Positions 1 through 64,000 are shown, numbered from the stretch's first letter. The stretch: DNA of 64,000 nucleotides from a virus (IMGVR_UViG_3300030380_006185:92274-156273), one strand, 5' to 3'. A program made the numbers and translations. The notes: a model not told the origin generated them from the sequence alone.

Positions 1-548
1 GGAACATATTCTATTACTTTATTTTTTGCTTTATCTCCTAAAACAAGTTCATTTATAAGCTTTGTTTGTTTGGAAATAGCTAAAAGTGCATCACATGACT
101 CGTAAAATGATTTATTATAAAGAGGAGTTGGATAATCATCCCAAATATTCAAATAAATAATTGGAACCTCTTGTCTAATTTCATTTTCCATAGCAAACAA
201 CCACTCAAAATATCTTGGATCAGTAATAATCATTATAGCATCAGGCTTTTCAGTAGCCATTAATTGTCTAACTAAATTCCCATCTCCATAACCATCTACA
301 GGATATAAAAATACTGAGGAATCTTCTATTTCTGCATTTTTATTTGTATCGGAAGATAAATCAAATCTTTTACCTTTTTCAGGGTGTTTTATAGCTCCTG
401 CTACATTAACCCAATTAAAGTGTTGGCAAGTATTAATTACCATTTCACGAGCAACTGTTGCTACTCCTGAGTGGACTCTAATATCATCGCAAATTAATAG
501 GATTTTTTTTCTCTCATTTTGAGGGAGATAACCAAATTTTTCTTTCAT
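1..548 (-). CDS. Glycosyltransferase, GT-B type (N-terminal part, runs off window)
   Basis: The reading frame opens at an ATG at 548 and stays open to the window edge, so the C-terminal half is missing. The N-terminus reads KKILLICDDIRVHSGVATVA, typical of the first Rossmann domain of GT4-like glycosyltransferases. It is followed by a region matching the nucleotide-sugar transferase N-domain (DAIMIITDPRYFEWLF, IIYLNIWDDYPTP). It probably glycosylates a phage component or host surface sugar; donor and acceptor cannot be read from the sequence. The start is preceded by AAAAAAGTTAT, the leader class seen before replication genes. Confidence 0.7.
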   Translation of the reverse strand, partial: MKEKFGYLPQNERKKILLICDDIRVHSGVATVAREMVINTCQHFNWVNVAGAIKHPEKGKRFDLSSDTNKNAEIEDSSVFLYPVDGYGDGNLVRQLMATEKPDAIMIITDPRYFEWLFAMENEIRQEVPIIYLNIWDDYPTPLYNKSFYESCDALLAISKQTKLINELVLGDKAKNKVIEYV

Positions 549-584
549 ATAACTTTTTTATTTTTTAAATATAAAACTTAGATT

Positions 585-773
585 TTAATCTTCCAAGCTT
601 AAATTTGTGTGGTTATGAATTTGTTTTCTAAATTCTTCATCCGTTAAATATAAATGGATTGCTCTTTCGGATAATTTTTGAAATGAAAACTTTCTCTTAA
701 TACATTCTACTTTAAATGTTTCAAACAGTGTTTTATCAATTTTTACACTAGTTAATTGTTGATCTTTTGACAT
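585..773 (-). CDS. Small ribbon-helix-helix-like DNA-binding protein
   Basis: This 62-residue protein has a short beta segment (TSVKIDKTLFETFK) followed by two helices, the order of Arc/CopG-type ribbon-helix-helix repressors. Such proteins bind DNA as dimers through the N-terminal strand. Target sites are unknown. It lies directly upstream of the glycosyltransferase gene and may regulate the local operon, which is inference. The fold call rests on pattern only. Confidence 0.45.
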   Translation of the reverse strand: MSKDQQLTSVKIDKTLFETFKVECIKRKFSFQKLSERAIHLYLTDEEFRKQIHNHTNLSLED

Positions 774-817
774 TATATTCTTATTTTAATATTGTTGGAT
801 ATACATATATGAGTATT

Positions 818-1753
818 TTAGTAAGTCGCAGAACATAAGTGAGTTTTGTTAAAAGGACACCAATGACAGTTTTTATGTGGAGTTGGTTGATGATCTTTAT
901 CTAAATACCCATCTTGACCAAATGCTTCATTTATAAAATTATTAAGGGATTTTTGAACTCTATTCATCTTAACTTTACCTGAGGGGGGTGTGAATGTTTG
1001 GATTCTTCTAATTACAAATTCTTTACTTTCGTATAGTTTACGTTTAACGATAAAAAACTCAACCTCTATTTTTTCAACGGGAACATTATATAGTTCAGCA
1101 AAATATTTTTTATACAACACCAATTGAAGTTGTTTATTTTCATCTGATTTCATTGTTTTATTCCAACCAGATTTGCTTGTTTTAATATCTATAATTTTAA
1201 ATGTTTGGGTTGGTTCATGATACATTACAACATCTAAATATCCCTGTAATAATAGGTTAGGTTTATATTTATGAGGTGTTACTTTAACAGGTACTTCACA
1301 TCCAACTAAATGCCAACCACGTTTTGAAAAATATTTTTTCTTTCTTTTAGCAAATTCTCTAATTATTTCAACTCCATCTTCATAAAACTCTCTTAGCTCT
1401 TCTGGGGATGAGAAATGTTGTTTATTATTGGATTTGTATTGTTTGATATATTCTTCTCTAAGAGTTTCCTCTAACATTTCAGAGGTATTTATTCGATCTG
1501 CTTCAGCATAGCTTTTATCATACATTACTGTAAGGTAATGTTGTAATACTTCGTGCAAAGCGGTTCCAAATACAGTATGGATACTTGAGGTGAATTGTTT
1601 ATGACCTTCTCTATATTGTAATGACCATTTTTTAGGGCATTCATTAAACATAGATAGTTGAGAATAAGAAATTGCCTTTTGATAAGCAAAATTTATCTCA
1701 GGCAATTGTTTCTCTCTAATCTCTTTGAGGATAGAGGGTTTTTTCTTTGACAT
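818..1753 (-). CDS. PD-(D/E)XK nuclease, RecB/Cas4-like, probable Fe-S protein
   Basis: The 311-residue protein has the RecB/Cas4-like nuclease pattern: SYSQLSMFNECPKKW near the start, a conserved His in FGTALHEVLQ, a catalytic Asp in GYLDVV and the DIKTSK signature. The C-terminal CHWC and a later Cys, together with Cys39, form the four-Cys set that binds an iron-sulfur cluster in AddB/Cas4 relatives. It likely processes DNA ends in phage replication, recombination or host DNA breakdown. The ATG at 1753 is preferred over an upstream TTG. It starts just after a terminator, so it may have its own transcript. Confidence 0.75.
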   Translation of the reverse strand: MSKKKPSILKEIREKQLPEINFAYQKAISYSQLSMFNECPKKWSLQYREGHKQFTSSIHTVFGTALHEVLQHYLTVMYDKSYAEADRINTSEMLEETLREEYIKQYKSNNKQHFSSPEELREFYEDGVEIIREFAKRKKKYFSKRGWHLVGCEVPVKVTPHKYKPNLLLQGYLDVVMYHEPTQTFKIIDIKTSKSGWNKTMKSDENKQLQLVLYKKYFAELYNVPVEKIEVEFFIVKRKLYESKEFVIRRIQTFTPPSGKVKMNRVQKSLNNFINEAFGQDGYLDKDHQPTPHKNCHWCPFNKTHLCSATY

Positions 1754-1763
1754 AACTATAAAA

Positions 1764-1793
1764 TACAAAAAAAGCCTGTCAAAGACAAGCTTT
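1764..1793 (-). terminator. Rho-independent terminator
   Basis: On the minus strand AAAGCTTGTC-TTT-GACAGGCTTT forms a 10-bp stem with one mismatch and a 3-base loop, followed directly by a run of T. It closes the operon that ends with the cupin gene. Confidence 0.7.
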
Positions 1794-1818
1794 AATTTAA
1801 TTTATATAAGAGTTTAGT

Positions 1819-2163
1819 TTATTTTCTATTATAATCGTCTTCAATTCTTACTATATCATCTTCTCCAAAATACGAGCCGTGTTGGACTTCTATAAAGACT
1901 AAATCTTTTTCTTCTTTATTTTCAACTCTATGTTTTACACCTTGAGGAATTAAAACAGTTTCTCCATACTCATAATTACGTATTTCATCATCAAGAGTTA
2001 TAGTGGCAACCCCAGAAACAACTGTCCACACCTCACTTCTTTTAAAATGATATTGGTAACTAAGTCTACCTCCTGGGATAACAGTTATTTGTTTTACTTT
2101 ACATTTTTCATTTGAGAGGAGAATTTCGTATTTACCCCAAGGTCTACTTTCATTTTCTTCCAT
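1819..2163 (-). CDS. Cupin, mannose-6-phosphate isomerase type II-like
   Basis: The 114-residue single-domain cupin matches the C-terminal isomerase domain of ManC/AlgA-type enzymes: RPWGKYE, ITVIPGGRLSYQYHFKR, SEVWTVVSGVA, IPQGVKHRVEN, EVQHGSYFGEDDIVR. The metal-binding residues are within the QYHFKRSE and HRVEN segments. In the family it interconverts fructose-6-P and mannose-6-P. Here it likely supplies or modifies sugar for the phage's several glycosyltransferases, which is inference. It is the last gene before the terminator at 1764-1793. Confidence 0.75.
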   Translation of the reverse strand: MEENESRPWGKYEILLSNEKCKVKQITVIPGGRLSYQYHFKRSEVWTVVSGVATITLDDEIRNYEYGETVLIPQGVKHRVENKEEKDLVFIEVQHGSYFGEDDIVRIEDDYNRK

Positions 2164-2169
2164 AGTGTT

Positions 2170-2592
2170 TTATTTTTTTAATAGCCAACTACTAGATTGT
2201 ATCTTGTCACCAAGCCCATCTAAAAGTTTTATCCCTAATTCATTGCAAATTGGACTTTCTGGGATAGATTGGTTGTTTTGGTCTCCTCCATTGGCAAAAT
2301 ATAATTCCCATGTTTTACCATATTCATTATGGATATGTTTTAGGGTTTCTATTTGCGTTCTGTCTTCATCTATAGAAATTAAAGCATGTCCAACATATTT
2401 TATAGAACTTACTATTTCTAATCTTTCATTTTCTTCTTGGAATTCTTTTGATCCCTTTAATTCTCTTTGTAGGTCAGAATTAACTATAGCTATGACATAA
2501 TCATCACTAAATTCTTTAGCTTTTCTTAAAAGTTCTAGGTGTCCTTTATGGATGGGGTTAAAATATCCACTAACTATAACTACTTTTCTCAT
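2170..2592 (-). CDS. Cytidylyltransferase-like nucleotidyltransferase
   Basis: The protein (about 140 residues from ATG 2592) begins KVVIVSGYFNPIHKGHLELL, the nucleotide-binding HxGH motif of the cytidylyltransferase superfamily (glycerol-3-P cytidylyltransferase, RfaE/HldE, NadM). Later segments (VNSDLQRELKG, RLEIVSSIKYVG, YFANGGDQNN) match the same fold. It probably activates a sugar or polyol phosphate with a nucleotide. The substrate cannot be assigned. It sits next to the cupin, which suggests a small sugar-nucleotide module. Confidence 0.7.
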   Translation of the reverse strand: MRKVVIVSGYFNPIHKGHLELLRKAKEFSDDYVIAIVNSDLQRELKGSKEFQEENERLEIVSSIKYVGHALISIDEDRTQIETLKHIHNEYGKTWELYFANGGDQNNQSIPESPICNELGIKLLDGLGDKIQSSSWLLKK

Positions 2593-2594
2593 TT

Positions 2595-2663
2595 TTAACA
2601 ATTACAGCAGTTACAGCTACAACTAGTTTTACATTTACATGTTTGGCAGTTACAATCTTTCAT
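2595..2663 (-). CDS. 22-residue Cys-rich, metallothionein-like micropeptide
   Basis: A short ATG-to-TAA frame encodes 22 residues of which nine are Cys, at positions 4, 6, 9, 11, 15, 17, 19, 20 and 22; the rest are mostly Lys, Asn, Thr and Ser. CxC, CxxC and CC spacings resemble metallothioneins and other metal-chelating peptides. It starts 6 bases after the upstream gene's stop, behind an A-rich leader like other genes here, and ends 2 bases before the next start. It therefore fits the operon as a real gene. Function (metal or redox binding) is inference. Confidence 0.5.
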   Translation of the reverse strand: MKDCNCQTCKCKTSCSCNCCNC

Positions 2664-2669
2664 TTTTTT

Positions 2670-2906
2670 TTATTTTATGATTCCGGCTCTCACCATCATT
2701 TTTTTTCTTTCAGCTAGTGCTTCTTCTCCACCCATTATAGCTTCAAAATCAATCATCCCTAACTCACCAGCAACTCTACTCAATTCAATCATATTATTTG
2801 CTACTTTACGGAGTTCTTCATCAGATGAAGCATCATCTTTAGCAAATTCTAGTACTCGAAGGAGTAAAGGGATTGATAATTCAACTGTAGTTTTTGGGTT
2901 TCTCAT
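2670..2906 (-). CDS. Small helical protein of unknown function
   Basis: The 78-residue protein is predicted mostly alpha-helical (ELSIPLLLRVLEFAKDDASS, VANNMIELSRVAGELG) and shows no known motif. Its ATG overlaps the stop of the upstream gene (TAATG), so the two are translationally coupled. A late-type motif precedes the pair, so it may be a virion or assembly protein. Confidence 0.6.
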   Translation of the reverse strand: MRNPKTTVELSIPLLLRVLEFAKDDASSDEELRKVANNMIELSRVAGELGMIDFEAIMGGEEALAERKKMMVRAGIIK

Positions 2907-3292
2907 TATGCAAATTTTGCTCTTACTGCAGCTCCTAAATCCGCATCATTAGAATGTTTTTTAATCATTTTTCTAACTTCTCCTCTAATAGCTTCTGCAC
3001 TAGCATCAATTCCTACTGCTTCTTCCATTGTATCATCTTCTTCATAGTATGATTCTTTTACATCATCTTCCTCATACATACCTTCTTTAACTTCTTTTTC
3101 CTCTTTTTCTTCTCCTTCATTCATAAAATGCTCAAAAGCCATTTCATAATCTGATTTTTCACGAGGTGGGATTTGGGTAATTGCTTCAACTCCAACGATT
3201 CCACCAGCCATGTAGTGTTCGTTTAAGTTTTCTTTTTCTTCATTAACAGGCACTCCTGCTAATTTTTGCATTCGATTTAATTCTTTTGACAT
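2906..3292 (-). CDS. Acidic late protein with propeptide-like N-terminus
   Basis: The 128-residue protein starts SKELNRMQKLAGVPVNEEKENLNE, with two potential (V/L)NE cleavage sites of the type used by T4-like prohead proteases. The middle is very acidic (EEKEEKEVKEG, EEDD repeats). The C-terminus is helical and basic (IRGEVRKMIKKH). It is preceded at 14 bases by an ATATTTATAA motif, as are structural genes. I infer a capsid core, scaffold-like or internal protein. No direct homolog was recognised. Confidence 0.6.
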   Translation of the reverse strand: MSKELNRMQKLAGVPVNEEKENLNEHYMAGGIVGVEAITQIPPREKSDYEMAFEHFMNEGEEKEEKEVKEGMYEEDDVKESYYEEDDTMEEAVGIDASAEAIRGEVRKMIKKHSNDADLGAAVRAKFA

Positions 3293-3306
3293 TTTATAGT
3301 ATTTTA

Positions 3307-3316
3307 TTATAAATAT
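3307..3316 (-). promoter_or_regulatory. Late-type motif ATATTTATAA
   Basis: Coding-strand ATATTTATAA ends 14 bases before the ATG of the 2906-3292 gene and overlaps the end of the preceding clamp-loader operon. The same motif recurs before structural genes in the second half of the window. Confidence 0.55.
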
Positions 3317-3525
3317 TAACCTTTTATTGTTCTTTCAATTTTTTCAAGATAAAGTATAGCATCCATATGTTCTTGTTTAGCATGTTCTATCCAATCTAGG
3401 ATGCCTAAGTCTGTTCTATCTAAATCTGTATTGTATTTTTCTTTTCCAAATTTAGCTCTTTCAATAAATTGATCAATAACTGAATCAACTATTGAGTCTG
3501 TTTTTTCAATTTTTCTTTTTTTCAT
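3316..3525 (-). CDS. MazG/dNTP-pyrophosphohydrolase-like helical protein
   Basis: From ATG 3525 the protein has 69 residues with RAKFGKEKYNTDL, RTDLGILDWIEHAKQEHMDA and ILYLEKIERT. This pattern is seen in small phage proteins annotated as dATP/dGTP diphosphohydrolases or MazG-like. The helical EH..EHMDA segment would carry the acidic metal ligands. It may trim the nucleotide pool. It overlaps the upstream gene by 20 bases and lies in the clamp-loader operon. An upstream in-frame start at 3570 exists but would overlap more. Confidence 0.5.
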   Translation of the reverse strand: MKKRKIEKTDSIVDSVIDQFIERAKFGKEKYNTDLDRTDLGILDWIEHAKQEHMDAILYLEKIERTIKG

Positions 3526-3727
3526 GTATGTACCAAGGTAAAGTGTCTTTTTTCTTTTTAGGTTTTTCATACCAACCTACATTAGGAAGAATTGTACCTA
3601 AATGACTTTTATCTAATAATTCAATGTTATAGGTTTTAGGAGATTTAATTTCTATTATTTCTCCTGTATAGCTTTCTCCTAAAAATGTACAATGTACTTT
3701 ATCTCCTATTTTTAGTTTTTTACCCAC
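3506..3727 (-). CDS. Small SH3/KOW-like protein
   Basis: The 73-residue protein begins KKLKIGDKVHCTFLGESYTG, then EIIEIKSPKTYNIELLDK, an SH3-barrel-like strand pattern (VGDxV...G.I..I). The tail is basic (KPKKKKDTLPW). No function can be named. It overlaps gp62 by 8 bases and belongs to the same operon. Confidence 0.55.
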   Translation of the reverse strand: MGKKLKIGDKVHCTFLGESYTGEIIEIKSPKTYNIELLDKSHLGTILPNVGWYEKPKKKKDTLPWYIHEKKKN

Positions 3728-4178
3728 TTTTTAATAGTTTTTTAGATTCTTTTTCATCAACACCCATAGTATGGAGTATATTTAGGGTTTCTTTCTTTTT
3801 TAAAACTTCTAAGTATCTAGCAGCTGTAAATTTACCACATTGAAAATAGTCACTTAAAATTTCTACAAGTTGTGGATTAGGGGATTTTTTCTTACTTTTT
3901 ATATACTTTAAGAAAACCTTCTTTTTTGGAATCATTTCTCTATAAATATTATAGGTTTGTATTTTATTATCGTAAGGTATAGTTTGGACATGATTAGTCA
4001 ATTCAACGTAATTTACATTCATAGACACAAACCGATGAATCATATAGGAGTTAAAACAATCCCATGATTCATCAGTAAAACAATTAGCAGGTGTTTTATA
4101 TAGAGTGATTTCATTTAACCACCCCCATATATTTTTTATCTGCTTTCTGCCTGGTCTAGGGTATCTACTAGTCTTCAA
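3720..4178 (-). CDS. 62: Clamp loader small subunit (T4 gp62-like)
   Basis: The 152-residue protein matches T4-type gp62 in order: WGWLNEITLYKTPANCF, SWDCFNSYMIHRFVSMN, MIPKKKVFLKYIKSKKK and LVEILSDYFQCGKFTAARYL. In T4, gp62 joins four gp44 ATPase subunits to load the gp45 clamp on primed DNA. The partner genes gp44 (4433-5341) and gp45 (13404-14138) are both in the window. It overlaps the small gene upstream by 11 bases. T4 gp62 is somewhat longer, so this is a compact form. Confidence 0.8.
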   Translation of the reverse strand: MKTSRYPRPGRKQIKNIWGWLNEITLYKTPANCFTDESWDCFNSYMIHRFVSMNVNYVELTNHVQTIPYDNKIQTYNIYREMIPKKKVFLKYIKSKKKSPNPQLVEILSDYFQCGKFTAARYLEVLKKKETLNILHTMGVDEKESKKLLKSG

Positions 4179-4422
4179 TAGTCATATCTTTATATTCTTC
4201 TCTAATTTCAGGTGGAATAGAATCTTTAAGAATTTTCTTTGATTCTAAATCATAAAATACAGGGATAGGCATAAGCATATCTTCATCTGTTCCTGTTACA
4301 AATTTGGATACTTTACGAATTACTACCGCTTGTCCAAATAATTTACCTCCATCGAATCCCTCTACTGCTGTAGTGTTTGTTAGGTCAATGTTTGGTTGTT
4401 GTGGGGGTGCTTGATTTTGCAT
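4168..4422 (-). CDS. Conserved small protein between clamp loader genes, unknown
   Basis: The 84-residue protein has a Gln/Pro-rich start (MQNQAPPQQPNIDL), a central strand-rich stretch (GKLFGQAVVIRKVSKFVTG) and an acidic end (EEYKDMTIED). It is sandwiched between gp44 and gp62 with tight spacing, which implies a role with the clamp loader, but I do not recognise the family. Confidence 0.6.
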   Translation of the reverse strand: MQNQAPPQQPNIDLTNTTAVEGFDGGKLFGQAVVIRKVSKFVTGTDEDMLMPIPVFYDLESKKILKDSIPPEIREEYKDMTIED

Positions 4423-4432
4423 TATTTATTAT

Positions 4433-5341
4433 TTATTTAATTGTTTCTATTATTTTGGCTATTGCCGACATTATATTAATCTCTTTATCAATTCGGAAAT
4501 TTGCTTGAAAAAGATGTTCATTTAGTATTATAGTTACTGATCCTTCCTTATCTTTAGCATATACTGAAATATGTTCAAATAGTAAGCGGTATAGTTCTTC
4601 AAAATCTTTTACACCACTATCTGCTATAATTTGTCTTATTTTAATCCAGTTTTTTGTTTGGGTAAGTTCTTTTAGTACTTCTTTAGTATAATTGTTTGAA
4701 GCTAAAACTGATTCATTTATTTTAAGTTTACCATCTTGGTTAGATAATTGGATTGTATTCAACATTTTTCTAACATCAGGATAGTTTTTATTTACTATAG
4801 TAGCTACTTCTTTAACATCATGTGAAATACTTTCTTTTTCCATTACATCTGCTAAATGTTTTGCAATAACTGATTTTGATGGTGGAACAATTTTAAGTAC
4901 TTGACAACGTGATTGTATTGGATCAATAATTCTCTCAACAAAATTACACGTTAATATAAAGCGAGTTGAACGAGAAAATGTTTCAATTACGTTTCTAAGT
5001 GCTGCTTGTCCATTTATAGTAATAAAATCTGCTTCATCTAAGATAACTACTTTTATACCATTCCAAGAAGCAGCAGAAGCGAATCCTTTTACTTTTTCTC
5101 TGATTGTATCAATTCCATTTTCATCACTTGCGTTAATATAAAGATGGTCACAGTTTAGATTTTTAACTATAAGTTTAGCTAGTGTAGTTTTACCTGTTCC
5201 AGCAGGTCCATAGAATATAAAGTTTTGGATGTCGTTTTGGTCAAGATATTTTTGAATTGTCTCTTTGACTTGTTCATTTCCTACATAATCTTGTAAAACA
5301 GTAGGACGGTATTTTTCAACTAACAAAGTGTTGTCTTTCAT
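4433..5341 (-). CDS. 44: Clamp loader large subunit, AAA+ ATPase (T4 gp44-like)
   Basis: The 302-residue protein is an RFC/gp44-type AAA+ ATPase. Walker A GPAGTGKT is at residues 45-52, Walker B VVILDEAD at 98-105, and the SRC motif at 144-146 supplies the arginine finger. It opens with VEKYRPTVLQDYVG, the usual N-terminal signature. With gp62 it loads the sliding clamp. It is the first gene of a five-gene minus-strand operon (5341 to 3316). The start is preceded by AAATAAGTT, typical of replication genes here. Confidence 0.92.
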   Translation of the reverse strand: MKDNTLLVEKYRPTVLQDYVGNEQVKETIQKYLDQNDIQNFIFYGPAGTGKTTLAKLIVKNLNCDHLYINASDENGIDTIREKVKGFASAASWNGIKVVILDEADFITINGQAALRNVIETFSRSTRFILTCNFVERIIDPIQSRCQVLKIVPPSKSVIAKHLADVMEKESISHDVKEVATIVNKNYPDVRKMLNTIQLSNQDGKLKINESVLASNNYTKEVLKELTQTKNWIKIRQIIADSGVKDFEELYRLLFEHISVYAKDKEGSVTIILNEHLFQANFRIDKEINIMSAIAKIIETIK

Positions 5342-5360
5342 AACTTATTTTTATAACCTA

Positions 5361-5389
5361 ATTATACAAAAACTTTTACCAATAGGCAA
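5361..5389 (-). promoter_or_regulatory. Candidate sigma70-like promoter for clamp-loader operon
   Basis: On the minus strand TTGCCT is followed after exactly 17 bases by TATAAT, 20 bases upstream of the gp44 ATG. The spacing is ideal for a sigma70 promoter, although a Bacteroidota host would normally use a different -7 element. It overlaps a hairpin that may be a terminator. Confidence 0.4.
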
Positions 5390-5394
5390 GTTTT
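5369..5394 (-). terminator. Candidate terminator of the propeptide gene cluster
   Basis: Minus-strand AAAACTTGCC-TATT-GGTAAAAGTTTT folds into a stem with a small bulge and is followed by T residues. It begins at the stop codon of the last gene in the cluster (5393). It overlaps the candidate promoter for gp44. Confidence 0.45.
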
Positions 5395-6058
5395 ATTTTT
5401 TAAAATATTGATTATAAGTTGTTTCTACAAATTCATCATAAACAGGATGAAACATATATTCATCGATTCCCCTTCTAAGGATATCATCAGTTGTTATAAG
5501 AAATTCTCTTGGGGTGTATGTACCAGCATCATCTCTTATCCATTGTTTAATGTCTTCTTCAGTAAAACCTCTATATGTAGCAATATCAACTTTTTTAAAT
5601 TTTATATAATCTTTTATATCCTTAACTATTTTTGATTGTTTTGAATATAGAAAACTTTTTAATTCTTCAGGAGTACCAAGTTTATTTTCATTAATTGCGC
5701 TATGTATTTCCTCTAAAGTATCTATTTCTAATTCACTTTCAAATCCATACCTATTAGAAAGTTTAGTTAAAATATTTTTAACTTTAATTTTATCTTTTCT
5801 ATTAACTAGTATTTTAAGATTTTTATCACTAATCCCATGATCATTTTCTACTGCAGCGTCAAAAGATTGAAGAAGGGATTCAACGTCATTTCTAAATTTT
5901 TTATATTTTTTTTCAAAATATGGTTCCCCTACTTTATCACTGTAGGTCATTAAATACAAGTGGACTAAATCATCTTTTGGTTTATAATCTATTGTACGAA
6001 GTTCTAATACCTTAGATATTTCCTCTTTGATAAGTTGTTTTAGTTGGGAATGTTTCAT
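5393..6058 (-). CDS. Putative internal/virion protein with capsid-targeting-like propeptide (type A)
   Basis: The 221-residue protein starts MKHSQLKQLIKEEISKVLE, the type A N-terminal peptide shared with four other genes in this cluster. The remainder is unrelated to the other members: mixed helical, charged, with RKDKIKVKNILTKLSNRYG and a C-terminal YRGFTEEDIKQWIRDDAG. The shared leader with an LxE-like end resembles the propeptides that target T4 internal proteins into the prohead core. The mature function is unknown. It is the last gene of the cluster driven from 10236-10245. Confidence 0.65.
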   Translation of the reverse strand: MKHSQLKQLIKEEISKVLELRTIDYKPKDDLVHLYLMTYSDKVGEPYFEKKYKKFRNDVESLLQSFDAAVENDHGISDKNLKILVNRKDKIKVKNILTKLSNRYGFESELEIDTLEEIHSAINENKLGTPEELKSFLYSKQSKIVKDIKDYIKFKKVDIATYRGFTEEDIKQWIRDDAGTYTPREFLITTDDILRRGIDEYMFHPVYDEFVETTYNQYFKK

Positions 6059-6060
6059 TT

Positions 6061-6672
6061 TTATCTTTTTGGAAGTCTTCTCTTTAAAAGTAACTTATAG
6101 TCATAATCAACCATTTTATCTAAACCTGAATGGAATCCACGATTTCCACCCTCACGGTAGAAAAAGAAATATAATTTATGTTTAGGTGAATAATAATATT
6201 CAGATGAAAGTGATGTTGACAATGGTGTTTTTTTATAATTTTGTTCTATAGCTTGTTTAAATTCATCACGTGTCATACCATCAGTAGCTACATAAAGTTG
6301 TGTATGACCTAATGCCCCACTTGAAGTTCCTTCAACGTATGCTTTTATTGCTATACCCTTTTCTTCTAGTTCTTTAGCTAAAGCAGAAGCATCGTTCCAT
6401 ACTTTACTATCAGTACGAACTTCATCAATTGGAAGAGAATTAACTTGAGCTTCTGCATCTCTTACCATTTTAAAGAATTTAGGTAAATCTTTTTTACTAA
6501 TTTTAAGGTATGCGTCTCCACCATATGAATCACTACCTATAATAAAATACAAGTTACCATCAACACCAAATTTTAAATTTGCTACACCCAACATCTTAGA
6601 TAAATGTTTACCTTCATTTAATACGCTACGTATTTCCTCTTTAATAAGTTTTTTTAGTTGTGAGTGTTTCAT
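6061..6672 (-). CDS. Putative internal protein with type A propeptide
   Basis: The 203-residue protein starts MKHSQLKKLIKEEIRSVLNE, with a potential LNE cleavage site at residues 18-20. The mature part is strand-rich (NLYFIIGSDSYGGDAYLKIS, AIKAYVEGTSSGALGHTQLY) with many aromatic residues toward the end (SSEYYYSPKHKLYFFFYREGG). No family recognised. It overlaps the upstream gene by 4 bases (ATGA type), indicating coupled translation. Confidence 0.65.
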   Translation of the reverse strand: MKHSQLKKLIKEEIRSVLNEGKHLSKMLGVANLKFGVDGNLYFIIGSDSYGGDAYLKISKKDLPKFFKMVRDAEAQVNSLPIDEVRTDSKVWNDASALAKELEEKGIAIKAYVEGTSSGALGHTQLYVATDGMTRDEFKQAIEQNYKKTPLSTSLSSEYYYSPKHKLYFFFYREGGNRGFHSGLDKMVDYDYKLLLKRRLPKR

Positions 6673-7001
6673 CTTATTTTATTTAAAATGCTGTTAAAAA
6701 TTTCTATCTCATCAGAAAAGAAATTATCTCCCTTATTTTGCATTTCTTCAACCTTCATTTCTAGAAAATAAATTAATTTTCTTCTCTCTATAGGAGTAAG
6801 CTCAAGCGATTCATTTAATAGCTTATTTTCAGCTAATTGTACTTTTTTATTATAATGTGATTTTAGAACCATATTTATAGCATCTCTAAACTTCCAAAAG
6901 GGAGTTGAATATACTAAAGTTCTAATTTTACCTGCTAAATCAATTGTTGAAGCATTAGATATTTCTTCTTTAATAAGTTTTTTTAGTTGTGAGTGTTTCA
7001 T
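6669..7001 (-). CDS. Chimeric protein carrying both propeptide types
   Basis: The 110-residue protein starts with the type A peptide MKHSQLKKLIKEEIS but also contains AENKLLNE at residues 57-64, the core of the type B peptide used by other genes in the cluster. The DNA of that internal piece (6811-6836) is identical over 26 bases to copies at 7672, 7915 and 8961. This looks like fusion of two cluster genes by recombination. The part after the internal site is helical (ERRKLIYFLEMKVEEM). Function unknown. Confidence 0.65.
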   Translation of the reverse strand: MKHSQLKKLIKEEISNASTIDLAGKIRTLVYSTPFWKFRDAINMVLKSHYNKKVQLAENKLLNESLELTPIERRKLIYFLEMKVEEMQNKGDNFFSDEIEIFNSILNKIR

Positions 7002-7483
7002 GATACGCTTTTTGTAATCTTCAGTTGTTTTAAATCTTTTAAATATTCATCTGTCATTACAAGAATTACTCCCATTTTGTAATGTGGTTGTTGAGAGGTA
7101 AATGAAAGTTCAGTTACTTTTGGGTTGAATCTAGGAGGTTTGTTATTGTAATATTGTATTTGATATACACCAAATTCTTTTCCTTCACCTTCTTTATCGG
7201 GGTGAGGGTCTTGTGGATAGTTCCCTTCAAATTGGTTATATTGAATATGTGAAAACATTGGAGATGTTGTTTTTTCAGGTGTCATCAAGTTCAATGTAGC
7301 TTCTTTCATACTACTAACTGCGTTTGGGAAGTATCGTTTAATAACTTCCATATCTTCAGCATCAGGTTTATTTCGTTCAACGTATTTTACAATTTTATCA
7401 CCTGAAAAATTTTTGTAGGTGGCTTCATTTAATGCGCTACGTATTTCCTCTTTGATGAGTTGTTTTAATTCGGAGTGTTTCAT
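6998..7483 (-). CDS. Putative internal protein with type A propeptide
   Basis: The 161-residue protein starts MKHSELKQLIKEEIRSALNE and then continues into a region without a recognised fold, rich in Asn, Pro and Tyr (YNQFEGNYPQDPHPDKEGEG, QIQYYNNKPPRF), ending in a strand-helix segment (MGVILVMTDEYLKDLKQL). Its stop overlaps the start of the next gene by 4 bases. Propeptide role is inferred from the shared leader. Confidence 0.65.
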   Translation of the reverse strand: MKHSELKQLIKEEIRSALNEATYKNFSGDKIVKYVERNKPDAEDMEVIKRYFPNAVSSMKEATLNLMTPEKTTSPMFSHIQYNQFEGNYPQDPHPDKEGEGKEFGVYQIQYYNNKPPRFNPKVTELSFTSQQPHYKMGVILVMTDEYLKDLKQLKITKSVS

Positions 7484-7484
7484 C

Positions 7485-7724
7485 TTATTTTTGTGAAAAT
7501 CGAAAATATTTTCTTATTGTATCCTTAATATCCAACTCATTATTTTTCCAGTATTTTTCATCAAAAGAATCATAATCATCACCAGGTTGTGCTTCTAACC
7601 CCTTTTCATATGCTACTTGAAAATGAATTTTAAGAGCATTTGTTAATGAGGTATCTGGGAATTGGGTATCTTCATTTAATAGCTTATTTTCAGCTAAATA
7701 TTTTTTTAAGTCAAAGTTTTTCAT
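7485..7724 (-). CDS. Small protein with type B propeptide
   Basis: The 79-residue protein starts MKNFDLKKYLAENKLLNE, the type B leader with two potential L-x-E cleavage sites (LAE and LNE). The remaining 61 residues are charged and helical (LKIHFQVAYEKGLEAQPG, DIKDTIRKYFRF). No known family. Confidence 0.65.
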   Translation of the reverse strand: MKNFDLKKYLAENKLLNEDTQFPDTSLTNALKIHFQVAYEKGLEAQPGDDYDSFDEKYWKNNELDIKDTIRKYFRFSQK

Positions 7725-7730
7725 TTTATT

Positions 7731-7967
7731 TTATATATTGTTACTAATTTCTTTTAATTTTGAAATAATTGCTTTAATTTCTTTACTATAAAGTTGTATA
7801 TTTTCTTTTTCATCAAACATGTATTCTCTAACATTTGAATTTAAAATGTTATTTAACTGTTCAATAGATCGATCAAATGCATCTTTAAAGGTATTAGGTT
7901 TATTATAAAAGTTTTCATTTAATAGCTTATTTTCAGCTAAATATTTTTTTAAATTAAAGTTTTCCAT
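7731..7967 (-). CDS. Small protein with type B propeptide
   Basis: From ATG 7967 the 78-residue protein starts MENFNLKKYLAENKLLNE. The rest is helical (TFKDAFDRSIEQLNNILNS, SKEIKAIISKLKEISNNI). The ATG is preferred to an in-frame TTG three codons upstream because it matches the other leaders. Function unknown; likely a packaged internal protein by analogy. Confidence 0.65.
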   Translation of the reverse strand: MENFNLKKYLAENKLLNENFYNKPNTFKDAFDRSIEQLNNILNSNVREYMFDEKENIQLYSKEIKAIISKLKEISNNI

Positions 7968-7968
7968 T

Positions 7969-8520
7969 TTAATCAAATTTATAATATTTCTTTTTGTTCC
8001 TTATAGTACCTAATAATATGTTATTTATTACGTCTGTAACTGTTTTTAAACTTCTATCTAATTCCTCTTCAGATTGATCATTTTTTACTGCAGTCATAAA
8101 AACATCATCTAATGCTTTTACTATGGATTTTCTTAGTGGATTATATAATTCTACTGATACTCCAGATACATAATTTCGGTGCATTGGATTAGCTTCAATC
8201 TCATTCACTTCATTTAGTTCTCCTTCACTACGTAAATGTCCTACTACATATTCTTTATATCTTTCAATTATATCTAATATAGTAAAATTGTCTGGAAATT
8301 GGTTTGCTGTAGTTCTTTGTAACATTTCTTTATCAGTGTATCTGTTGGAATATTCAGGGTGTGCCTTGTCAAACCCATCCATTGAACCAAACTGAGCCTT
8401 CCATGATTTTCTTTTATATGCTTCTGATCCTTTATTTTCGGGGTCTTGGTTAGGATCATATTCATTTAAAGCATTATGTACTTCTTCTTTAATAAGTTGT
8501 TTTAGTTCTGATGGTTTCAT
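7969..8520 (-). CDS. Putative internal protein with type A propeptide
   Basis: The 183-residue protein starts MKPSELKQLIKEEVHNALNE, followed by a polar region and helical segments (FTILDIIERYKEYVVGHLRS, LRKSIVKALDDVFMTAVKND, LDRSLKTVTDVINNILL). Its ATG overlaps by one base the stop of the upstream gene. No known family. Confidence 0.65.
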   Translation of the reverse strand: MKPSELKQLIKEEVHNALNEYDPNQDPENKGSEAYKRKSWKAQFGSMDGFDKAHPEYSNRYTDKEMLQRTTANQFPDNFTILDIIERYKEYVVGHLRSEGELNEVNEIEANPMHRNYVSGVSVELYNPLRKSIVKALDDVFMTAVKNDQSEEELDRSLKTVTDVINNILLGTIRNKKKYYKFD

Positions 8521-8726
8521 TAATAGTATCCTCCTCTATATTTTAAAGTTTTTGCTATTGGCTCTAGTTTTGATGCTAAAGCAACTTTACCATCTTTAGA
8601 TAAAATATCACCTAAATCTTTTACTGCTTTAACAATTCCATCAATTTTTTCTAATTCTTCATCAAAATTTTCTTCTTTCACTAGCTTATTTTCAGCTAAG
8701 TATTTTTTTAAATTAAATTCTTTCAT
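8520..8726 (-). CDS. Small protein with type B propeptide
   Basis: The 68-residue protein starts MKEFNLKKYLAENKLVKEEN, a slightly diverged type B leader in which LNE is replaced by VKE. The rest (DGIVKAVKDLGDILSKDGKV, LASKLEPIAKTLKYRGG) is helical and amphipathic. Function unknown. Confidence 0.65.
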   Translation of the reverse strand: MKEFNLKKYLAENKLVKEENFDEELEKIDGIVKAVKDLGDILSKDGKVALASKLEPIAKTLKYRGGYY

Positions 8727-8737
8727 TTTAATTAAAT

Positions 8738-9013
8738 TTACATTTTATATATTGTTGGCAAGTCATTTTTTGATACAGTATCACCTAATTCAATTACCCA
8801 ATAAGCACTTTCTGGTAGACCCATTTCTTTTCCAATAACCGCTCGTATTTCTTCTAAAGTTGCTTCTCTGGTAAGTTCAAGAAAATCTCCATAGGATTCA
8901 TAACGATCTATACTATATTTTAGTACTCTGTATATTCCAGGTTTGAAGATTTCTGTTTCCTCATTTAATAGCTTATTTTCAGCTAAGTATTTTTTTAAAT
9001 TAAATTCTTTCAT
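8738..9013 (-). CDS. Small protein with type B propeptide
   Basis: The 91-residue protein starts MKEFNLKKYLAENKLLNEET. The following 70 residues have an alternating strand-helix pattern (GIYRVLKYSIDRYESYGDFL, LTREATLEEIRAVIG). The start overlaps the stop of the upstream gene by 4 bases. Function unknown. Confidence 0.65.
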   Translation of the reverse strand: MKEFNLKKYLAENKLLNEETEIFKPGIYRVLKYSIDRYESYGDFLELTREATLEEIRAVIGKEMGLPESAYWVIELGDTVSKNDLPTIYKM

Positions 9014-9963
9014 AATCCTGCTCTTTTTTGCATTAAATATAGATCTAAATCAAATTCTATACCTTCTTTTAATGACGCCTTTTTAATTAATAGTTTTTGT
9101 CTTTGATCAGGTGAAATACCTGTTACAACTAGTTTATATTTTCTTTTACCATCTACCTCAACTGGTTCAGTTTTATAATTTGCAGATGGAACATCTCCAA
9201 TTTCTTTTTGAAATTGTTTTCTAATTTTTTCTACTTTATCTAAAGAATCAGCCATAGCAGAAAGTGGTGGAACAACTTTTTTTTCAGGTTTTTTAATTAC
9301 CTCACCTGCATCGTCTGTTTTTTCAACATCAACAATTTCATACTCTAAACCTGAGTTATCCATTATTGTTTTCATTACTTTTTGAAGGTATGGTTTTGGT
9401 TTGTAAGGGCTGTTTTCTAATGGGAAAATAATTTTACCATCTTTTACATTAAAATGAACATCTTTTTCTAATCTACCAGCATACTTTTTTAAGTTAGCTG
9501 GTGTTTTTAATGGGAAATAATTTTTACCATATCTACCAATAAAATCTTTTGGGAGTTGTTTTCCCTCTAATGTATATAAATAATCTTCTATTTCACCTTC
9601 ATTTCCTGCAGTTTGCCATTCTTCAAATCCTGCTTTTGCTTGCTCCATTGCTTTTTCATAATCTTCGGGAGCTCGTTTTTTGATATCAATAAGTTTAAAC
9701 CCTTTTGCATCATTAGATCTTTCTGTCCAATCATTCCAAGCTGCTCTTGTTTTTTGAGCAGGAACAGAAGGTCCAAATGCTTTTTGTATAGCTTTTGGGT
9801 CACGTAGGTTTTGAGCATAGATACCATAGTTGTCTATATTATCTAAAGCGTCTAATGCAGCTGGTATATCTGTAGGTTGGATAGCAAGGTCGTATTGAAC
9901 CTTAAGTTGCTTCATTCCATCTTCTTCACCCTCTACCTCTCTTAAAATATCTGTTAATTTCAT
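9010..9963 (-). CDS. Large member of the putative internal-protein cluster
   Basis: The 317-residue protein starts MKLTDILREVEGEEDGMKQL, a different short leader that still ends in an acidic stretch. The body is Lys/Glu/Pro-rich with an Ala-rich helical part (IPAALDALDNIDNYGIY, AMEQAKAGFEEW) and a basic strand-rich C-terminus (KRKYKLVVTGISPDQRQKLL). It lies between two type B genes with 4-base overlaps on both sides, so it is expressed with them. It could be a larger core or packaged protein. No family recognised. Confidence 0.6.
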   Translation of the reverse strand: MKLTDILREVEGEEDGMKQLKVQYDLAIQPTDIPAALDALDNIDNYGIYAQNLRDPKAIQKAFGPSVPAQKTRAAWNDWTERSNDAKGFKLIDIKKRAPEDYEKAMEQAKAGFEEWQTAGNEGEIEDYLYTLEGKQLPKDFIGRYGKNYFPLKTPANLKKYAGRLEKDVHFNVKDGKIIFPLENSPYKPKPYLQKVMKTIMDNSGLEYEIVDVEKTDDAGEVIKKPEKKVVPPLSAMADSLDKVEKIRKQFQKEIGDVPSANYKTEPVEVDGKRKYKLVVTGISPDQRQKLLIKKASLKEGIEFDLDLYLMQKRAGL

Positions 9964-10223
9964 ATTTGGGCAATAGTTGGGTGTGGCCTATAATCAGGGT
10001 ATTTTTCTTTAAAATGAGTTTTTAAATGATGAGCTATTGCTAAATATGCGTTTTCTGCTTTTTCTGCTGTACGAATATCGTCTGATTTAAGAGCAAGAAT
10101 AGCATTTGAAAATTTTGCTTGAGCTATTGCTAAGTTTTCTGCTGCTCTACTTTCAAATTGGCCTATATACTGTTCCTCAAGTTTATTTTCAGCTAAATAT
10201 TTTTTTAGATTAAAATTGTCCAT
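9960..10223 (-). CDS. First gene of propeptide cluster, type B leader
   Basis: The 87-residue protein starts MDNFNLKKYLAENKLEEQYI, then is helical and Ala-rich (AAENLAIAQAKFSNAILAL, AENAYLAIAHHLKTHFKE). It is the promoter-proximal gene: a late-type motif lies 12 bases upstream, just after the terminator of the chaperonin operon. This placement suggests late expression of the whole 10223-5393 cluster. Confidence 0.65.
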   Translation of the reverse strand: MDNFNLKKYLAENKLEEQYIGQFESRAAENLAIAQAKFSNAILALKSDDIRTAEKAENAYLAIAHHLKTHFKEKYPDYRPHPTIAQI

Positions 10224-10235
10224 TTGATTATTTTG

Positions 10236-10245
10236 TTATAAATAT
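10236..10245 (-). promoter_or_regulatory. Late-type motif ATATTTATAA before propeptide cluster
   Basis: Coding-strand ATATTTATAA ends 12 bases before the ATG at 10223, immediately after the terminator at 10254-10277. The order terminator then motif fits a new transcription unit starting here. Confidence 0.6.
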
Positions 10246-10253
10246 ATAAAAAA

Positions 10254-10277
10254 GGGGACCAATTACATTGGATCCCC
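10254..10277 (-). terminator. Rho-independent terminator of chaperonin operon
   Basis: Minus-strand GGGGATCCAAT-GTA-ATTGGTCCCC forms a strong GC-clamped stem with one bulged base, followed by TTTTTT. The stop codon of the 10263-10526 gene lies inside the hairpin. Confidence 0.8.
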
Positions 10278-10526
10278 GTAAATATTATATCTTTTAGTTG
10301 GTTCAGGAAGTATTTCCTCTTCTTCACTTCTTATAGCAAATAATTTACTATCTAAAGGTGCTAAACGAAATTCAACTTTTTCTTGGTTTTTATCAAACCA
10401 TGCTTCTAAAGCATCAGTTATTGATTCATGAATTATTTCTTTTTCATCATTAACAAGTACCCACCTGTCTCCAGGTGGTACTCGTGTTGCAATTAATTCA
10501 TTTATTTCTACTACTTGTGTTTCCAT
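10263..10526 (-). CDS. Small protein after GroEL, unknown
   Basis: The 87-residue protein (ELIATRVPPGDRWVLVNDEK, then ESITDALEAWFDKNQEKVEF) ends with an acidic-Pro stretch (SEEEEILPEPTKRY). No family recognised. It starts one base after the GroEL stop and ends within the terminator hairpin, so it is the last gene of the chaperonin operon. Confidence 0.6.
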   Translation of the reverse strand: METQVVEINELIATRVPPGDRWVLVNDEKEIIHESITDALEAWFDKNQEKVEFRLAPLDSKLFAIRSEEEEILPEPTKRYNIYGDPM

Positions 10527-10527
10527 A

Positions 10528-12462
<1,935 letters not shown>

Positions 12463-12466
<4 letters not shown>

Positions 12467-12819
12467 AATTCTACTTTGTTTAATAATGTTTCTAATCCGT
12501 TTCTTACTTCTTCCCAAGAACTAATATAGTCTTGGATTGAACTATATTCTCCTGGGTTGTTGTAAAATTTTTCTTTTGCTATTCTGTTTAAGGCATTTCT
12601 AAAACTTGAATAATAACCTACAGTTTTTTCAACTTCTTTACCTGTTGCTTTTCTTCCAGCAAACCCACGAGTAGAAATTGATTTTTCTATCACAGTAAAG
12701 TTTGTTGCATCTTTAGAAATATAAAAGGGTTCCATTAGTGGATCTTTTATAATACAATAAGATAAATTTTGTGTTTGTGTGTCTTTTGAGGGACGTCCTC
12801 TTTTTGTAGTTTTTGGCAT
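12463..12819 (-). CDS. Basic phage protein with AT-hook-like N-terminus
   Basis: The 118-residue protein starts PKTTKRGRPSKDTQ, containing RGRPSK, a core AT-hook pattern for minor-groove binding. It continues with YCIIKDPLMEPFYISKDATN and helical segments (FRNALNRIAKEKFY, VRNGLETLLNKVEL). It is the first gene of the chaperonin operon. It may bind DNA, but the function is unknown. Confidence 0.6.
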
Positions 12820-12863
12820 AACTAAATTTAAATTTGTTCGTATAAATGTACAAATAAAATTGC

Positions 12864-13379
12864 GCTAGAGCACGCTTTTTTTAATAAAACTTACTTAATT
12901 TTAATTGATTTTGGTTTTGAACTTTCAGCTAAAGGAATAAATACTTCAAGCAATCCATTTTCTAGTTTAGCTTCTGTTTGAGCTAAATCAAATTTGGGAG
13001 CTATTTTATACCCTAGGTTAAAAGATTTTTTAGACAAACCATGATAAATTGTTCCTTCAGGAACGTTTTCATTTTTGTCATTTTTTTCATAACTAATTTT
13101 TAATACATCATCTTCAATATCTATTATAATATCTTTCTTAGTTAAACCAGTACAAGCAATCTCAAAATTGAGGCCTTTACTATTATAAAAAATATTTAGT
13201 GGATGTGGTTGTTTGGAATTTAATGCAGGTGCAAATTGGTCTTGCGCATTAAAAAAATTGCGGAATAAAATATCGAAAGGACTATGTTGCCTTTCATAAA
13301 ATTCTAATGTACTCATATCATTAATTATTGTGAGCGCCTTAGCTGCTCGGGTTTATAAAAACATAACTTGTGCTCTAGC
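12864..13379. repeat. 10-bp inverted repeats flanking hsp20
   Basis: GCTAGAGCAC at 12864-12873 and its exact reverse complement GTGCTCTAGC at 13370-13379 lie in the two intergenic gaps on either side of the hsp20 gene, about 500 bases apart. Chance is possible, but the placement symmetric around a single gene suggests a cassette boundary or regulatory sites. Confidence 0.4.
12891..13316 (-). CDS. Small heat shock protein Hsp20 (alpha-crystallin family)
   Basis: The 141-residue protein has the alpha-crystallin domain: NFEIACTGLTKKDIIIDIED, DVLKISYEKNDKNE, the A-x-x-x-n-GxL motif AKLENGLLEVFIPL, and a C-terminal I-K-I motif (SIKIK) that docks between subunits. The N-terminal region (SPFDILFRNFFN) resembles IbpA. 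It would hold unfolded proteins for GroEL/ES and Hsp70. It is a single-gene unit between two gaps that carry inverted repeats. Confidence 0.88.
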   Translation of the reverse strand: MSTLEFYERQHSPFDILFRNFFNAQDQFAPALNSKQPHPLNIFYNSKGLNFEIACTGLTKKDIIIDIEDDVLKISYEKNDKNENVPEGTIYHGLSKKSFNLGYKIAPKFDLAQTEAKLENGLLEVFIPLAESSKPKSIKIK

Positions 13380-13403
13380 TACAATGTTATTTGTTAATAC
13401 ATA

Positions 13404-14138
13404 TTAAAAAGCACTTTCTTCTTTACGAATCATGTAATAAGTGCTTGTGGTATTTTCAGATTTAAATTCTAATTTAAGTAAACCTTGATAACTTAAACAT
13501 AAAGTTCCTTCCTCTAGATCTTTATTTACATTTAAAATAGTTTTAAACATATCTGAATTAAAAGGAATGCTTACATCTGCTTGTCTTATTTCTCCTGTTA
13601 GATTATAAGTAATTTTATTGTTATGACCTTGTTCATCTCCAAAAGTAACTACACATAAATCATCTCCATCTAAATCTGTATCTGGGGATATAGTCATGTT
13701 TCCTATACCCGCTAAAGCAGATTTTGCTTTAACTAAATTATCTACTTGTTCTTTTTCAAGTGGTAAAACCATATCCCATTTAGGTTCATCTACTGTACCT
13801 GGTTTGGCTATAAGTAAAGGATCAGATAAAGCATATGTTAAATTAAAATCACTATCAGCTAAAAACATTTTAGTGTAAACAGCTTTTGTTTTTTCAAAAT
13901 TAATTAAAAGATCACCTGAAGTTATATTTACTAAACTAAGTAGTTTTTTAGTGTCAAAAATAGCTAAATTACTATCTTCAACATTTATATCAGTATGAGT
14001 AACATTTCCTATTACTTCTTTATTTATAGACATAAAGTCTATATTTAATTTTTTATCTTGTATATTCCATTTAACAGACTCTATCTCACCAAGATAATAT
14101 TTGTTTATAACACTTTGTAAAACTAATTTATTAACCAT
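13404..14138 (-). CDS. 45: Sliding clamp (T4 gp45-like)
   Basis: The 244-residue protein has the length and fold pattern of T4 gp45 (228 residues), with alternating strands, FDTKKLLSLVNITSGDLLI and PKWDMVLPLEKEQVDNLVKA near the domain joint. It would form a trimeric ring that tethers the polymerase and, in T4, also activates late transcription. It follows the C-terminal polymerase fragment downstream in the map and is loaded by gp44/62 encoded at 3.7-5.3 kb. Confidence 0.85.
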   Translation of the reverse strand: MVNKLVLQSVINKYYLGEIESVKWNIQDKKLNIDFMSINKEVIGNVTHTDINVEDSNLAIFDTKKLLSLVNITSGDLLINFEKTKAVYTKMFLADSDFNLTYALSDPLLIAKPGTVDEPKWDMVLPLEKEQVDNLVKAKSALAGIGNMTISPDTDLDGDDLCVVTFGDEQGHNNKITYNLTGEIRQADVSIPFNSDMFKTILNVNKDLEEGTLCLSYQGLLKLEFKSENTTSTYYMIRKEESAF

Positions 14139-14170
14139 ATTTTAAATATAATAATTTTTTATTAAATAAC

Positions 14171-15103
14171 CTAACTAAAATTGAAAAACTTGTCTTTATA
14201 TGGATTTAAATTTAATGACCAACCTAAATCATCATAAAAACCCTCTAACTTATTTAGTAATATAGCATCAAATATTTTTTGTCTATCAGCATATTTTTCC
14301 ATAAACTCCTCTATTTTAGGTGGTAAATCAAAATCTAAAAACCCTAATGTATCTATCTGGTATGGGTTTGGTTTTAGGTAAATGAATTTAATTTTATCAC
14401 CTTGTGCTATATAAGAATGTTTAGTGTTTAATTTCCAAAATCTAATTAAATCGTTATATACAGCAGCAGCTTTAGCACTTACAGGGGCACCTTTAATCAT
14501 TTGGGTAAACATTTCACCTGCTTTAGGTTTACGACCCATATACTTGTTTAATGTTTTTACTCCTGTTGGGTTGCCTAATTTAACTAAAGGGATATCTCCA
14601 TTTAAGATTTGGTTTTTGAATTCTTTAACTTTTTGATCTACATCAGTTTGTGTAGAACCCTTCAAAACATCAATTAAAATATCTTTAAAAAACTTACCTA
14701 ATACAGGTGGAAAATTTGCTTTTTTAAACTCAAGACCTTTTATATCAAGTGACTCTTTTACTATACCTTCTTGTTTAGTAATCCATTGAGCATATCTTCT
14801 AGTTTTTCTAAAATAAGCTGATCTGATTACACATTCAGTCTTCATTTCAAGTCTATGAGTAGGGACATTAAAACATTCTTTAGCTAGTGTATTATAAGAA
14901 TCTGTGATAATATCTTGATATTTAAGGGCTACCTTTTCAAGTTTTTCATCCTTATCTTCATCAGACATTTTATCAAAATCAGGATAGAAGTGTTTTAGGA
15001 TAGGTTCAGCATGAAAGTAGTTGCTATCTGTGTCTACATAAGCACAGTAGTTTACATCACCTTCATCACAAATCATCCACGGTACGTCTTCTATATGCTT
15101 CAT
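14171..15103 (-). CDS. 43B: Family B DNA polymerase, C-terminal fragment (gp43B)
   Basis: From ATG 15103 this 310-residue product carries polymerase motif C, YVDTDS, near its start, then palm and thumb sequence (MKTECVIRSAYFRKTRRYAQ, GDKIKFIYLKPNPY). Motifs A and B are in the separate upstream gene 15368-17143. The two lengths add to about 901 residues, matching full T4 gp43 (898). The split lies between motif B and motif C, inside the palm. An active enzyme would need the two chains to associate. The ATG is chosen over a TTG at 15121. Confidence 0.85.
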   Translation of the reverse strand: MKHIEDVPWMICDEGDVNYCAYVDTDSNYFHAEPILKHFYPDFDKMSDEDKDEKLEKVALKYQDIITDSYNTLAKECFNVPTHRLEMKTECVIRSAYFRKTRRYAQWITKQEGIVKESLDIKGLEFKKANFPPVLGKFFKDILIDVLKGSTQTDVDQKVKEFKNQILNGDIPLVKLGNPTGVKTLNKYMGRKPKAGEMFTQMIKGAPVSAKAAAVYNDLIRFWKLNTKHSYIAQGDKIKFIYLKPNPYQIDTLGFLDFDLPPKIEEFMEKYADRQKIFDAILLNKLEGFYDDLGWSLNLNPYKDKFFNFS

Positions 15104-15104
15104 T

Positions 15105-15368
15105 TTAAAATCTTTGATCAATTCCAGGTGCTACCATTTTACCACTTGGTTTTTCTCCTTTTGAGGTAAGCACTTCATGAGGTGGAACTACTTCTATTTT
15201 AACACCTTGTATTTTACATTTGCCTCCTTGTTTAAGGAATTTTTTAAATAATATTTCTTGTTTTTCTGTCCAAGATTCACTTCTTTTTATTATAGTTTGT
15301 TTATCTACTATAACATTATCAAATTTAACTTGAACATTTTTTCTTATTGATTGTGGGGAAAGTGCCAT
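15105..15368 (-). CDS. Unknown 87-residue ORF inserted between the two polymerase genes
   Basis: This ORF fills the gap between the polymerase halves. It starts at TAATG overlapping the gp43A stop and ends one base before the gp43B ATG, so all three are translationally coupled. The sequence (VKFDNVIVDKQTIIKRSESW, TEKQEILFKKFLKQGGKCK) is basic and shows no homing endonuclease or polymerase motif. It could be an accessory protein, an assembly factor for the split enzyme, or remnant of the element that caused the split. Confidence 0.6.
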   Translation of the reverse strand: MALSPQSIRKNVQVKFDNVIVDKQTIIKRSESWTEKQEILFKKFLKQGGKCKIQGVKIEVVPPHEVLTSKGEKPSGKMVAPGIDQRF

Positions 15369-17143
15369 TATATTTCTGTTTTCATTAGTTTATTAATATG
15401 TCTATTTGCTGCTAAAGCTGATTCCTGAATGATTCTCCATCCACTTAATGTAATTGCTTCGCTCAATATTGCTTCATTCATCGCGTATCTAAATGTAGGT
15501 AAGGCAGTTGCACCATACAAACTATTCAGCAAAATTTTCATTGTATATTGCTTTAAATGAAACGAAGCACCTAATTCAGAATTACCTGATTTATATGCTT
15601 TTTTCATAGCATTTTTATATTTTACCCTTTCATCAAACCATTTATTCAAAATAATTGAAAGTACTGATTGTTTATCTGTTCTAAAAAATGTACCATTTGC
15701 AGAAACAGCCATTTCCATATCCTCAATTAAGTTAATTAAATTACCTACTTCAATTTGAGTGCGTTTACCTTTAGCATTTTCAATAGTAAGTTCTTCTTGT
15801 GGGTCTTTTTTCTTTAAATCATTTAAACCTAAATAGTTATTTCTAGAAGGGGAATAATATGTTGATTTTGTCTCCTTATCAGTAACCATATAAGGTCTAT
15901 ATTTTAGGTTTTCAGGTAAAGTTTGACTTATAATTCTACCTACCATTGTTTCTTTACCTATATTTAAAGACATAATAATACAAGGATATAGTGAAGTTAA
16001 ATCTTCATCAAACATATATTTGTATACACCTGCTTTAGGACAAAACAGATAACCACCTGCATATCCTTTTTTCTTTTTAGGGTTTGGTTCTTTTCTAGGT
16101 GGTATTATACCTTCAGATAATAGATAAGCTGAAATGGCTCCATCTTGTGTAACTGTATTGTGGTATACTTCTCCATAGTTGTGTTTTCCTTTATGGGATA
16201 AGTTTTTAGTTAATGCTAGATATTCTAATTTTTTGTCTAATTCAACTAAAATTTCAACATCACGAAAGTTATATTCTATAAATGTTTCAATATCTTCTTC
16301 AAATAGTCTATCTAAAGAACCATTATATTCTATTTTATTTAAACCAGCATACTTTTCACCTAATGCATCTAACTTCCAACTTGGTTCATCTTCCCAACTA
16401 TATTTTTTATGTAAACGCATATAATCAAGTGACTCAACCCCCGCTATCTCTATTGGTTGGTTTGAATCATATATCTCATTTGTTTTAAAACTACGTTTTT
16501 CTTTTACTTTTAAAATAGGAGATAAATACTCAACCATTTCTTCACCTAGTACATTTTTAATTCTATAGTACAAGTAAGGAATATCAAAATAATCACTATT
16601 ATAACCTACAAGGATATCTGGGTCTAGTTCTCTCATGTAAGTGAGGAATTTAGATAGTAATACTTCTTCATTGTAAACAGGGATTATTTCTTTATTCCCA
16701 TTTACTGTTGGTTGGATTTGTTGTTTTGGATCAAGAATAATGATTTTCCATTCATCTTCTTGTTTAAAATACCAAGCAATTGAAGTAACCTTTTTAGGTG
16801 CAGATTGAATATATTCAGGAGTTAAAGCATCTCCCATTTCAATCTCAATATCAAAAAATATCTCTTTATGAGTAGTTGAAGGTTCATCATTAATTCCATA
16901 CTTATCAATTAAGAAATTTTGATAAGGTGACATATCATGAAAATGAAGACCTGGTGTGTCTCTTTTCCATTTATATATCTTTTTTAATGGTTCACCATTT
17001 AGACCTTTGTACTTTGCTTCACTTTCACTACATTCAACATAAGCAGGAGAGGACCATTCACTAGTTGAATAGCCCTCATCAGTCCATAGGTGGATTAAAT
17101 ATTTATTATAACTTTTATATTCAGCAAAACACTTTTTGTACAT
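15368..17143 (-). CDS. 43A: Family B DNA polymerase, N-terminal fragment (gp43A)
   Basis: The 591-residue product contains the 3'-5' exonuclease motifs (Exo I FFDIEIE, Exo II GYNSDYFDIPYL, Exo III EYNFRDVEIL), polymerase motif A EDLTSLYPCIIMSLN and motif B KILLNSLYG, and then ends about 45 residues later. Motif C is in the next gene but one. It is the replicative polymerase with proofreading. Split gene 43 has been described in some T4-related Aeromonas phages; the exact break point should be compared. It starts 4 bases after a small Lys-rich gene. Confidence 0.9.
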   Translation of the reverse strand: MYKKCFAEYKSYNKYLIHLWTDEGYSTSEWSSPAYVECSESEAKYKGLNGEPLKKIYKWKRDTPGLHFHDMSPYQNFLIDKYGINDEPSTTHKEIFFDIEIEMGDALTPEYIQSAPKKVTSIAWYFKQEDEWKIIILDPKQQIQPTVNGNKEIIPVYNEEVLLSKFLTYMRELDPDILVGYNSDYFDIPYLYYRIKNVLGEEMVEYLSPILKVKEKRSFKTNEIYDSNQPIEIAGVESLDYMRLHKKYSWEDEPSWKLDALGEKYAGLNKIEYNGSLDRLFEEDIETFIEYNFRDVEILVELDKKLEYLALTKNLSHKGKHNYGEVYHNTVTQDGAISAYLLSEGIIPPRKEPNPKKKKGYAGGYLFCPKAGVYKYMFDEDLTSLYPCIIMSLNIGKETMVGRIISQTLPENLKYRPYMVTDKETKSTYYSPSRNNYLGLNDLKKKDPQEELTIENAKGKRTQIEVGNLINLIEDMEMAVSANGTFFRTDKQSVLSIILNKWFDERVKYKNAMKKAYKSGNSELGASFHLKQYTMKILLNSLYGATALPTFRYAMNEAILSEAITLSGWRIIQESALAANRHINKLMKTEI

Positions 17144-17146
17144 ATT

Positions 17147-17362
17147 CTACTTACTTGAGGTAGATTTCTTTTTAGTAGTTGTTTTCTTTGTTGTTGATTT
17201 TGTATTTAAAGATGGTTCTTTAATCAATTCAATTTCTTTATCTAAACTATCAACAATCCCTATTAAAGTACTATGTGGTATTCTAGATATTACAGTTCTT
17301 GGAATATTATTCAAATGTGTTCTTAAACTATTTGATAGTTGTTTTAAATTTTCTTTATTCAT
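17147..17362 (-). CDS. Small protein with Lys/Thr-rich tail
   Basis: The 71-residue protein has a helical first half (ENLKQLSNSLRTHLNNIPRT) and a low-complexity basic tail (TKSTTKKTTTKKKSTSSK) likely to bind nucleic acid. It is directly upstream of gp43A and probably co-expressed. No family recognised. Confidence 0.55.
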   Translation of the reverse strand: MNKENLKQLSNSLRTHLNNIPRTVISRIPHSTLIGIVDSLDKEIELIKEPSLNTKSTTKKTTTKKKSTSSK

Positions 17363-17367
17363 TATTT

Positions 17368-17967
17368 TTATTTTTTTAAGTTTAAAAATTGTTTTAAATT
17401 TGGTCTAAAGTAGTTTATATTTTTCATTACTTTTCTATCACGTGTTCTATAGACGATATAATAGTCTTCAACCTTTTCATAGTGACATGCTTCCTTTTGC
17501 TCTTCGGCACGTACTCTAACGGTCTCTTGTGCCTCTTCTTCACTAGAACAAGCTTTTGACATATTCGATGCTTGTACTTCTTGATACGCTGGCCATATTT
17601 GGTCTTTAAGACCATGTAACATAGTGCCGTTGCCCAGGGAAACGTAGGCAATGTCACATAAAGCATCAAGAACTTCAACAATGTTTCCTGTTTCACAGGC
17701 TTCTTTATATTCTTCGAGCTCTTCAAGGATGAAGTCATATACAAACTGCCATTCCTTTTTTTCTGGGATTGTAGGTTCATAGTTATTTGGTTTACCCATT
17801 GTGTGATTAAATTCTTCTACCTCACTTACAAATGGTATATAATTTGGTTGTGGTTCTGGTTGTAAAGGATTTACTTCTTCTGTTAGTCTTTCATAGTACG
17901 GATTTAGTTCTCCGGTTTGGGGGTCGTGAGTAGGAATTAAATCTACTACATTTTTTCCTTTATTCAT
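17368..17967 (-). CDS. MazG/PRA-PH-like nucleotide pyrophosphohydrolase
   Basis: The 199-residue protein has the all-alpha NTP pyrophosphatase motif ExxE(x)nExxD in EELEEYKEACETGNIVEVLD followed by ALCDIAYVSLGNGTMLHG and VQASNMSKA, as in phage MazG-like and phosphoribosyl-ATP pyrophosphohydrolase-like proteins. These proteins cut NTPs or dNTPs to NMP and PPi and may clear modified nucleotides or alarmones. It sits between the replication and preQ0 gene groups. The N-terminal 60 residues are Pro-rich and without assignment. Confidence 0.7.
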   Translation of the reverse strand: MNKGKNVVDLIPTHDPQTGELNPYYERLTEEVNPLQPEPQPNYIPFVSEVEEFNHTMGKPNNYEPTIPEKKEWQFVYDFILEELEEYKEACETGNIVEVLDALCDIAYVSLGNGTMLHGLKDQIWPAYQEVQASNMSKACSSEEEAQETVRVRAEEQKEACHYEKVEDYYIVYRTRDRKVMKNINYFRPNLKQFLNLKK

Positions 17968-17983
17968 AATTTTATATTTAGTT

Positions 17984-19021
17984 TTAAGAAATGTGAATTA
18001 AACTTGACCATAGCTCATGAGGTACATCACTACTAAAGTTACTATCAGGAGCTAACATAACTGAAATAGCATCATGAGAATGGAGTGATTCTTGGTGTGA
18101 ACATACCACTCTAAAATCTTTAATTCTTTTATCTTCTATTAATTGTTCATATAATAGTCTAGCAGCATCTTCAACAAATTTTAGATATGAACCATTTAGT
18201 TCTGCAAACGCCATTTCATCTTCTCGTTTAACCATTACTTGGGTTTCTGTTTGAAGTGCTTCAATACACATTTCTTGTAAGTCCTCAATCCAAACCATAT
18301 CATCAAATTCTACAGATACTCTAGTTACAGATCTTTGTGAATGGGATACTGTTGCTTTATTTCTATATTTTCTAGCAAACTCAGCTAATTCATAAGAGCA
18401 AGGACAAGCTGATGAGTATACAAAGTCAAAGTGAATAATTTTTCTTAGTTCACCTTGTTTATTTAAATCACCTTCTAAAGTAACATCATAATATTGATAT
18501 CCAGCATTATCAGATCTTAGTGACTTTTGGATTATAGGGTATGAAAATTTAAGTGATATTTTAGAATCAAATGATTTCAATTTATCTTGGTAAGCAGACA
18601 AAACAGTTTCTAATTTATCTATACTAAAAGTATCATTTTTAAATTCATAAAATGATCTCATAATACGAGACATATTAATTCCTTTTTTATGAGCTTCAAG
18701 TGATACAGTTCCTGTTACTTTAGTTTCTAATTCTAAAATACCATTATCTCTTGTTTTATATTTTAAAGGTAATCTAAAGTTATGAATTCCAACTTGTTGA
18801 ATCTCAACAGGAGAACCTTGAATAAGTGAAGAAGGGCCATTCTGTAAATCTGGGAATGTTTCAATATCTTCTTTAGTAGGGCTATAATCTACATCATATT
18901 CTCTATTAGGTTCATCATATTTAATTGAGTAATCATTTTCAGGGGGAGATTTATAAGATTTAACGTCTCCTACCCATTCATACTTTTTAATAAATTTCTT
19001 TTTTGTTTTGTTTTTTAACAT
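17984..19021 (-). CDS. folE2: GTP cyclohydrolase FolE2 (type IB)
   Basis: From ATG 19021 the protein has 345 residues and matches FolE2/MptA-type enzymes: VGIHNFRLPL, HKKGINMSRIMRSF, SSACPCSYELAEFARKY with the metal-binding Cys, VSHSQRSVTRV, and a C-terminal HDAISVML. It turns GTP into dihydroneopterin triphosphate, the first step toward preQ0. The phage thus brings the whole FolE-QueD-QueE-QueC route. FolE2 does not depend strictly on zinc, unlike FolE1. A TTG 16 codons upstream was rejected because it overlaps the preceding gene. Confidence 0.88.
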   Translation of the reverse strand: MLKNKTKKKFIKKYEWVGDVKSYKSPPENDYSIKYDEPNREYDVDYSPTKEDIETFPDLQNGPSSLIQGSPVEIQQVGIHNFRLPLKYKTRDNGILELETKVTGTVSLEAHKKGINMSRIMRSFYEFKNDTFSIDKLETVLSAYQDKLKSFDSKISLKFSYPIIQKSLRSDNAGYQYYDVTLEGDLNKQGELRKIIHFDFVYSSACPCSYELAEFARKYRNKATVSHSQRSVTRVSVEFDDMVWIEDLQEMCIEALQTETQVMVKREDEMAFAELNGSYLKFVEDAARLLYEQLIEDKRIKDFRVVCSHQESLHSHDAISVMLAPDSNFSSDVPHELWSSLIHIS

Positions 19022-19055
19022 ATAATCTATTTTTAATGTAAATATAAAAAATTTT

Positions 19056-19484
19056 TTAGTTTTTTCCAACCATTACTTTATAATCTTGTATAGGTTTTGA
19101 ATCTTTATTTTCCCAAGGATAAACAATCCAATCATTACTTTCAAATTTACAAGCATAGTAACGAGGTTCATACTTTGAAGTATGAGGTTTGTAATGGAGA
19201 ACAGCAGTGTAATATTCATACAAATTTTGGAGAGTTTCTCCACTATCACAAATATCATCTACAAATAATGTTTCATTATGAGGATGTCTTTCAGATAAAG
19301 AATGATAAGGTATTCTCATTTTATGAGATAACATAATAGCAGGAGTAAGCCCTCCTCTAGGTATTCCACATATATGAGTAAATTCTTTACCTGATTCTAA
19401 AATGTTTTTATGTAAGGTATCAACTAGTTCTTCTACCTCTTTCCAACTTATGTATATTTTTTTTATTTTATCTTTTTCCACCAT
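19056..19484 (-). CDS. Phosphoribosyltransferase
   Basis: The 142-residue protein has the PRPP-binding loop ETLFVDDICDSGETLQNL, GIPRGGLTPAIMLSHKM near the N-terminus and a C-terminal WIVYPWE, as in xanthine-guanine type purine phosphoribosyltransferases. It would join a base to PRPP. Being inside the preQ0 cluster, it might salvage a purine or a deazapurine base, which is inference. Confidence 0.8.
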   Translation of the reverse strand: MVEKDKIKKIYISWKEVEELVDTLHKNILESGKEFTHICGIPRGGLTPAIMLSHKMRIPYHSLSERHPHNETLFVDDICDSGETLQNLYEYYTAVLHYKPHTSKYEPRYYACKFESNDWIVYPWENKDSKPIQDYKVMVGKN

Positions 19485-19851
19485 AATATTTTATTCCGTG
19501 ACCTTCAGCTATTAATACTTCTTGTAATGTAGGAGAAGGGGGTTCATGTTTAAGTGATTGATCTTTATAAAAATCTATTAATTGAATTTCTCCTAAACAT
19601 CTACCAAATTTACCTACTCCAAAAGATCTTAAAATAAACCTATTTTCATTTTTTTTCAAAATTTCTATAACTCTATTTTTTGCAGCTAAACCTTTTTTCT
19701 TTTCTTCTAAATCTCTTGTACGGGATTCAGGGGCATCCATACCATGTAATCTAATTCTTATTTTTTTAAAAGTACTAAACCCTAAATCTACCATAGCGTC
19801 AATAGTATCACCATCAACTACTTTTATTACTGTTGCATTATACTCAAACAT
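19468..19851 (-). CDS. Staphylococcal nuclease-like (thermonuclease) domain protein
   Basis: The 127-residue protein is a single SNase domain: VIKVVDGDTIDAMVDLGF, IRIRLHGMDAPESR and FGVGKFGRCLGEIQL carry the Asp, Arg and Glu residues of the family active site. No signal peptide is seen, so it probably acts in the cytoplasm, perhaps on host nucleic acid. It overlaps the phosphoribosyltransferase gene by 17 bases. Confidence 0.8.
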   Translation of the reverse strand: MFEYNATVIKVVDGDTIDAMVDLGFSTFKKIRIRLHGMDAPESRTRDLEEKKKGLAAKNRVIEILKKNENRFILRSFGVGKFGRCLGEIQLIDFYKDQSLKHEPPSPTLQEVLIAEGHGIKYYGGKR

Positions 19852-19862
19852 GCCTTATATTT

Positions 19863-20648
19863 TTACACTCCTCTTTCTGTGTCAAATGCTATTATATGGT
19901 CTCTACCTGTTAAATTATAGCCATATTCAGCACATAAATCAAATACTAAAGGATACATTTTAATTAATTCTTTTCTTGTATCACCCGCAGGCATTATAAA
20001 TGTTTTATGTTTTGGTATTTCCATTTTAATTCTAAAGTCCTCTATTTCTTTTAAACACTCATCAGTACCATCCCAAACTGGTTTATAATGATAATCAGTG
20101 TGGTAGTCTAATGTTTTTCTAATAGCACTATAATTTAGTCTTAATTTATTATGTTGCTTAATCATTCTTTCATCTGTTTCTTTTCCATTAGGTGTTAAAG
20201 CACCTAATTTAGGAACAGAATTAGAAAATTTAGGAGATAGAGAAATCAAACCTAATGGAAAATCAGTTTTAAGAAAATGAGAACCTTCAGTTTCAATAGT
20301 AATAAGAATGCCTCTTTGATTTGCAAAATGAGTTAACTCATTTACTAATTTAGGATGCATTGTAGGAGAACCACCTGTTAACATCATTTCTTTTACATGG
20401 GGGTTTTCATCATATATTTTAATAATATCATTAAAATTAAATGTTCCTTTTTCTGGGTGGATGCTTGTGTACCAAGAATCACACCACCCTCCTTCTTCTC
20501 CAAAGTAACACCTGTGAGTGCACCCAGTTGTTCTAACTGCAATGGTAGGTCTTCCAAATCGGCTACCTTCAGATTGAACACACCTATATAATTCTAGTAT
20601 AGGTAATCTTTTATCAAAATCTTTTATTCTTCCTAATGGTTTTTCCAT
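19863..20648 (-). CDS. queE: 7-carboxy-7-deazaguanine synthase QueE (radical SAM)
   Basis: The 261-residue radical SAM protein has VQSEGSRFGRPTIAVRTTGC at the start, Cys residues in GCTHRCYFGEEGGWCDSWY, and MLTGGSPTMH for SAM binding. The cluster spacing is CX3CX8C, with a six-residue insertion before the third Cys compared with the usual CX3CX2C. QueE converts carboxytetrahydropterin to 7-carboxy-7-deazaguanine. It lies between the SNase and queD genes. Confidence 0.88.
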   Translation of the reverse strand: MEKPLGRIKDFDKRLPILELYRCVQSEGSRFGRPTIAVRTTGCTHRCYFGEEGGWCDSWYTSIHPEKGTFNFNDIIKIYDENPHVKEMMLTGGSPTMHPKLVNELTHFANQRGILITIETEGSHFLKTDFPLGLISLSPKFSNSVPKLGALTPNGKETDERMIKQHNKLRLNYSAIRKTLDYHTDYHYKPVWDGTDECLKEIEDFRIKMEIPKHKTFIMPAGDTRKELIKMYPLVFDLCAEYGYNLTGRDHIIAFDTERGV

Positions 20649-20710
20649 ACTATTTTATTAAAATATATTTAATTTTTATGTTGTTATAAGTAACTGTTGA
20701 TATCCAATAA

Positions 20711-21172
20711 TTATTCTCCATAAATTGCTGTATTTTTTCCATGTTCCATAAATTCAACTTGTACTACTCTTACTCGTCCATCTGTTTCTTCCTCAACAAA
20801 CATATTAAGTTTATTGTAGATATACTCAGCAAATTTTTCTGCACCAGTAGCATCTATTACTCTTAATTGGATTAAATTTTGTGCATCCATCATTCTAAAT
20901 GAATCCAATTCGGGGTCGTCGTTTGCAGCAATTAATGTGTGATCAAACATGTAATCCATCCAGTCTTTAGGGGACATACCATCTATTTGGGTTTTAGCTC
21001 GTTTCATTCCTCCAAAGTCCCAAACCCAATTTCTATGGTCAAGTAACCCTTCAAAAGTTACTTTAAATGATACTCCATACCCATGTAAATAACTACAATG
21101 TGTTTCTTTTGCTCTCCATTGACGGAATACTGTACTAAATCCGTCAAATATTTTAGTTGATTGATGTTTCAT
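20711..21172 (-). CDS. queD: 6-carboxytetrahydropterin synthase QueD
   Basis: The 153-residue protein belongs to the 6-pyruvoyl-tetrahydropterin synthase family: ETHCSYLHGYGVSFKV, WVWDFGGMKRAK, FDHTLIAANDDP and VEFMEHGKNTA. In standard QueD the zinc ligands are in AAH and HGH; here the equivalents read TVF and HGY, so two of three His appear replaced. It would turn dihydroneopterin triphosphate into carboxytetrahydropterin. Its stop region abuts the queC start-side gene with a one-base overlap. Confidence 0.82.
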   Translation of the reverse strand: MKHQSTKIFDGFSTVFRQWRAKETHCSYLHGYGVSFKVTFEGLLDHRNWVWDFGGMKRAKTQIDGMSPKDWMDYMFDHTLIAANDDPELDSFRMMDAQNLIQLRVIDATGAEKFAEYIYNKLNMFVEEETDGRVRVVQVEFMEHGKNTAIYGE

Positions 21173-22038
21173 TATTTTATATTTAATTGTTCTTTTTCAT
21201 ACTCTGAAAGTACTTGTTCAACATATATTCTTGCTGTTTCCCATTTTACAGGGCCTGTTTCATCAGCATATCTTACAGGATCAGGTCTTCCCAATTTAAT
21301 AAATGCTTCTACTCGTTCAACTGAACTAGCTGATTTGTAATCTGAAAACCAATTATCACCTGAAGTAGATATAATTTGGATTGGTTTGTAACTTGTATTT
21401 GTACGAGAATAAACTTCATCAAAATCAAAACCTAAATATTTACATAGTTTTTCTCCATCTTGTAAGATAGTAAATTTATCACCTTCAAGATAAGGTGTAA
21501 AGTAACCTACTTTATCAGCATCCCAATTGCCTATTCTAAAAGCTGCATCGTCTGCATCTCTAAACTCTTGTCTGCAATCTGGGTAAATAGCATGATCACC
21601 TGCATGGATACCAAGTGCAATATCACAACCTTCACCTGTTTGGTTTGCTCTAGATAATGCTACTGCTTGTGTAATAGAGGCAAATATTTTATTTCTATTA
21701 GGTACAACAGTTGCTTTCATATTATCTTCAGCATAATGACCTTCGGGTACTTCATCTCCACCATCCACTAAAGCAGAATCAAGTAAATCAACTAAACCAT
21801 CTAGCTTAATTACTCTATATTTAACACCAGGATGTGAATCCCCATGTACTCCAATATTAATCATTACCTCATTATTAATATAATCTACTAATGATTGAGC
21901 GCGTTCTAACTCAACTCTATGTTTTTGTCCATAATCAAATGAAATAGCTGTTACCGTGTCATATTCTTTAAGACAACGTAACAACAATGTACTGGAATCC
22001 ATTCCTCCAGATAGGGAAACTACAACATGTTTTTCCAT
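21172..22038 (-). CDS. queC: 7-cyano-7-deazaguanine synthase QueC without zinc Cys
   Basis: The 288-residue PP-loop ATPase has SLSGGMDSS at residues 8-16, then AISFDYGQKHRVEL, VVPNRNKIFASI and LGIHAGDHAIYPDCR, all QueC signatures. The C-terminal region normally carrying four zinc-binding Cys (SCYxG...CGxCxxC) reads RTNTSYKPIQ and SDYKSASSVERVEAF, so all four are lost while the flanking RVEAFIKLGRPDP is kept. It makes preQ0 from carboxydeazaguanine and ammonia. It may use another way to stabilise this domain. Confidence 0.88.
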   Translation of the reverse strand: MEKHVVVSLSGGMDSSTLLLRCLKEYDTVTAISFDYGQKHRVELERAQSLVDYINNEVMINIGVHGDSHPGVKYRVIKLDGLVDLLDSALVDGGDEVPEGHYAEDNMKATVVPNRNKIFASITQAVALSRANQTGEGCDIALGIHAGDHAIYPDCRQEFRDADDAAFRIGNWDADKVGYFTPYLEGDKFTILQDGEKLCKYLGFDFDEVYSRTNTSYKPIQIISTSGDNWFSDYKSASSVERVEAFIKLGRPDPVRYADETGPVKWETARIYVEQVLSEYEKEQLNIK

Positions 22039-22205
22039 AATTCTTCGTTATTTAAATGTTTAAATTCTTCTATTGTTAATCCTTTCATTAACATAAATGC
22101 TTCAAAATCTATGTCTAATAAACGATAATAATCATACCAATTTTCTTTCCATTCTTCACGGAATTTTTCAAATTCAATTTTTTTATTTAAATCTTTTTCA
22201 GTCAT
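22020..22205 (-). CDS. Small charged protein before queC
   Basis: From ATG 22205 this 61-residue protein (TEKDLNKKIEFEKFREEWKE, LDIDFEAFMLMKGLTIEEF) is helical and acidic, with no family recognised. The ATG overlaps the stop of an upstream micropeptide gene as ATGA, which favours this start over one at 22259. It overlaps queC by 19 bases. Confidence 0.55.
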   Translation of the reverse strand: MTEKDLNKKIEFEKFREEWKENWYDYYRLLDIDFEAFMLMKGLTIEEFKHLNNEELWKNML

Positions 22206-22294
22206 TCTATCATCATTATTAATATCATTATTATGGAAAAGATTACTATACCTAACCATGCTTCAAAACAACCTGTATTTTCTTCTTTACTCAT
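22202..22294 (-). CDS. 30-residue single-span membrane micropeptide
   Basis: The frame encodes MSKEENTGCFEAWLG followed by a hydrophobic run (IVIFSIIMILIMM) to the end, a single membrane span. It starts 8 bases inside the end of the upstream gene and its TGA overlaps the next ATG. This tight coupling on both sides supports it as a gene. Function unknown. Confidence 0.5.
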   Translation of the reverse strand: MSKEENTGCFEAWLGIVIFSIIMILIMMIE

Positions 22295-22457
22295 CTTCTA
22301 TGTTTTTTATTTTTTTAATAATAAACTCAGATGATATAAGTTCTCTTACCCATCCTTCAATACCATTAAACCCATTTTTAATAATGTCATTACATATATT
22401 TTTAGTATAGTTAATAACTAATTCTTCAAATTCTTTTCTTGAAATTTCTTTACTCAT
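22287..22457 (-). CDS. Small array protein (56 residues)
   Basis: The protein MSKEISRKEFEELVINYTK... is helical, with GFNGIEGWVRELISSEF in the middle. It starts behind AAACCAAAACAAAA, the leader shared by the small-gene array. No family recognised. Confidence 0.5.
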   Translation of the reverse strand: MSKEISRKEFEELVINYTKNICNDIIKNGFNGIEGWVRELISSEFIIKKIKNIEDE

Positions 22458-22469
22458 TTTTGTTTTGGT

Positions 22470-22766
22470 TTATACAATTTGTGCAATCAATTCATCCTTA
22501 TTAGTAAAGACATCTTCTTGACTATACCAATCGTATGAACTTTGGGTACTTTTTGTATGTGGATGTATGAAATCTCTTTTTGTTTCTATAAGATAATCTA
22601 TTTCAATACCCGACATTTCAGTAAAAGTTCCATCTAAATTACCCTTAGTATAAGGTTGTTGTTCGGTAACTCTAATCTTGTCTATCCTATTTTTACTTAT
22701 CTTTTTATCTCTTAATACATAGACATCTTGCCCTACTTCATACTTTACATTATATTGTTTACTCAT
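22470..22766 (-). CDS. Small array protein, SH3-like
   Basis: The 98-residue protein has KYEVGQDVYVLRDKKISKNR and then IEIDYLIETKRDFIHPH, an SH3-like strand pattern common in phage proteins that bind DNA or protein. It starts behind the AAACCAAAACAAAG leader. Function unknown. Confidence 0.6.
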   Translation of the reverse strand: MSKQYNVKYEVGQDVYVLRDKKISKNRIDKIRVTEQQPYTKGNLDGTFTEMSGIEIDYLIETKRDFIHPHTKSTQSSYDWYSQEDVFTNKDELIAQIV

Positions 22767-22960
22767 CTTTGTTTTGGTTTTAAGTATTCTTCAATATCTC
22801 TTGACATCTCATCAAAGGTTATCCCTTGTGTGTCTGCCATATCTTGAATCTGTTTATCAGTAAGTACTAAAAAGTTAGCCTTAGGTTTTCTGTTCTTATG
22901 AATTTCATTAGCTTCCTTTAGTAACTTACTGACTAATTTCTTATCTTCTTCTTTACTCAT
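22763..22960 (-). CDS. Small array protein (65 residues)
   Basis: MSKEEDKKLVSKLLKEANEI begins a helical, charged protein; the C-terminus reads EEYLKPKQR. The last five residues KPKQR are encoded by the shared leader of the next gene, and TGA overlaps its ATG (ATGA). Function unknown. Confidence 0.6.
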   Translation of the reverse strand: MSKEEDKKLVSKLLKEANEIHKNRKPKANFLVLTDKQIQDMADTQGITFDEMSRDIEEYLKPKQR

Positions 22961-23214
22961 CTTTGTTTTGGTTTATTTATAAGTAACTTTGTTAATTCTT
23001 CTTCAACATCAGGATGATAATATACATCAAGTCCATTCCACCAACTAACAAAAGATTCTTCACCCATTCGTTTCTTTAATTGTTTCTTCTTCTTTCTGGG
23101 TAATCTACCGTACCATTCTTTATTATTTTCACAAACTTTCCATTCATGTTGTAATGGTATCACCTCACCCTTAACCTCAATGGTTTCTAACTGTATGTTA
23201 ATCTCTTTACTCAT
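22957..23214 (-). CDS. Small array protein (85 residues)
   Basis: The protein has an Arg/Lys-rich middle (GRLPRKKKKQLKKRMG) and FVSWWNGLDVYYHPDVEEEL, and ends NKPKQR, again encoded by the leader of the downstream gene. The basic patch suggests nucleic-acid binding. Function unknown. Confidence 0.6.
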   Translation of the reverse strand: MSKEINIQLETIEVKGEVIPLQHEWKVCENNKEWYGRLPRKKKKQLKKRMGEESFVSWWNGLDVYYHPDVEEELTKLLINKPKQR

Positions 23215-23359
23215 CTTTGTTTTGGTTTAAGTATTCTTGAAAATTTATTGTTCTATCAACTTCTTTTAGTGTTTCTTCCACCACCATTTTTAGTGTTTCA
23301 TCTTCAGATTCAACCACCCATCCCTTTTTATGAACCCATTTGTAATTTACTTCTTTCAT
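23207..23359 (-). CDS. Small array protein (50 residues)
   Basis: MKEVNYKWVHKKGWVVESED starts a short acidic protein ending LNQNKDE. Here the shared leader is read in a different frame, giving NQNKDE rather than KPKQR. It overlaps the next gene by 8 bases. Function unknown. Confidence 0.5.
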   Translation of the reverse strand: MKEVNYKWVHKKGWVVESEDETLKMVVEETLKEVDRTINFQEYLNQNKDE

Positions 23360-23517
23360 CTTTGTTTTGGTTTAAGTGTTCTGATAGATTTAGGGATATA
23401 GGGTAATATTTTAACCTTACCGCCATACTCTTCTTTAATGGACTTTATTATAGTTTCTTTCATTTCTTTAGTATACGAACTAAAATCTTCTGGTGTATGT
23501 ACTGTTATTTTACTCAT
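23356..23517 (-). CDS. Small array protein (53 residues)
   Basis: MSKITVHTPEDFSSYTKEMK starts the protein and LKPKQR ends it, the C-terminus again from the shared leader, with ATGA coupling to the next gene. Function unknown. Confidence 0.5.
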   Translation of the reverse strand: MSKITVHTPEDFSSYTKEMKETIIKSIKEEYGGKVKILPYIPKSIRTLKPKQR

Positions 23518-23529
23518 CTTTGTTTGGGT

Positions 23530-23658
23530 TTATCTAGTTTCATAATAACCTTTGCCTTTGTAATTCACATTTTTGTCTTTTCCAATGTAAAACAAGAACC
23601 ATATAATGGTAATAATAAAAACCAATTTAAGTATTAATCCAATATCAATTCTTCTCAT
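23530..23658 (-). CDS. 42-residue membrane micropeptide of the array
   Basis: MRRIDIGLILKLVFIITIIW and FLFYIG form one long membrane span after a basic start; the tail DKNVNYKGKGYYETR is polar. It starts behind the AAACCAAAACAAAG leader. Function unknown; topology would be N-in. Confidence 0.5.
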   Translation of the reverse strand: MRRIDIGLILKLVFIITIIWFLFYIGKDKNVNYKGKGYYETR

Positions 23659-23851
23659 CTTTGTTTTGGTTTTTAATATTCAACACCCATTCCAGTAAAT
23701 CAACCATACTACATTGTGTTTCGAATTGATGATGTTTTTCAGATATGCCCCACAAACCCCCATTTGGTGGATTATTTAAGAAATGAGATAATTCATCTTT
23801 ATGTTTATTCATTTCTATTAATTTTTCATATATTTCTTCTCTACTTCTCAT
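23645..23851 (-). CDS. Small array protein (68 residues)
   Basis: MRSREEIYEKLIEMNKHKDE starts a protein with a His/Trp-containing middle (GGLWGISEKHHQFETQCS) and DLLEWVLNIKNQNKDEKN at the end. It overlaps the membrane micropeptide gene by 14 bases. Function unknown. Confidence 0.55.
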   Translation of the reverse strand: MRSREEIYEKLIEMNKHKDELSHFLNNPPNGGLWGISEKHHQFETQCSMVDLLEWVLNIKNQNKDEKN

Positions 23852-24093
23852 CTTCTTTGTTTTTGTTTAGTATCAATAATATGCTCACCATCACCTAGAT
23901 GTAATGTTTCCATATGGATTTTAGCTGAATAAAGGTAATCCTTTTTCCATCCAAAAATATCATCGGTCTGATAACCGTTTCCCATCAAGTATCTTTCAGC
24001 ATGTAGTTTAGTTTCAAAATACATATAAGACTTAGTATTATACTTACCATCATATTGATTGAAGTTTATAATTGCTATTGTTTTGTTACTCAT
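23848..24093 (-). CDS. Small array protein (81 residues)
   Basis: MSNKTIAIINFNQYDGKYNT, then YMYFETKLHAERYLMGNGYQ, an alpha-beta pattern that could bind nucleotide, and a C-terminus TKQKQRR from the shared leader. ATGA coupling to the next gene. Function unknown. Confidence 0.55.
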   Translation of the reverse strand: MSNKTIAIINFNQYDGKYNTKSYMYFETKLHAERYLMGNGYQTDDIFGWKKDYLYSAKIHMETLHLGDGEHIIDTKQKQRR

Positions 24094-24105
24094 CTTTGTT
24101 TTAGT

Positions 24106-24222
24106 TTATAATTTAGTTATTGAATATAATAAAATACTTATGACAATTCCTATAAAAATACCAATAGTAATTCCTTTTGATAAAGCCCAGTTCATATCTC
24201 TAACGTAATCTTCGTGTCTCAT
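24106..24222 (-). CDS. 38-residue membrane micropeptide of the array
   Basis: MRHEDYVRDMNWALSKG is followed by a membrane span (ITIGIFIGIVISILLYS). It starts at ATGA overlapping the stop of the large first gene of the array, behind the shared leader. Function unknown. Confidence 0.5.
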   Translation of the reverse strand: MRHEDYVRDMNWALSKGITIGIFIGIVISILLYSITKL

Positions 24223-24725
24223 CTTCTTTGTTTTGGTGGTCTACCTCTTCTTTCTATTGATCTACCAGAGCGATCAAATGTTTTTAAACAATACATATAA
24301 AATTCTTCTGTTGTACCATCAAAATTTATAATATGCTCTTCATACTCATCTTTTGTCATAACAAATTCTCGTAAAAAACCTTTTTGTAGTGCTTCTAATT
24401 TAGCAGTTTCATCTTTTTCAAAATCTTCAATTAATCGTTTTCTTCGAGCTAAATCGACTTGGTTTGATTCAATTAATCTTTGATGATCATTACCATAAGA
24501 TTTAAATACTTCATTAAGTTCTATCTCAGTTAATTTCCACTGCCAGTAATAATGTGAAAATTCATATTCACCGTTTTTAATACGATCTAAAAATGTTGAT
24601 TTTTTTGGTAATGGTGGGGTTTTTGTTGTATATCGTCTCCACCAAAAGAATTGATTATAATTTAAGGGTTGTAACTGTTTTATTTTTTGTTTTACAGTTT
24701 TTTCATCAGACGTATTGTATAACAT
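24219..24725 (-). CDS. First and largest gene of the small-gene array
   Basis: The 168-residue protein is aromatic and basic (YNQFFWWRRYTTKTPPLPKK, FSHYYWQWKLTEIELNEVF), then acidic helical, and ends GRPPKQRR. The C-terminus looks AT-hook-like (RRGRPP) but the last residues are partly imposed by the shared leader. It starts with the AGGTTATG-type leader instead of the array leader, so it probably begins the transcript. Function unknown. Confidence 0.6.
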   Translation of the reverse strand: MLYNTSDEKTVKQKIKQLQPLNYNQFFWWRRYTTKTPPLPKKSTFLDRIKNGEYEFSHYYWQWKLTEIELNEVFKSYGNDHQRLIESNQVDLARRKRLIEDFEKDETAKLEALQKGFLREFVMTKDEYEEHIINFDGTTEEFYMYCLKTFDRSGRSIERRGRPPKQRR

Positions 24726-24755
24726 AACCTTTAATTTGTAGTAATATAAGAAAAA

Positions 24756-24774
24756 AACTTGTAATCTCCAAGCT
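24756..24774 (-). terminator. Rho-independent terminator after dpdA-like gene
   Basis: Minus-strand AGCTTG-GAGATTA-CAAGTT forms a six-bp stem (one GT pair) with a seven-base loop followed by TTTTTTT. It starts at the stop codon of the 24773-25567 gene. Confidence 0.65.
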
Positions 24775-25567
24775 ATAATCCGTTTATTTCACGAAACTTT
24801 TTAACATTATACTCTATAAACTCTAAATTAGCATCCTTTTCTTCTATATCTTGAAAATTATTCATATTTGCCTCTGGTTTATGAGGTAAACCTAAATCAA
24901 AATACATTTTTTGTTCAATGCCCGCCATTACTGGGTTTGATGTATCTATTGATTCAATACATTTCATGTTTTTATATAATCCAAATTCAATTGGGGAAGC
25001 AGTGCCTAATAAATGTACTCTATCTGTTGGGGATAATATTCCATCTTTTATTAAATTGTTTATAACCATATATCTACCAATTGCTTTACCAAAATCTTTA
25101 TTTGGGTGGGGGCAAACATCATTATAATATGAAGCACCGTATGAATATGCTATTTTTTTATATCCTAAATCTTTATACATTTGAGTACATAACGCTGCAT
25201 AATGTTGTGTTTTAGCTTGTACTACTGCAACCTTAGTAACTCCTTCAGGTAATTCAATTTGAGACCATATTTTAGCATTTCTAACTGATTCGCTATAATC
25301 TTCCCAAACATCAGGTACTATAAATTCATCAGGTTTAATTTCTTTAATCCAATGTAGTAAACGATCTGTATTATATGCTTCTCCTAATTCATGTAGTGAA
25401 TTATCCATTACAACATATCTACCTATACTTTTAACATTATTAAAAAATGTTCTATACTCTTCATTTTGATCTAATAAATGAGGTAAACAATAATCATAGT
25501 CATTAAATTCAAGACTTTTACTTAATAAACAAAATGGTACTTCGTGAGATATTTTTACTTTTTTCAT
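24773..25567 (-). CDS. dpdA: DpdA-like 7-deazaguanine DNA transglycosylase (TGT family)
   Basis: The 264-residue protein resembles tRNA-guanine transglycosylase-like phage DpdA: RYVVMDNSLHELG (Asp55 candidate catalytic residue), EFIVPDVWEDYSESVRNA, VHLLGTASPIEFGLYKN and IESIDTSNPVMAG (Asp208). DpdA enzymes swap guanine in DNA for preQ0 or a derivative. The complete preQ0 pathway lies just downstream (FolE2, QueE, QueD, QueC), so the phage probably modifies its own DNA to resist host restriction. Zinc Cys typical of tRNA enzymes are absent, as in phage forms. Confidence 0.65.
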   Translation of the reverse strand: MKKVKISHEVPFCLLSKSLEFNDYDYCLPHLLDQNEEYRTFFNNVKSIGRYVVMDNSLHELGEAYNTDRLLHWIKEIKPDEFIVPDVWEDYSESVRNAKIWSQIELPEGVTKVAVVQAKTQHYAALCTQMYKDLGYKKIAYSYGASYYNDVCPHPNKDFGKAIGRYMVINNLIKDGILSPTDRVHLLGTASPIEFGLYKNMKCIESIDTSNPVMAGIEQKMYFDLGLPHKPEANMNNFQDIEEKDANLEFIEYNVKKFREINGL

Positions 25568-25608
25568 AACCTAAATATAATTAATAACCTTTAAAAAAAC
25601 ACGTAACC

Positions 25609-26631
25609 TTAATAAGTTTTAGTGTTATCTTCGTCTATTTCTTTTATTTTTTGTTGTAAATTTTGTATAGCAATCCCTGATTTTTTACTAGATGCTCCTT
25701 GTTTTTGGATTTTTTGGATTTCATCTAAATATTGTTGTTTTTCTTTTGAAATTAGAGGGGGAGATGAAGGTAAAATGATTTTAGGGGTTGGTTGTTTTTT
25801 AACTAATGTTCTTTTTTTTTCTTTATATAAGTTAACTTTAGGTTTATTTTTTAAAAATAAATTATTTGCAGAAATAAGTAACATAACAGCTAAGGGATCA
25901 AAAACAAATATAAAAACTAATATAAACCAATTTACTACTTGGTCAGTATCTTTTCCTGTAATATTAGCAACATATTTTAAAGGTCCAATTTCAGCAGCAA
26001 CATCTGAGTTAGTTTCTAGGTCTAATATATTTAAATCAAGTTGGGTTACACTATCATTTAAAGCATCTTGTTTTAAAGCTATACTATCTCTTCTAGCAGT
26101 TTGAGAATCTAATTGTTGTTGTATAATTCTACGAGTTGAAGATGATTGAGTAGTTATAAGTTGCCCTTCACTATTAGTATATTGAATAACATTATTACCT
26201 AAACTTTCACTTAATTGAATAATTTGAGTATTTATATCTTGTTGTTCTTTTGATATGTTTTTTATTTGTTGTTTATATCTATCTCGTTTTTTTACTTGAA
26301 CTTCAACTTGTTTATCTACTGCTTGCATTTTATAGGATGTTTCTTGATATGCAGAAACTAAAAATCCGTAAATTCCAAGTGAGGTTATAGCCATCAATGC
26401 AATTAAAGCTGTAATAAGGTATGTTTTTTTAAGCCAATGGATAGTCTTCCAGAATCTTTCTAAATATGAAGCAGTAATCAGTTTAGATGCTTCAAGTATG
26501 CCAGCCATTATAATAACTGCTGTTGCTTGTGATGCAAATAACTTACTAATACCAAAAACACTATAATATGCCGCTACTGTTGCTAAACTTAAAGCAGCTA
26601 CTAAAATTAATATTGGGAAAAATCGTTTCAT
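25609..26631 (-). CDS. Membrane protein with three N-terminal spans, coiled coil and a C-terminal span
   Basis: From ATG 26631 (340 residues) spans are predicted at about 4-25, 34-55 and 71-95, followed by a Gln-rich coiled coil (about 100-225, NISKEQQDINTQIIQLSESL), then a fourth span with FILVFIFVFDPLAVMLLISA and a basic tail. Similar architecture occurs in phage and bacterial membrane proteins of unknown role. It is next to the lysis genes but lacks holin size. A TTG 12 codons upstream falls inside a terminator hairpin and is rejected. Confidence 0.7.
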   Translation of the reverse strand: MKRFFPILILVAALSLATVAAYYSVFGISKLFASQATAVIIMAGILEASKLITASYLERFWKTIHWLKKTYLITALIALMAITSLGIYGFLVSAYQETSYKMQAVDKQVEVQVKKRDRYKQQIKNISKEQQDINTQIIQLSESLGNNVIQYTNSEGQLITTQSSSTRRIIQQQLDSQTARRDSIALKQDALNDSVTQLDLNILDLETNSDVAAEIGPLKYVANITGKDTDQVVNWFILVFIFVFDPLAVMLLISANNLFLKNKPKVNLYKEKKRTLVKKQPTPKIILPSSPPLISKEKQQYLDEIQKIQKQGASSKKSGIAIQNLQQKIKEIDEDNTKTY

Positions 26632-26644
26632 AGCGTGTAAAATA

Positions 26645-26664
26645 AGGAGCCCCTCTTGGGGCTC
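26645..26664. terminator. Strong GC-rich hairpin terminator
   Basis: GGAGCCCC-TCTT-GGGGCTCC is a perfect 8-bp stem with a four-base loop, flanked by A/T-rich sequence on both sides. On the minus strand it terminates the lysis operon ending with the small membrane protein at 26684. Confidence 0.75.
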
Positions 26665-26683
26665 CAAATATTTTTAAATAAAA

Positions 26684-26839
26684 TTATGATTTAAAAGCAA
26701 GTAAGAATTCTCTTACTCCAATACCGAATGCAATACCTGCATATAATACAGCACCTTTTAACAATAATGCAACACCAACTCCACCTGCTAAAGCAGCTCG
26801 GAACCATGATGAGTTTACGATTGATTTGATTTTATTCAT
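26684..26839 (-). CDS. 51-residue hydrophobic protein, possible holin or spanin-like partner
   Basis: MNKIKSIVNSSWFRAALAGG is followed by GVALLLKGAVLYAGIAFGIG, two short membrane stretches with Gly/Ala-rich character. It sits directly downstream of the amidase, ends just before a strong terminator, and could belong to the lysis set. Assignment as holin is inference only. Confidence 0.5.
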   Translation of the reverse strand: MNKIKSIVNSSWFRAALAGGVGVALLLKGAVLYAGIAFGIGVREFLLAFKS

Positions 26840-26858
26840 TATATTGATTTTTGGGGGT

Positions 26859-27563
26859 TTATACTATTTTACTAGATTCAACTTCTTGAATCATTTGGAA
26901 ATGAACTTTAGCTATTCTATCTCTACCTTCTTCTGATAAAAGATACTTGTGACAGTTATCTGAATTAGTCATAAAAAAATTTTCAGAAAGTATTGCAGGC
27001 ATTGAAGTATTAATAAGAACGTAAAAATTAGATTCTTGATCTACATCACCATCTGAATAGGTGTCTTTTCTCATGTATTCTCCTGGAAACTCTCTAAGTG
27101 CTTTTTCAAATAATATAGTAGCTATATCATCCGATTTAGTTTCACCTACTGAAGTATACACTGACCACCCATTAGCAGACTCACTACTAAATCCATTAGC
27201 ATGTACACTTACATATATGCATTTTTGTGATGAAGATTTTGCTATTTGGTTGGCTGTTTTAACACGTTCTGAAAGGCTTATATCTTCTTGAGTGTCAACT
27301 AAATTAATATATTCGATTCCTGCTTCATTGCACATTTTAACTAAACGATTTACAATTGCTCTATTAAATTCTCCTTCAAATAATTGAGTCCCATCAGGCC
27401 ACACAGGTGATCTTTTGCCTGGTGTTTGGTATACCCCATCTATAATACCACCATGCCCATTATCAAATATCCAAAGATAATTTGATTTAGGTGTTGGGTT
27501 ATTTTGGGTAACAGTAAGATCATATTCTGTCCCACAATTAGGACATTTTATTGTTTTATCCAT
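26859..27563 (-). CDS. N-acetylmuramoyl-L-alanine amidase (endolysin)
   Basis: From ATG 27563 the protein has 234 residues. It starts with a short zinc-ribbon-like piece (IKCPNCGTEYDL), then an Amidase_3 domain: WIFDNGHGGIIDGVYQ (metal His), GEFNRAIVNRLV (metal Glu), CIYVSVHANGF (metal His) and ILSENFFMTN (catalytic Glu). No signal peptide is visible, so release needs a holin. It overlaps the two-span protein gene upstream by 8 bases. Confidence 0.88.
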   Translation of the reverse strand: MDKTIKCPNCGTEYDLTVTQNNPTPKSNYLWIFDNGHGGIIDGVYQTPGKRSPVWPDGTQLFEGEFNRAIVNRLVKMCNEAGIEYINLVDTQEDISLSERVKTANQIAKSSSQKCIYVSVHANGFSSESANGWSVYTSVGETKSDDIATILFEKALREFPGEYMRKDTYSDGDVDQESNFYVLINTSMPAILSENFFMTNSDNCHKYLLSEEGRDRIAKVHFQMIQEVESSKIV

Positions 27564-27801
27564 TGGAGTCTGTTTTATTTGTTTTAGAGTTAGCAAAGGC
27601 TTTAATTGTTGAAACACCCAACATAGTGGCTGAGAAGATAAGCATTGAGTCAAATAATCTTTCATTTATTGAAAAAAAATGAAAACCATCACCTATAAAG
27701 GCAATACAAACAAGAATCCCAGAAATAATACCCATTGTTTTTTTAGAGGAATATTTACTGTCGTTTAGGTCTTCTTTAAAAATATCTTTTACAAACTTCA
27801 T
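27556..27801 (-). CDS. Two-span holin-like membrane protein
   Basis: The 81-residue protein has a charged N-terminus (KFVKDIFKEDLNDSKYSSKK), two membrane spans (GIISGILVCIAFIGDGF, FDSMLIFSATMLGVSTIKAF) and a polar end. Size, topology and position just upstream of the amidase fit a holin. A late-type motif lies 12 bases before the start. Confidence 0.6.
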   Translation of the reverse strand: MKFVKDIFKEDLNDSKYSSKKTMGIISGILVCIAFIGDGFHFFSINERLFDSMLIFSATMLGVSTIKAFANSKTNKTDSNG

Positions 27802-27813
27802 AGTGTTGTTTGT

Positions 27814-27823
27814 TAATAAATAT
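27814..27823 (-). promoter_or_regulatory. Late-type motif variant ATATTTATTA before lysis genes
   Basis: Coding-strand ATATTTATTA lies 12 bases upstream of the holin-like gene, a variant of the motif found before structural genes, consistent with late lysis expression. Confidence 0.45.
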
Positions 27824-27825
27824 TG

Positions 27826-29535
27826 TTAACCGTCACAACTTACACAATCTGCAATTCTTGATCCTAAATCTCCTTTAATTACTGAGTCTGTTCTTAGGTA
27901 ATAAAGGGTTTTTATTCCTAATTTCCATGCTTCTATATGAACTTGATTTATCCATCTAGGTGAGTCAGTTGGTGAAAAACATAAATTAAGAGATTGAGTT
28001 TGATCTATATATTTTTGTCTAATAGCAGCTTGCTGAACTAAACCTAATTGATTAATTTCTGCAAAAGTTAAAAATACTTCTTTATCATCTTCATTTAATA
28101 CTTCACTTGGTAAATTTTGAACAGACCCATCATCTGCTAAAATTTGATCCCATACTTTATCTATATCATGACCTTTTTCTCTTAGAAGATTTTGTAAATC
28201 TGGATTTTTAACAATAAATGTGCCTTTAGCACCATTAAATGTGTACATATTAGCAGGATAAGGCTCAATACCAGCTGAGCAGTTGCTAATTCTAGAATTG
28301 GAGACAGTAGGGGCAATAGCTAAAACATGAGTATTTCTCATTCCAGTACCTTTACACCATAAAGGTTCACCGTATTCTTGGGCTAATTGTCTACTTGCTG
28401 CTTCTGCTTTAAGTTTTATATTACTAAAAATGGTGTGTGTCCAAGCTGTAGAAGCAATTGAATTAAAAGGTAAATTTTTCTTTTGTAAAAAGGTATGCCA
28501 ACCCATTACTCCTAAACCTAATGCTCTGCCTTTTGAAGCATGTCTATGTGTACGCTTCATAGATTCTTGTCCACTAGTTTTATCTATAAATTCTTGCATT
28601 ACACCATCTAAAAAGTAAACAGCAGTTTCAACTACATCAGTATCTTTCCATTCATCGTATTTAGCTAAATTTAATGAAGATAAACAACATATAAATGAAT
28701 GCTCTTCGTCTGTGTGTAGTGTTATTTCAGAACAAATATTAGTCATAGACACGTTTAAATTATTCATTAAATATGCCATAGGATTATCTTTATTAATGTT
28801 ATCTTCAAACATTATATAAGGTTCACCTGTTTCAACCCGTGACTTTAAAATTTCTAACCATAAATCCATTGCTTCTTGATCTCGATCATTTAATTTTCTC
28901 ATAAAGGTATCATCAACAACTACACATTGGTGTAAATTTAAACACTGTCTATTTGGGTCACCTTTAGGTCTACGAATTTGTAAAAATTCTTTAATATCTG
29001 GGTGGTTAATATTTAGATTAACAGATGCTGCTCCTCTTCTTACTGATCCTTGGTTGGTTGCTATAATGGTTGAATCATAAATTTTAGCCCAAGGTACTAC
29101 ACCTTCACTTTTACCATTTCCTCTAATTGAAGCACCTCTTCCTCTAATTTTAGATAAAGAAATACCAACACCCCCACCATAAGAAGTTAATCTCATTAGT
29201 TCAGCATTTGTTAAACCAATACCTCTAACTGAGTCAGGAGTATCAATTCCAAAACATGAGATAGGTAAACCTCTATCTGTTCCAGTATTTGATAAGACAG
29301 GGGAAGCTAAACCAATCCACCCATTCCAAATATATTTAAAAAACTTTCCTGCTAAATCAGGTCGTTCTAATCTATCAGCAACTGCATTAGCTACTCTTCT
29401 ATATGCTTTTTTAGGTGTTTCACCTGGGAGGAGATATCCCTTTGAGATTGTAGACAAAGCTACTTCATCTAAAAATTCAGGGTAATCTTTACCTTTTTCC
29501 CATTGTGTATAATCTGCAATTAAATTGTTATCCAT
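27826..29535 (-). CDS. nrdA: Ribonucleotide reductase class I large subunit NrdA
   Basis: From ATG 29535 (569 residues) the protein lacks the N-terminal ATP-cone and is shorter than E. coli NrdA. It keeps PVLSNTGTDRGLPISCFG with the first active Cys, RLTSYGGGVGISLSKIRGRG, NICSEITL with the radical Cys, and ends IADCVSCDG, the CxxC that passes electrons. It reduces NDPs to dNDPs for phage DNA. It forms an operon with nrdB. Confidence 0.93.
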   Translation of the reverse strand: MDNNLIADYTQWEKGKDYPEFLDEVALSTISKGYLLPGETPKKAYRRVANAVADRLERPDLAGKFFKYIWNGWIGLASPVLSNTGTDRGLPISCFGIDTPDSVRGIGLTNAELMRLTSYGGGVGISLSKIRGRGASIRGNGKSEGVVPWAKIYDSTIIATNQGSVRRGAASVNLNINHPDIKEFLQIRRPKGDPNRQCLNLHQCVVVDDTFMRKLNDRDQEAMDLWLEILKSRVETGEPYIMFEDNINKDNPMAYLMNNLNVSMTNICSEITLHTDEEHSFICCLSSLNLAKYDEWKDTDVVETAVYFLDGVMQEFIDKTSGQESMKRTHRHASKGRALGLGVMGWHTFLQKKNLPFNSIASTAWTHTIFSNIKLKAEAASRQLAQEYGEPLWCKGTGMRNTHVLAIAPTVSNSRISNCSAGIEPYPANMYTFNGAKGTFIVKNPDLQNLLREKGHDIDKVWDQILADDGSVQNLPSEVLNEDDKEVFLTFAEINQLGLVQQAAIRQKYIDQTQSLNLCFSPTDSPRWINQVHIEAWKLGIKTLYYLRTDSVIKGDLGSRIADCVSCDG

Positions 29536-29540
29536 AACTT

Positions 29541-30530
29541 TTAAAATATTGAAGTGGAATCCCACTCTAAGTGTCCTTTACTATAATTTGTTACTCTATT
29601 AGCAAAAAAGTCTGTATGTTGCTTTCCAGCACTTAATGAATCAAACCATTTCATGTTTTTAACTGAAGTCATATCAACATCTAATATAATGGGTCTATAT
29701 CCTAAGTCTGATAGTTTTGTATTGACTCTATTTTTAATAAAATTTTGTAGGTCATATTTTGAACATCCTTCAAGATCACCTAATTCATAAACTTTATCTA
29801 TAAAATCTAATTCAAGTTGAAGAGAAAGTAATGCAGCTTCATTAATTGATGCTTCTAATTCAGGTGTTTTTAAATGTGGGTTTTCTTCTAATAATGTTCT
29901 AAATAACCAACACCCTGCTTCTGAGTGCATTGATTCATCTCTAATACTCCATTCAACAATTTGTCCTACACCTTTTAATTTGTTTCTCATTTTAAATGAA
30001 AGTAAAACAGCAAATGAAGAAAATAAATTTACACCTTCTGTAAATGCAGAAAATACAGCTAACGATTTAGCTCTTTCATGCCAATCTACTTCTCCATTAA
30101 ATGAATCTCTAACATCCATTAATGTTTCTATTTTAGCCATTGTGGTTTCATCTTCTAAAAATTCACTAAAATCATCTAATCCTAATTCTTCATTCAATAA
30201 AGAATAAGCTTCAGCGTGAATAGTTTCCATAGCACCAAAAGTTGTGGCCATTGCTATAATTTCAGGTTTTCTAAACCATTTTGTAACTAATCCTGTCCAA
30301 TAATCATTTACAACGGTTTCAGTTTGTGCAAACCCTTTTAAAATTGAACCTATTATATTTTTTTCAGTTTCTGTAAGATTTTGTTTCCAGTCATTTACAT
30401 CTGACATCATAGGTACTTCTGTGTGTATCCAATGAGCTTGTTGTTGTTTTAGCCAATAGTCAAAGGCTTGGGGGTATTCAAAAGGTTTATAGACTATTCT
30501 TTCTTGTAGTAAGTTTGTTTTTTTAGACAT
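29541..30530 (-). CDS. nrdB: Ribonucleotide reductase class I small subunit NrdB
   Basis: The 329-residue ferritin-like protein carries diiron ligands in FAQTETVVNDYW, METIHAEAY (Glu, His and the radical Tyr), FTEGVNLFSSF and RDESMHSEAG. The retained Tyr suggests a tyrosyl radical enzyme. It pairs with NrdA encoded directly downstream; both genes are separated by about 5 bases. Confidence 0.93.
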   Translation of the reverse strand: MSKKTNLLQERIVYKPFEYPQAFDYWLKQQQAHWIHTEVPMMSDVNDWKQNLTETEKNIIGSILKGFAQTETVVNDYWTGLVTKWFRKPEIIAMATTFGAMETIHAEAYSLLNEELGLDDFSEFLEDETTMAKIETLMDVRDSFNGEVDWHERAKSLAVFSAFTEGVNLFSSFAVLLSFKMRNKLKGVGQIVEWSIRDESMHSEAGCWLFRTLLEENPHLKTPELEASINEAALLSLQLELDFIDKVYELGDLEGCSKYDLQNFIKNRVNTKLSDLGYRPIILDVDMTSVKNMKWFDSLSAGKQHTDFFANRVTNYSKGHLEWDSTSIF

Positions 30531-30551
30531 TTTTTTAATAAAATTTTTAGG

Positions 30552-31913
30552 TTATGAATTTAATTCAAAGAACTTTCTTTTTAACATTTGACGATCTAAA
30601 TTGTCAAAATTATCATGACTTGAAGAATTTGGTAATACAACGGTATCAGCTTCATCATCATAGACATCTCCAATCTCTATTTTTCCAATAGTTGTGTCTA
30701 CATTTACTTGATAGGTAAGGCCATCCATCCCATATCGGTTTTTCATAATGTGAAATCTTCCTGTTCCGTTAACTTTATCTTCTTTTTTCCGTGATAGAGA
30801 GATTGACAGATCTGTTATCATCATTTTATCGTAGCTACCAGCTGCTTTGTCACCTTCTATGACATTATCTTTAGCGCCTGCTCTATTTACTTGGGAAACC
30901 GACCATATCGGTATATTTAGTTGTCTTGCCAATCCCTTTGTACTAGTATAAATATCATCAATTTCACCTTTACGATCAACTGTTTTCTTTTTTGTTGAAA
31001 GTAAATCAATATAATCAATAAGAATTAGATCAGGTTTGATTCCTAAATCAGTAACTTTTTTAATATGCGCTTCTATTGTAGACATAGTAGTTTTACCCAT
31101 AGGATATTCTTTAATTATTAATTCGCCTGGGAGTTCGGGTACTGTTTCTTCTACTTTAGTTTTATGTTTTTCTAATGTATCTACAGGTACACTAGTAAAG
31201 AAAGCATCATATCGTCTACCTGTATAAGATTCACTTAATTCTAGTGTATAATGGATTACATTATATCCCATTTTAACAGCAAACCCACCCAAAGCAACTA
31301 ATGTCCAAGATTTACCACCACCTGGGTTACCAAATATTAATCCTAAGTCACCATTACCTAAACCACCTTGTATTAATTGGTTTATAGGTTCCCAAGGAGT
31401 TGGGACAATTGTTCTATGATCTTCTCTATATCTAGACTCTACATCTTTTCTATATTCATGTCCTATATTTTTATCTTGACCAGCTTTCATAGCTGCTTCA
31501 ATCATAAATTTTATAGAATCATAATCCCCTGCTTTAAGTAAATCAACACTATTTAATAATGCTTTTTTAAGTTGTTGGTTTTTACAAAATGCAGAGAATT
31601 CTTCTTGAACATAAGCTAAATCATCAATATCTGCTTTATATGCTTCACGAAGTTGTTCTCTAATTGAAACTTGAAGTACTTCATTCTCTACTTTTTTCAT
31701 TTCAACTTTTAAAATATCCATTGAAATAGTAGTATGATATTTTTCATAATAATCTAATATTTCATTTATAACCCATTTATGTGCTGGGTTGGTGAAATAT
31801 TCACTATCTAAAACATCATTTATATTTTGTAAAAAATTCTTATGTGTTAACAGGGAAGAAATTACTTTCATTTGAAAGACTGGTCCATATTCGTCAATTG
31901 ATTTTAACGTCAT
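30552..31913 (-). CDS. 41: Replicative DNA helicase, DnaB-like (T4 gp41-like)
   Basis: The 453-residue protein has an N-terminal helical DnaB domain and a RecA-type motor with Walker A GNPGGGKS at 195-202, HYTLELSESYTGRRYD and Walker B DLILIDYIDLL at 295-305. It also has IPIWSVSQVNRAG (sensor) and the arginine-finger region KVNGTGRFHIMKNRYGMDG. It unwinds the fork ahead of gp43. No gp61-type primase was seen in this window. Confidence 0.9.
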   Translation of the reverse strand: MTLKSIDEYGPVFQMKVISSLLTHKNFLQNINDVLDSEYFTNPAHKWVINEILDYYEKYHTTISMDILKVEMKKVENEVLQVSIREQLREAYKADIDDLAYVQEEFSAFCKNQQLKKALLNSVDLLKAGDYDSIKFMIEAAMKAGQDKNIGHEYRKDVESRYREDHRTIVPTPWEPINQLIQGGLGNGDLGLIFGNPGGGKSWTLVALGGFAVKMGYNVIHYTLELSESYTGRRYDAFFTSVPVDTLEKHKTKVEETVPELPGELIIKEYPMGKTTMSTIEAHIKKVTDLGIKPDLILIDYIDLLSTKKKTVDRKGEIDDIYTSTKGLARQLNIPIWSVSQVNRAGAKDNVIEGDKAAGSYDKMMITDLSISLSRKKEDKVNGTGRFHIMKNRYGMDGLTYQVNVDTTIGKIEIGDVYDDEADTVVLPNSSSHDNFDNLDRQMLKRKFFELNS

Positions 31914-31946
31914 TTTTTATAACTTTTATTTAAATGTAACAATAAT

Positions 31947-32975
31947 TTATTTGTCTTCCAACAAATTTTCAAAAACTTCTTTAATCCATATATCAACATT
32001 TCTTATTAAACCTCCAAGTTGGTCTTGTTGATACATTTCTACAAATTGTGAAGGTAAATAGTTTAAAGGTTCATTTTCTACAAACTTATCTATAAACATT
32101 TTATCCTTATCATCCATCATAGGATTTGACAGATCCATAACCTTATATTTATTTTCTAATAATTCTATATCGTGTAAAACACGAGCATATATTACATGAT
32201 CTTTTAATTTTTCTTCACATAAATCTAATAGATCATCAAAAGACATATTTTTTTCTGTAAGTTCAGGAAATAATTTATATAATTTTTTAAGTCCTAATCC
32301 TTTAATACCTGGTATTCCATCAGAGTTATCTCCCATTAATAATTTATATAGTAAAAAATTGTGAGGTGTAACTTTAAATTTATCCTTTACAGTTTGACTT
32401 ACATAAAACTCTTTTTCAATTGGTCTATAAACAACAGTGTTTTCATCAACTAATTGAAGATAATCTTTATCACTAGATACTATAAAAGCCCTATCATCAG
32501 GTTTAGTAGGTAATGTTTGAGCTAAATAAGCTATAATATCATCTGCTTCTACTTTATCAATTGATATAGTTTTTACTGGAAGGGTTTTTAGGTACTGAAT
32601 TATTCTGGTGATTTGGTCAACTTTAGCTTGGTCTTCTTCTTCTATGTTATCAAATATATCCCAATTAGTAATTCTATTTACATTCCTATTAGATTTATAT
32701 TCAGGGATAATGTTTTTTCTATTATTAGAAGACCCAACCCCATCAAACACAACATATACTTGAGTTGGTTGGATATGTTTAATCAAAAAACCAAGTGATC
32801 GAAAAAATCCCCCTAAACCTCCAATATGTGCCCCATCGGGGTTGACAGCTCTTATAACACTAAAATTTCTGAAAAACAAATTTAAGCCGTCGATGAGCAT
32901 ATATCGTTCGGTTGTTGGCAATTCTTGTCCGTTTTCTTGAATATTATCAAGGAGGTTTAGAAGGTCTTTTTTCAT
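31947..32975 (-). CDS. 5'-3' exonuclease (FEN/T4 RNase H-like)
   Basis: From ATG 32975 (342 residues) the protein has FEN-type motifs: YMLIDGLNLFFRNF, VYVVFDGVGSSNNRK, VEADDIIAYLAQTL, IVSSDKDYLQLV and the helix-hairpin-helix GDNSDGIPGIKGLGLKKLYK. It removes RNA primers and 5' flaps on the lagging strand. It lies between uvsX and the helicase gene with 7 bases to the former. Confidence 0.85.
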   Translation of the reverse strand: MKKDLLNLLDNIQENGQELPTTERYMLIDGLNLFFRNFSVIRAVNPDGAHIGGLGGFFRSLGFLIKHIQPTQVYVVFDGVGSSNNRKNIIPEYKSNRNVNRITNWDIFDNIEEEDQAKVDQITRIIQYLKTLPVKTISIDKVEADDIIAYLAQTLPTKPDDRAFIVSSDKDYLQLVDENTVVYRPIEKEFYVSQTVKDKFKVTPHNFLLYKLLMGDNSDGIPGIKGLGLKKLYKLFPELTEKNMSFDDLLDLCEEKLKDHVIYARVLHDIELLENKYKVMDLSNPMMDDKDKMFIDKFVENEPLNYLPSQFVEMYQQDQLGGLIRNVDIWIKEVFENLLEDK

Positions 32976-32982
32976 ATAACTT

Positions 32983-34059
32983 TTATTCTGGTTCAGTAAC
33001 AAAGGCTTCAACTTGTGAAGTATCGGAATTTTCTTCAATTATATTAAAGTCTCCTCCACCTAACACACGTCTCCACTCTTCTACTTGTGATTCTTTGTAT
33101 TTCTTTAAATCTTTATCTGTGTCTGTAATAAATCCATGAGGGGTCATAATAATTCTTCCTCTAGATTGTATACCATTAATGTGATTTTTATCAATCTGTA
33201 AATTGGTTCGTTTAGCAAATTCTACTTGTTTACCATCTTTGATAGCTTTTAGCTTGGATGTTCCAGAATCTGCAATATTTCCAAATGTTACTACAAATGT
33301 AGCATCAAACCACATTGCAAAACCACCTTTATTCATTAATTTAGGTTGTCCCATAGGTACAACAGGTTTAGCTGCCCAAACTTTATTAACACAAACTAAA
33401 GTATTCGTGTATTTTGAGCTTTCTTTACGTGATAATGTAATACGCTGGTTAACATTATTTCCGAATTGAGTTGACATAGCACCTGCATTCCATTCATTGT
33501 TGTTTTTGTTTGATTTAACAGACATTTCACAAGGTACAGAACCAATTGAATCCCATAAAAATAAGAGATCATATGGTAAATTACCTTTCTTTTGTTCATC
33601 CATTAAATCTAAAATAAATGCAGCAACATCTTCAATTGTGTTAATAGATTCTCTATCAACATAAATAAATTGACCTTCATAATCAATTAATTCACCTGTA
33701 TTTTCATCTAATATTTCATTAACTTCAAAGCCCATCATCTTAGCATGCTCCCAAGACCACTTCATTTCAGTTACAATAAAAACAGGTAATATACCACGTT
33801 TTTGGGCAGCAACTGCTGCCTCAAGTAACGCGGTAGTTTTTCCTGTGTCTGAATGTCCTCTAAGTAAAACAATATGACCTAAAGGTATTCCTGGTACTGA
33901 TGTAACTTCTTGAAATGCCGGTGAAAGTGGGATCCAATCTTGTGCTTTAAATTTAACATTAGATGCTAAACCTTTTTTGTTTTTAAAACTATTTAAATTA
34001 AAACTAGATTTCAATTCCTTATCTACTGCTTCTGACAGTGATTTTCTTTTTCTTGGCAT
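32983..34059 (-). CDS. uvsX: RecA-like recombinase UvsX
   Basis: The 358-residue protein has Walker A GHSDTGKT at residues 68-75, DLLFLWDSIGSVPCEMSVK (Walker B and following loop) and MSTQFGNNVNQRITLSRKE. It also has the DNA-binding loop region VVPMGQPKLMNKGGFAMWFD. It drives strand exchange for recombination-dependent replication and repair. It starts with a basic N-terminus (PRKRKSL). Confidence 0.9.
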   Translation of the reverse strand: MPRKRKSLSEAVDKELKSSFNLNSFKNKKGLASNVKFKAQDWIPLSPAFQEVTSVPGIPLGHIVLLRGHSDTGKTTALLEAAVAAQKRGILPVFIVTEMKWSWEHAKMMGFEVNEILDENTGELIDYEGQFIYVDRESINTIEDVAAFILDLMDEQKKGNLPYDLLFLWDSIGSVPCEMSVKSNKNNNEWNAGAMSTQFGNNVNQRITLSRKESSKYTNTLVCVNKVWAAKPVVPMGQPKLMNKGGFAMWFDATFVVTFGNIADSGTSKLKAIKDGKQVEFAKRTNLQIDKNHINGIQSRGRIIMTPHGFITDTDKDLKKYKESQVEEWRRVLGGGDFNIIEENSDTSQVEAFVTEPE

Positions 34060-34069
34060 ATAAATTTAT

Positions 34070-34897
34070 TTAAAAGGGTAAACCGTCTTCTTCGTCAAAC
34101 ATCTCACTGAATTTATCAGCTTTAGTTTCTTTCTTTTTAGTAGAGAGGCTATAATTTGATTCAACTTTTTCATCATCAAAACCACTTGCAGGTTCAGAAG
34201 AAATTTCTCCTTCTTCATCTGTTGGGTCTAACCATTCTTGTAAAGCACCTTTAAGAGTGTCAAAAGGGAGTGGACGATAAGTTTCTTTAGGGTTTTGTTG
34301 GTCATCTAACCATGTTTCAACTTGCGCCTTATCTTTTGATAGTGGGGTTTGCTTCATTGAAGGGGAGATAGTTGTTTTGTTGTACTGAGTACCATTAGTA
34401 TCAGGTCCAGTAGTAACTAATTTAATGTCTCTACCATTTACAATATCTGTGAAATCACCTACTTCTTCATCAGCAGCTAAATTCAAAAATGCTTCATATA
34501 CTTGTTTACCAAATTCCCACATTTGAACACCTTCTGATTCCTGTCCTCTAACAACTACAGGTACAAAAGTACGGGTTTTTGGATCTAACTTTTTAGCTAG
34601 AGACCAATTCTCTTTATCATTAGTACCTCTAAGTTGCTTTGCAAACTCAGCAATTGGATCTTTTTCATCCCAATTTAGTGGAGAAGCTAGCATTCTAAAT
34701 TTACCAATATTATAATAAAATTGCATTTCAGTAAAAGGATATTCTTTATTGTATTTAAATGGTACAACTCTTACTGTTTGTTTACCTATTGAAGGTTTGA
34801 ATTTTTTTAACTGAGGGTAATCAGATTTGTTACTTCCATTGTTATTGGAAGATTTTTGGAATGTGTCAAGTTTTTTCTTGATTGCATCTAGATTCAT
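34070..34897 (-). CDS. 32: Single-stranded DNA-binding protein (T4 gp32-like)
   Basis: The 275-residue protein has a Lys-rich N-terminus for cooperative binding (LDAIKKKLDTFQKSSNNNG), an OB-fold core (KQTVRVVPFKYNKEYPFTEM, FVPVVVRGQESEGVQMWEFG) and an acidic Phe-ending tail (FSEMFDEEDGLPF). It has no Cys, so the zinc site of T4 gp32 is absent. It coats ssDNA for gp41, gp43 and UvsX. Confidence 0.85.
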   Translation of the reverse strand: MNLDAIKKKLDTFQKSSNNNGSNKSDYPQLKKFKPSIGKQTVRVVPFKYNKEYPFTEMQFYYNIGKFRMLASPLNWDEKDPIAEFAKQLRGTNDKENWSLAKKLDPKTRTFVPVVVRGQESEGVQMWEFGKQVYEAFLNLAADEEVGDFTDIVNGRDIKLVTTGPDTNGTQYNKTTISPSMKQTPLSKDKAQVETWLDDQQNPKETYRPLPFDTLKGALQEWLDPTDEEGEISSEPASGFDDEKVESNYSLSTKKKETKADKFSEMFDEEDGLPF

Positions 34898-34957
34898 AAT
34901 AATAACTAATTTAAAAATTTATAACTGTAATATAATAACTAATTTTTAAACAACCAA

Positions 34958-35419
34958 CTATAATTCAATAATCTTATGAATTTTTGTATTCAATTGTTTA
35001 ATTTCGTTGTGTTGGGTGAGAAGGATACAATTTCTGTAGTGTTGCCAATTAATTGGGAACTTAGTATCTACTACTCCACCATTTAACTTTTTTATAAGCT
35101 CGTTTAGAGCATTTATCGTATATAAGGTATTCGATTCTTTTTTTCTATGAACAAGGATTGTATTTTCAGGTATATCATTTATATTACCTTGATCTACATT
35201 ATATGTTACAACGTATTCATTGTTACTTTTAACCTGTAATGCAAACATTTTGTTGTACATTATAACATACTGGCTAGATAGAGATTCAACTAGATTATCC
35301 AGCTCATCTAAAGTAGTAAAAGTACAAAATAATCTATTATTCATTGACGTAAGGTCTATAGAACTATTAAAGTCATATATGTTATACGTATTGGGGGAAG
35401 TTTCTAAGGTGTTAAGCAT
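34958..35419 (-). CDS. Unknown protein next to polymerase-like gene
   Basis: From ATG 35419 the protein has 153 residues with strand-helix alternation (NRLFCTFTTLDELDNLVESL, SSQYVIMYNKMFALQVKSNN). It overlaps the end of the family A polymerase-like gene by 8 bases and carries the AAGTTATG leader of replication genes. No family recognised; likely an accessory to replication by position. Confidence 0.55.
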   Translation of the reverse strand: MLNTLETSPNTYNIYDFNSSIDLTSMNNRLFCTFTTLDELDNLVESLSSQYVIMYNKMFALQVKSNNEYVVTYNVDQGNINDIPENTILVHRKKESNTLYTINALNELIKKLNGGVVDTKFPINWQHYRNCILLTQHNEIKQLNTKIHKIIEL

Positions 35420-36689
35420 AACTTGTTGGTGCAAAACTATAATCTTTGCCTGTTTTTGTTTTAATTTGTAAATTTCTTTGTTTAAATATTTCTTTAATTT
35501 GTTCTAAAACCTCTGTTTCTGTTTCATCATAATCTAATAAAAATGAATCATAAACATACAATACGAGTTTAGTCTTTTTCCCTCGTAAAAGTTTAAAAAT
35601 ATCCCATATTATAAGAACATTAGTTGAGGTTTCCAAGTTTTGTAGTAAATAATTTAAAAGTTTTTGTGGATTCATATTATCCAATTTATCCTTTTCAAAT
35701 CTATACTTAGATATTGGACACTCAATGTATCCTTTTGCTTGAAACTCTTCCCATAATTCATTCGTATATACTTTTACTTTCTTAAAATACGGAAGATGTT
35801 CATACTTTTCCCAAATCCCTCCGTAGATTTGTTTAAACGTAATTTCTTTGGCTTTATTGTAGTTAACTCCGTACATTTCAGCAAAAGACTCATGAACATC
35901 CACAGTATGAAAGTTATAATCACAGAGACTAGCCAAAAGGGTAGGATGGTAAGCACTAATATCCATTTCAATAAACTGTTGATTACGTGGTCTAAAACAT
36001 TTTCTTTCTCCATTTTCTTTATTTAATGCCGAGTAGTTTACACCTCCATATCTATTAGAGGGTCTCATCGTTGTTGTGTTAAAATTATATTGTGTGTATA
36101 CATAACCATCATTGGTGCCTTTATCAAAATAGTGTTGATACAACGTGTTATCTACTTTGATTCCCGCTTGTTCTATCATATTAAACACAATTGCTGCTCT
36201 ATTGTTGTAGAAAGTATTGGGTTTTGTGAATGTAAAATTTCTATAATTTTCTTCACATACCTCATAGTGTTTAACTATTGGTATTAACGGATTAGTATGC
36301 ACACGCCCACCACTATTTTGGTTAATGTGGTTGTGAGCAGGTGTTAATTCTGGTATATACGTAGTAAGGGATGGGGTTGGTTGTAGTAAGCTGCTGAATG
36401 GGATTTCTTTTATGTAGTGTAGAAATTCTTTTTTATCCCTTATGTGTATGTTTTCTATGCTGTTTAATACTTTTATTCCTTCCCCTATGTCAAAGTTTAT
36501 TGTTTCACTATGATTTATTGGGATAATATATCCTTTTGTATCGGTTGTTGGTCTAATGTAAATAGCACATATATTGTTTTCTACAGGGTGTAGAAATGGT
36601 GATGTTGGGATTATCTCAACATACGCTTCTTTGTGTTTGATTTGACAAAGGTGGTCTATCTTAGTTTGATTTTCTATAAGCCAATACAT
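35412..36689 (-). CDS. Divergent family A DNA polymerase-like protein
   Basis: The 425-residue protein has a PolA-type palm and fingers. TTTMRPSN at 205-212 matches the TGRLSS motif, motif A is EMDISAYHPTLLASL with Asp243, and motif B is KEITFKQIYGG with Lys281, Phe285 and Tyr289. Motif C is LYVYDSF with Asp381, and QNLETSTNVLII matches the QGTAADII helix. The steric-gate Glu and the HDE Glu are changed (His248 and Ser382), and the motif B Arg is Tyr. The N-terminal 150 residues look like a degenerate 3'-5' exonuclease domain (YIIPINHSET). It may be a repair or lesion polymerase, or a terminal-type polymerase. Confidence 0.65.
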   Translation of the reverse strand: MYWLIENQTKIDHLCQIKHKEAYVEIIPTSPFLHPVENNICAIYIRPTTDTKGYIIPINHSETINFDIGEGIKVLNSIENIHIRDKKEFLHYIKEIPFSSLLQPTPSLTTYIPELTPAHNHINQNSGGRVHTNPLIPIVKHYEVCEENYRNFTFTKPNTFYNNRAAIVFNMIEQAGIKVDNTLYQHYFDKGTNDGYVYTQYNFNTTTMRPSNRYGGVNYSALNKENGERKCFRPRNQQFIEMDISAYHPTLLASLCDYNFHTVDVHESFAEMYGVNYNKAKEITFKQIYGGIWEKYEHLPYFKKVKVYTNELWEEFQAKGYIECPISKYRFEKDKLDNMNPQKLLNYLLQNLETSTNVLIIWDIFKLLRGKKTKLVLYVYDSFLLDYDETETEVLEQIKEIFKQRNLQIKTKTGKDYSFAPTSYA

Positions 36690-36697
36690 AAGATTAA

Positions 36698-36737
36698 GAT
36701 ACTAAAAAATACTTAGATAAACAAATATTTTAGTATC
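36698..36737 (-). terminator. Weak AT-rich hairpin between replication and tail genes
   Basis: Minus-strand GATACTAAAA and TTTTAGTATC pair over 10 or more bases with a long loop, starting in the last codons of the 36730-37623 gene. No T-run follows, so termination is uncertain. It marks the border of two gene blocks. Confidence 0.3.
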
Positions 36738-37623
36738 CTCCCCCACTAGAATATCCTCCTCCTAAATTAATTGAAGGGGGTGATGGTGGTTGAGAGGAAG
36801 AAACTTGAGTAGACATAATAGGGTTAATTGGGGTTAACAAATTATGTTTTTTCTTAGTGTGAATAGCACCTACCATAGCTCCCTTTTCAGGATGGATATG
36901 ATATGAACCAATATATTCTTTTCCATCGGGAGTTTTAAATTCTCCTCCATTTGTGTATAGGTTTTCTTGAGTAGAGGGTTGTTGGTAAAATTGAGAAAAA
37001 CTATTTTTAAAATATTGAGAAAAACCAAACCATTTTTTCTTTTTTTCAATAGATTCAGATAATTTCTTATTTAATGTAAATACTTGTTCTTTTTCTCCTT
37101 TTAGATACCACATTAGTTCTGTAGTAGAATATAAATCAAAAGCTATAGAAGAATTTTTAGATTTAAGTAAATTACAAGTTTCTTTATTTATTTCAAAATA
37201 TTTTAATTCATTATTTTTTTTACAAAAATATCTTTTAAAAACCCCTAATTCATAATCTTTTTCAGTTGGTAAAGTAAAAGATTTTGAAGGTGACTTTCTT
37301 TGGATAAAGTTATTATCTTTATCAAAATAATTTTTATTTAAAGTTGCTCTATAGAAATTTTTATCTTGTTCAGCTACAAGAGGAGAAATACCTTCAGATT
37401 CAAAAGGATCACTAGGAGTGTTATAATTTGAAAAAGGGGAATCAATAGGGGTGGGAACCAATTTTAGATTAGGGCCATCTGATGGGGTTTTTCCTGTAAA
37501 AGTTTCTCCATTAGAAAGTTTATAGTAATCTCCTTTATATGGTTCTCCACTGGAAGCAAGTATTAGTTCTTTTCCAGTGGTTTTTTGGTTGGGTAGTATT
37601 TGGGATTTTGGGTAATATGGCAT
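36730..37623 (-). CDS. Tail/baseplate-associated protein with repeated G-x-Y-x-G motif
   Basis: The 297-residue protein has two similar segments: GEPYKGDYYKLSNGETFTGK near the N-terminus and GKEYIGSYHIHPEKGAMVGA near the C-terminus, separated by a charged region with an aromatic stretch. The C-terminus GGGYSSGGGY resembles the end of the gp53-like protein (NSSGGGY). Such motifs occur in structural proteins of marine phages. Likely baseplate or fibre-associated; exact role unknown. Confidence 0.55.
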   Translation of the reverse strand: MPYYPKSQILPNQKTTGKELILASSGEPYKGDYYKLSNGETFTGKTPSDGPNLKLVPTPIDSPFSNYNTPSDPFESEGISPLVAEQDKNFYRATLNKNYFDKDNNFIQRKSPSKSFTLPTEKDYELGVFKRYFCKKNNELKYFEINKETCNLLKSKNSSIAFDLYSTTELMWYLKGEKEQVFTLNKKLSESIEKKKKWFGFSQYFKNSFSQFYQQPSTQENLYTNGGEFKTPDGKEYIGSYHIHPEKGAMVGAIHTKKKHNLLTPINPIMSTQVSSSQPPSPPSINLGGGYSSGGGY

Positions 37624-37635
37624 ATTTTTTTAATT

Positions 37636-40600
37636 TTAAACAGATCCCCAATATTCAAAGTGCCAAATTTCATCTAAACCACCATTATCAGCTAATCTAT
37701 GTGGATTATACCAACCATATTTAGCACCAATAGAAGCTATATCATAATATGCCTGTGTTTTTCTACCTTCTAAATTAGTAGCAGGGTCTCCACTTCCACC
37801 TATAACTCTATAAAGATTACCAAAATCTAAAGCACCTCCCCAACCATGAGGAGATGATCCAGCTTTAGCAATAGTGTTTCCAGGTCCTAATCCCTCTTGA
37901 TGAACTACGCTTCTATAAGCACTAGATACTCTAAAAGGTATTCCTTTTGTTTTCATTTCATCTCTCCACTTGTACCAAGCTTTAGCTGCTGAAGGGTGGA
38001 GCATATATTCTGCTCTTTTAGTTGCAGGATTAATATAATATTTAGCTGCACCTTGGGTTTCTCCTATAAATACTAAAACTTTAGAATCAGTTTGTTTTAA
38101 TTTACCATTTTCTTGTTTATTAGTTCGTTGTTGTCTAGCAACTGGGGATGAAGAATAGCTTATTGCTCCTTGTCTTGTAGGATTAATAATTGGAGCTTGG
38201 TCTTCATTAAATGCTCTTTCAAGATTTGCAATAGCAGCAGCTTGTTGAGGCGGTAACTTTTTACGGTATTTATTTGCTTCTGTACTTGCTACTTTTTCCC
38301 ATTCACTTACATCAGTAGCAATAATATCTAAAATTTGTGATTGCATTTTGGTATAAGTATCAAAATATTTAAGGATTTTATTGTCTCTTATTATAGATTC
38401 CCTTGAAACCATGACAGTAGCTAATTTAGTTTCCCAGTCGTTATTTTTTATACTATGATCTACATTTTTTAAAATAAATTTCATAGTGTTTGTATAGTTT
38501 TTTGGAAGAAATCTAGTGTCTATATTTAAAGAATTATATATTTTAAACCCGGATATCCCATCCATTGTTAAACCAAAACTAATAGGTAAAAATCCTTGTG
38601 AAGGTGATGAGTATGCTTTATCTGATATAGTAAATAATCTAGCATTAATATATTTGTAAAATTCTGTCCCTATAGCAATATTAGAATTTATAGCATCTGC
38701 AGATAAAGTAACTAATTCAGGGTTACCTGCAAGACCTACAGCATCAGCTGCGTCTTTAAAAAAACCTTCTGTGATTGATTGTGGTGCTGTATATCCAAAT
38801 CCTTTATGTTTACTACTCCATATATCTCTTTTATAACTTATTAAAGGATCTAAATGATCTCCATTATCATCCCTAGCATCTTCTTCTTGTTCAACCTCTA
38901 ACTTTTCTTTAAATGGGTCAACCAAACCTTGGTTCCATTTTGAAAAAGCTGTAGCTTCTGTTCCTTTTACATATCCTCCAGCTGTTGCTCCTATAGTAAT
39001 AGTAGTAGCTAAGTTATTAGTTAATTCTGTTTTTACATCAAAATTTCTAACAAAGTTTGATTCATATAAATTAGAATTGTTTGCTCCATCTGAGTATCCT
39101 AATATTCTAAATTGGTAAGCGTCTTCATAATCATCTCTTCTTAAACTACCATCAACAATATTTAATGTATTTTTTTCTTCATCTATTATAGGTTCTAAAT
39201 TATTAACACCTCCTAAAGCTTTATTTATATCAGTACACAAGGATGATATCATTTTAAATAAATTTAAATCTCCTTTATCATTTTTATTACTATCAATAAT
39301 TTTATTTATATGTTCGGCATTTAAGTATATATTCATAGTACGTGCTTCAAGAGTATCTCCTACATGCCATCCAGGAAGTGAAGTATAATATTGTTTAGGG
39401 TTAAGTCCCTCAAAAAAATCATTAGAACCTATATCTTCACTACAACGTACTACACAAACTCTAGGGTCTAAGGAAATCTGGTGGGGGATTCTGTACATTT
39501 TATTTTCTTCAACACCAGTATCGATTTCTAGTATTTTACCTCCATTTGAACCTACATTTGTATCATAAGGTATAATAAATTTTCTTATATAATCTAATAA
39601 AAAACCAAATCTTATATATAACCCATTAGGGTTAATGGTTTTTGCGCCTGCTGCTGCATTGTCTAAAAGGTTATAATTGATATAAAACAAATCTTTAAGA
39701 TCTTGTCCAGCTTGTAACGCACTTCTATCTAGATTAACTTTAAAAAAAACTTCATAGTTGGGAATAAGATAAGAAGTAACACCTGCTATAGCACCTCCAA
39801 TTAAAAGAGATGTCCCAAGTGTAAAAGGAGCAAGTACAGCAGCTGTGACCCCTACTGCAGTGGATGCTGCAATATCTGTTGCCACATTACTTTTTATATA
39901 AACATAACTTCCAGGTTCTTGTATATTTTCTAATTCTGTTTTTGAGGATACTTGTTTAGCACTTGGGTAATATTTTTCAAGGTAATCATTAATTTCATTT
40001 TCAAAAGAAAATTCTTTATCACCTCTAATAGTCATAAAATTACCTATTTTAAAAGCACTATCAACAAAATTACTACTATATCCTTCTAAATTTTTATCAT
40101 CTAATGTACAAGGCACATCATTCCCATTTGTTAATTCATTATCACTTAATTCACTCAAACCTAATAGATTAAGAAATAAAAACGCAGAGATAGAATTATC
40201 AACTGGTTGGGGGGGTGTTTTATTAGCATCAACTGCTCCAGTTTCTGTCGTACCTTCTACATTATTTACTGATTGGAATAAGTTATAGGCTTCATTTATA
40301 AATTGTCCTACTGTTGATGTAGGTGTTAGATTACACTTTAAAGATTCTATAATATCCCCAAAAGTTTTAAGTTTTATAGTTATAGAATACTTTCCAGTAT
40401 CATCCACAGACCAATCATAATTTACTACTTTTCCTACAATTGCATCATAGTTACCATTTGTTGCTATTCTATAGTCAGAAATATATTCATAGAGTTGACG
40501 GAAACCTACCCCTTCAGTATTCCAAAAGTTATCTCTAAAAAAACCATCATCACTATCTACTATAGAAACTCCTAATGAAGATAATTGTCCTTCATTATCT

Positions 40601-41166
40601 ACATACAAAGACCACCCCCATTCTATAAACATAGTGTACCCTAATCTTAAATAAAGTAAATCTATTAATTTAAATTGCTCTGGGCCATATGCAAAAACTT
40701 TTACTGTGATATCTTTAATAGAGCCGCGGTTTAAAGCTTTTACATCTATACTTTCTATACCTGGCATAGGGACAGTACCGAATTGTGTGTAAACTTCACT
40801 AGTTGGATTTACACCATATATTCCATTTTCCATACCAAACAAATTATCAAATCCATTTTTACCGTTTACCCCACGAGGATTTACAATATTATTTTCATTA
40901 TCGTATTTCGCTGAAAGTCCTGAACTTAATATGTGTTGTTTGGCTAATCTTTTACCATCATATCTTTCATCTATATTTTCCTCTGCTCTTCTGTCTGGTT
41001 CTAGAATTACACTTGAAGCCATTTTTGCCCAAGCTGTTTTTGAATTTAAATAAGAAATCTGTTCAGGTGTACGTTTAGAATTTACACCTGTTCCATGAAC
41101 TTGTTGTCTAATATTTATTTGGTCTATTAAATATTGTTGTAATTCTTGTCCTATTAATTTTGGCAT
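37636..41166 (-). CDS. Large baseplate/hub protein with C-terminal M15 peptidase
   Basis: The 1176-residue protein is mainly structural with an internal membrane-like stretch (AASTAVGVTAAVLAPFTLGT). The last 130 residues match M15 D,D-/L,D-carboxypeptidases: FRVSSAYRSVVHQEG, SSPHGWGGALDFGNL (His and Asp metal ligands) and DEIWHFEYWG (His ligand). By position and domain it is a virion-borne lysin, analogous in role to T4 gp5, that cuts the cell wall during injection. Only the peptidase part is firmly assigned. Confidence 0.75.
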   Translation of the reverse strand: MPKLIGQELQQYLIDQINIRQQVHGTGVNSKRTPEQISYLNSKTAWAKMASSVILEPDRRAEENIDERYDGKRLAKQHILSSGLSAKYDNENNIVNPRGVNGKNGFDNLFGMENGIYGVNPTSEVYTQFGTVPMPGIESIDVKALNRGSIKDITVKVFAYGPEQFKLIDLLYLRLGYTMFIEWGWSLYVDNEGQLSSLGVSIVDSDDGFFRDNFWNTEGVGFRQLYEYISDYRIATNGNYDAIVGKVVNYDWSVDDTGKYSITIKLKTFGDIIESLKCNLTPTSTVGQFINEAYNLFQSVNNVEGTTETGAVDANKTPPQPVDNSISAFLFLNLLGLSELSDNELTNGNDVPCTLDDKNLEGYSSNFVDSAFKIGNFMTIRGDKEFSFENEINDYLEKYYPSAKQVSSKTELENIQEPGSYVYIKSNVATDIAASTAVGVTAAVLAPFTLGTSLLIGGAIAGVTSYLIPNYEVFFKVNLDRSALQAGQDLKDLFYINYNLLDNAAAGAKTINPNGLYIRFGFLLDYIRKFIIPYDTNVGSNGGKILEIDTGVEENKMYRIPHQISLDPRVCVVRCSEDIGSNDFFEGLNPKQYYTSLPGWHVGDTLEARTMNIYLNAEHINKIIDSNKNDKGDLNLFKMISSLCTDINKALGGVNNLEPIIDEEKNTLNIVDGSLRRDDYEDAYQFRILGYSDGANNSNLYESNFVRNFDVKTELTNNLATTITIGATAGGYVKGTEATAFSKWNQGLVDPFKEKLEVEQEEDARDDNGDHLDPLISYKRDIWSSKHKGFGYTAPQSITEGFFKDAADAVGLAGNPELVTLSADAINSNIAIGTEFYKYINARLFTISDKAYSSPSQGFLPISFGLTMDGISGFKIYNSLNIDTRFLPKNYTNTMKFILKNVDHSIKNNDWETKLATVMVSRESIIRDNKILKYFDTYTKMQSQILDIIATDVSEWEKVASTEANKYRKKLPPQQAAAIANLERAFNEDQAPIINPTRQGAISYSSSPVARQQRTNKQENGKLKQTDSKVLVFIGETQGAAKYYINPATKRAEYMLHPSAAKAWYKWRDEMKTKGIPFRVSSAYRSVVHQEGLGPGNTIAKAGSSPHGWGGALDFGNLYRVIGGSGDPATNLEGRKTQAYYDIASIGAKYGWYNPHRLADNGGLDEIWHFEYWGSV

Positions 41167-41187
41167 TTTTATAACATTTTATATTTT

Positions 41188-41559
41188 TTAATACCCTCCA
41201 CCAGAACTATTATTTCCTTTTTTACCTATATTAGGAGTTGATTTATAACTGTTAATAGATGCAAAATTAGATAATATCTGTGGTAGCCTTGAACTTGATG
41301 GTATTCTAATTTGGGCACCTATTTCAGGTACTAAAGAATCAGGGGTTGTACTATTAACATTAGCTATAGATATTATCCACCATAAAGAACTATTTCCATA
41401 ATAAGCTTGGGATAAGATATCATATCTATCACCTCTAGTAGTATACAAATAAGTATCTGAAGTATCACGGGGGATTTCAGGGTATTTTACATTCTGGTAT
41501 CTTTTAATGGGAGACTCAGGTGTTGAAAAGGTTTTAAAAGGTTGATATCTATTTGACAT
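41188..41559 (-). CDS. 53: Baseplate wedge protein with LysM-like domain (gp53-like)
   Basis: The 123-residue protein has DTYLYTTRGDRYDILSQAYY, GNSSLWWIISIANV and GAQIRIPS, the pattern of LysM-like T4 gp53 baseplate wedge proteins. It ends with NSSGGGY, similar to the protein at 36730. It is expressed with the other baseplate genes. Confidence 0.7.
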   Translation of the reverse strand: MSNRYQPFKTFSTPESPIKRYQNVKYPEIPRDTSDTYLYTTRGDRYDILSQAYYGNSSLWWIISIANVNSTTPDSLVPEIGAQIRIPSSSRLPQILSNFASINSYKSTPNIGKKGNNSSGGGY

Positions 41560-41574
41560 AATTTTTATTTATTT

Positions 41575-44340
41575 TTAATCCATAAATGACATATCAGATA
41601 AATCGGTATTATAAGTGTAGGTTGGATTAGCAAAACTTTTTTGAACATCTTTAGCTTGTCTACTGTAATAATCCTGACTGAATTGTGTACCAACATTTGC
41701 AGCGGTCATTGAGTCTTGTATTATTGGGTCCATTTTTATTTCATTTGGATTGTATTGGGAAGTACCTAAAGCTTGCACTTTTTTTCTTAAAGCATCTACA
41801 TCTATTACATCTTCTGATGTATCAACTACTGTAGTTGTTGGTGGTGGTACAGGTTCAGTTAAAGTTTCTTTATCCCTAGTAGTTTTTAATGGGACTCCTG
41901 AGTATGGTAGTCTCATGTTATGGGTAATATATCTATTATGGTTACCAACTTCAGGTCTAAAGTCATGGATTGGTGTAAAGTTCATAGAAACATCAATCAT
42001 AAAAGGTAATTCATCTAACCCTTTACCTTCACCAATAATTAATTCCCAAGAAGATTCAGGGGGTATTTTATAACTTAGTGAAGTTATAATTCCATACTGC
42101 TCATAAACGTATTCACCTAATGTAAGTAAAGCAATGTTTCCAGCCATATACCCATTAGCTGAATAAGCTGGGGCTAAAGATGATGCTAAGTAATTAAGTT
42201 TTGAGTATATAGCAGGCATCTCAGCTTGAGACATAACAACAACTTTAAAACTTAAACTCATTTTGCGATCAAACCCATTATATTTATAAAGTTTTTCTGC
42301 TCTTCCCATATATTTTTGTCCACTCCATTCAGCAGTATAGTCATCACTAACATCTTCTATAAGTGCTCTAAAATTCATGTAAGCTGCATTTTGTGGGATG
42401 AATGGGTCTAATACCCCTATTCTAAAATGAGCAAAGTCATTTGCATTTTTCCTATATTGGTAATCACCTTTTCCTGTTTTGCCAGTATAAGGTGCTTTTG
42501 CATTAATTTTATCTAAAGCTTTAGTTCTACTTCCTTGAGTAGCACCAGGATCACCCGCATGTACTCTATTTTCTAAAACTATTTTGGGAAATCTATCATC
42601 AGTAGTATTAGCTGTGTATACAATATTACGTTTAGATAAAATTTCATTTAAGGTTGGGGTTAAGTTATTAATATAATCTCTTCGTGGAATTAAAGTAGGT
42701 TTATTATCCTCTCCCCTTTTATATACACTTCTGTTTTCATCTCCAAAGTAAAAGTTAGCATCACCTCTTGTTAAACCTTTTCTTGAATCTCCTAAACCAG
42801 AGGATAAGATTTGAAGTGGTCCATCAATATTATCAGGGTCAAATTGTGCAGCTTCTAAATCAGCTATTTCTTTTTTAAGTTTATCTATATTAATATTTAT
42901 TCTAGCTACAGCTGCTGCTTTTTCAATTTCATTATACTCTTCAAATTCTGTTACTTGAATATTAGTTAGTGAATTATAACCACTTTGTAAAAATGATCTT
43001 GAAATACCTGAACTATTATTTAAGGCTGACATATAACTTTGGGAAGGGGTAAAATTCTTTAGTTTTATTTTTTTACCTAAAAGTGGGGTGTTTTTAGAAG
43101 CTTCGGCATTTTGTATTCTTGTTTTTAATGCTTTAATTTTTTCTTTTTTGATTTTTTCATAATCAATTTTAAAACCTTCTATTGTACTTTCAACTAAAGG
43201 TTTAATTGCTATGTTATATGCAGTAGAAGCTTTTATTGGGAATTGGTTTTTTTCTTTTTGGTGGTGTCTGCCTGGGATTTTAATAGAATAATCCATGGAC
43301 ATTTTTCCCATGTTTTTAACTCTATTATATAAAGATTGATATGTATTAAATCCTATACCTTTTAAATTACTTGGGTCAGAGGGAAACTCATTACTTACTA
43401 TTAAAGAAGCATTATCTGTGCCATATATACTAATTGGAACAAATTTACTATAGTCTAAAGAATCTTCAAATATAGGAACTCCATCAACATAGTTGATATA
43501 TGTTTTATTAGAAGGTAATATTTTACCACTTAGATATTCACCACGAGTTCTTTCATCTTTATAAAAAGAACTGTTTATACCTGTTCTTAAAGGAGTAACC
43601 CCATCAGGCATAGTAGCAAATTTAATACCTGTTTCTCCTATACCTAAAGTAGATCCAGCTCCACCACTATATTTATAAAGTAGTTCTGGGAATAGTTCAA
43701 ATTGATTGAGTTGTTTTGTACTCCAAAAATTTAAAAGTCTATTAGAAAAGCTATTTTCACCTGTGTATTCTATATTCCCTTTGGAATTTGTTTTAGCTGA
43801 ATTGTTTTCAGGTTTGTTTAATATGGAAGCAACTTTTGAATATGGAGTAATAGAAAGATTTTCTTTAATTCCAGTTGGGTCAATACCTTGTTTATTTAAG
43901 TGCCCTCCTATAAAATTCCCAGCTGCTTGTAGTATAGTTGAAGCGGGGGTGTATATACCTTCATTAATTGTACCTTTACCATATGCAATATTAGGAGAAT
44001 AAGCACTACCTCCACCAAAATCATCAGGGGATGTTGAAGCGACTTCTGTTTTTGTTGATATTCTTGAAAGGAGATTTTGTTTTGCTGTAAAAAGAAGACC
44101 ACTTGGGTTTTTAAAATCAAAAAAGTATTTTGATAACCTTGCAGTATCATCAAGTGCTCTTAAAGGAGCTCTAAGTCCCCCTCTAAGTAAACCATCCCCA
44201 TCTAAAGCAGATAAAGGTTGATTTGAAATTGGTTTTTTAATATAGGGTTGCCCACTATCACCACCTCCTGGTCTGTCTTTACCAAATTTTAGTGATTTAA
44301 ATGAGGTATCCCCATTATTTAATTTTATTAAAAGACCCAT
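41575..44340 (-). CDS. Large baseplate/tail structural protein
   Basis: The 921-residue protein has a Gly-rich start (KFGKDRPGGGDSGQPYIKKP), a long coiled region with Lys/Glu, and a C-terminal part (HFRIGVLDPFIPQNAAYMNF, RALIEDVSDDYTAEWSGQKY, FKVVVMSQAEMPAIYSKLNY, SWELIIGEGKGLDELPFMID). This part looks like a tail-tube-type fold used in baseplate-tube connectors. Position between gp53-like and tape measure genes supports a baseplate role. No exact T4 counterpart can be named. Confidence 0.65.
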   Translation of the reverse strand: MGLLIKLNNGDTSFKSLKFGKDRPGGGDSGQPYIKKPISNQPLSALDGDGLLRGGLRAPLRALDDTARLSKYFFDFKNPSGLLFTAKQNLLSRISTKTEVASTSPDDFGGGSAYSPNIAYGKGTINEGIYTPASTILQAAGNFIGGHLNKQGIDPTGIKENLSITPYSKVASILNKPENNSAKTNSKGNIEYTGENSFSNRLLNFWSTKQLNQFELFPELLYKYSGGAGSTLGIGETGIKFATMPDGVTPLRTGINSSFYKDERTRGEYLSGKILPSNKTYINYVDGVPIFEDSLDYSKFVPISIYGTDNASLIVSNEFPSDPSNLKGIGFNTYQSLYNRVKNMGKMSMDYSIKIPGRHHQKEKNQFPIKASTAYNIAIKPLVESTIEGFKIDYEKIKKEKIKALKTRIQNAEASKNTPLLGKKIKLKNFTPSQSYMSALNNSSGISRSFLQSGYNSLTNIQVTEFEEYNEIEKAAAVARININIDKLKKEIADLEAAQFDPDNIDGPLQILSSGLGDSRKGLTRGDANFYFGDENRSVYKRGEDNKPTLIPRRDYINNLTPTLNEILSKRNIVYTANTTDDRFPKIVLENRVHAGDPGATQGSRTKALDKINAKAPYTGKTGKGDYQYRKNANDFAHFRIGVLDPFIPQNAAYMNFRALIEDVSDDYTAEWSGQKYMGRAEKLYKYNGFDRKMSLSFKVVVMSQAEMPAIYSKLNYLASSLAPAYSANGYMAGNIALLTLGEYVYEQYGIITSLSYKIPPESSWELIIGEGKGLDELPFMIDVSMNFTPIHDFRPEVGNHNRYITHNMRLPYSGVPLKTTRDKETLTEPVPPPTTTVVDTSEDVIDVDALRKKVQALGTSQYNPNEIKMDPIIQDSMTAANVGTQFSQDYYSRQAKDVQKSFANPTYTYNTDLSDMSFMD

Positions 44341-44359
44341 TTATATGTATATTTTTTTA

Positions 44360-44572
44360 CTATTCAGGTGGAGTATCCAAATATTTTGGAGGAGTAGTAC
44401 CATCTAAATCTAATTCTGAAGGAGTTGGGAAACCAGGCATTGTAGGGTTTCCATTAATTGAATAAGTTTTATGTAGAGTTGATTCTGCTTGGCTAGGGGC
44501 AGATGGAGGAGTTTCTCCATTAAGTCCACTTAAATCAGATCCTTCTTGTTGTAATTTATTTAAAATTCCCAT
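44360..44572 (-). CDS. Small Pro-rich structural protein
   Basis: The 70-residue protein has GILNKLQQEGSDLSGLNGET and TYSINGNPTMPGFPTPSEL, DLDGTTPPKYL, a low-complexity Pro/Ser/Thr pattern typical of small virion proteins in marine phages. It is preceded at 13 bases by an ATATTTATAA motif. Confidence 0.6.
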   Translation of the reverse strand: MGILNKLQQEGSDLSGLNGETPPSAPSQAESTLHKTYSINGNPTMPGFPTPSELDLDGTTPPKYLDTPPE

Positions 44573-44585
44573 GGTTATTGTTTTA

Positions 44586-44595
44586 TTATAAATAT
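44586..44595 (-). promoter_or_regulatory. Late-type motif ATATTTATAA
   Basis: The motif lies 13 bases upstream of the 44360-44572 gene and precedes the baseplate gene run. Confidence 0.55.
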
Positions 44596-44610
44596 AGTAA
44601 ATTGTTAAAA

Positions 44611-47286
44611 TTATTGAATTGCAATCCCAGAAACTTGATTAAATTTAAATGCTCCTGATAGATTTTGGTTTAATTGAGATATTCCTGCTACAATATCACC
44701 ATTTCCTACAGGTTTTGATTCTGAGGGTTTTGAAGTTGAATTTGCTACTTGAATTTGACCTTTAGGGGCAGATACCATATCATCAGCAAATAAATCAGTT
44801 CCTGCTATAACAGTGTCTTTATTATTTAATTGAATTGCTCCTTCAGGTCCAAATAAAGTACGATCACCATATCCACCAGTACCCTTTCCAGGAGAAAGAA
44901 CATCATCACCTTTTGATACACCTGCAAGAAGGCCAAATCCTGCTGATAAAATTCCAGCTGCTGCGATTCCACCTAATACTGATCCCACAATAGGAATTGC
45001 AGATAATGAAGCGAATGCTGAGTATGCAGCCATAACAATAGCAATACTAGCTATTCCCTTTAGAATTTTTCCAACTATACCCAAATTAGGGAGAAACTCT
45101 CCTATTTTTTCTCCTACCATTGTAAATCCATCCCCTATGAATCCTATAAATTCAGCTATTTTTTTTATAGGATATAATATCATTTGAACCATTGCAACAA
45201 AAGGTGGAAGAATATTTTGTATAATATTCACAAGAGGATCAACCATTTGTAAAATAGGTTCAGCTATAGTTACAAAAATTTCTTTCATTTGTTCTAATGA
45301 ATCATTAAATCTTTGTTGGATGTTTTGTTGCTTAACCATTTGGTCAAGTTGTCCATCTTTTAGCATTTGGGCAGCTTTTTCAGCACCATATTTTTGCTTG
45401 GCTGCTTCATAAGCTTCTTTTTCTTTATCACTTAACTCTCCACCTATAGCTGCTAGAGCTTCTTGTTCTATAAGAACCCCAGCTAATTCATCTCTAGACA
45501 TACCTGCAGCTTTAGCAAAAGCTTCTTGAGCTATACGATTCATCTTACCAAAATCTTTAGCTGTTCCTATTTGAGAAGAAATTTCTTGTGCCATTCCTGC
45601 TAAATCATTATCTAAAGCTAGTTGTCGAGCTTTTTCAAAATTTAGGTCTTTACCTGTAAGTAATTCAGCTTCTAATTCAGAAGCTATAGAGGATTCAAAA
45701 TTTAATAATGAATCAGCTATCCCTTCAAGCTTACCAAACTCCATTCCCAAAGATTTTACTATAGTCATTTGTTTAGCTAAACCTTCTACTCCCCCTTCTA
45801 CTGATAATTTTGCGGCATTTGAAATATTTGCCATATCAGCCATTAACTGTTTAGTATTGACTGCTACACCTAATCTATACGATTCTATTTTTGCGGTTGC
45901 TTGGAATGTTTCAAATGAGTCTTTATATCCTTTACCTGTAGCTGCACCTATTTTAAATAAAGCATTTTGGGTGTCATAAGAAATTCCTGCTTGTTTATTT
46001 AATTTAGTCATAGTGACTAAAGTTTCTTCAGAAACCATACCACTAGTGCCCATTTCTTGGTTAACAGCCATTAAGGATTCTTGTAAGCCTTTAGTATTTA
46101 CGGCAGAATCCATTGCAGAAGTAGCTATACCACGTAAGTTATCTCTTACTCTTAGGGATTCTTGATAAGACATATTTAATCCCTTAGCTAACTCTCCTGC
46201 TTGTTGATCTCCAGATATGAGAGCATCAACAATCATTTTAATTGTTCCAAGTATAAGAGTTGCAGGGCTTAATAAGTTTGTCATTAAAGACTTACCTAAT
46301 GATTTTACACCACCTTTTAAAACTTGGAATTGTTTACCCATTTTAGATAAACCAGCATTTTTTTCACTTATAGCATCTTTTTCTGCTAATAAATCTTTTA
46401 ATCCTTTTCCACCAAATCCTGCTTTAATTTGTTTATCTGAAAGTTTTCCTCTTTTTTCTGCAAGTTCATCTTCTAAGTCTGATTGGCGTTTTATATCATC
46501 TGCTATATCTTTCGATATGCTTTTCATTTTCTTTTGTGCCTCATCTAAACCTAGTTTTTCACCAAGGCTGCCTAGTCCTAATTTATTTAAAGCTGCTCCT
46601 AATCCTTGAATACTTGCTGCTCCTACATCAAAATTGTCAGCAACATCTTGTGTATATTTTTCAGCACTATCTAATTCTTTATTTAATACAGTTAAACCGG
46701 CATTTTGATCATTTAACAGACTTGAAACTTGAGCATGGTTTTTTTCTATAAAACCTAACTGTTTTTCAAGTTTTTTAGCTTCATTAAGTTCTTTTATATA
46801 ACTTTTACCTGATATCTTTCTTTGAGCTACTATAGCTTTTTGAGCTGTAATTTGAGATTGGAGTTCAGCAGATTCTCTTTCTAAACCTATTTTAGAATCT
46901 TGTAATCTATTTTTTTGAACTTTTGCTAAATTTTTAAGATTTTGAATCTCTTTTACAGATAAATCTGAATATCCTTTTTGATTATCTTGGAGTTTTTGGG
47001 CAATACTTAATAAACCACCCATTGCCTTTTTAGACTGGCTTATTGAATTAGAAGATTTTTTAAGGCTACTTAATATATCGTTAAATGAGCTTATAGATAC
47101 ATCTAATTCAGAATTAAATTCTTTTTGTTGTTGAAGTAAATCTCTATATATAGAATTTATTGCTTCAGCATTTTGCTCAAGAGGTTTTAAATTAGCAGTA
47201 TTTATATTTTTACCAAATTGGCCAGAAAGTCTTTCAATGGTTTTTATTTTTCTTTCTAATTCTTCTATATCTTTTTTAAGAGCCAT
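44611..47286 (-). CDS. Tail tape measure protein
   Basis: The 891-residue protein is dominated by coiled coils in the first third (ALKKDIEELERKIKTIERLS, QNLKNLAKVQKNRLQDSKIG), then Ala/Gly-rich helices and a hydrophobic C-terminal segment (IAIVMAAYSAFASLSAIPIV, GSVLGGIAAAGILSAGFGLL). It directly follows the tail chaperone-like pair, as in other phages. At about 1.5 angstroms per residue it would set a tail near 130 nm, which is inference. Confidence 0.8.
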   Translation of the reverse strand: MALKKDIEELERKIKTIERLSGQFGKNINTANLKPLEQNAEAINSIYRDLLQQQKEFNSELDVSISSFNDILSSLKKSSNSISQSKKAMGGLLSIAQKLQDNQKGYSDLSVKEIQNLKNLAKVQKNRLQDSKIGLERESAELQSQITAQKAIVAQRKISGKSYIKELNEAKKLEKQLGFIEKNHAQVSSLLNDQNAGLTVLNKELDSAEKYTQDVADNFDVGAASIQGLGAALNKLGLGSLGEKLGLDEAQKKMKSISKDIADDIKRQSDLEDELAEKRGKLSDKQIKAGFGGKGLKDLLAEKDAISEKNAGLSKMGKQFQVLKGGVKSLGKSLMTNLLSPATLILGTIKMIVDALISGDQQAGELAKGLNMSYQESLRVRDNLRGIATSAMDSAVNTKGLQESLMAVNQEMGTSGMVSEETLVTMTKLNKQAGISYDTQNALFKIGAATGKGYKDSFETFQATAKIESYRLGVAVNTKQLMADMANISNAAKLSVEGGVEGLAKQMTIVKSLGMEFGKLEGIADSLLNFESSIASELEAELLTGKDLNFEKARQLALDNDLAGMAQEISSQIGTAKDFGKMNRIAQEAFAKAAGMSRDELAGVLIEQEALAAIGGELSDKEKEAYEAAKQKYGAEKAAQMLKDGQLDQMVKQQNIQQRFNDSLEQMKEIFVTIAEPILQMVDPLVNIIQNILPPFVAMVQMILYPIKKIAEFIGFIGDGFTMVGEKIGEFLPNLGIVGKILKGIASIAIVMAAYSAFASLSAIPIVGSVLGGIAAAGILSAGFGLLAGVSKGDDVLSPGKGTGGYGDRTLFGPEGAIQLNNKDTVIAGTDLFADDMVSAPKGQIQVANSTSKPSESKPVGNGDIVAGISQLNQNLSGAFKFNQVSGIAIQ

Positions 47287-47300
47287 CTAAGGATATTTTA

Positions 47301-47310
47301 TTATAAATAT
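47301..47310 (-). promoter_or_regulatory. Late-type motif ATATTTATAA
   Basis: The motif lies 14 bases upstream of the tape measure gene. Confidence 0.55.
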
Positions 47311-47325
47311 TTAAGGATATAATCT

Positions 47326-47664
47326 TTATTTATAAGTTGAGGGGCGTTTATTTTGTGCACCTTTTAAAAACTGTGGTGCTTTTACTTTACCATCTGCACC
47401 AATAACAGTTTTAGATCCAGGTTTTGAAGAATTTTCATATGCTTTTTTCTCTTCATCGTAGAATTTTTGAATTTCATTGAATGTAAAGCGACGAAGCCAT
47501 ATAGGCATAGTATACACTGTCTCCCAGTCATACCCACCTTTACCATGAAATACTATTTGATGTATTTGTTGAAATATTGCAGCTCTGGTTTCAGCTACTG
47601 TATTAGAAGTCAGGCCAAAAAAAGTTAACCCCAACTGGAATATTGACTCTATTTTCAGCGCCAT
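47326..47664 (-). CDS. Tail assembly protein, possible frameshift partner
   Basis: The 112-residue frame has YDWETVYTMPIWLRRFTFNE and a Lys-rich C-terminus. It overlaps the upstream gp26-like gene by 62 bases in the +1 (equivalently -2) frame and sits just before the tape measure gene, the position of the GT part of tail assembly chaperones. It has its own ATG, so independent translation is also possible. The second product may be made by frameshifting at one of two T-runs. Confidence 0.55.
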   Translation of the reverse strand: MALKIESIFQLGLTFFGLTSNTVAETRAAIFQQIHQIVFHGKGGYDWETVYTMPIWLRRFTFNEIQKFYDEEKKAYENSSKPGSKTVIGADGKVKAPQFLKGAQNKRPSTYK

Positions 47665-48331
47665 CGGGAAAAAAAGTTAGATCAACATCGGGTTGAATTT
47701 CTTTAACATGTTCTCTTAATGCTCTTGAATCTTTGGCTAAGAGATAATTATCAACAAAATCTCGAATGTCTTTTGTTTCTGTCTTCCCCTCCACAGAAGT
47801 AATCATATATTTTAAACGAGTTGTTAATTCAGGAGAAGCATCTTTATTTATCTTTTTTAAACTATCTAGTTCACGTTGAACATCTCTTTCATCTTTATGA
47901 GTTAAAAGTTTAAAAGTAATGTGATTTTTGGAATGTGGGAGAGTAAATTCAAACTGATTTTTTCCTTCTTTAAATAAAGATTCATCTATATCTTTATTTT
48001 CAATTTGTGATAAATCAACTATTTGATCTTCCCCAGCATATGAAAATTTATATTCTGATCCATATCCTAGAATACGGGCGGCAACCATAATTGCATTTTT
48101 ATCTCCTACTAATAATGAACTATAATCAACTTTAGATACAATTAAAGATTGCATTAGTTTATCTAATACTGTTCCTTTTGAAATGTAAGATTGGTTAGTT
48201 AAGATATCTTCTTCTTTTGCGGTCATATATTTCATTTCTATTTTACCGCTTTTTAATCCTGATTCTTCAGAATATAATAATCCTTTTGAAGGTAACTCTA
48301 CAACTTCTGTAGGTAACTTAAATTCACTCAT
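47603..48331 (-). CDS. 26: Tail/baseplate hub assembly protein (T4 gp26-like)
   Basis: The 242-residue protein matches cyanophage-type gp26: LPSKGLLYSEESGLKSGKIE, MTAKEEDILTNQSYISKGTV, LDKLMQSLIVSKVDYSSLLV and GDKNAIMVAARILGYGSEYK. The middle and C-terminal parts are charged helices. It lies between tube and tape measure genes, where other phages encode tail assembly chaperones, and may act as a tape measure chaperone. Its 3' end carries a seven-T run four codons before the stop. Confidence 0.75.
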   Translation of the reverse strand: MSEFKLPTEVVELPSKGLLYSEESGLKSGKIEMKYMTAKEEDILTNQSYISKGTVLDKLMQSLIVSKVDYSSLLVGDKNAIMVAARILGYGSEYKFSYAGEDQIVDLSQIENKDIDESLFKEGKNQFEFTLPHSKNHITFKLLTHKDERDVQRELDSLKKINKDASPELTTRLKYMITSVEGKTETKDIRDFVDNYLLAKDSRALREHVKEIQPDVDLTFFPDGAENRVNIPVGVNFFWPDF

Positions 48332-48372
48332 AATTTTTATTTAAAATAACTTTATTGTTTGATATACATATA

Positions 48373-48744
48373 TTAAATCTGTGAGATATTATCCTCTCCT
48401 ACAAAGAAAGCTTTAACTCCTGGTACTTTTCTAATATCCTGGGCTATTTCCATCATTTTTTCTCTGTTAAATCCACCTTTTGTAATCCAAGGGTATCCAT
48501 CTACTTTAACACTTAATATAGCTTTAAATTTATTTAAATTTTGATCAGCATAAGCAAGTGGTTCTGTTGATGAAATAACAGTAATTCCAGGAATTGCTCT
48601 AATATCAGAATATATTTCTTTTTGAGGGCGTTCTTTAATGTCAGTAATTAAAGTACCTACCATTTTGTATTTATCTTGATAGTCCTCATTTATAGCTTTT
48701 TTTAGCTCTTCTTTTACTAACGTACGTAAACTATTATATTTCAT
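48373..48744 (-). CDS. Propeptide-type small protein among tail genes
   Basis: From ATG 48744 (123 residues) the protein starts MKYNSLRTLVKEELKKAINE, clearly like the type A leaders of the 5.4-10.2 kb cluster, with an INE end. The rest is ferredoxin-like alpha-beta (GTLITDIKERPQKEIYSDIR, PGITVISSTEPLAY, FKAILSVKVDGYP). A late-type motif lies 13 bases upstream. It is a distant member of the same family placed in the tail region. An upstream TTG is not used. Confidence 0.65.
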   Translation of the reverse strand: MKYNSLRTLVKEELKKAINEDYQDKYKMVGTLITDIKERPQKEIYSDIRAIPGITVISSTEPLAYADQNLNKFKAILSVKVDGYPWITKGGFNREKMMEIAQDIRKVPGVKAFFVGEDNISQI

Positions 48745-48757
48745 TCGTGTGTATATG

Positions 48758-48767
48758 TTATAAATAT
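48758..48767 (-). promoter_or_regulatory. Late-type motif ATATTTATAA
   Basis: The motif lies 13 bases upstream of the 48373-48744 gene. Confidence 0.55.
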
Positions 48768-48799
48768 AATAAAATCTAATTAGATAACCAAGGAAAAAT

Positions 48800-48828
48800 A
48801 AAAGCTCCACGTATTAAGTAGAGCTTTT
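48800..48828 (-). terminator. Hairpin terminator after tail tube gene
   Basis: Minus-strand AAAAGCTC and GAGCTTTT pair around a 13-base interior, followed by ATTTTT. It lies just after the stop of the tail tube gene. Confidence 0.55.
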
Positions 48829-48849
48829 AAATATATTTTAAAATTAATT

Positions 48850-49338
48850 TTAGTAATTCAATATACAGTAATCTGGTTGTACTTCAAGAGTTATATTTAC
48901 AGCTGTTCCATCATCATCCCAGCTATAATCTCCAAAGTTAGCACTTGTAATCATAGCACCTTTAATAATCCATTCGTTTACAACATCACCAACTGGTCCT
49001 AAACCATTAAATGTGATATCTTTTTTATAGAAATCAGAATAACCATCTCTACCTGTTACTGATTCATGGTGTAGTCTTACCCATTCCATTACTGTTTGTG
49101 AACCTGCAGGTGTAATTGCTTCATACATTGTAAAAGTAATAGTGTTCCAAATTGTTTTACCTTTTACGTAACGTTGGACATTAATATGGTTAAGCGCTAC
49201 TGCTGTTTGACTTAAGTTAATAGCAGACATTCCTTTTACTAAAAACGAAGGCATTCCGTCCATGTATAAGATAAACCTGTTAGTCATTCTAGGTTCAAAT
49301 GCTGTATAAAAAATTTCGTTTGGATTTAAAATTGCCAT
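48850..49338 (-). CDS. 19: Tail tube protein (T4 gp19-like)
   Basis: The 162-residue protein matches gp19-type tube monomers: NRFILYMDGMPSFLVKGMSA, GKTIWNTITFTMYEAI, SDFYKKDITFNGLGPVGDVV, EWIIKGAMITSANFGDYSWD, VNITLEVQPDYC. It forms the inner tube of the contractile tail. It is followed by the sheath genes upstream in the transcript. Confidence 0.88.
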   Translation of the reverse strand: MAILNPNEIFYTAFEPRMTNRFILYMDGMPSFLVKGMSAINLSQTAVALNHINVQRYVKGKTIWNTITFTMYEAITPAGSQTVMEWVRLHHESVTGRDGYSDFYKKDITFNGLGPVGDVVNEWIIKGAMITSANFGDYSWDDDGTAVNITLEVQPDYCILNY

Positions 49339-49362
49339 TTTGTTATTTTATTTTTTGTTCTA

Positions 49363-49372
49363 TTATAAATAT
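49363..49372 (-). promoter_or_regulatory. Late-type motif ATATTTATAA
   Basis: The motif lies 24 bases upstream of the tail tube gene. Confidence 0.5.
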
Positions 49373-49387
49373 CTAATTCTTTAATTT

Positions 49388-51082
49388 TTATGATGGGAAT
49401 TCTGCACCAGTAGGCATTAAAATAAAATCTACTGATATAAATTCTGCTGTTCTTGTAGGTTGAATATAAACCTGTCCGATTAATTGGTTTCTATCAATTA
49501 CATCAGGACCATTATTTGAATCATCCATTACTACTTTAAAGGCATATAAACCTTGTTTTTGTTGTACTGTTTCTAAATATGGGGTTACTCTAGCTAAGAA
49601 ACTATTTCTTGTTGTTGCTGTGTTTTGTTCAAATACTATAGTATCTGAGATTTGTCTAATGTAATTTTTTAATGAGATTAGTAAGCGTCTTACATTTACT
49701 CTATCTAATGCTGAAGCGTCTTTTTGTAGTGTTTTTTGTCCAAATACAACAACACCTTCTCTTGGTAATGTTGCTAATGGGTTAATATTTGCTTCATATA
49801 AACTATCTCTATTTCCTTGAGTTAATTTAAATTGAGTGCGTAATACACCAGATAAACCACCTCTATTAATACCTGCTGGAGCAAACCATGGGGCAGCTTT
49901 TTTATCGTTATTTGCATAAACACCTGGTATTAGTGTTGAAGCTGGTACCCATACATATCTTCCTGTTCCTGGATCTATAAGACTAACCCATGGGAAATAA
50001 GTTGCGGCATATGAAGTATCTCTACCTGATGCTTCTGAAATTGCAGTATTAATTCCTGAAGTGTGGTTTGTTGAATCGTATACTAGAATAGCATCTCCTC
50101 TTTCTTGTGTATTTGTAATTAAAGTTGATATTAAAGATGAATGTGATTCATCAGTTAATCCTGGAGCTGATATTACATTAAATTTATATGATTCAATATT
50201 GTTTAATAATGCTATAGCATTAGTATAGTTTGCAGCTACTAAACCTTGTGTTTGAGTTGAAACATCACCATAAAAATTAGCACCCGCACCTAAAGCACCA
50301 GTAGCAGCACCGAATGAACCACTTCCGATAACAGGAATAGATCCAGTAAATTCAGATTTCGCTATACCATTATTATCTAAATAGTTTGGTGTTAAATTTG
50401 AAATTGATTTTACCCTTACATAACGAGAAGCATTAGGGTAAGAACCTGAAATTTCTAATTGTTCTGTAGAGGGGTTATAGTTTAATTTTTGGTCTCCTAT
50501 TACTTTAGAAATGAATCTTTCAGAATAAGGGTCAAGACTAACATTATTCCAAACTTCAAGGTTAACTTTTTTATTTTCTTTATCATTTCCTTGTCTAACA
50601 ACTAAAGTAAAATTACCTGAAGAGGTATTGGCACTTGCAATTTCCCATCTTACATTATCTTTTGAACCAGAAGGTAAAATACCACCTGCTCCTTCAGTTG
50701 AAGTACTATTCATAATTTCTCCCTCAGAAATAGTTTCTAATATTAATGAATTAGTAGAATCTCCATTTTCAATAATAGAGGATGTTGCAGAAGTGTATGA
50801 ACCACTTACTACTCTAGTTACTAATAATGAATCTCCACCATTTTGGAAATAACTATATGCTGAAATTGAAGTAAAATATGAATAAACATTACTACCACTT
50901 TCTAATGTGTCACCAAAACGATTTACATAATCTGAATATGAAGTAACTAGTGTGGGTATTTCTACAGGACCTTTAACAGCAGGGCCTATAATTGCTGCAC
51001 CTGCTTGGACAGGTTGACCTACTAAAAAAGTATTGTCTATTTCATTTAATGTTACTCCAGGTGAAATTGAAAAATTTGCCAT
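49388..51082 (-). CDS. 18: Tail sheath protein, copy 1 (T4 gp18-like)
   Basis: The 564-residue protein has the sheath signature: ISPGVTLNEIDN at the start, AGAAIIGPAVKGPVEIPTLV, TRVVSGSYTSATSSI and, at the C-terminus, VVFGQKTLQKDASALDRVNV, RRLLISLKNYI and a tube-binding VYIQPTRTAEFISVDFILMP. It contracts to drive the tube through the envelope. It is a tandem paralog of the next gene. Confidence 0.92.
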   Translation of the reverse strand: MANFSISPGVTLNEIDNTFLVGQPVQAGAAIIGPAVKGPVEIPTLVTSYSDYVNRFGDTLESGSNVYSYFTSISAYSYFQNGGDSLLVTRVVSGSYTSATSSIIENGDSTNSLILETISEGEIMNSTSTEGAGGILPSGSKDNVRWEIASANTSSGNFTLVVRQGNDKENKKVNLEVWNNVSLDPYSERFISKVIGDQKLNYNPSTEQLEISGSYPNASRYVRVKSISNLTPNYLDNNGIAKSEFTGSIPVIGSGSFGAATGALGAGANFYGDVSTQTQGLVAANYTNAIALLNNIESYKFNVISAPGLTDESHSSLISTLITNTQERGDAILVYDSTNHTSGINTAISEASGRDTSYAATYFPWVSLIDPGTGRYVWVPASTLIPGVYANNDKKAAPWFAPAGINRGGLSGVLRTQFKLTQGNRDSLYEANINPLATLPREGVVVFGQKTLQKDASALDRVNVRRLLISLKNYIRQISDTIVFEQNTATTRNSFLARVTPYLETVQQKQGLYAFKVVMDDSNNGPDVIDRNQLIGQVYIQPTRTAEFISVDFILMPTGAEFPS

Positions 51083-51095
51083 TTTCTATTTTTTA

Positions 51096-51105
51096 TTATA
51101 AATAT
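51096..51105 (-). promoter_or_regulatory. Late-type motif ATATTTATAA
   Basis: The motif lies 13 bases upstream of sheath copy 1, so the two sheath genes may have separate transcripts. Confidence 0.55.
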
Positions 51106-51130
51106 TAATTATCTTTTTAAAATACTATTA

Positions 51131-52855
51131 CTAAGCAGGAAAAGTTGCTCCTGTTGGTAATACATTAAAGTCTAGTACTATAAATTCAACTGATCTTGTT
51201 GGTTTTAAATATATTTGTCCAATTAATTGATTATTATCTATCACGTCAGGTGGATTATTTGATTCATCCATTATTACTCTATAATCAATTAAACCTTGTC
51301 TGTTTTGAACATCTGCTAAATAAGGGTTTACTTGAGATAAAAAGTTATTTCTAGTATTAACATCATTTTGTTCAAATACTAAAGTATCTGCTACTTGGGA
51401 AATAAAATCTTTTAATTCAATTAATAAACGTCTTACATTTACACGATCTAAAGCACTTCTTCTTTTTTGTAATGTTTTTTGTCCAAATACAACAACTCCA
51501 GTATTAGGAAAAGTTGAGATTGCATTTACTTTATTTTCATAAAGTGTATCTCTGTTTCCTTGGGTTAAATTTCTTTCTGCTCTAACTACTGTTGGAAGTA
51601 GTCCCCTTGTTTGTCCTGCAGGAGCAAACCATGGTTCAGCAATTCTATCATTAAACGCATATACTCCTGGTATCATTGTTGAAGCAGGAACCCAAATTTG
51701 AGTACCTAAATTAGGGTCAATAGTTTTAGTCCAAGGCCAATAAGTAGCAGCATACGAAGTATTATAATTCGCTGCATTTGTAGCTACTGGGGTTATATTT
51801 GATCCATATCCTGCAATATCAATTATAGCTATTGCATCTCCTCTTTCTTCAATTGCTGTAATTAGTTGAGTAGCTACAGGGGAATGGGTAGAGAAATTAG
51901 TTCCATCAGCTATTATACCAGGCATTGAAATCATATTATATCTAAATGCTTCTCTATTAGAAAGAAGTGAAATAGATTCTGTATAAGCAGAAGCAGGTAA
52001 ACCTTGTGTGTTACTATTATTTATATTTTCATAATAATTTCCTGATGATCCTGGAAGGTTAGTACCTGTAGCAGCTCCAAATGAACCACTTCCTAAAGAA
52101 GGTAAAGAACCTGTAAATTCAGGTTTTGCATCACCATCATTATCAAAATATTTTGGTGTTAATGTATTTACTTGTTTTACTCTAACATATCTAGATTGGT
52201 TTGGAAAGTCACCTTGAAGGTTAAGAAAATATTCTCCATTATCTTCTGAAACTGTTTGGGTTTGGTTTCCTATTACTTTTTCTACATAATTAGATGAATA
52301 TGGGTCTAGTGATAAATTACTCCATGTTTCTAATCTTGAAGGTGAAAGTGTTGTATCATCACCTCTTCTAATTACTAATTCAAATGTACCTTCATTTATA
52401 TTCCTATTTGTAATTTGCCATCTAATATTATCATCAGTACCATTTACTAATGAACCGTCAGCATTTTCTGATCCAGTGCTATTCATGATAATACCTTCTG
52501 TAAGTGTTTCTAACACAATAGATGCTGAAGTATTTGCATTTTCAATAATAGATGATGTTGCAGGAGTAAATGATCCACTTACTACACGTGTAACTAACAT
52601 TGAAGTACCACCATTCTGGAAGTAGTTATATATTGAAATAGAGGTAAAATATGAATATGTTTGACTACCACTTTCAAAAGTAGATCCAAACTTACTTTGA
52701 TAATCACTATATGTTGTACATATTGTTGGGATACCAACAGGTCCTTTAACTGTAGGTCCTATTATAGCGGCTCCTGCTTGGATTGGGGTTGATGTTATAA
52801 AAGATTGATCATTTTCAATTGCTAATACCCCGGGTGATACAATAGTTTCTGCCAT
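51131..52855 (-). CDS. 18: Tail sheath protein, copy 2 (T4 gp18-like)
   Basis: The 574-residue protein is a close paralog of the preceding sheath gene over its full length (AGAAIIGPTVKGPVGIPTIC, TRVVSGSFTPATSSIIENAN, VVFGQKTLQKRRSALDRVNV, RLLIELKDFISQVADTLVFE). Differences cluster in the middle domain. Two sheath subunits may form a mixed or specialised sheath, or be switched in expression. Which one builds the tail is unknown. Confidence 0.92.
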   Translation of the reverse strand: MAETIVSPGVLAIENDQSFITSTPIQAGAAIIGPTVKGPVGIPTICTTYSDYQSKFGSTFESGSQTYSYFTSISIYNYFQNGGTSMLVTRVVSGSFTPATSSIIENANTSASIVLETLTEGIIMNSTGSENADGSLVNGTDDNIRWQITNRNINEGTFELVIRRGDDTTLSPSRLETWSNLSLDPYSSNYVEKVIGNQTQTVSEDNGEYFLNLQGDFPNQSRYVRVKQVNTLTPKYFDNDGDAKPEFTGSLPSLGSGSFGAATGTNLPGSSGNYYENINNSNTQGLPASAYTESISLLSNREAFRYNMISMPGIIADGTNFSTHSPVATQLITAIEERGDAIAIIDIAGYGSNITPVATNAANYNTSYAATYWPWTKTIDPNLGTQIWVPASTMIPGVYAFNDRIAEPWFAPAGQTRGLLPTVVRAERNLTQGNRDTLYENKVNAISTFPNTGVVVFGQKTLQKRRSALDRVNVRRLLIELKDFISQVADTLVFEQNDVNTRNNFLSQVNPYLADVQNRQGLIDYRVIMDESNNPPDVIDNNQLIGQIYLKPTRSVEFIVLDFNVLPTGATFPA

Positions 52856-52874
52856 TTGTTAATAGATTATTTTG

Positions 52875-52884
52875 TTATAAATAT
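52875..52884 (-). promoter_or_regulatory. Late-type motif ATATTTATAA
   Basis: The motif lies 19 bases upstream of sheath copy 2. Confidence 0.55.
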
Positions 52885-52902
52885 ATCATAGTTTAATTTA
52901 AA

Positions 52903-53175
52903 TTAATCTATTTTTTGGATCTCCCCCGAATCTGGTTTTATATTTATATCTCCATATTTATCAAACATGGATTTACTAAAATCTTTTTCACGTTGTGTTA
53001 AAGTTTGGAGAAAAATTTTACCTTTTTCTTTACGGTCTTCAAGTTGAAGTTTTGTAATTTCAATTTCACCTAACTCAACTATCAATGCTTGAGTTTGGGT
53101 TTGAATTTCTTTAAGTGTTTTTAATTCTTCTTCTGTTAAAAACTTTTTTTCTTCTTTATTTGTAACAATTGACAT
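52903..53175 (-). CDS. Small coiled-coil protein
   Basis: The 90-residue protein is almost entirely heptad coiled coil (LTEEELKTLKEIQTQTQALI, VELGEIEITKLQLEDRKEKG) with an acidic end. Comparable small proteins occur beside tail genes in marine phages. Function unknown. Confidence 0.6.
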   Translation of the reverse strand: MSIVTNKEEKKFLTEEELKTLKEIQTQTQALIVELGEIEITKLQLEDRKEKGKIFLQTLTQREKDFSKSMFDKYGDINIKPDSGEIQKID

Positions 53176-53186
53176 ATCTTTTATTT

Positions 53187-53921
53187 TTATAAATTAAATC
53201 TATATTTTAAAGCATTATAGTTTTGCAATACTTCTGTATCAGTTAGAATTTTATCATATAATTGTACGCAAGCTATACTACCACTCCAACTATTTTCAGC
53301 ATCTATACCACCAATTTTAACTTGATTATCTGTTACTTTAATACCACTAGAGTAATCTGTTGATTCAAATGCCGAACCATTTACAGATACTGATAGTTTT
53401 TGATTTATATTATCATGGCATCCAACTAAATAATACCAATTTCCCCTTTCAACACGTTCTGTAGAAACAAAAGATGTTTCAGTTGATCCATTATTAGATG
53501 CTTGAACACTAACACTACCTATTGAATTTGAAGAGGCTGAGATTTGTAATTTAAATACTTTATTATTTCCTGATGTGTCCCATTTAGAAATTATATCATT
53601 ATTTGTACCATAAGGAGCACCACCATCAAATAAAGTTCCTACATAAACCCAACAAGCGAATGATAAATCAGTATAAGTAGTAGAGTATGGGTTTTGAGCT
53701 TCTATTTTTCCAATAGAATTTAAAGAAAAAAATCCAAGATTATCAGTATTATAATTTACAGAACTACTTACACTACCTGTTAAGTTGTTTACTAAACTAT
53801 AAGTGGTAGAATCTGAAGTGTCTCCACTTCCAGAGATATATGATTTATGGTTAGCAGCATCTATATAAAATACTAAACCATCAGTAACTATTTGATTAAT
53901 ACCTCCTTGTACTTTGCTCAT
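53187..53921 (-). CDS. LamG/concanavalin-like virion protein A
   Basis: The 244-residue protein has the LamG-like beta-sandwich pattern: GLVFYIDAANHKSYISGSGD, SFACWVYVG, GNWYYLVGCHDNINQKLSVS and IACVQLYDKILTDTEVLQNY. Its C-terminus NYNALKYRF is shared with the two neighbours. Such domains bind carbohydrate and often decorate capsids or fibres. It is preceded at 23 bases by a late-type motif. Confidence 0.7.
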   Translation of the reverse strand: MSKVQGGINQIVTDGLVFYIDAANHKSYISGSGDTSDSTTYSLVNNLTGSVSSSVNYNTDNLGFFSLNSIGKIEAQNPYSTTYTDLSFACWVYVGTLFDGGAPYGTNNDIISKWDTSGNNKVFKLQISASSNSIGSVSVQASNNGSTETSFVSTERVERGNWYYLVGCHDNINQKLSVSVNGSAFESTDYSSGIKVTDNQVKIGGIDAENSWSGSIACVQLYDKILTDTEVLQNYNALKYRFNL

Positions 53922-53944
53922 TTATCGTAAATTAGTTATTCTAT

Positions 53945-53954
53945 TTATAAATAT
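53945..53954 (-). promoter_or_regulatory. Late-type motif ATATTTATAA
   Basis: The motif lies 23 bases upstream of the first LamG-like gene. Confidence 0.5.
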
Positions 53955-53974
53955 TTAAAAATTAGTTAATAAAA

Positions 53975-54670
53975 TTACAAACTAAATCTTGTCTTTAGTG
54001 CATTATAATTTTTTACAATCTCAGAAGGAGATAATATTCTATTATATATAGCACAATTAGATATGTAACCTTTCATAGAATAATTAGTAGTTGGAAAACT
54101 TGAACCTCCTAACCGATGAATAGAATCATTAAAAGAAATATTAGAATTTTCTAATAAAGTAGGAGATAAAACTGTATTGGTATAAATAGATCCTGTTCCT
54201 GTTGTATTGTTATAAGTAAAAACAGCATTGTTCCACTCATTAAAGGAAGAAGTAGAATTTATTAATGTAATGTCATCAGGAGTAGCAAAATCTACTGTTA
54301 TAGGTCTATTAGGAAGAGTATTATGTACTAATAATCTATTATCCCCATCTACTAAATTTCCTATTAAAGTACTATAAAGTGCTGACCCAACAGTTCCTGT
54401 TCCTGTTATTTTAAACCAAACAGAAATAGTAAAGTCTTCTACATTTTCTAAGGGAGGAATTTCAATGGTTGCATTAGCTCCTCCATCAAATGCCCAAGAT
54501 CCTGCAGCTTCACTTCCACTAAAGCTTACGCCGCTATAAATACTTCCTGTTTCATTATTAACAAGGTTATTACATATAGAACTACCACTAGTATAACAAC
54601 GAGGACTAGCAGAGTCTAAATAATATAATAAACCTTTTGATGAAATATTTGATCCTACTACTCCACTCAT
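53975..54670 (-). CDS. LamG/concanavalin-like virion protein B
   Basis: The 231-residue protein has GLLYYLDSASPRCYTSGSSI, FTISVWFKITGTGTVGSALY, WNNAVFTYNNTTGTGSIYTN and CAIYNRILSPSEIVKNYNAL. It is a paralog of the flanking proteins. Its start overlaps the stop of the upstream LamG-like gene by 4 bases. Likely carbohydrate binding. Confidence 0.7.
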   Translation of the reverse strand: MSGVVGSNISSKGLLYYLDSASPRCYTSGSSICNNLVNNETGSIYSGVSFSGSEAAGSWAFDGGANATIEIPPLENVEDFTISVWFKITGTGTVGSALYSTLIGNLVDGDNRLLVHNTLPNRPITVDFATPDDITLINSTSSFNEWNNAVFTYNNTTGTGSIYTNTVLSPTLLENSNISFNDSIHRLGGSSFPTTNYSMKGYISNCAIYNRILSPSEIVKNYNALKTRFSL

Positions 54671-55440
54671 AATCCAAATCGGGTTTTAGTTGTATTATAA
54701 TTTCTTGCTACTTCATCGGATGATAAAGTTCTAGTATAAATTTGCACCATTGCTAACTCCCCTGAAAATCTATACGCCCCTGAAGATCCACCTTTTCCTA
54801 TATCTGGTTCATCTATAGCTGGATTTACTGAGCTGGTTCTGCTTTGAGAGATGGGGATAAGGGATGAGGTTACTTCAAGACCATTTATATAAAAAGTAGT
54901 AGTAGTTGTATTATCACCATTATTTTTACCTGTTACTGTAACATGATTAAATGGGTTTGGGTAACTAGATGTAGTAAAAAGTGAATATGTTGAGGATCTG
55001 GGAGAATGAAAAATACCATTAGTTATTACAACAATAATATTGTCATTTGTTATCCTAAACCATCCCCTCTGTGTTGAAGTTCCCATTGATCCTAAATAAA
55101 TAACAGCCCCCTGAATTCCAGTATACTCTCTGTTATGATTTACCCATGTAGAATAAGTAAAATTATCAGGCATATTTTTGATAGGGGAATTTGTTGCTTT
55201 CCAATAATCATCAGTCCCATCAAATTCAAAAATATTCCCATAAGATGAAGTTGCTATAGTAGCGCCCCCTTGTGAATCTAATCTTTTAAATATAGATGAT
55301 TCTGATCCTGAGGGTAGTTCAGGTCTTCCTAAGTTAAATATTTCAGTCCCACCAACACTACCACATTTTGGGTTTTGTGCATCAATGTAAAATACTAAAC
55401 TATTATCATTTACTATATTTGGTGAAAAACTAAAACTCAT
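54667..55440 (-). CDS. LamG/concanavalin-like virion protein C
   Basis: The 257-residue protein has SLVFYIDAQNPKCGSVGGTE, FTYSTWVNHNREYTGIQGAV, NPFNHVTVTGKNNGDNTTTT and ELAMVQIYTRTLSSDEVARN. It is the first of three LamG-like genes and begins the run after the fibre-like protein. Likely a receptor-binding or decoration protein. Confidence 0.7.
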   Translation of the reverse strand: MSFSFSPNIVNDNSLVFYIDAQNPKCGSVGGTEIFNLGRPELPSGSESSIFKRLDSQGGATIATSSYGNIFEFDGTDDYWKATNSPIKNMPDNFTYSTWVNHNREYTGIQGAVIYLGSMGTSTQRGWFRITNDNIIVVITNGIFHSPRSSTYSLFTTSSYPNPFNHVTVTGKNNGDNTTTTTFYINGLEVTSSLIPISQSRTSSVNPAIDEPDIGKGGSSGAYRFSGELAMVQIYTRTLSSDEVARNYNTTKTRFGL

Positions 55441-55441
55441 T

Positions 55442-56305
55442 TTATATTGCTCTTACACTTGTTTTTATTACCCAATTATTTGAAGTAGCAGATCCTGTTA
55501 ACACAACATTTTCACCTGAAAATACAACCCCAAATCTAAATCCTAATGTATTTCCTATATCAGGAGAGGTGGTTTCTGATGATGTTATATTAGTTGTTCC
55601 AGGTATCCAAACAGAAGTTATTTTTCCTGATCTAGCATTTGAAGCAGATTTTGCTGTATATTCAAAGAATGCACTATTATATGAAGAAGTTGGAATACCA
55701 TCATATATTGTAGTATCCCCAGAATCAGCATTAACTGTAACTGAAGTGTGTAAAACAGGTGCAGCAAAATTTCCTATTGTAACTGTATCATCTGAAAATA
55801 CTTCTAAAATTGAAGTACCTGAAATGTCATTTACTGAAAATAGACTTCCTGAAAGTGAATCGGATATTGAAAACATTTCTCCTAATGAACCATTAACTAC
55901 AAGTATAGGGTTAGAGGAACCACTTCCTTCTACTGTTAATTGCTGATTTCCGGAACTTGAAACAGCAAATGAACCTGTTACATTTGAAGGTCCTATAACA
56001 GCTAAACTACCAGTTATTTCAGCTGATCCTGTAAATGGAAAACCTGCTCCACTGCCTCCACCAGCATTTTCAGCATATGAAGCTGTTACAGCATATGAAG
56101 AACTTAAGGAGTTCATAGCATATGAAGCTGTTAATTCGTTAACTATTGTTGGTTGACCAGTAATTGAACCTGTTACAGTTAGTGAACCTGATATTGTAAT
56201 ATCATAGTCATCAATCCCTGTAAAAGCATCTACAGATTGTGTAACATGAAATGCTTTAACTGTATTTCCTGTGGTTATTCCAGTTTTTGAGAGAGTCTTT
56301 GCCAT
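55442..56305 (-). CDS. Ser/Thr-rich fibre-like virion protein
   Basis: The 287-residue protein is rich in Ser, Thr, Gly and Ala, with tripartite repeats (LTASYAMNSLSSSYAVTASY, VTGSFAVSSSGNQQLTVEGS) and beta-rich C-terminal segments. The repeat composition fits a trimeric tail fibre shaft or collar-type protein. It starts with a late-type motif 12 bases upstream. Confidence 0.6.
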   Translation of the reverse strand: MAKTLSKTGITTGNTVKAFHVTQSVDAFTGIDDYDITISGSLTVTGSITGQPTIVNELTASYAMNSLSSSYAVTASYAENAGGGSGAGFPFTGSAEITGSLAVIGPSNVTGSFAVSSSGNQQLTVEGSGSSNPILVVNGSLGEMFSISDSLSGSLFSVNDISGTSILEVFSDDTVTIGNFAAPVLHTSVTVNADSGDTTIYDGIPTSSYNSAFFEYTAKSASNARSGKITSVWIPGTTNITSSETTSPDIGNTLGFRFGVVFSGENVVLTGSATSNNWVIKTSVRAI

Positions 56306-56317
56306 TTAAATATTTTA

Positions 56318-56327
56318 TTATAAATAT
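56318..56327 (-). promoter_or_regulatory. Late-type motif ATATTTATAA
   Basis: The motif lies 12 bases upstream of the fibre-like gene. Confidence 0.55.
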
Positions 56328-56334
56328 TGGTTTT

Positions 56335-56472
56335 TTATCTACCTTGACCTCTATAAGCTTTTTTATAATTTTTAGATTTTTTTAATTTAGAGGTGTTGTT
56401 TTTTGAATGAACACCAGGTCTTTTAATTTTTGAAACATCTTTTGAATTTGAAACTGAGGATAGTCTTGCCAT
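56335..56472 (-). CDS. 45-residue basic peptide
   Basis: ATG 56472 opens a 45-residue frame: ARLSSVSNSKDVSKIKRPGV then a Lys/Asn-rich part ending NYKKAYRGQGR. It is strongly basic and likely binds nucleic acid or an acidic partner. The gene lies between fibre-like and large structural genes. Function unknown. Confidence 0.55.
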   Translation of the reverse strand: MARLSSVSNSKDVSKIKRPGVHSKNNTSKLKKSKNYKKAYRGQGR

Positions 56473-56509
56473 TTTTTATTTTTGTTTTAATTTATGTATG
56501 AATATTTAA

Positions 56510-56519
56510 TAATAAATAT
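56510..56519 (-). promoter_or_regulatory. Late-type motif variant ATATTTATTA
   Basis: The variant lies 37 bases upstream of the basic peptide gene. Confidence 0.4.
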
Positions 56520-56523
56520 TAAA

Positions 56524-58101
56524 TTAGGCGGGAATAAATGGGATTGTTAGATCAACATAAGTAGACTCAGCGGCTGCAACTGCAGCATTATAAGCTGGGA
56601 TGTCTACAGTATTGTTTCCTTCATTAGTTATTGCCAAGAGGAAGTTATTTCCATCAAATTGTATATTCAACCAATTTGTAGTAAATGTATTTTCAGCATA
56701 TTGGCTACCAAAAGAACTAACATGACTATTAGAGAAAACATTAGTATCTGTAAAGTAGGTTTGAAGATATGTAACTAACTGTACACCTGTGCCAGTGAAT
56801 TCATCTCCTAAAGCTTCAGCTAGTAAATCATGGAAAGTATCCCAGTCATATCCTAGTCTTAAACCTTCATTTACAAAGCGCATTACTTCGTAAGCAAACC
56901 ACACATTTGTTACAGCATTGGCTAACCCATTTGCACTATTTACTCTATTAATTATTACATCAAAAATAGTATTAAATAATGTCATTCCAGTATCTATTTC
57001 CATCCATTGTAGTTCTTCTACAGATAAATGTGAAAAATCTAAAGGACCATCATAACCATAACCTAATTCATCTTCAGAAGTAGTTTCTGAATCTTCACTT
57101 TCTGGGGGAGATTCTAAAGGTAGACTTTCTGGGGGGCTTTCTAAATCTATATTTTCTGAGGGGGGTAAGGGTGGGTAAGGGCTAGGTGGTGATGATAAAA
57201 ATTCACTTCCTGCTCCTTCTACCTCTAATCCTATAATTACTTGAGATTTACTATTATATTTTTTAATAGATTTTAATTGTTTTTGTATATTATCTGGGAT
57301 AATATGTCCATGCATATTTAATGTAAATGTAGATTTTACTATTCTATCTTGTCCATCATTTAATTCTACTGTTGTTGTATATGAATCTATAGTAGCTTTA
57401 AATTTAAATCTTTCAGGATCACCCCAATATGAATCAGAAGCATAATTAATTGCTTCAACAATTTTATTTAGTTGGTCTATATAATAGGTTTGAATAGTAC
57501 AGCTATACTGTAGTTTTACATAATCTGGTATTATGTTAACTATAAATTGTTCAGTTGGTTTTCTATTATTTAAAGCATTAAAATTAGAATACGAATTTTT
57601 TGAATTATATGTTTTTTTAAATGTTGTAAATAAATTAGGAGTATTACCATCTAGTTTGTTGCCTACTGATCTATCTTTTTCAAATGAATCACGTTTAAAC
57701 ATAATGATAGGAGACATGATTCTACCTCTTTTATCTTTATAAAACCCATCTTTTTGAGCAGATTTCCATCTTTCAGGAGCACCGTAAATTATAGGTACTG
57801 CTATTCTTTTACCATTTTGAACAACAAATGGTTTTATTATATTTTGAAAATAATACATTATAGATTCATCTATATCTTGTAAACCTATTGTAAATGGTTT
57901 TGTTGTATCATTTTTAAATGAAAGTTGATTCGATCTATTATGATCTAAACCATTTTGTTCATTTGGTGTAAATTGAGTAAAATTACTAGGATTGTTTGGG
58001 TTACCTCTAGTGTCACCGTTTTCAGGGTTAACATAAGGGTTAACCAAATCATTTGAAATCTCTTTTTGAGATTTTGGGTTAGGTTTTCTGTTTTGAGGCA
58101 T
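56524..58101 (-). CDS. Large structural protein with paralog at window end
   Basis: The 525-residue protein has an N-terminal part with IIYGAPERWKSAQKDGFYKD and RGRIMSPIIMFKRD, a Pro/Ser/Glu-rich linker (SPPSPYPPLPPSENIDLESP) and a C-terminal helical domain (LRLGYDWDTFHDLLAEALGD). The C-terminal domain is repeated in the partial gene at 63273-64000, with 37 identical bases in both. It is probably a tail or neck structural component. The next genes belong to a glycosyltransferase island. Confidence 0.6.
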   Translation of the reverse strand: MPQNRKPNPKSQKEISNDLVNPYVNPENGDTRGNPNNPSNFTQFTPNEQNGLDHNRSNQLSFKNDTTKPFTIGLQDIDESIMYYFQNIIKPFVVQNGKRIAVPIIYGAPERWKSAQKDGFYKDKRGRIMSPIIMFKRDSFEKDRSVGNKLDGNTPNLFTTFKKTYNSKNSYSNFNALNNRKPTEQFIVNIIPDYVKLQYSCTIQTYYIDQLNKIVEAINYASDSYWGDPERFKFKATIDSYTTTVELNDGQDRIVKSTFTLNMHGHIIPDNIQKQLKSIKKYNSKSQVIIGLEVEGAGSEFLSSPPSPYPPLPPSENIDLESPPESLPLESPPESEDSETTSEDELGYGYDGPLDFSHLSVEELQWMEIDTGMTLFNTIFDVIINRVNSANGLANAVTNVWFAYEVMRFVNEGLRLGYDWDTFHDLLAEALGDEFTGTGVQLVTYLQTYFTDTNVFSNSHVSSFGSQYAENTFTTNWLNIQFDGNNFLLAITNEGNNTVDIPAYNAAVAAAESTYVDLTIPFIPA

Positions 58102-58106
58102 ATCGA

Positions 58107-58116
58107 TAATAAATAT
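58107..58116 (-). promoter_or_regulatory. Late-type motif variant ATATTTATTA
   Basis: The variant lies only 5 bases upstream of the 56524-58101 start, closer than usual. Confidence 0.4.
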
Positions 58117-58132
58117 GAACTAATGGATAGAA

Positions 58133-58495
58133 CTATAATTTAGGTTCCCAATCTTTAGGTTTATTATTTAAACCTCTAAAAATTTCCTTTTCATAGTCTT
58201 CCATTTCCTCCCAAGTCTGTGGTTGGAACTTAAAATATATCCAAGTTACAGGTATAAAAGTCCAACAAGCAATAAAAGGAATAGCCCAATTTTCATTTTC
58301 TCCTAAATATAAAAGAAAAGATGTTATAAACGCAATTACCATAATATAAGTTATTGGGTGTAATTTAAACATAAAGAATTTTTTATTTTTTTCTGGGTGT
58401 ATAATGGGTCTATACAAATTAAATAGTACTCTTCTTATTTTTTTATATCCACTAGGGTGTTTTACTAATAGTCTTTCGATTCTTTCTTTTTCCAT
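58133..58495 (-). CDS. Two-span membrane protein of the island
   Basis: The 120-residue protein has a basic N-terminus (KERIERLLVKHPSGYKKIRR), spans around LHPITYIMVIAFITSFLLYL and WAIPFIACWTFIPVTWIYF, and an acidic tail. It starts 3 bases after the upstream glycosyltransferase gene stop. Function unknown; it may anchor a glycosylation system. Confidence 0.6.
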   Translation of the reverse strand: MEKERIERLLVKHPSGYKKIRRVLFNLYRPIIHPEKNKKFFMFKLHPITYIMVIAFITSFLLYLGENENWAIPFIACWTFIPVTWIYFKFQPQTWEEMEDYEKEIFRGLNNKPKDWEPKL

Positions 58496-58498
58496 TTC

Positions 58499-59233
58499 TT
58501 ATCTACCTTCTTTATCTAGAGTTATTTTTATATGTTCTATACCAGTAAATTCATTTACATCAGTTATCCAGCCACCTTCCCATTGACCGCTATAAACATG
58601 TTCAATATGATTATCATATAATAAATGGGAATCATGTACATGCATAACTTCATTTTTATATTCAGTAACATATTTTTTCCTATCTTCACCAAAAAAAGTA
58701 ACAAAATTGTTTTCTTTTAAATAATTTTCAATACCATCAGTAAATACTGAAGGTCCAGTTAAGGTGTGAACCATATGTTCGTATTTAAAATCATCACAAT
58801 TTTTAATTCTTTTAATAGACTCATCTATTACACTTTTTAATAAAGGACTACCTTTAGGTGCTCCAAACACCCATTGACACAAATTTACATCATGTGGGTA
58901 TTCTGGGGTTAAAATTAGATTTGTTTCTTTTTGGAATAATGAATCTAAATCATTACCTATAAATATAGTATCCATATCAGCATATATGCCTCCATAATGG
59001 TATATAACACAATATCTCCATAAATCAGCTTTCATTACTGAGACTGGGAGATTATGGTAGATTTCGTATATGTCAGGGAAGTTTTCTTTCATAAAATCAT
59101 CAGCTTTTTTATCACTAAAGAAATTATGGGTATAACCTTTTACATCCCAAGATTGGTAACAATCAAATAATCTATCATTATCCATAACATAAGCCATAGA
59201 TTTATGTGTTTGGTATATTGTTTTTGGTATCAT
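58499..59233 (-). CDS. Glycosyltransferase, GT32-like (OCH1/DxD type)
   Basis: The 244-residue protein has IPKTIYQTHKSMAYVMDNDR, SVMKADLWRYCVIYHYGGIY and the metal-binding DMD at residues 86-88 (ADMDTIF), a typical GT32 mannosyltransferase-like pattern. It transfers a sugar, with manganese, to an unknown acceptor. Its start overlaps the upstream gene's stop by 4 bases. Confidence 0.8.
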   Translation of the reverse strand: MIPKTIYQTHKSMAYVMDNDRLFDCYQSWDVKGYTHNFFSDKKADDFMKENFPDIYEIYHNLPVSVMKADLWRYCVIYHYGGIYADMDTIFIGNDLDSLFQKETNLILTPEYPHDVNLCQWVFGAPKGSPLLKSVIDESIKRIKNCDDFKYEHMVHTLTGPSVFTDGIENYLKENNFVTFFGEDRKKYVTEYKNEVMHVHDSHLLYDNHIEHVYSGQWEGGWITDVNEFTGIEHIKITLDKEGR

Positions 59234-59943
59234 TTTTTGTATATGTTTTTATCTCTATGTAATACTGAGTAGTGTGCAATAGGGGTTTCGTGGTATAAAT
59301 ATTTACCATGATTTATAGTTTTAGTTTTTATTATGGGTTTGTTATGGTGAAGAATAAAGTCCATAGTGCCATTATCATCTCCAAATCTTACAAATTCAAA
59401 ACCTAATTTATATGAAACATCACTAGACTCTATTAATTTTTTAAACATAGTTGGGCCTGTTGGACAAAATGAACTATCCCCATAATAATTAGATTCTATA
59501 TTTTTTATTATTTGTTCTATAGCCTCTAAATAAATTTTATTTTTTGGTTTAGATGCCATAAAAGCTATTTCAATTGCATTTCTTCTAGCATTAGGAATGT
59601 AATCACCCTCAACTAAAATTAAATTATCATTTTCAAAATCTATAAAACTATTTATTGGTTCAAGAAATGTTTGAGTTAAATCACTCCAAATACCACCATT
59701 TTGATAAAGTACACAATATCTAAATAGATCTGCTTTATAAGCTGTAGGTATTAATGTGTTATAGGCTTTTAAAATTCTACTATTAAAATTTTTTGTAATA
59801 AATTCTAAACATTGAAAATCATCAAAATAAACTAATTCACACTCTGGGTTGTGTTTTATGGTTTTATTAAAAATGGTTTCTATTTCATTAGGTAGATTTG
59901 ATTTTTTAAAGGGACCTGTTTTATATATGATTTTTGGAATCAT
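59230..59943 (-). CDS. Glycosyltransferase, GT32-like with altered DxD
   Basis: The 237-residue protein has IPKIIYKTGPFKKSNLPNEI, AYKADLFRYCVLYQNGGIWS and then DLT in place of DxD (SDLTQTF, residues 87-93). The same change is found in the plus-strand gene 61204. The acceptor is unknown. It is coupled to its neighbours by 4-base overlaps. Confidence 0.75.
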   Translation of the reverse strand: MIPKIIYKTGPFKKSNLPNEIETIFNKTIKHNPECELVYFDDFQCLEFITKNFNSRILKAYNTLIPTAYKADLFRYCVLYQNGGIWSDLTQTFLEPINSFIDFENDNLILVEGDYIPNARRNAIEIAFMASKPKNKIYLEAIEQIIKNIESNYYGDSSFCPTGPTMFKKLIESSDVSYKLGFEFVRFGDDNGTMDFILHHNKPIIKTKTINHGKYLYHETPIAHYSVLHRDKNIYKK

Positions 59944-60572
59944 TTTTTATGTTTAAACAAACTGTTAAAAATTTCAAAAAAATATTCATTATCTTCATCG
60001 TTACCATAACCTAAACCATGATTGTTTTCTTTTGTATACAATTCAAAAAAGGTAATATTACCCATTTTTGTTATTTCATGTTTTAAATCTTCATTATTTG
60101 GATAATTAATATGACATAAAAGATGATGATTTTGAGTTATATCTGATAATGTTTTATTTAATTTAAAAATTTCAGACATTAATAGCTCATCCATTTTATT
60201 TTCTAAGTTTTTATAAGAACATATAAATAATTTTTTGTCTTCTAATTTTATAAATTCTCTAAACCTATTAACACATCTAACATAATAATCATAATCTATT
60301 TTTTGTCTTGGGTCTTTATGATTAAAGAAGTTTTCATGGTATAAAGTGTGACCTGCTTGTCTTTCATTATGTGGTTCATTTAATGCTATGTCTGTATAAT
60401 ATTTAGGGTCTAAAAAATCCTGGAAATCATTTTTTAATACTTCTGAAGTAAATTTTGGGGTAGTAAATAGCCAATCAAAAGGTAATGACATTTCCCTAAC
60501 ATTTATCATATTAAGTAAAGCCGCAGAGAAGCAATAATTACCCACAGAACAAGCATGCTTAAATTCAACCAT
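59940..60572 (-). CDS. DUF1796-like putative cysteine peptidase
   Basis: The 210-residue protein begins EFKHACSVGNYCFSAALLNM followed by VREMSLPFDWLF, matching DUF1796, a family proposed to be papain-like. Cys in the ACSVGNYC segment may be catalytic. These proteins often sit in surface polysaccharide clusters. Its start faces the divergent J-domain gene, with a motif variant between them. Confidence 0.65.
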   Translation of the reverse strand: MVEFKHACSVGNYCFSAALLNMINVREMSLPFDWLFTTPKFTSEVLKNDFQDFLDPKYYTDIALNEPHNERQAGHTLYHENFFNHKDPRQKIDYDYYVRCVNRFREFIKLEDKKLFICSYKNLENKMDELLMSEIFKLNKTLSDITQNHHLLCHINYPNNEDLKHEITKMGNITFFELYTKENNHGLGYGNDEDNEYFFEIFNSLFKHKK

Positions 60573-60591
60573 TTTAAATTGTTTTATATGT

Positions 60592-60601
60592 GTATAAATA
60601 T
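60592..60601 (-). promoter_or_regulatory. Late-type motif variant in divergent region (minus)
   Basis: Coding-strand ATATTTATAC lies 19 bases upstream of the minus-strand DUF1796-like gene. Confidence 0.45.
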
Positions 60602-60620
60602 AAAAAAAGAATTAACTATT

Positions 60621-60643
60621 TATTTATAGTAGAATATTTATAA
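60621..60643 (+). promoter_or_regulatory. Late-type motifs in divergent region (plus)
   Basis: On the plus strand TATTTATAGT at 60621 and ATATTTATAA at 60634-60643 precede the J-domain gene ATG at 60646. The second is only 2 bases from the ATG. The match on the opposite strand supports an oriented signal. Confidence 0.45.
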
Positions 60644-60645
60644 TC

Positions 60646-61203
60646 ATGAAAGACAAAATAAAAAAACTCCAAACACAAAAAGTATTACAAGAATATAACT
60701 TACTAAATACTGATTATGAGTTAAAAGATAATGTAATACAAGAACATAAAGAAGAATTTTTAAAAAAAACTTTTAGGGAGAAAGATACTGATGAAAATGA
60801 AAAACCTAATATCTCTAAAACAGAAAAAGAAAAAATTATACACGATAGTGAAATAAATAGTAAAACTAAAAGTAAAATAAAAAAAATATATAGAGAAATT
60901 GTTAAACAAACCCACCCAGATAAAATGGATTCTGAGGTATTAAATGGTTATTATTTAGATGCAACTAAAGCTTATGATTCAAATGATATTTTAGAGTTAT
61001 ATATTATTTGTGAAAAATTAGATATAAATATAGAAATATCTGATGTAGAATTAGATTTATTTAATAAATTAATAGAGATTAAAAAAGAAAAAATTGATGT
61101 TTTAAAAAATTCATTTATTTGGGTTTGGATAAATTCTAAAACTGAAGAAGAAAGGAAAGACATTGAGGAAAGGTATATAACTTTTTGTAGGAACAATAGA
61201 TAA
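60646..61203 (+). CDS. J-domain protein (DnaJ-like)
   Basis: The 185-residue protein has a charged N-terminus and a J-domain with IKKIYREIVKQTHPDK (HPD at residues 90-92) and AYDSNDILELYIICEKLDIN. It would stimulate an Hsp70 ATPase, probably the host DnaK. The phage also has GroEL, GroES and Hsp20. It is one of only two plus-strand genes. Confidence 0.75.
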   Translation: MKDKIKKLQTQKVLQEYNLLNTDYELKDNVIQEHKEEFLKKTFREKDTDENEKPNISKTEKEKIIHDSEINSKTKSKIKKIYREIVKQTHPDKMDSEVLNGYYLDATKAYDSNDILELYIICEKLDINIEISDVELDLFNKLIEIKKEKIDVLKNSFIWVWINSKTEEERKDIEERYITFCRNNR

Positions 61204-62022
61204 ATGTCAGATTTAATAACATATAATCAATTTGTTAAAAAATACAACAAAGTAAATATATTTGTTGAAGAGATACCTAAAATAATTTTTAGAACAGGGA
61301 AATGGGCAATTGAAGAAGTTCCTGATGTAGTAATGGGGGTTTATAAAGAAACTATTAAATTAAATCCTGGTTATAAGTTTGTTTATTTTGATAATAATGA
61401 TTGTTATAATTTTATTAAAGACTTTAATCCTAGTTATTTACTACACTATAATAAATTAATACCTACTGCTTATAAAGCAGATTTATTTAGGTACTTATTA
61501 CTCTATAAATATGGAGGGTGTTATGGTGATATGACACAAGAAATATATGTACCATACGATAAAATATGTGATGGGTTTGATAGAGTTTTTTGTAGGGATA
61601 GTTTAAGTGATAAATTAGGTTTATATAATGCATTAATGTGTGTAAAACCATTAGACTCTGTGGTATATCAGGTATTAGAAATAGTTAAAAAAAATATAGA
61701 AGAAAGAAATTACACACACTCTACTTTAGGTATAACTGGTCCAATAGCTTTGGGTCAGGCTTTTATGAGAGTTTTTGAAGATACTACTATTAATCTTAAA
61801 ACTTATAAAAAGAATATACCAAAAGAAATTAAATTAAATGAAAATAATAACTCTTTAATTTTAGATTATAAACTTGATGGGATAGGTAGAAAAATGATTT
61901 TTGATGAAAGGAATGGAGAAATAATAGGAAAACCTAAAATTGATAATCATGAAAATCTATTATATGATAGAAACAACATGCATTATTCCCGACTTTGGTA
62001 TAGTAAAAGAGTATTTAATTAA
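61204..62022 (+). CDS. Glycosyltransferase, GT32-like (plus strand)
   Basis: The 272-residue protein has EIPKIIFRTGKWAIEEVPDV, AYKADLFRYLLLYKYGGCYG and DMTQ at 109-112 in place of DxD, and is clearly related to the minus-strand enzyme at 59230. It follows the J-domain gene directly and overlaps the convergent GT4 gene by 4 bases at the stop. Confidence 0.75.
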   Translation: MSDLITYNQFVKKYNKVNIFVEEIPKIIFRTGKWAIEEVPDVVMGVYKETIKLNPGYKFVYFDNNDCYNFIKDFNPSYLLHYNKLIPTAYKADLFRYLLLYKYGGCYGDMTQEIYVPYDKICDGFDRVFCRDSLSDKLGLYNALMCVKPLDSVVYQVLEIVKKNIEERNYTHSTLGITGPIALGQAFMRVFEDTTINLKTYKKNIPKEIKLNENNNSLILDYKLDGIGRKMIFDERNGEIIGKPKIDNHENLLYDRNNMHYSRLWYSKRVFN

Positions 62023-63137
62023 TCTATTCTTCTATTTAAATCAGGATTCATTCTAAACTTGCTAAAATGCTCATCATATCTACGTTGTGCTAATTCTCTA
62101 ACTTTTATTTCTCTTTCTACTACTTCTTCAGAAACAAGATTTAATAATTCATTATATTGTTTTATAACATTTTTTTGACTATATTGACTGTAGTCTTGGT
62201 TTTTGTTAAAAGTATATTCACCATTAAATACAGTTCTTAAAGCTTTTCTATATTCAACATAATCAACATTTTCCCATTTAGATTCTTTTAAATAGATCCA
62301 ACTGTCTCCTGGGGATAAGAATATTGGGATTTCTCTGTTTGGTAATAGAATAGAATTTTCTTCATTTATAAAATCTCCATATCCACTAATTTTAGTATCT
62401 AAAGTAATTATATCTTTTTTTAACACTACAGCATCTAATAATGGAATACAAAATCCTTCCATATATGATAAACAAATATAACAATCTATACCTTTTTTTA
62501 GTGAGTGTAAATATTCTTTAGGTAATTTTTTATTTATGATAATTACTTCTGGGCGGTTGGGGTATTTTTTTAATAGTTTTTTAAGATGTAAAATTCTATT
62601 TTTTGGTACTTCATTTAATTTTATTACTAATCTAACATTATCTTCTTCAGTAAATTCTTTTAAAAAATTTCTTAATGTTCTATCAATATTCTTTCTATGT
62701 ATAGCAGTAGATTCTGTATAGAAGGTATATTTCTTTTCAGGGAATAAACTAGAAAAAAACCCATTGTCTTCATCTAACAAACTATTATCATAATAATTAG
62801 GTATTACTCTAATAGGTTTAGTAACTCCATTGTTTTCTAATAATTGTTTACTAATATTAGATGGTGTAACTATGTAATGAAAATTATTAATTTTTTCTAT
62901 AATATGTGGATGCATAACAGTTCCATCCATTGGTTGAATAAGTATTCTTCTACTGAATTTAGAAAAATCATCTAAATGGATATGGTTCATTAATAACATA
63001 TCACCTCTTCTAGTATAATTTAAAAGGTTATATTTTTCTTTAAATTCTTGTTTTAAATCCTCATTGATTATTTTTAGGCTTTCTCCACTCCTAGTCCATA
63101 CTAAGAGGTTTATTTTATTTTCTTTTTGAGTAGACAT
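62019..63137 (-). CDS. Glycosyltransferase, GT4 family
   Basis: The 372-residue protein has a two-Rossmann GT-B pattern: YIVTPSNISKQLLENNGVTK, RVIPNYYDNSLL, VRLVIKLNEVPKNR and the donor-binding CYICLSYMEGFCIPLLDAVV. It adds a sugar from an NDP donor. A late-type motif variant lies 18 bases upstream. Confidence 0.8.
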   Translation of the reverse strand: MSTQKENKINLLVWTRSGESLKIINEDLKQEFKEKYNLLNYTRRGDMLLMNHIHLDDFSKFSRRILIQPMDGTVMHPHIIEKINNFHYIVTPSNISKQLLENNGVTKPIRVIPNYYDNSLLDEDNGFFSSLFPEKKYTFYTESTAIHRKNIDRTLRNFLKEFTEEDNVRLVIKLNEVPKNRILHLKKLLKKYPNRPEVIIINKKLPKEYLHSLKKGIDCYICLSYMEGFCIPLLDAVVLKKDIITLDTKISGYGDFINEENSILLPNREIPIFLSPGDSWIYLKESKWENVDYVEYRKALRTVFNGEYTFNKNQDYSQYSQKNVIKQYNELLNLVSEEVVEREIKVRELAQRRYDEHFSKFRMNPDLNRRID

Positions 63138-63155
63138 ATATCTATAAGTATTTGA

Positions 63156-63165
63156 TAATAAATAT
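63156..63165 (-). promoter_or_regulatory. Late-type motif variant ATATTTATTA
   Basis: The variant lies 18 bases upstream of the GT4 gene. Confidence 0.45.
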
Positions 63166-63192
63166 TTGTTAGATAAACAACAGTAAAATAAA

Positions 63193-63218
63193 TATGGGGG
63201 TGCTTACACACCCCCATA
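63193..63218. terminator. Strong hairpin terminator
   Basis: TATGGGGGTG-CTTACA-CACCCCCATA is a perfect 10-bp stem with a six-base loop, with T-rich sequence on both sides. It ends the minus-strand structural gene at 63273 and separates it from the island. Confidence 0.8.
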
Positions 63219-63272
63219 CTATTTTTTGTAAATTATACAATGATAATTACATTAAAAACTATTTAATTCAAA

Positions 63273-64000
63273 CTAAGCTGGTATAAATGGTGTTTCTATA
63301 TCAACATAAGTAGACTCAGCAGCTGAAACTGCAGGTTCGTATACATTTACCCTGTGGTTATTTTGTTGTGTACCACTACCACCTAGGGTCATAGACACTA
63401 AGTTAGTACTAAACTGGTGGTTTAAATAAGGAGTGTTAAATGTAGACTCAGCATATTGACTACCAAAATTATTGATCTGTTCACTATACCATATATTTGG
63501 ATTGGTAAGGCTATTTTGAATTAATGTAATTAATTCAGAAGTATTACCATTATAATCTAAAGCTTCAGCTAGTAAATCATGGAAAGTATCCCAATCATAT
63601 CCTTTCCGTAAACCAGAGTTAACATACTCCATAATCCTATATGTAAATGTTTTCCACATAAGAGCATTATCTAATCCATTGTCGAAATTAACTATTGAGA
63701 CTAAGTGATCAAATATAGTAAAATCAGAAGGAGTAGTTGTGTATCCTGTACCGTAAAGATTTGCTAAAGTATCCATTTCCATCCATTGTCGTTCTTCTGC
63801 AGATAAGTGTGAATAATCTGGGCCATTGTTATAGCCGTATCCGTATCCGTATCCGTATCCTACTTCCTCTTCAGATCCTGAATCAGCACTTCCTGAGGTT
63901 TCAGATAGTGATCCTGTTGCAGATGAGCTTCCTGTATCAGCACTTCCTGTATCAGCACTTCCTGTATCAGCACTTCCTGAATCTGGAGCTGGTGCAGTAG
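63273..64000 (-). CDS. Structural protein paralog, N-terminus beyond window
   Basis: The frame is open from the stop at 63273 to the window edge. The C-terminal domain (LRKGYDWDTFHDLLAEALDY, NNFGSQYAESTFNTPYLNHQ) matches the end of the 56524 protein. Before it lies a low-complexity linker with repeated SADTG and GY units. An ATG at 63782 exists but the frame continues upstream without a stop, so it is not the start. Confidence 0.65.
   Translation of the reverse strand, partial: TAPAPDSGSADTGSADTGSADTGSSSATGSLSETSGSADSGSEEEVGYGYGYGYGYNNGPDYSHLSAEERQWMEMDTLANLYGTGYTTTPSDFTIFDHLVSIVNFDNGLDNALMWKTFTYRIMEYVNSGLRKGYDWDTFHDLLAEALDYNGNTSELITLIQNSLTNPNIWYSEQINNFGSQYAESTFNTPYLNHQFSTNLVSMTLGGSGTQQNNHRVNVYEPAVSAAESTYVDIETPFIPA
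63837..63860 (-). repeat. Hexamer tandem repeat encoding GY units
   Basis: Four exact copies of GTATCC on the plus strand encode repeated Gly-Tyr on the minus strand within the linker of the 63273 protein; the paralog at 56524 has only GYGYD. Confidence 0.85.
63928..63972 (-). repeat. 15-bp tandem repeat encoding GSADT units
   Basis: Three exact tandem copies of a 15-base unit, with a diverged copy on each side, encode SADTG repeats in the linker of the same protein. Slipped replication could change the copy number. Confidence 0.85.

What the first reader, a model, noticed from the sequence alone, without database searches (positions are those of the whole stretch)
5393..10223. Expanded family of proteins sharing two capsid-targeting-like N-terminal peptides
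Ten of eleven consecutive genes begin with MKHSQLKxLIKEEI..LNE or NFNLKKYLAENKLLNE-type peptides and then diverge completely. T4 internal proteins share a short N-terminal peptide removed by the prohead protease after L/I-x-E; the peptides here end in LNE or contain LAE. A late-type motif precedes the cluster. This suggests a diverse cargo of proteins packaged in the capsid and injected with DNA, possibly anti-defence effectors.
Basis: partly seen in the sequence, partly recalled or inferred. Interest (0 to 1): 0.75.

Follow-up and report, generated by a model that had tools for sequence, protein, structure and literature searches.

The report
Tagged cargo proteins for phage head
A T4-like phage carries a block of eleven unrelated small proteins that all bear one of three short, interchangeable end-tags, one of them copied from the end of the phage's own head scaffold protein, which most likely send the proteins into the new virus head to be injected into the next cell; this tag code was found in well over a hundred protein kinds in uncultured phages and makes such injected proteins recognisable from sequence alone.

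Summary
Ten of the eleven genes in window 5393-10223 (minus strand) start with one of two peptides, T1 (MKHSxLKxLIKEEI..LNE) or T2 (M..FNLKKYLAENKLLNE), and the rest of each protein is unrelated. The eleventh (9010-9963) carries a third tag, T3, at its C-terminus. T3 (RMQKLAGIIK) is the conserved C-terminal peptide of the phage's gp22-like scaffold. On other proteins it is N-terminal.

The cluster is a hypervariable island between GroEL and the gp44 clamp loader. In about a dozen related contigs every called gene of that interval carries a tag, apart from one likely spurious frame. Homologous bodies occur with T1, T2 or T3, so the tags are interchangeable. A [L/I]-x-E site, the T4 gp21 protease motif, lies between T3 and the body at either end. 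The genome has a gp21-type protease, a gp23-type capsid protein and an upstream motif shared with tail and neck genes.

Best explanation: tags target cargo into the prohead core, the protease trims them, and the cargo is injected. This works like T4 internal proteins and their capsid-targeting sequence, but is not a sequence homologue. Virion presence, cleavage and injection are untested; anti-defence function is inference.

The parts
9960..10223 (-). Lead gene of the island, T2 tag (MDNFNLKKYLAE|NKLEE|Q...), 87 aa; homologues lead the island in related contigs
   Evidence: motif TATTTATAAC 10 bases before the ATG
9010..9963 (-). 317-aa protein, the one member conserved in all islands; N-terminus MKLTDILREVE, C-terminal T3 tag LKE|GIEFDLDLYLMQKRAGL
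   Evidence: AlphaFold2 pTM 0.42, no significant fold match
8738..9013 (-). 91-aa cargo, T2 tag ...YLAENKLLNE
8520..8726 (-). 68-aa cargo, T2 tag ...YLAENKLVKE
7969..8520 (-). 183-aa cargo, T1 tag MKPSELKQLIKEEVHNALNE
   Evidence: homologue in L008
7731..7976 (-). 81-aa cargo, T2 tag (likely true start at the internal ATG, MENFNLKKYLAENKLLNE)
7485..7724 (-). 79-aa cargo, T2 tag; the same body carries T1 in L009:5695-6207, join at LNE
6998..7483 (-). 161-aa cargo, T1 tag MKHSELKQLIKEEIRSALNE
6669..7001 (-). 110-aa cargo, T1 tag followed later by a T2 remnant (QLAENKLLNE) directly before the body
   Evidence: an ORF with T1 directly before a similar body is L098:1993-2202 (by eye)
6061..6672 (-). 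203-aa cargo, T1 tag MKHSQLKKLIKEEIRSVLNE
5393..6058 (-). 221-aa cargo, T1 tag MKHSQLKQLIKEEISKVLE
10224..10262 (-). Junction before the island: late-type motif TATTTATAAC, next to an intrinsic-terminator-like stem GGGGATCCAATGTAATTGGTCCCC-TTTTTT that begins in the end of the upstream gene
5361..5389 (-). Sigma-70-like promoter (TTGCCT-17-TATAAT) in front of gp44, so the next gene need not depend on the island's promoter
   Evidence: consensus match only
2906..3292 (-). Second small tagged locus: 128-aa protein with N-terminal T3 tag MSKELNRMQKLAGVPVNE|, with its own TATTTATAAT motif 12 bases before the start
2670..2906 (-). 78-aa protein with C-terminal T3 tag ...LAE|RKKMMVRAGIIK

Best explanation
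The island is a set of virion cargo genes. Each protein carries a terminal address tag (T1 or T2 at the N-terminus, T3 at either end). The tag docks the protein into the prohead core made by the gp22-like scaffold, whose own C-terminus is T3. After the shell assembles, the gp21-type protease cuts after L/I-x-E between tag and body, freeing the cargo inside the head; it is then injected with the DNA. The bodies turn over quickly between related phages because they act on host functions, probably defences. Shown here: the tags, their interchangeability, identity of T3 with the scaffold terminus, placement of L/I-x-E between tag and body, presence of the protease, the capsid-protein site, the motif shared with virion genes, island turnover. 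Inferred: docking, cleavage, packaging, injection, function.
For: (1) Tags are modular: one membrane-protein family occurs with T1 (L010, L074), T3 (L267, 60-62% identity, E about 1e-78) and T2 (L014, E 4e-9); window 7485-7724 (T2) vs L009 (T1); L026 (T2) vs L051 (T1), 72% over 174 aa; L172 (T3) vs L026 (T2), E 2.5e-22. (2) T3 is the C-terminus of this phage's scaffold (C1:10240-11628...PIVE|SNDVFARMQKLAGIIK) and of most of the 76 C-terminal cases in a capped scan. (3) L/I-x-E lies on the body side of T3 at both ends: 26/27 N-terminal cases (L/I/V-x-E), 63/76 C-terminal cases; first sample 23/23 and, in three unrelated C-terminal families, 8/9, 10/12 and 7/7, against about 18-19% background. 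T1 has L/I-x-E at a fixed place in 65/131 vs 1.4% per-residue background. (4) gp21-type protease present; its N-terminus LLIE|T matches T4 gp21, and T4 gp23's FLTE|A aligns with LVTE|A of the capsid protein. (5) TATTTATAA[TCA]A occurs 16 times on the coding strand and once on the other; 13 lie 6-22 bases before a start codon: a head-tail adaptor, tail tube, two sheaths and other genes, plus three tagged genes including the island's first. (6) Every called gene of the GroEL-gp44 interval is tagged in related contigs, apart from one likely spurious frame in L008. (7) In the cultured relative immuto most tagged genes lie just before terminase and head genes. (8) 16 of 27 records with such peptides, 7 of 8 of at least 99 kb, hold the S77 protease.
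Against: No virion proteomics for any phage with these tags. T1-like peptides also start proteins encoded among tail genes (window 48373-48810; C1:48790-49137), so T1 may not be specific to the head. T1 and T2 have no direct scaffold link; theirs rests on interchange with T3. Homologous scaffolds are not independent counts. In strict L/I-x-E terms two window T1 peptides lack the terminal site. No defence-related function was found by profile search (one search gave only weak scattered hits).
Confidence: 0.79

Rival explanations
1. The tags are docking peptides for virion assembly in general (tail, baseplate and head), not cleaved and not injected; the tagged proteins are minor structural or chaperone-like proteins.
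For: T1-like N-termini on proteins beside tail tube, baseplate hub and baseplate genes (window 48373-48810; C1:48790-49137; immuto 81525-81944). T3 is C-terminal on several proteins as well as the scaffold.
Against: L/I-x-E is kept on the body side of T3 whichever end the tag is on. Bodies are hypervariable between close relatives, which suits accessory cargo better than structure. The conserved baseplate-region proteins have weaker T1 matches (KEAVKEAV, not KEEI).
Confidence: 0.13
2. The shared 5' ends are a recombination or translation device: conserved DNA that lets new cargo genes be swapped in, with no role for the peptide.
For: Gene content of the island turns over and joins fall at the end of the tag.
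Against: The peptides are conserved at protein, not DNA level (pN/pS 0.11-0.15). Three different peptides interchange, and T3 occurs at either end, which shared 5' DNA cannot explain.
Confidence: 0.03
3. The tags send the proteins somewhere else in the infected cell (membrane, chaperonin encoded next door, replication site).
For: The island lies between GroEL and gp44; T1 reads as a charged amphipathic helix.
Against: No hydrophobic core or lipobox as in export signals; tagged genes occur at many loci without GroEL; T3 belongs to the scaffold; the upstream motif is shared with virion genes.
Confidence: 0.05

Closest known systems
T4 internal proteins IPI, IPII, IPIII and their capsid targeting sequence (CTS)
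   Same: Short N-terminal peptide shared by otherwise unrelated small proteins, L/I-x-E at its end, variable loci, gp21-type protease in the genome. T2 (F-x4-Y-L-A-E) resembles MKTYQEFIAE (Y-x2-F-I-A-E) read from the T4 record. CTS length 10-19 aa and L/I-X-E from PMC9026906; IPs identified by the signal, at least 10 reported, Ip1-3 anti-restriction from PMC12373910.
   Different: Three unrelated tag classes instead of one; tags also at the C-terminus; one tag is the scaffold's own terminus; 160 body clusters from capped scans; no sequence homology of T1 or T3 to the T4 CTS.
T4 Alt (packaged with the internal proteins, processed at both ends by gp21; PMC9026906; an ADP-ribosyltransferase from general knowledge)
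   Same: A T1-tagged cargo family (L038, L039, L119, L093) looks like an ADP-ribosyltransferase: weak Pfam Tox-ART-HYD1 (E 6e-4, below cut-off) and Foldseek hits to KptA/Tpt1 and DarT.
   Different: KptA/DarT-like rather than Alt-like; not in this window; model only pLDDT 67.5.
phiKZ-type / SPN3US ejection proteins with gp21-like protease (PMC5694885, PMC9026906)
   Same: Many head proteins trimmed C-terminal to a glutamate by a gp21 homologue.
   Different: Several propeptides there exceed 100 residues and are not a shared tag (PMC5694885).

Membership tests
T4 internal proteins / CTS | Short N-terminal peptide shared by proteins with unrelated bodies | tested here: met
T4 internal proteins / CTS | L/I-x-E site between peptide and body | tested here: met
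   not in every single protein (5393-6058 has VLE)
T4 internal proteins / CTS | gp21-type prohead protease encoded in the genome | tested here: met
T4 internal proteins / CTS | Peptide homologous in sequence to the T4 CTS (MKTYQEFIAE) | tested here: not met
   by eye against T4 records: T1 and T3 unlike it; T2 only resembles it
T4 internal proteins / CTS | Variable loci with different genes in related phages | tested here: met
T4 internal proteins / CTS | Protein packaged in the head and peptide cut off | not testable with these tools
   needs virion mass spectrometry
T4 internal proteins / CTS | Injected with DNA and acts on host defence | not testable with these tools
   PADLOC and Pfam scans of 140 tagged proteins gave no clear anti-defence family
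T4-like myovirus head module | Portal, terminase, protease, scaffold and capsid protein in T4-like order | tested here: met
   Portal_T4 E 5e-67, Terminase_6N E 2e-12; gp21; gp23; order as in immuto

The most novel reading that the evidence does not exclude
A large clade of T4-like phages, with a cultured relative on Flavobacterium, uses a general address code for virion cargo: three interchangeable terminal tags, one borrowed from the scaffold's C-terminus and usable at either end, each removed by the prohead protease. The tags alone would then identify a phage's injected arsenal from sequence.
Probability: 0.55. Interest if true: 0.82.

Novelty: new variant of a known kind. Interest (0 to 1): 0.7.

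Why it matters
Which proteins a phage injects is normally found only by virion proteomics. If the tags are cargo addresses, injected proteins can be listed from sequence for many uncultured phages, which gives a ready-made collection of candidate host-takeover and anti-defence proteins with no known family. It also suggests how new cargo is recruited: any gene that gains a tag becomes cargo. The scaffold-derived tag gives a concrete, testable handle on the step by which internal proteins enter the prohead.

Tried and rejected
Pfam, PHROGs and PADLOC on the cluster and on 140 tagged proteins: almost nothing. Fold of the conserved 317-aa protein: model pTM 0.42, no match worth trusting. tblastn of a 20-aa consensus peptide against named phages: too short to find even immuto. 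Search for papers on immuto virion proteomics or on the peptides: none found in the held library. A first 'swap' list from loose patterns held false positives (e.g. the L078 baseplate protein, and L148/L077 probably through low complexity); only cases checked by alignment are cited. TATAAATA as a T4 late promoter in the T4 orientation was rejected: the motif here is TATTTATAA on the coding strand.

Full report
What is there. The window is bases 92274-156273 of a 156,273-base virus record. The interval 5393-10223 holds eleven minus-strand genes with little space between them. Five begin with T1 (MKHSxLKxLIKEEI...LNE), five with T2 (M..FNLKKYLAENKLLNE). The exception, 9010-9963, begins MKLTDILREVEGEEDG and ends DLYLMQKRAGL. 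The bodies show no significant family. A codon pattern for the T1 core is found four times, none expected by chance. Between paralogues the peptides differ mainly at silent positions (pN/pS 0.15 and 0.11), so the amino acids are what is kept.

Setting. The genome is T4-like: portal (Portal_T4 E 5e-67), terminase, a gp21-type protease (PF03420 E 3.7e-26; 5jbl E 1.4e-15), a gp22-like scaffold (C1:10240-11628, identified by gene order and by its relatives) and a gp23-type capsid protein (E 6e-28). The protease N-terminus MNKELLIE|T matches T4 gp21 MNEPQLLIE|T, and T4 gp23's FLTE|A aligns with LVTE|A. The island lies between GroEL plus one small gene and the gp44 clamp loader. A terminator-like stem and TATTTATAAC precede its first gene, and a sigma-70-like promoter precedes gp44.

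Expression signal. TATTTATAA[TCA]A is found 16 times on the coding strand and once on the other. Thirteen lie 6-22 bases before a start codon: a head-tail adaptor, tail tube, two tail sheaths and other genes, and three tagged genes (C1:28065, window 2906-3292, window 9960-10223). The island's lead genes in seven related contigs (L009, L011, L013, L016, L021, L022, L023) carry the same motif. That it is a late promoter is inference.

Relatives. In contigs with the same island every called gene between the GroEL-side small gene and gp44 carries T1, T2 or T3, from two to eleven genes, with different contents; the one untagged call, L008:7937-8134, overlaps its neighbours and is probably spurious, and in L010 one T2 tag sits behind an upstream false start and one T1 gene was skipped by the automatic calls. 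Grouped by body, 261 tagged ORFs fall into 160 clusters. The only cultured close relative found is Flavobacterium phage immuto, where 9 of 12 flagged genes (two of the 12 by a looser, short-leader rule) lie at 102-119 kb, directly before terminase, portal, protease, scaffold and capsid genes.

The third tag. R-M-Q-K-L-A-G-I ends this phage's scaffold. In a capped scan it was C-terminal in 76 distinct proteins, most of them such scaffolds, and N-terminal in 27 others. At the N-terminus it is followed by L/I/V-x-E in 26 of 27; at the C-terminus it is preceded by L/I-x-E in 63 of 76. In the first sample it was 23 of 23, and for C-terminal cases 8 of 9 scaffolds, 10 of 12 of the 317-aa family (the two failures lack the tag) and 7 of 7 of the 78-aa family; background is about 18-19%. 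The site is thus on the body side of the tag at either end, as expected of a removable propeptide. Members of one family are related, so these are not independent counts.

Interchange. Homologous bodies carry different tags: 7485-7724 (T2) and L009 (T1); L026 (T2) and L051 (T1); L014 (T2) and L100 (T1); L172 (T3) and L026 (T2); and one membrane-protein-like family with all three. Gene 6669-7001 holds a T1 start and a T2 remnant before its body. Tags that replace each other should do the same job; T3 says that the job is with the scaffold.

Mechanism. From T4 it is known that 10-19-residue N-terminal propeptides target internal proteins to the core and are cut after L/I-X-E (PMC9026906), and that Ip1-3 share only this leader and block type IV restriction enzymes (PMC12373910; see also PMC9391042). 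The same scheme fits here with three tags. One tagged family in other contigs resembles ADP-ribosyltransferases, weakly by profile and by fold (KptA/Tpt1, DarT). The phage also encodes QueC, a PTPS-type QueD and a radical-SAM protein; if its DNA carries 7-deazaguanines, restriction of modified DNA would be a natural target, but this is speculation.

Limits. No proteomics was found in the held sources. T1-like starts also occur in the tail region (window 48373-48810, C1:48790-49137). Gene calls were mechanical. E-values of fold matches are marginal. The count of 160 body clusters depends on BLAST thresholds and includes some loose T1 matches.

Noticed in passing
window 48373-48810: Protein with a T1-like start (MKYNSLRTLVKEELKKAINE) encoded between tail tube and a baseplate-hub-like gene; a TATTTATAAC motif lies upstream of the internal ATG. 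A hint that T1 is not confined to head cargo.
   Followed up: partly
window 49388-52855: Two tail sheath genes in tandem (PHROG 23, E 8e-75 and 4e-75), each with its own TATTTATAA motif.
   Followed up: no
window 19056-22038: QueC, PTPS (QueD-like), radical SAM and phosphoribosyltransferase genes; immuto also has DpdA and QueE annotated, which suggests 7-deazaguanine DNA modification.
   Followed up: no
G019:C1:31008-31436 (record of L058): Its prohead protease match contains 3 in-frame TGA codons: a relative that may read TGA as an amino acid.
   Followed up: no
L010:6071-6655, L074:402-989, L267:949-1578, L014:1148-1726: Recurrent cargo family that looks membrane-spanning, seen with all three tags; a candidate injected membrane protein.
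   Followed up: partly
L220:9121-9978: 285-aa protein with a T1-like N-terminus and a C-terminal T3 tag.
   Followed up: no
L002:14124-14555 and L002:8558-10213: The gene in the gp68 position reads KLKE|MSATNQGGASFTPG, much like the capsid protein around its putative cut site, LVTE|ASATNQGGGTFSVG.
   Followed up: no
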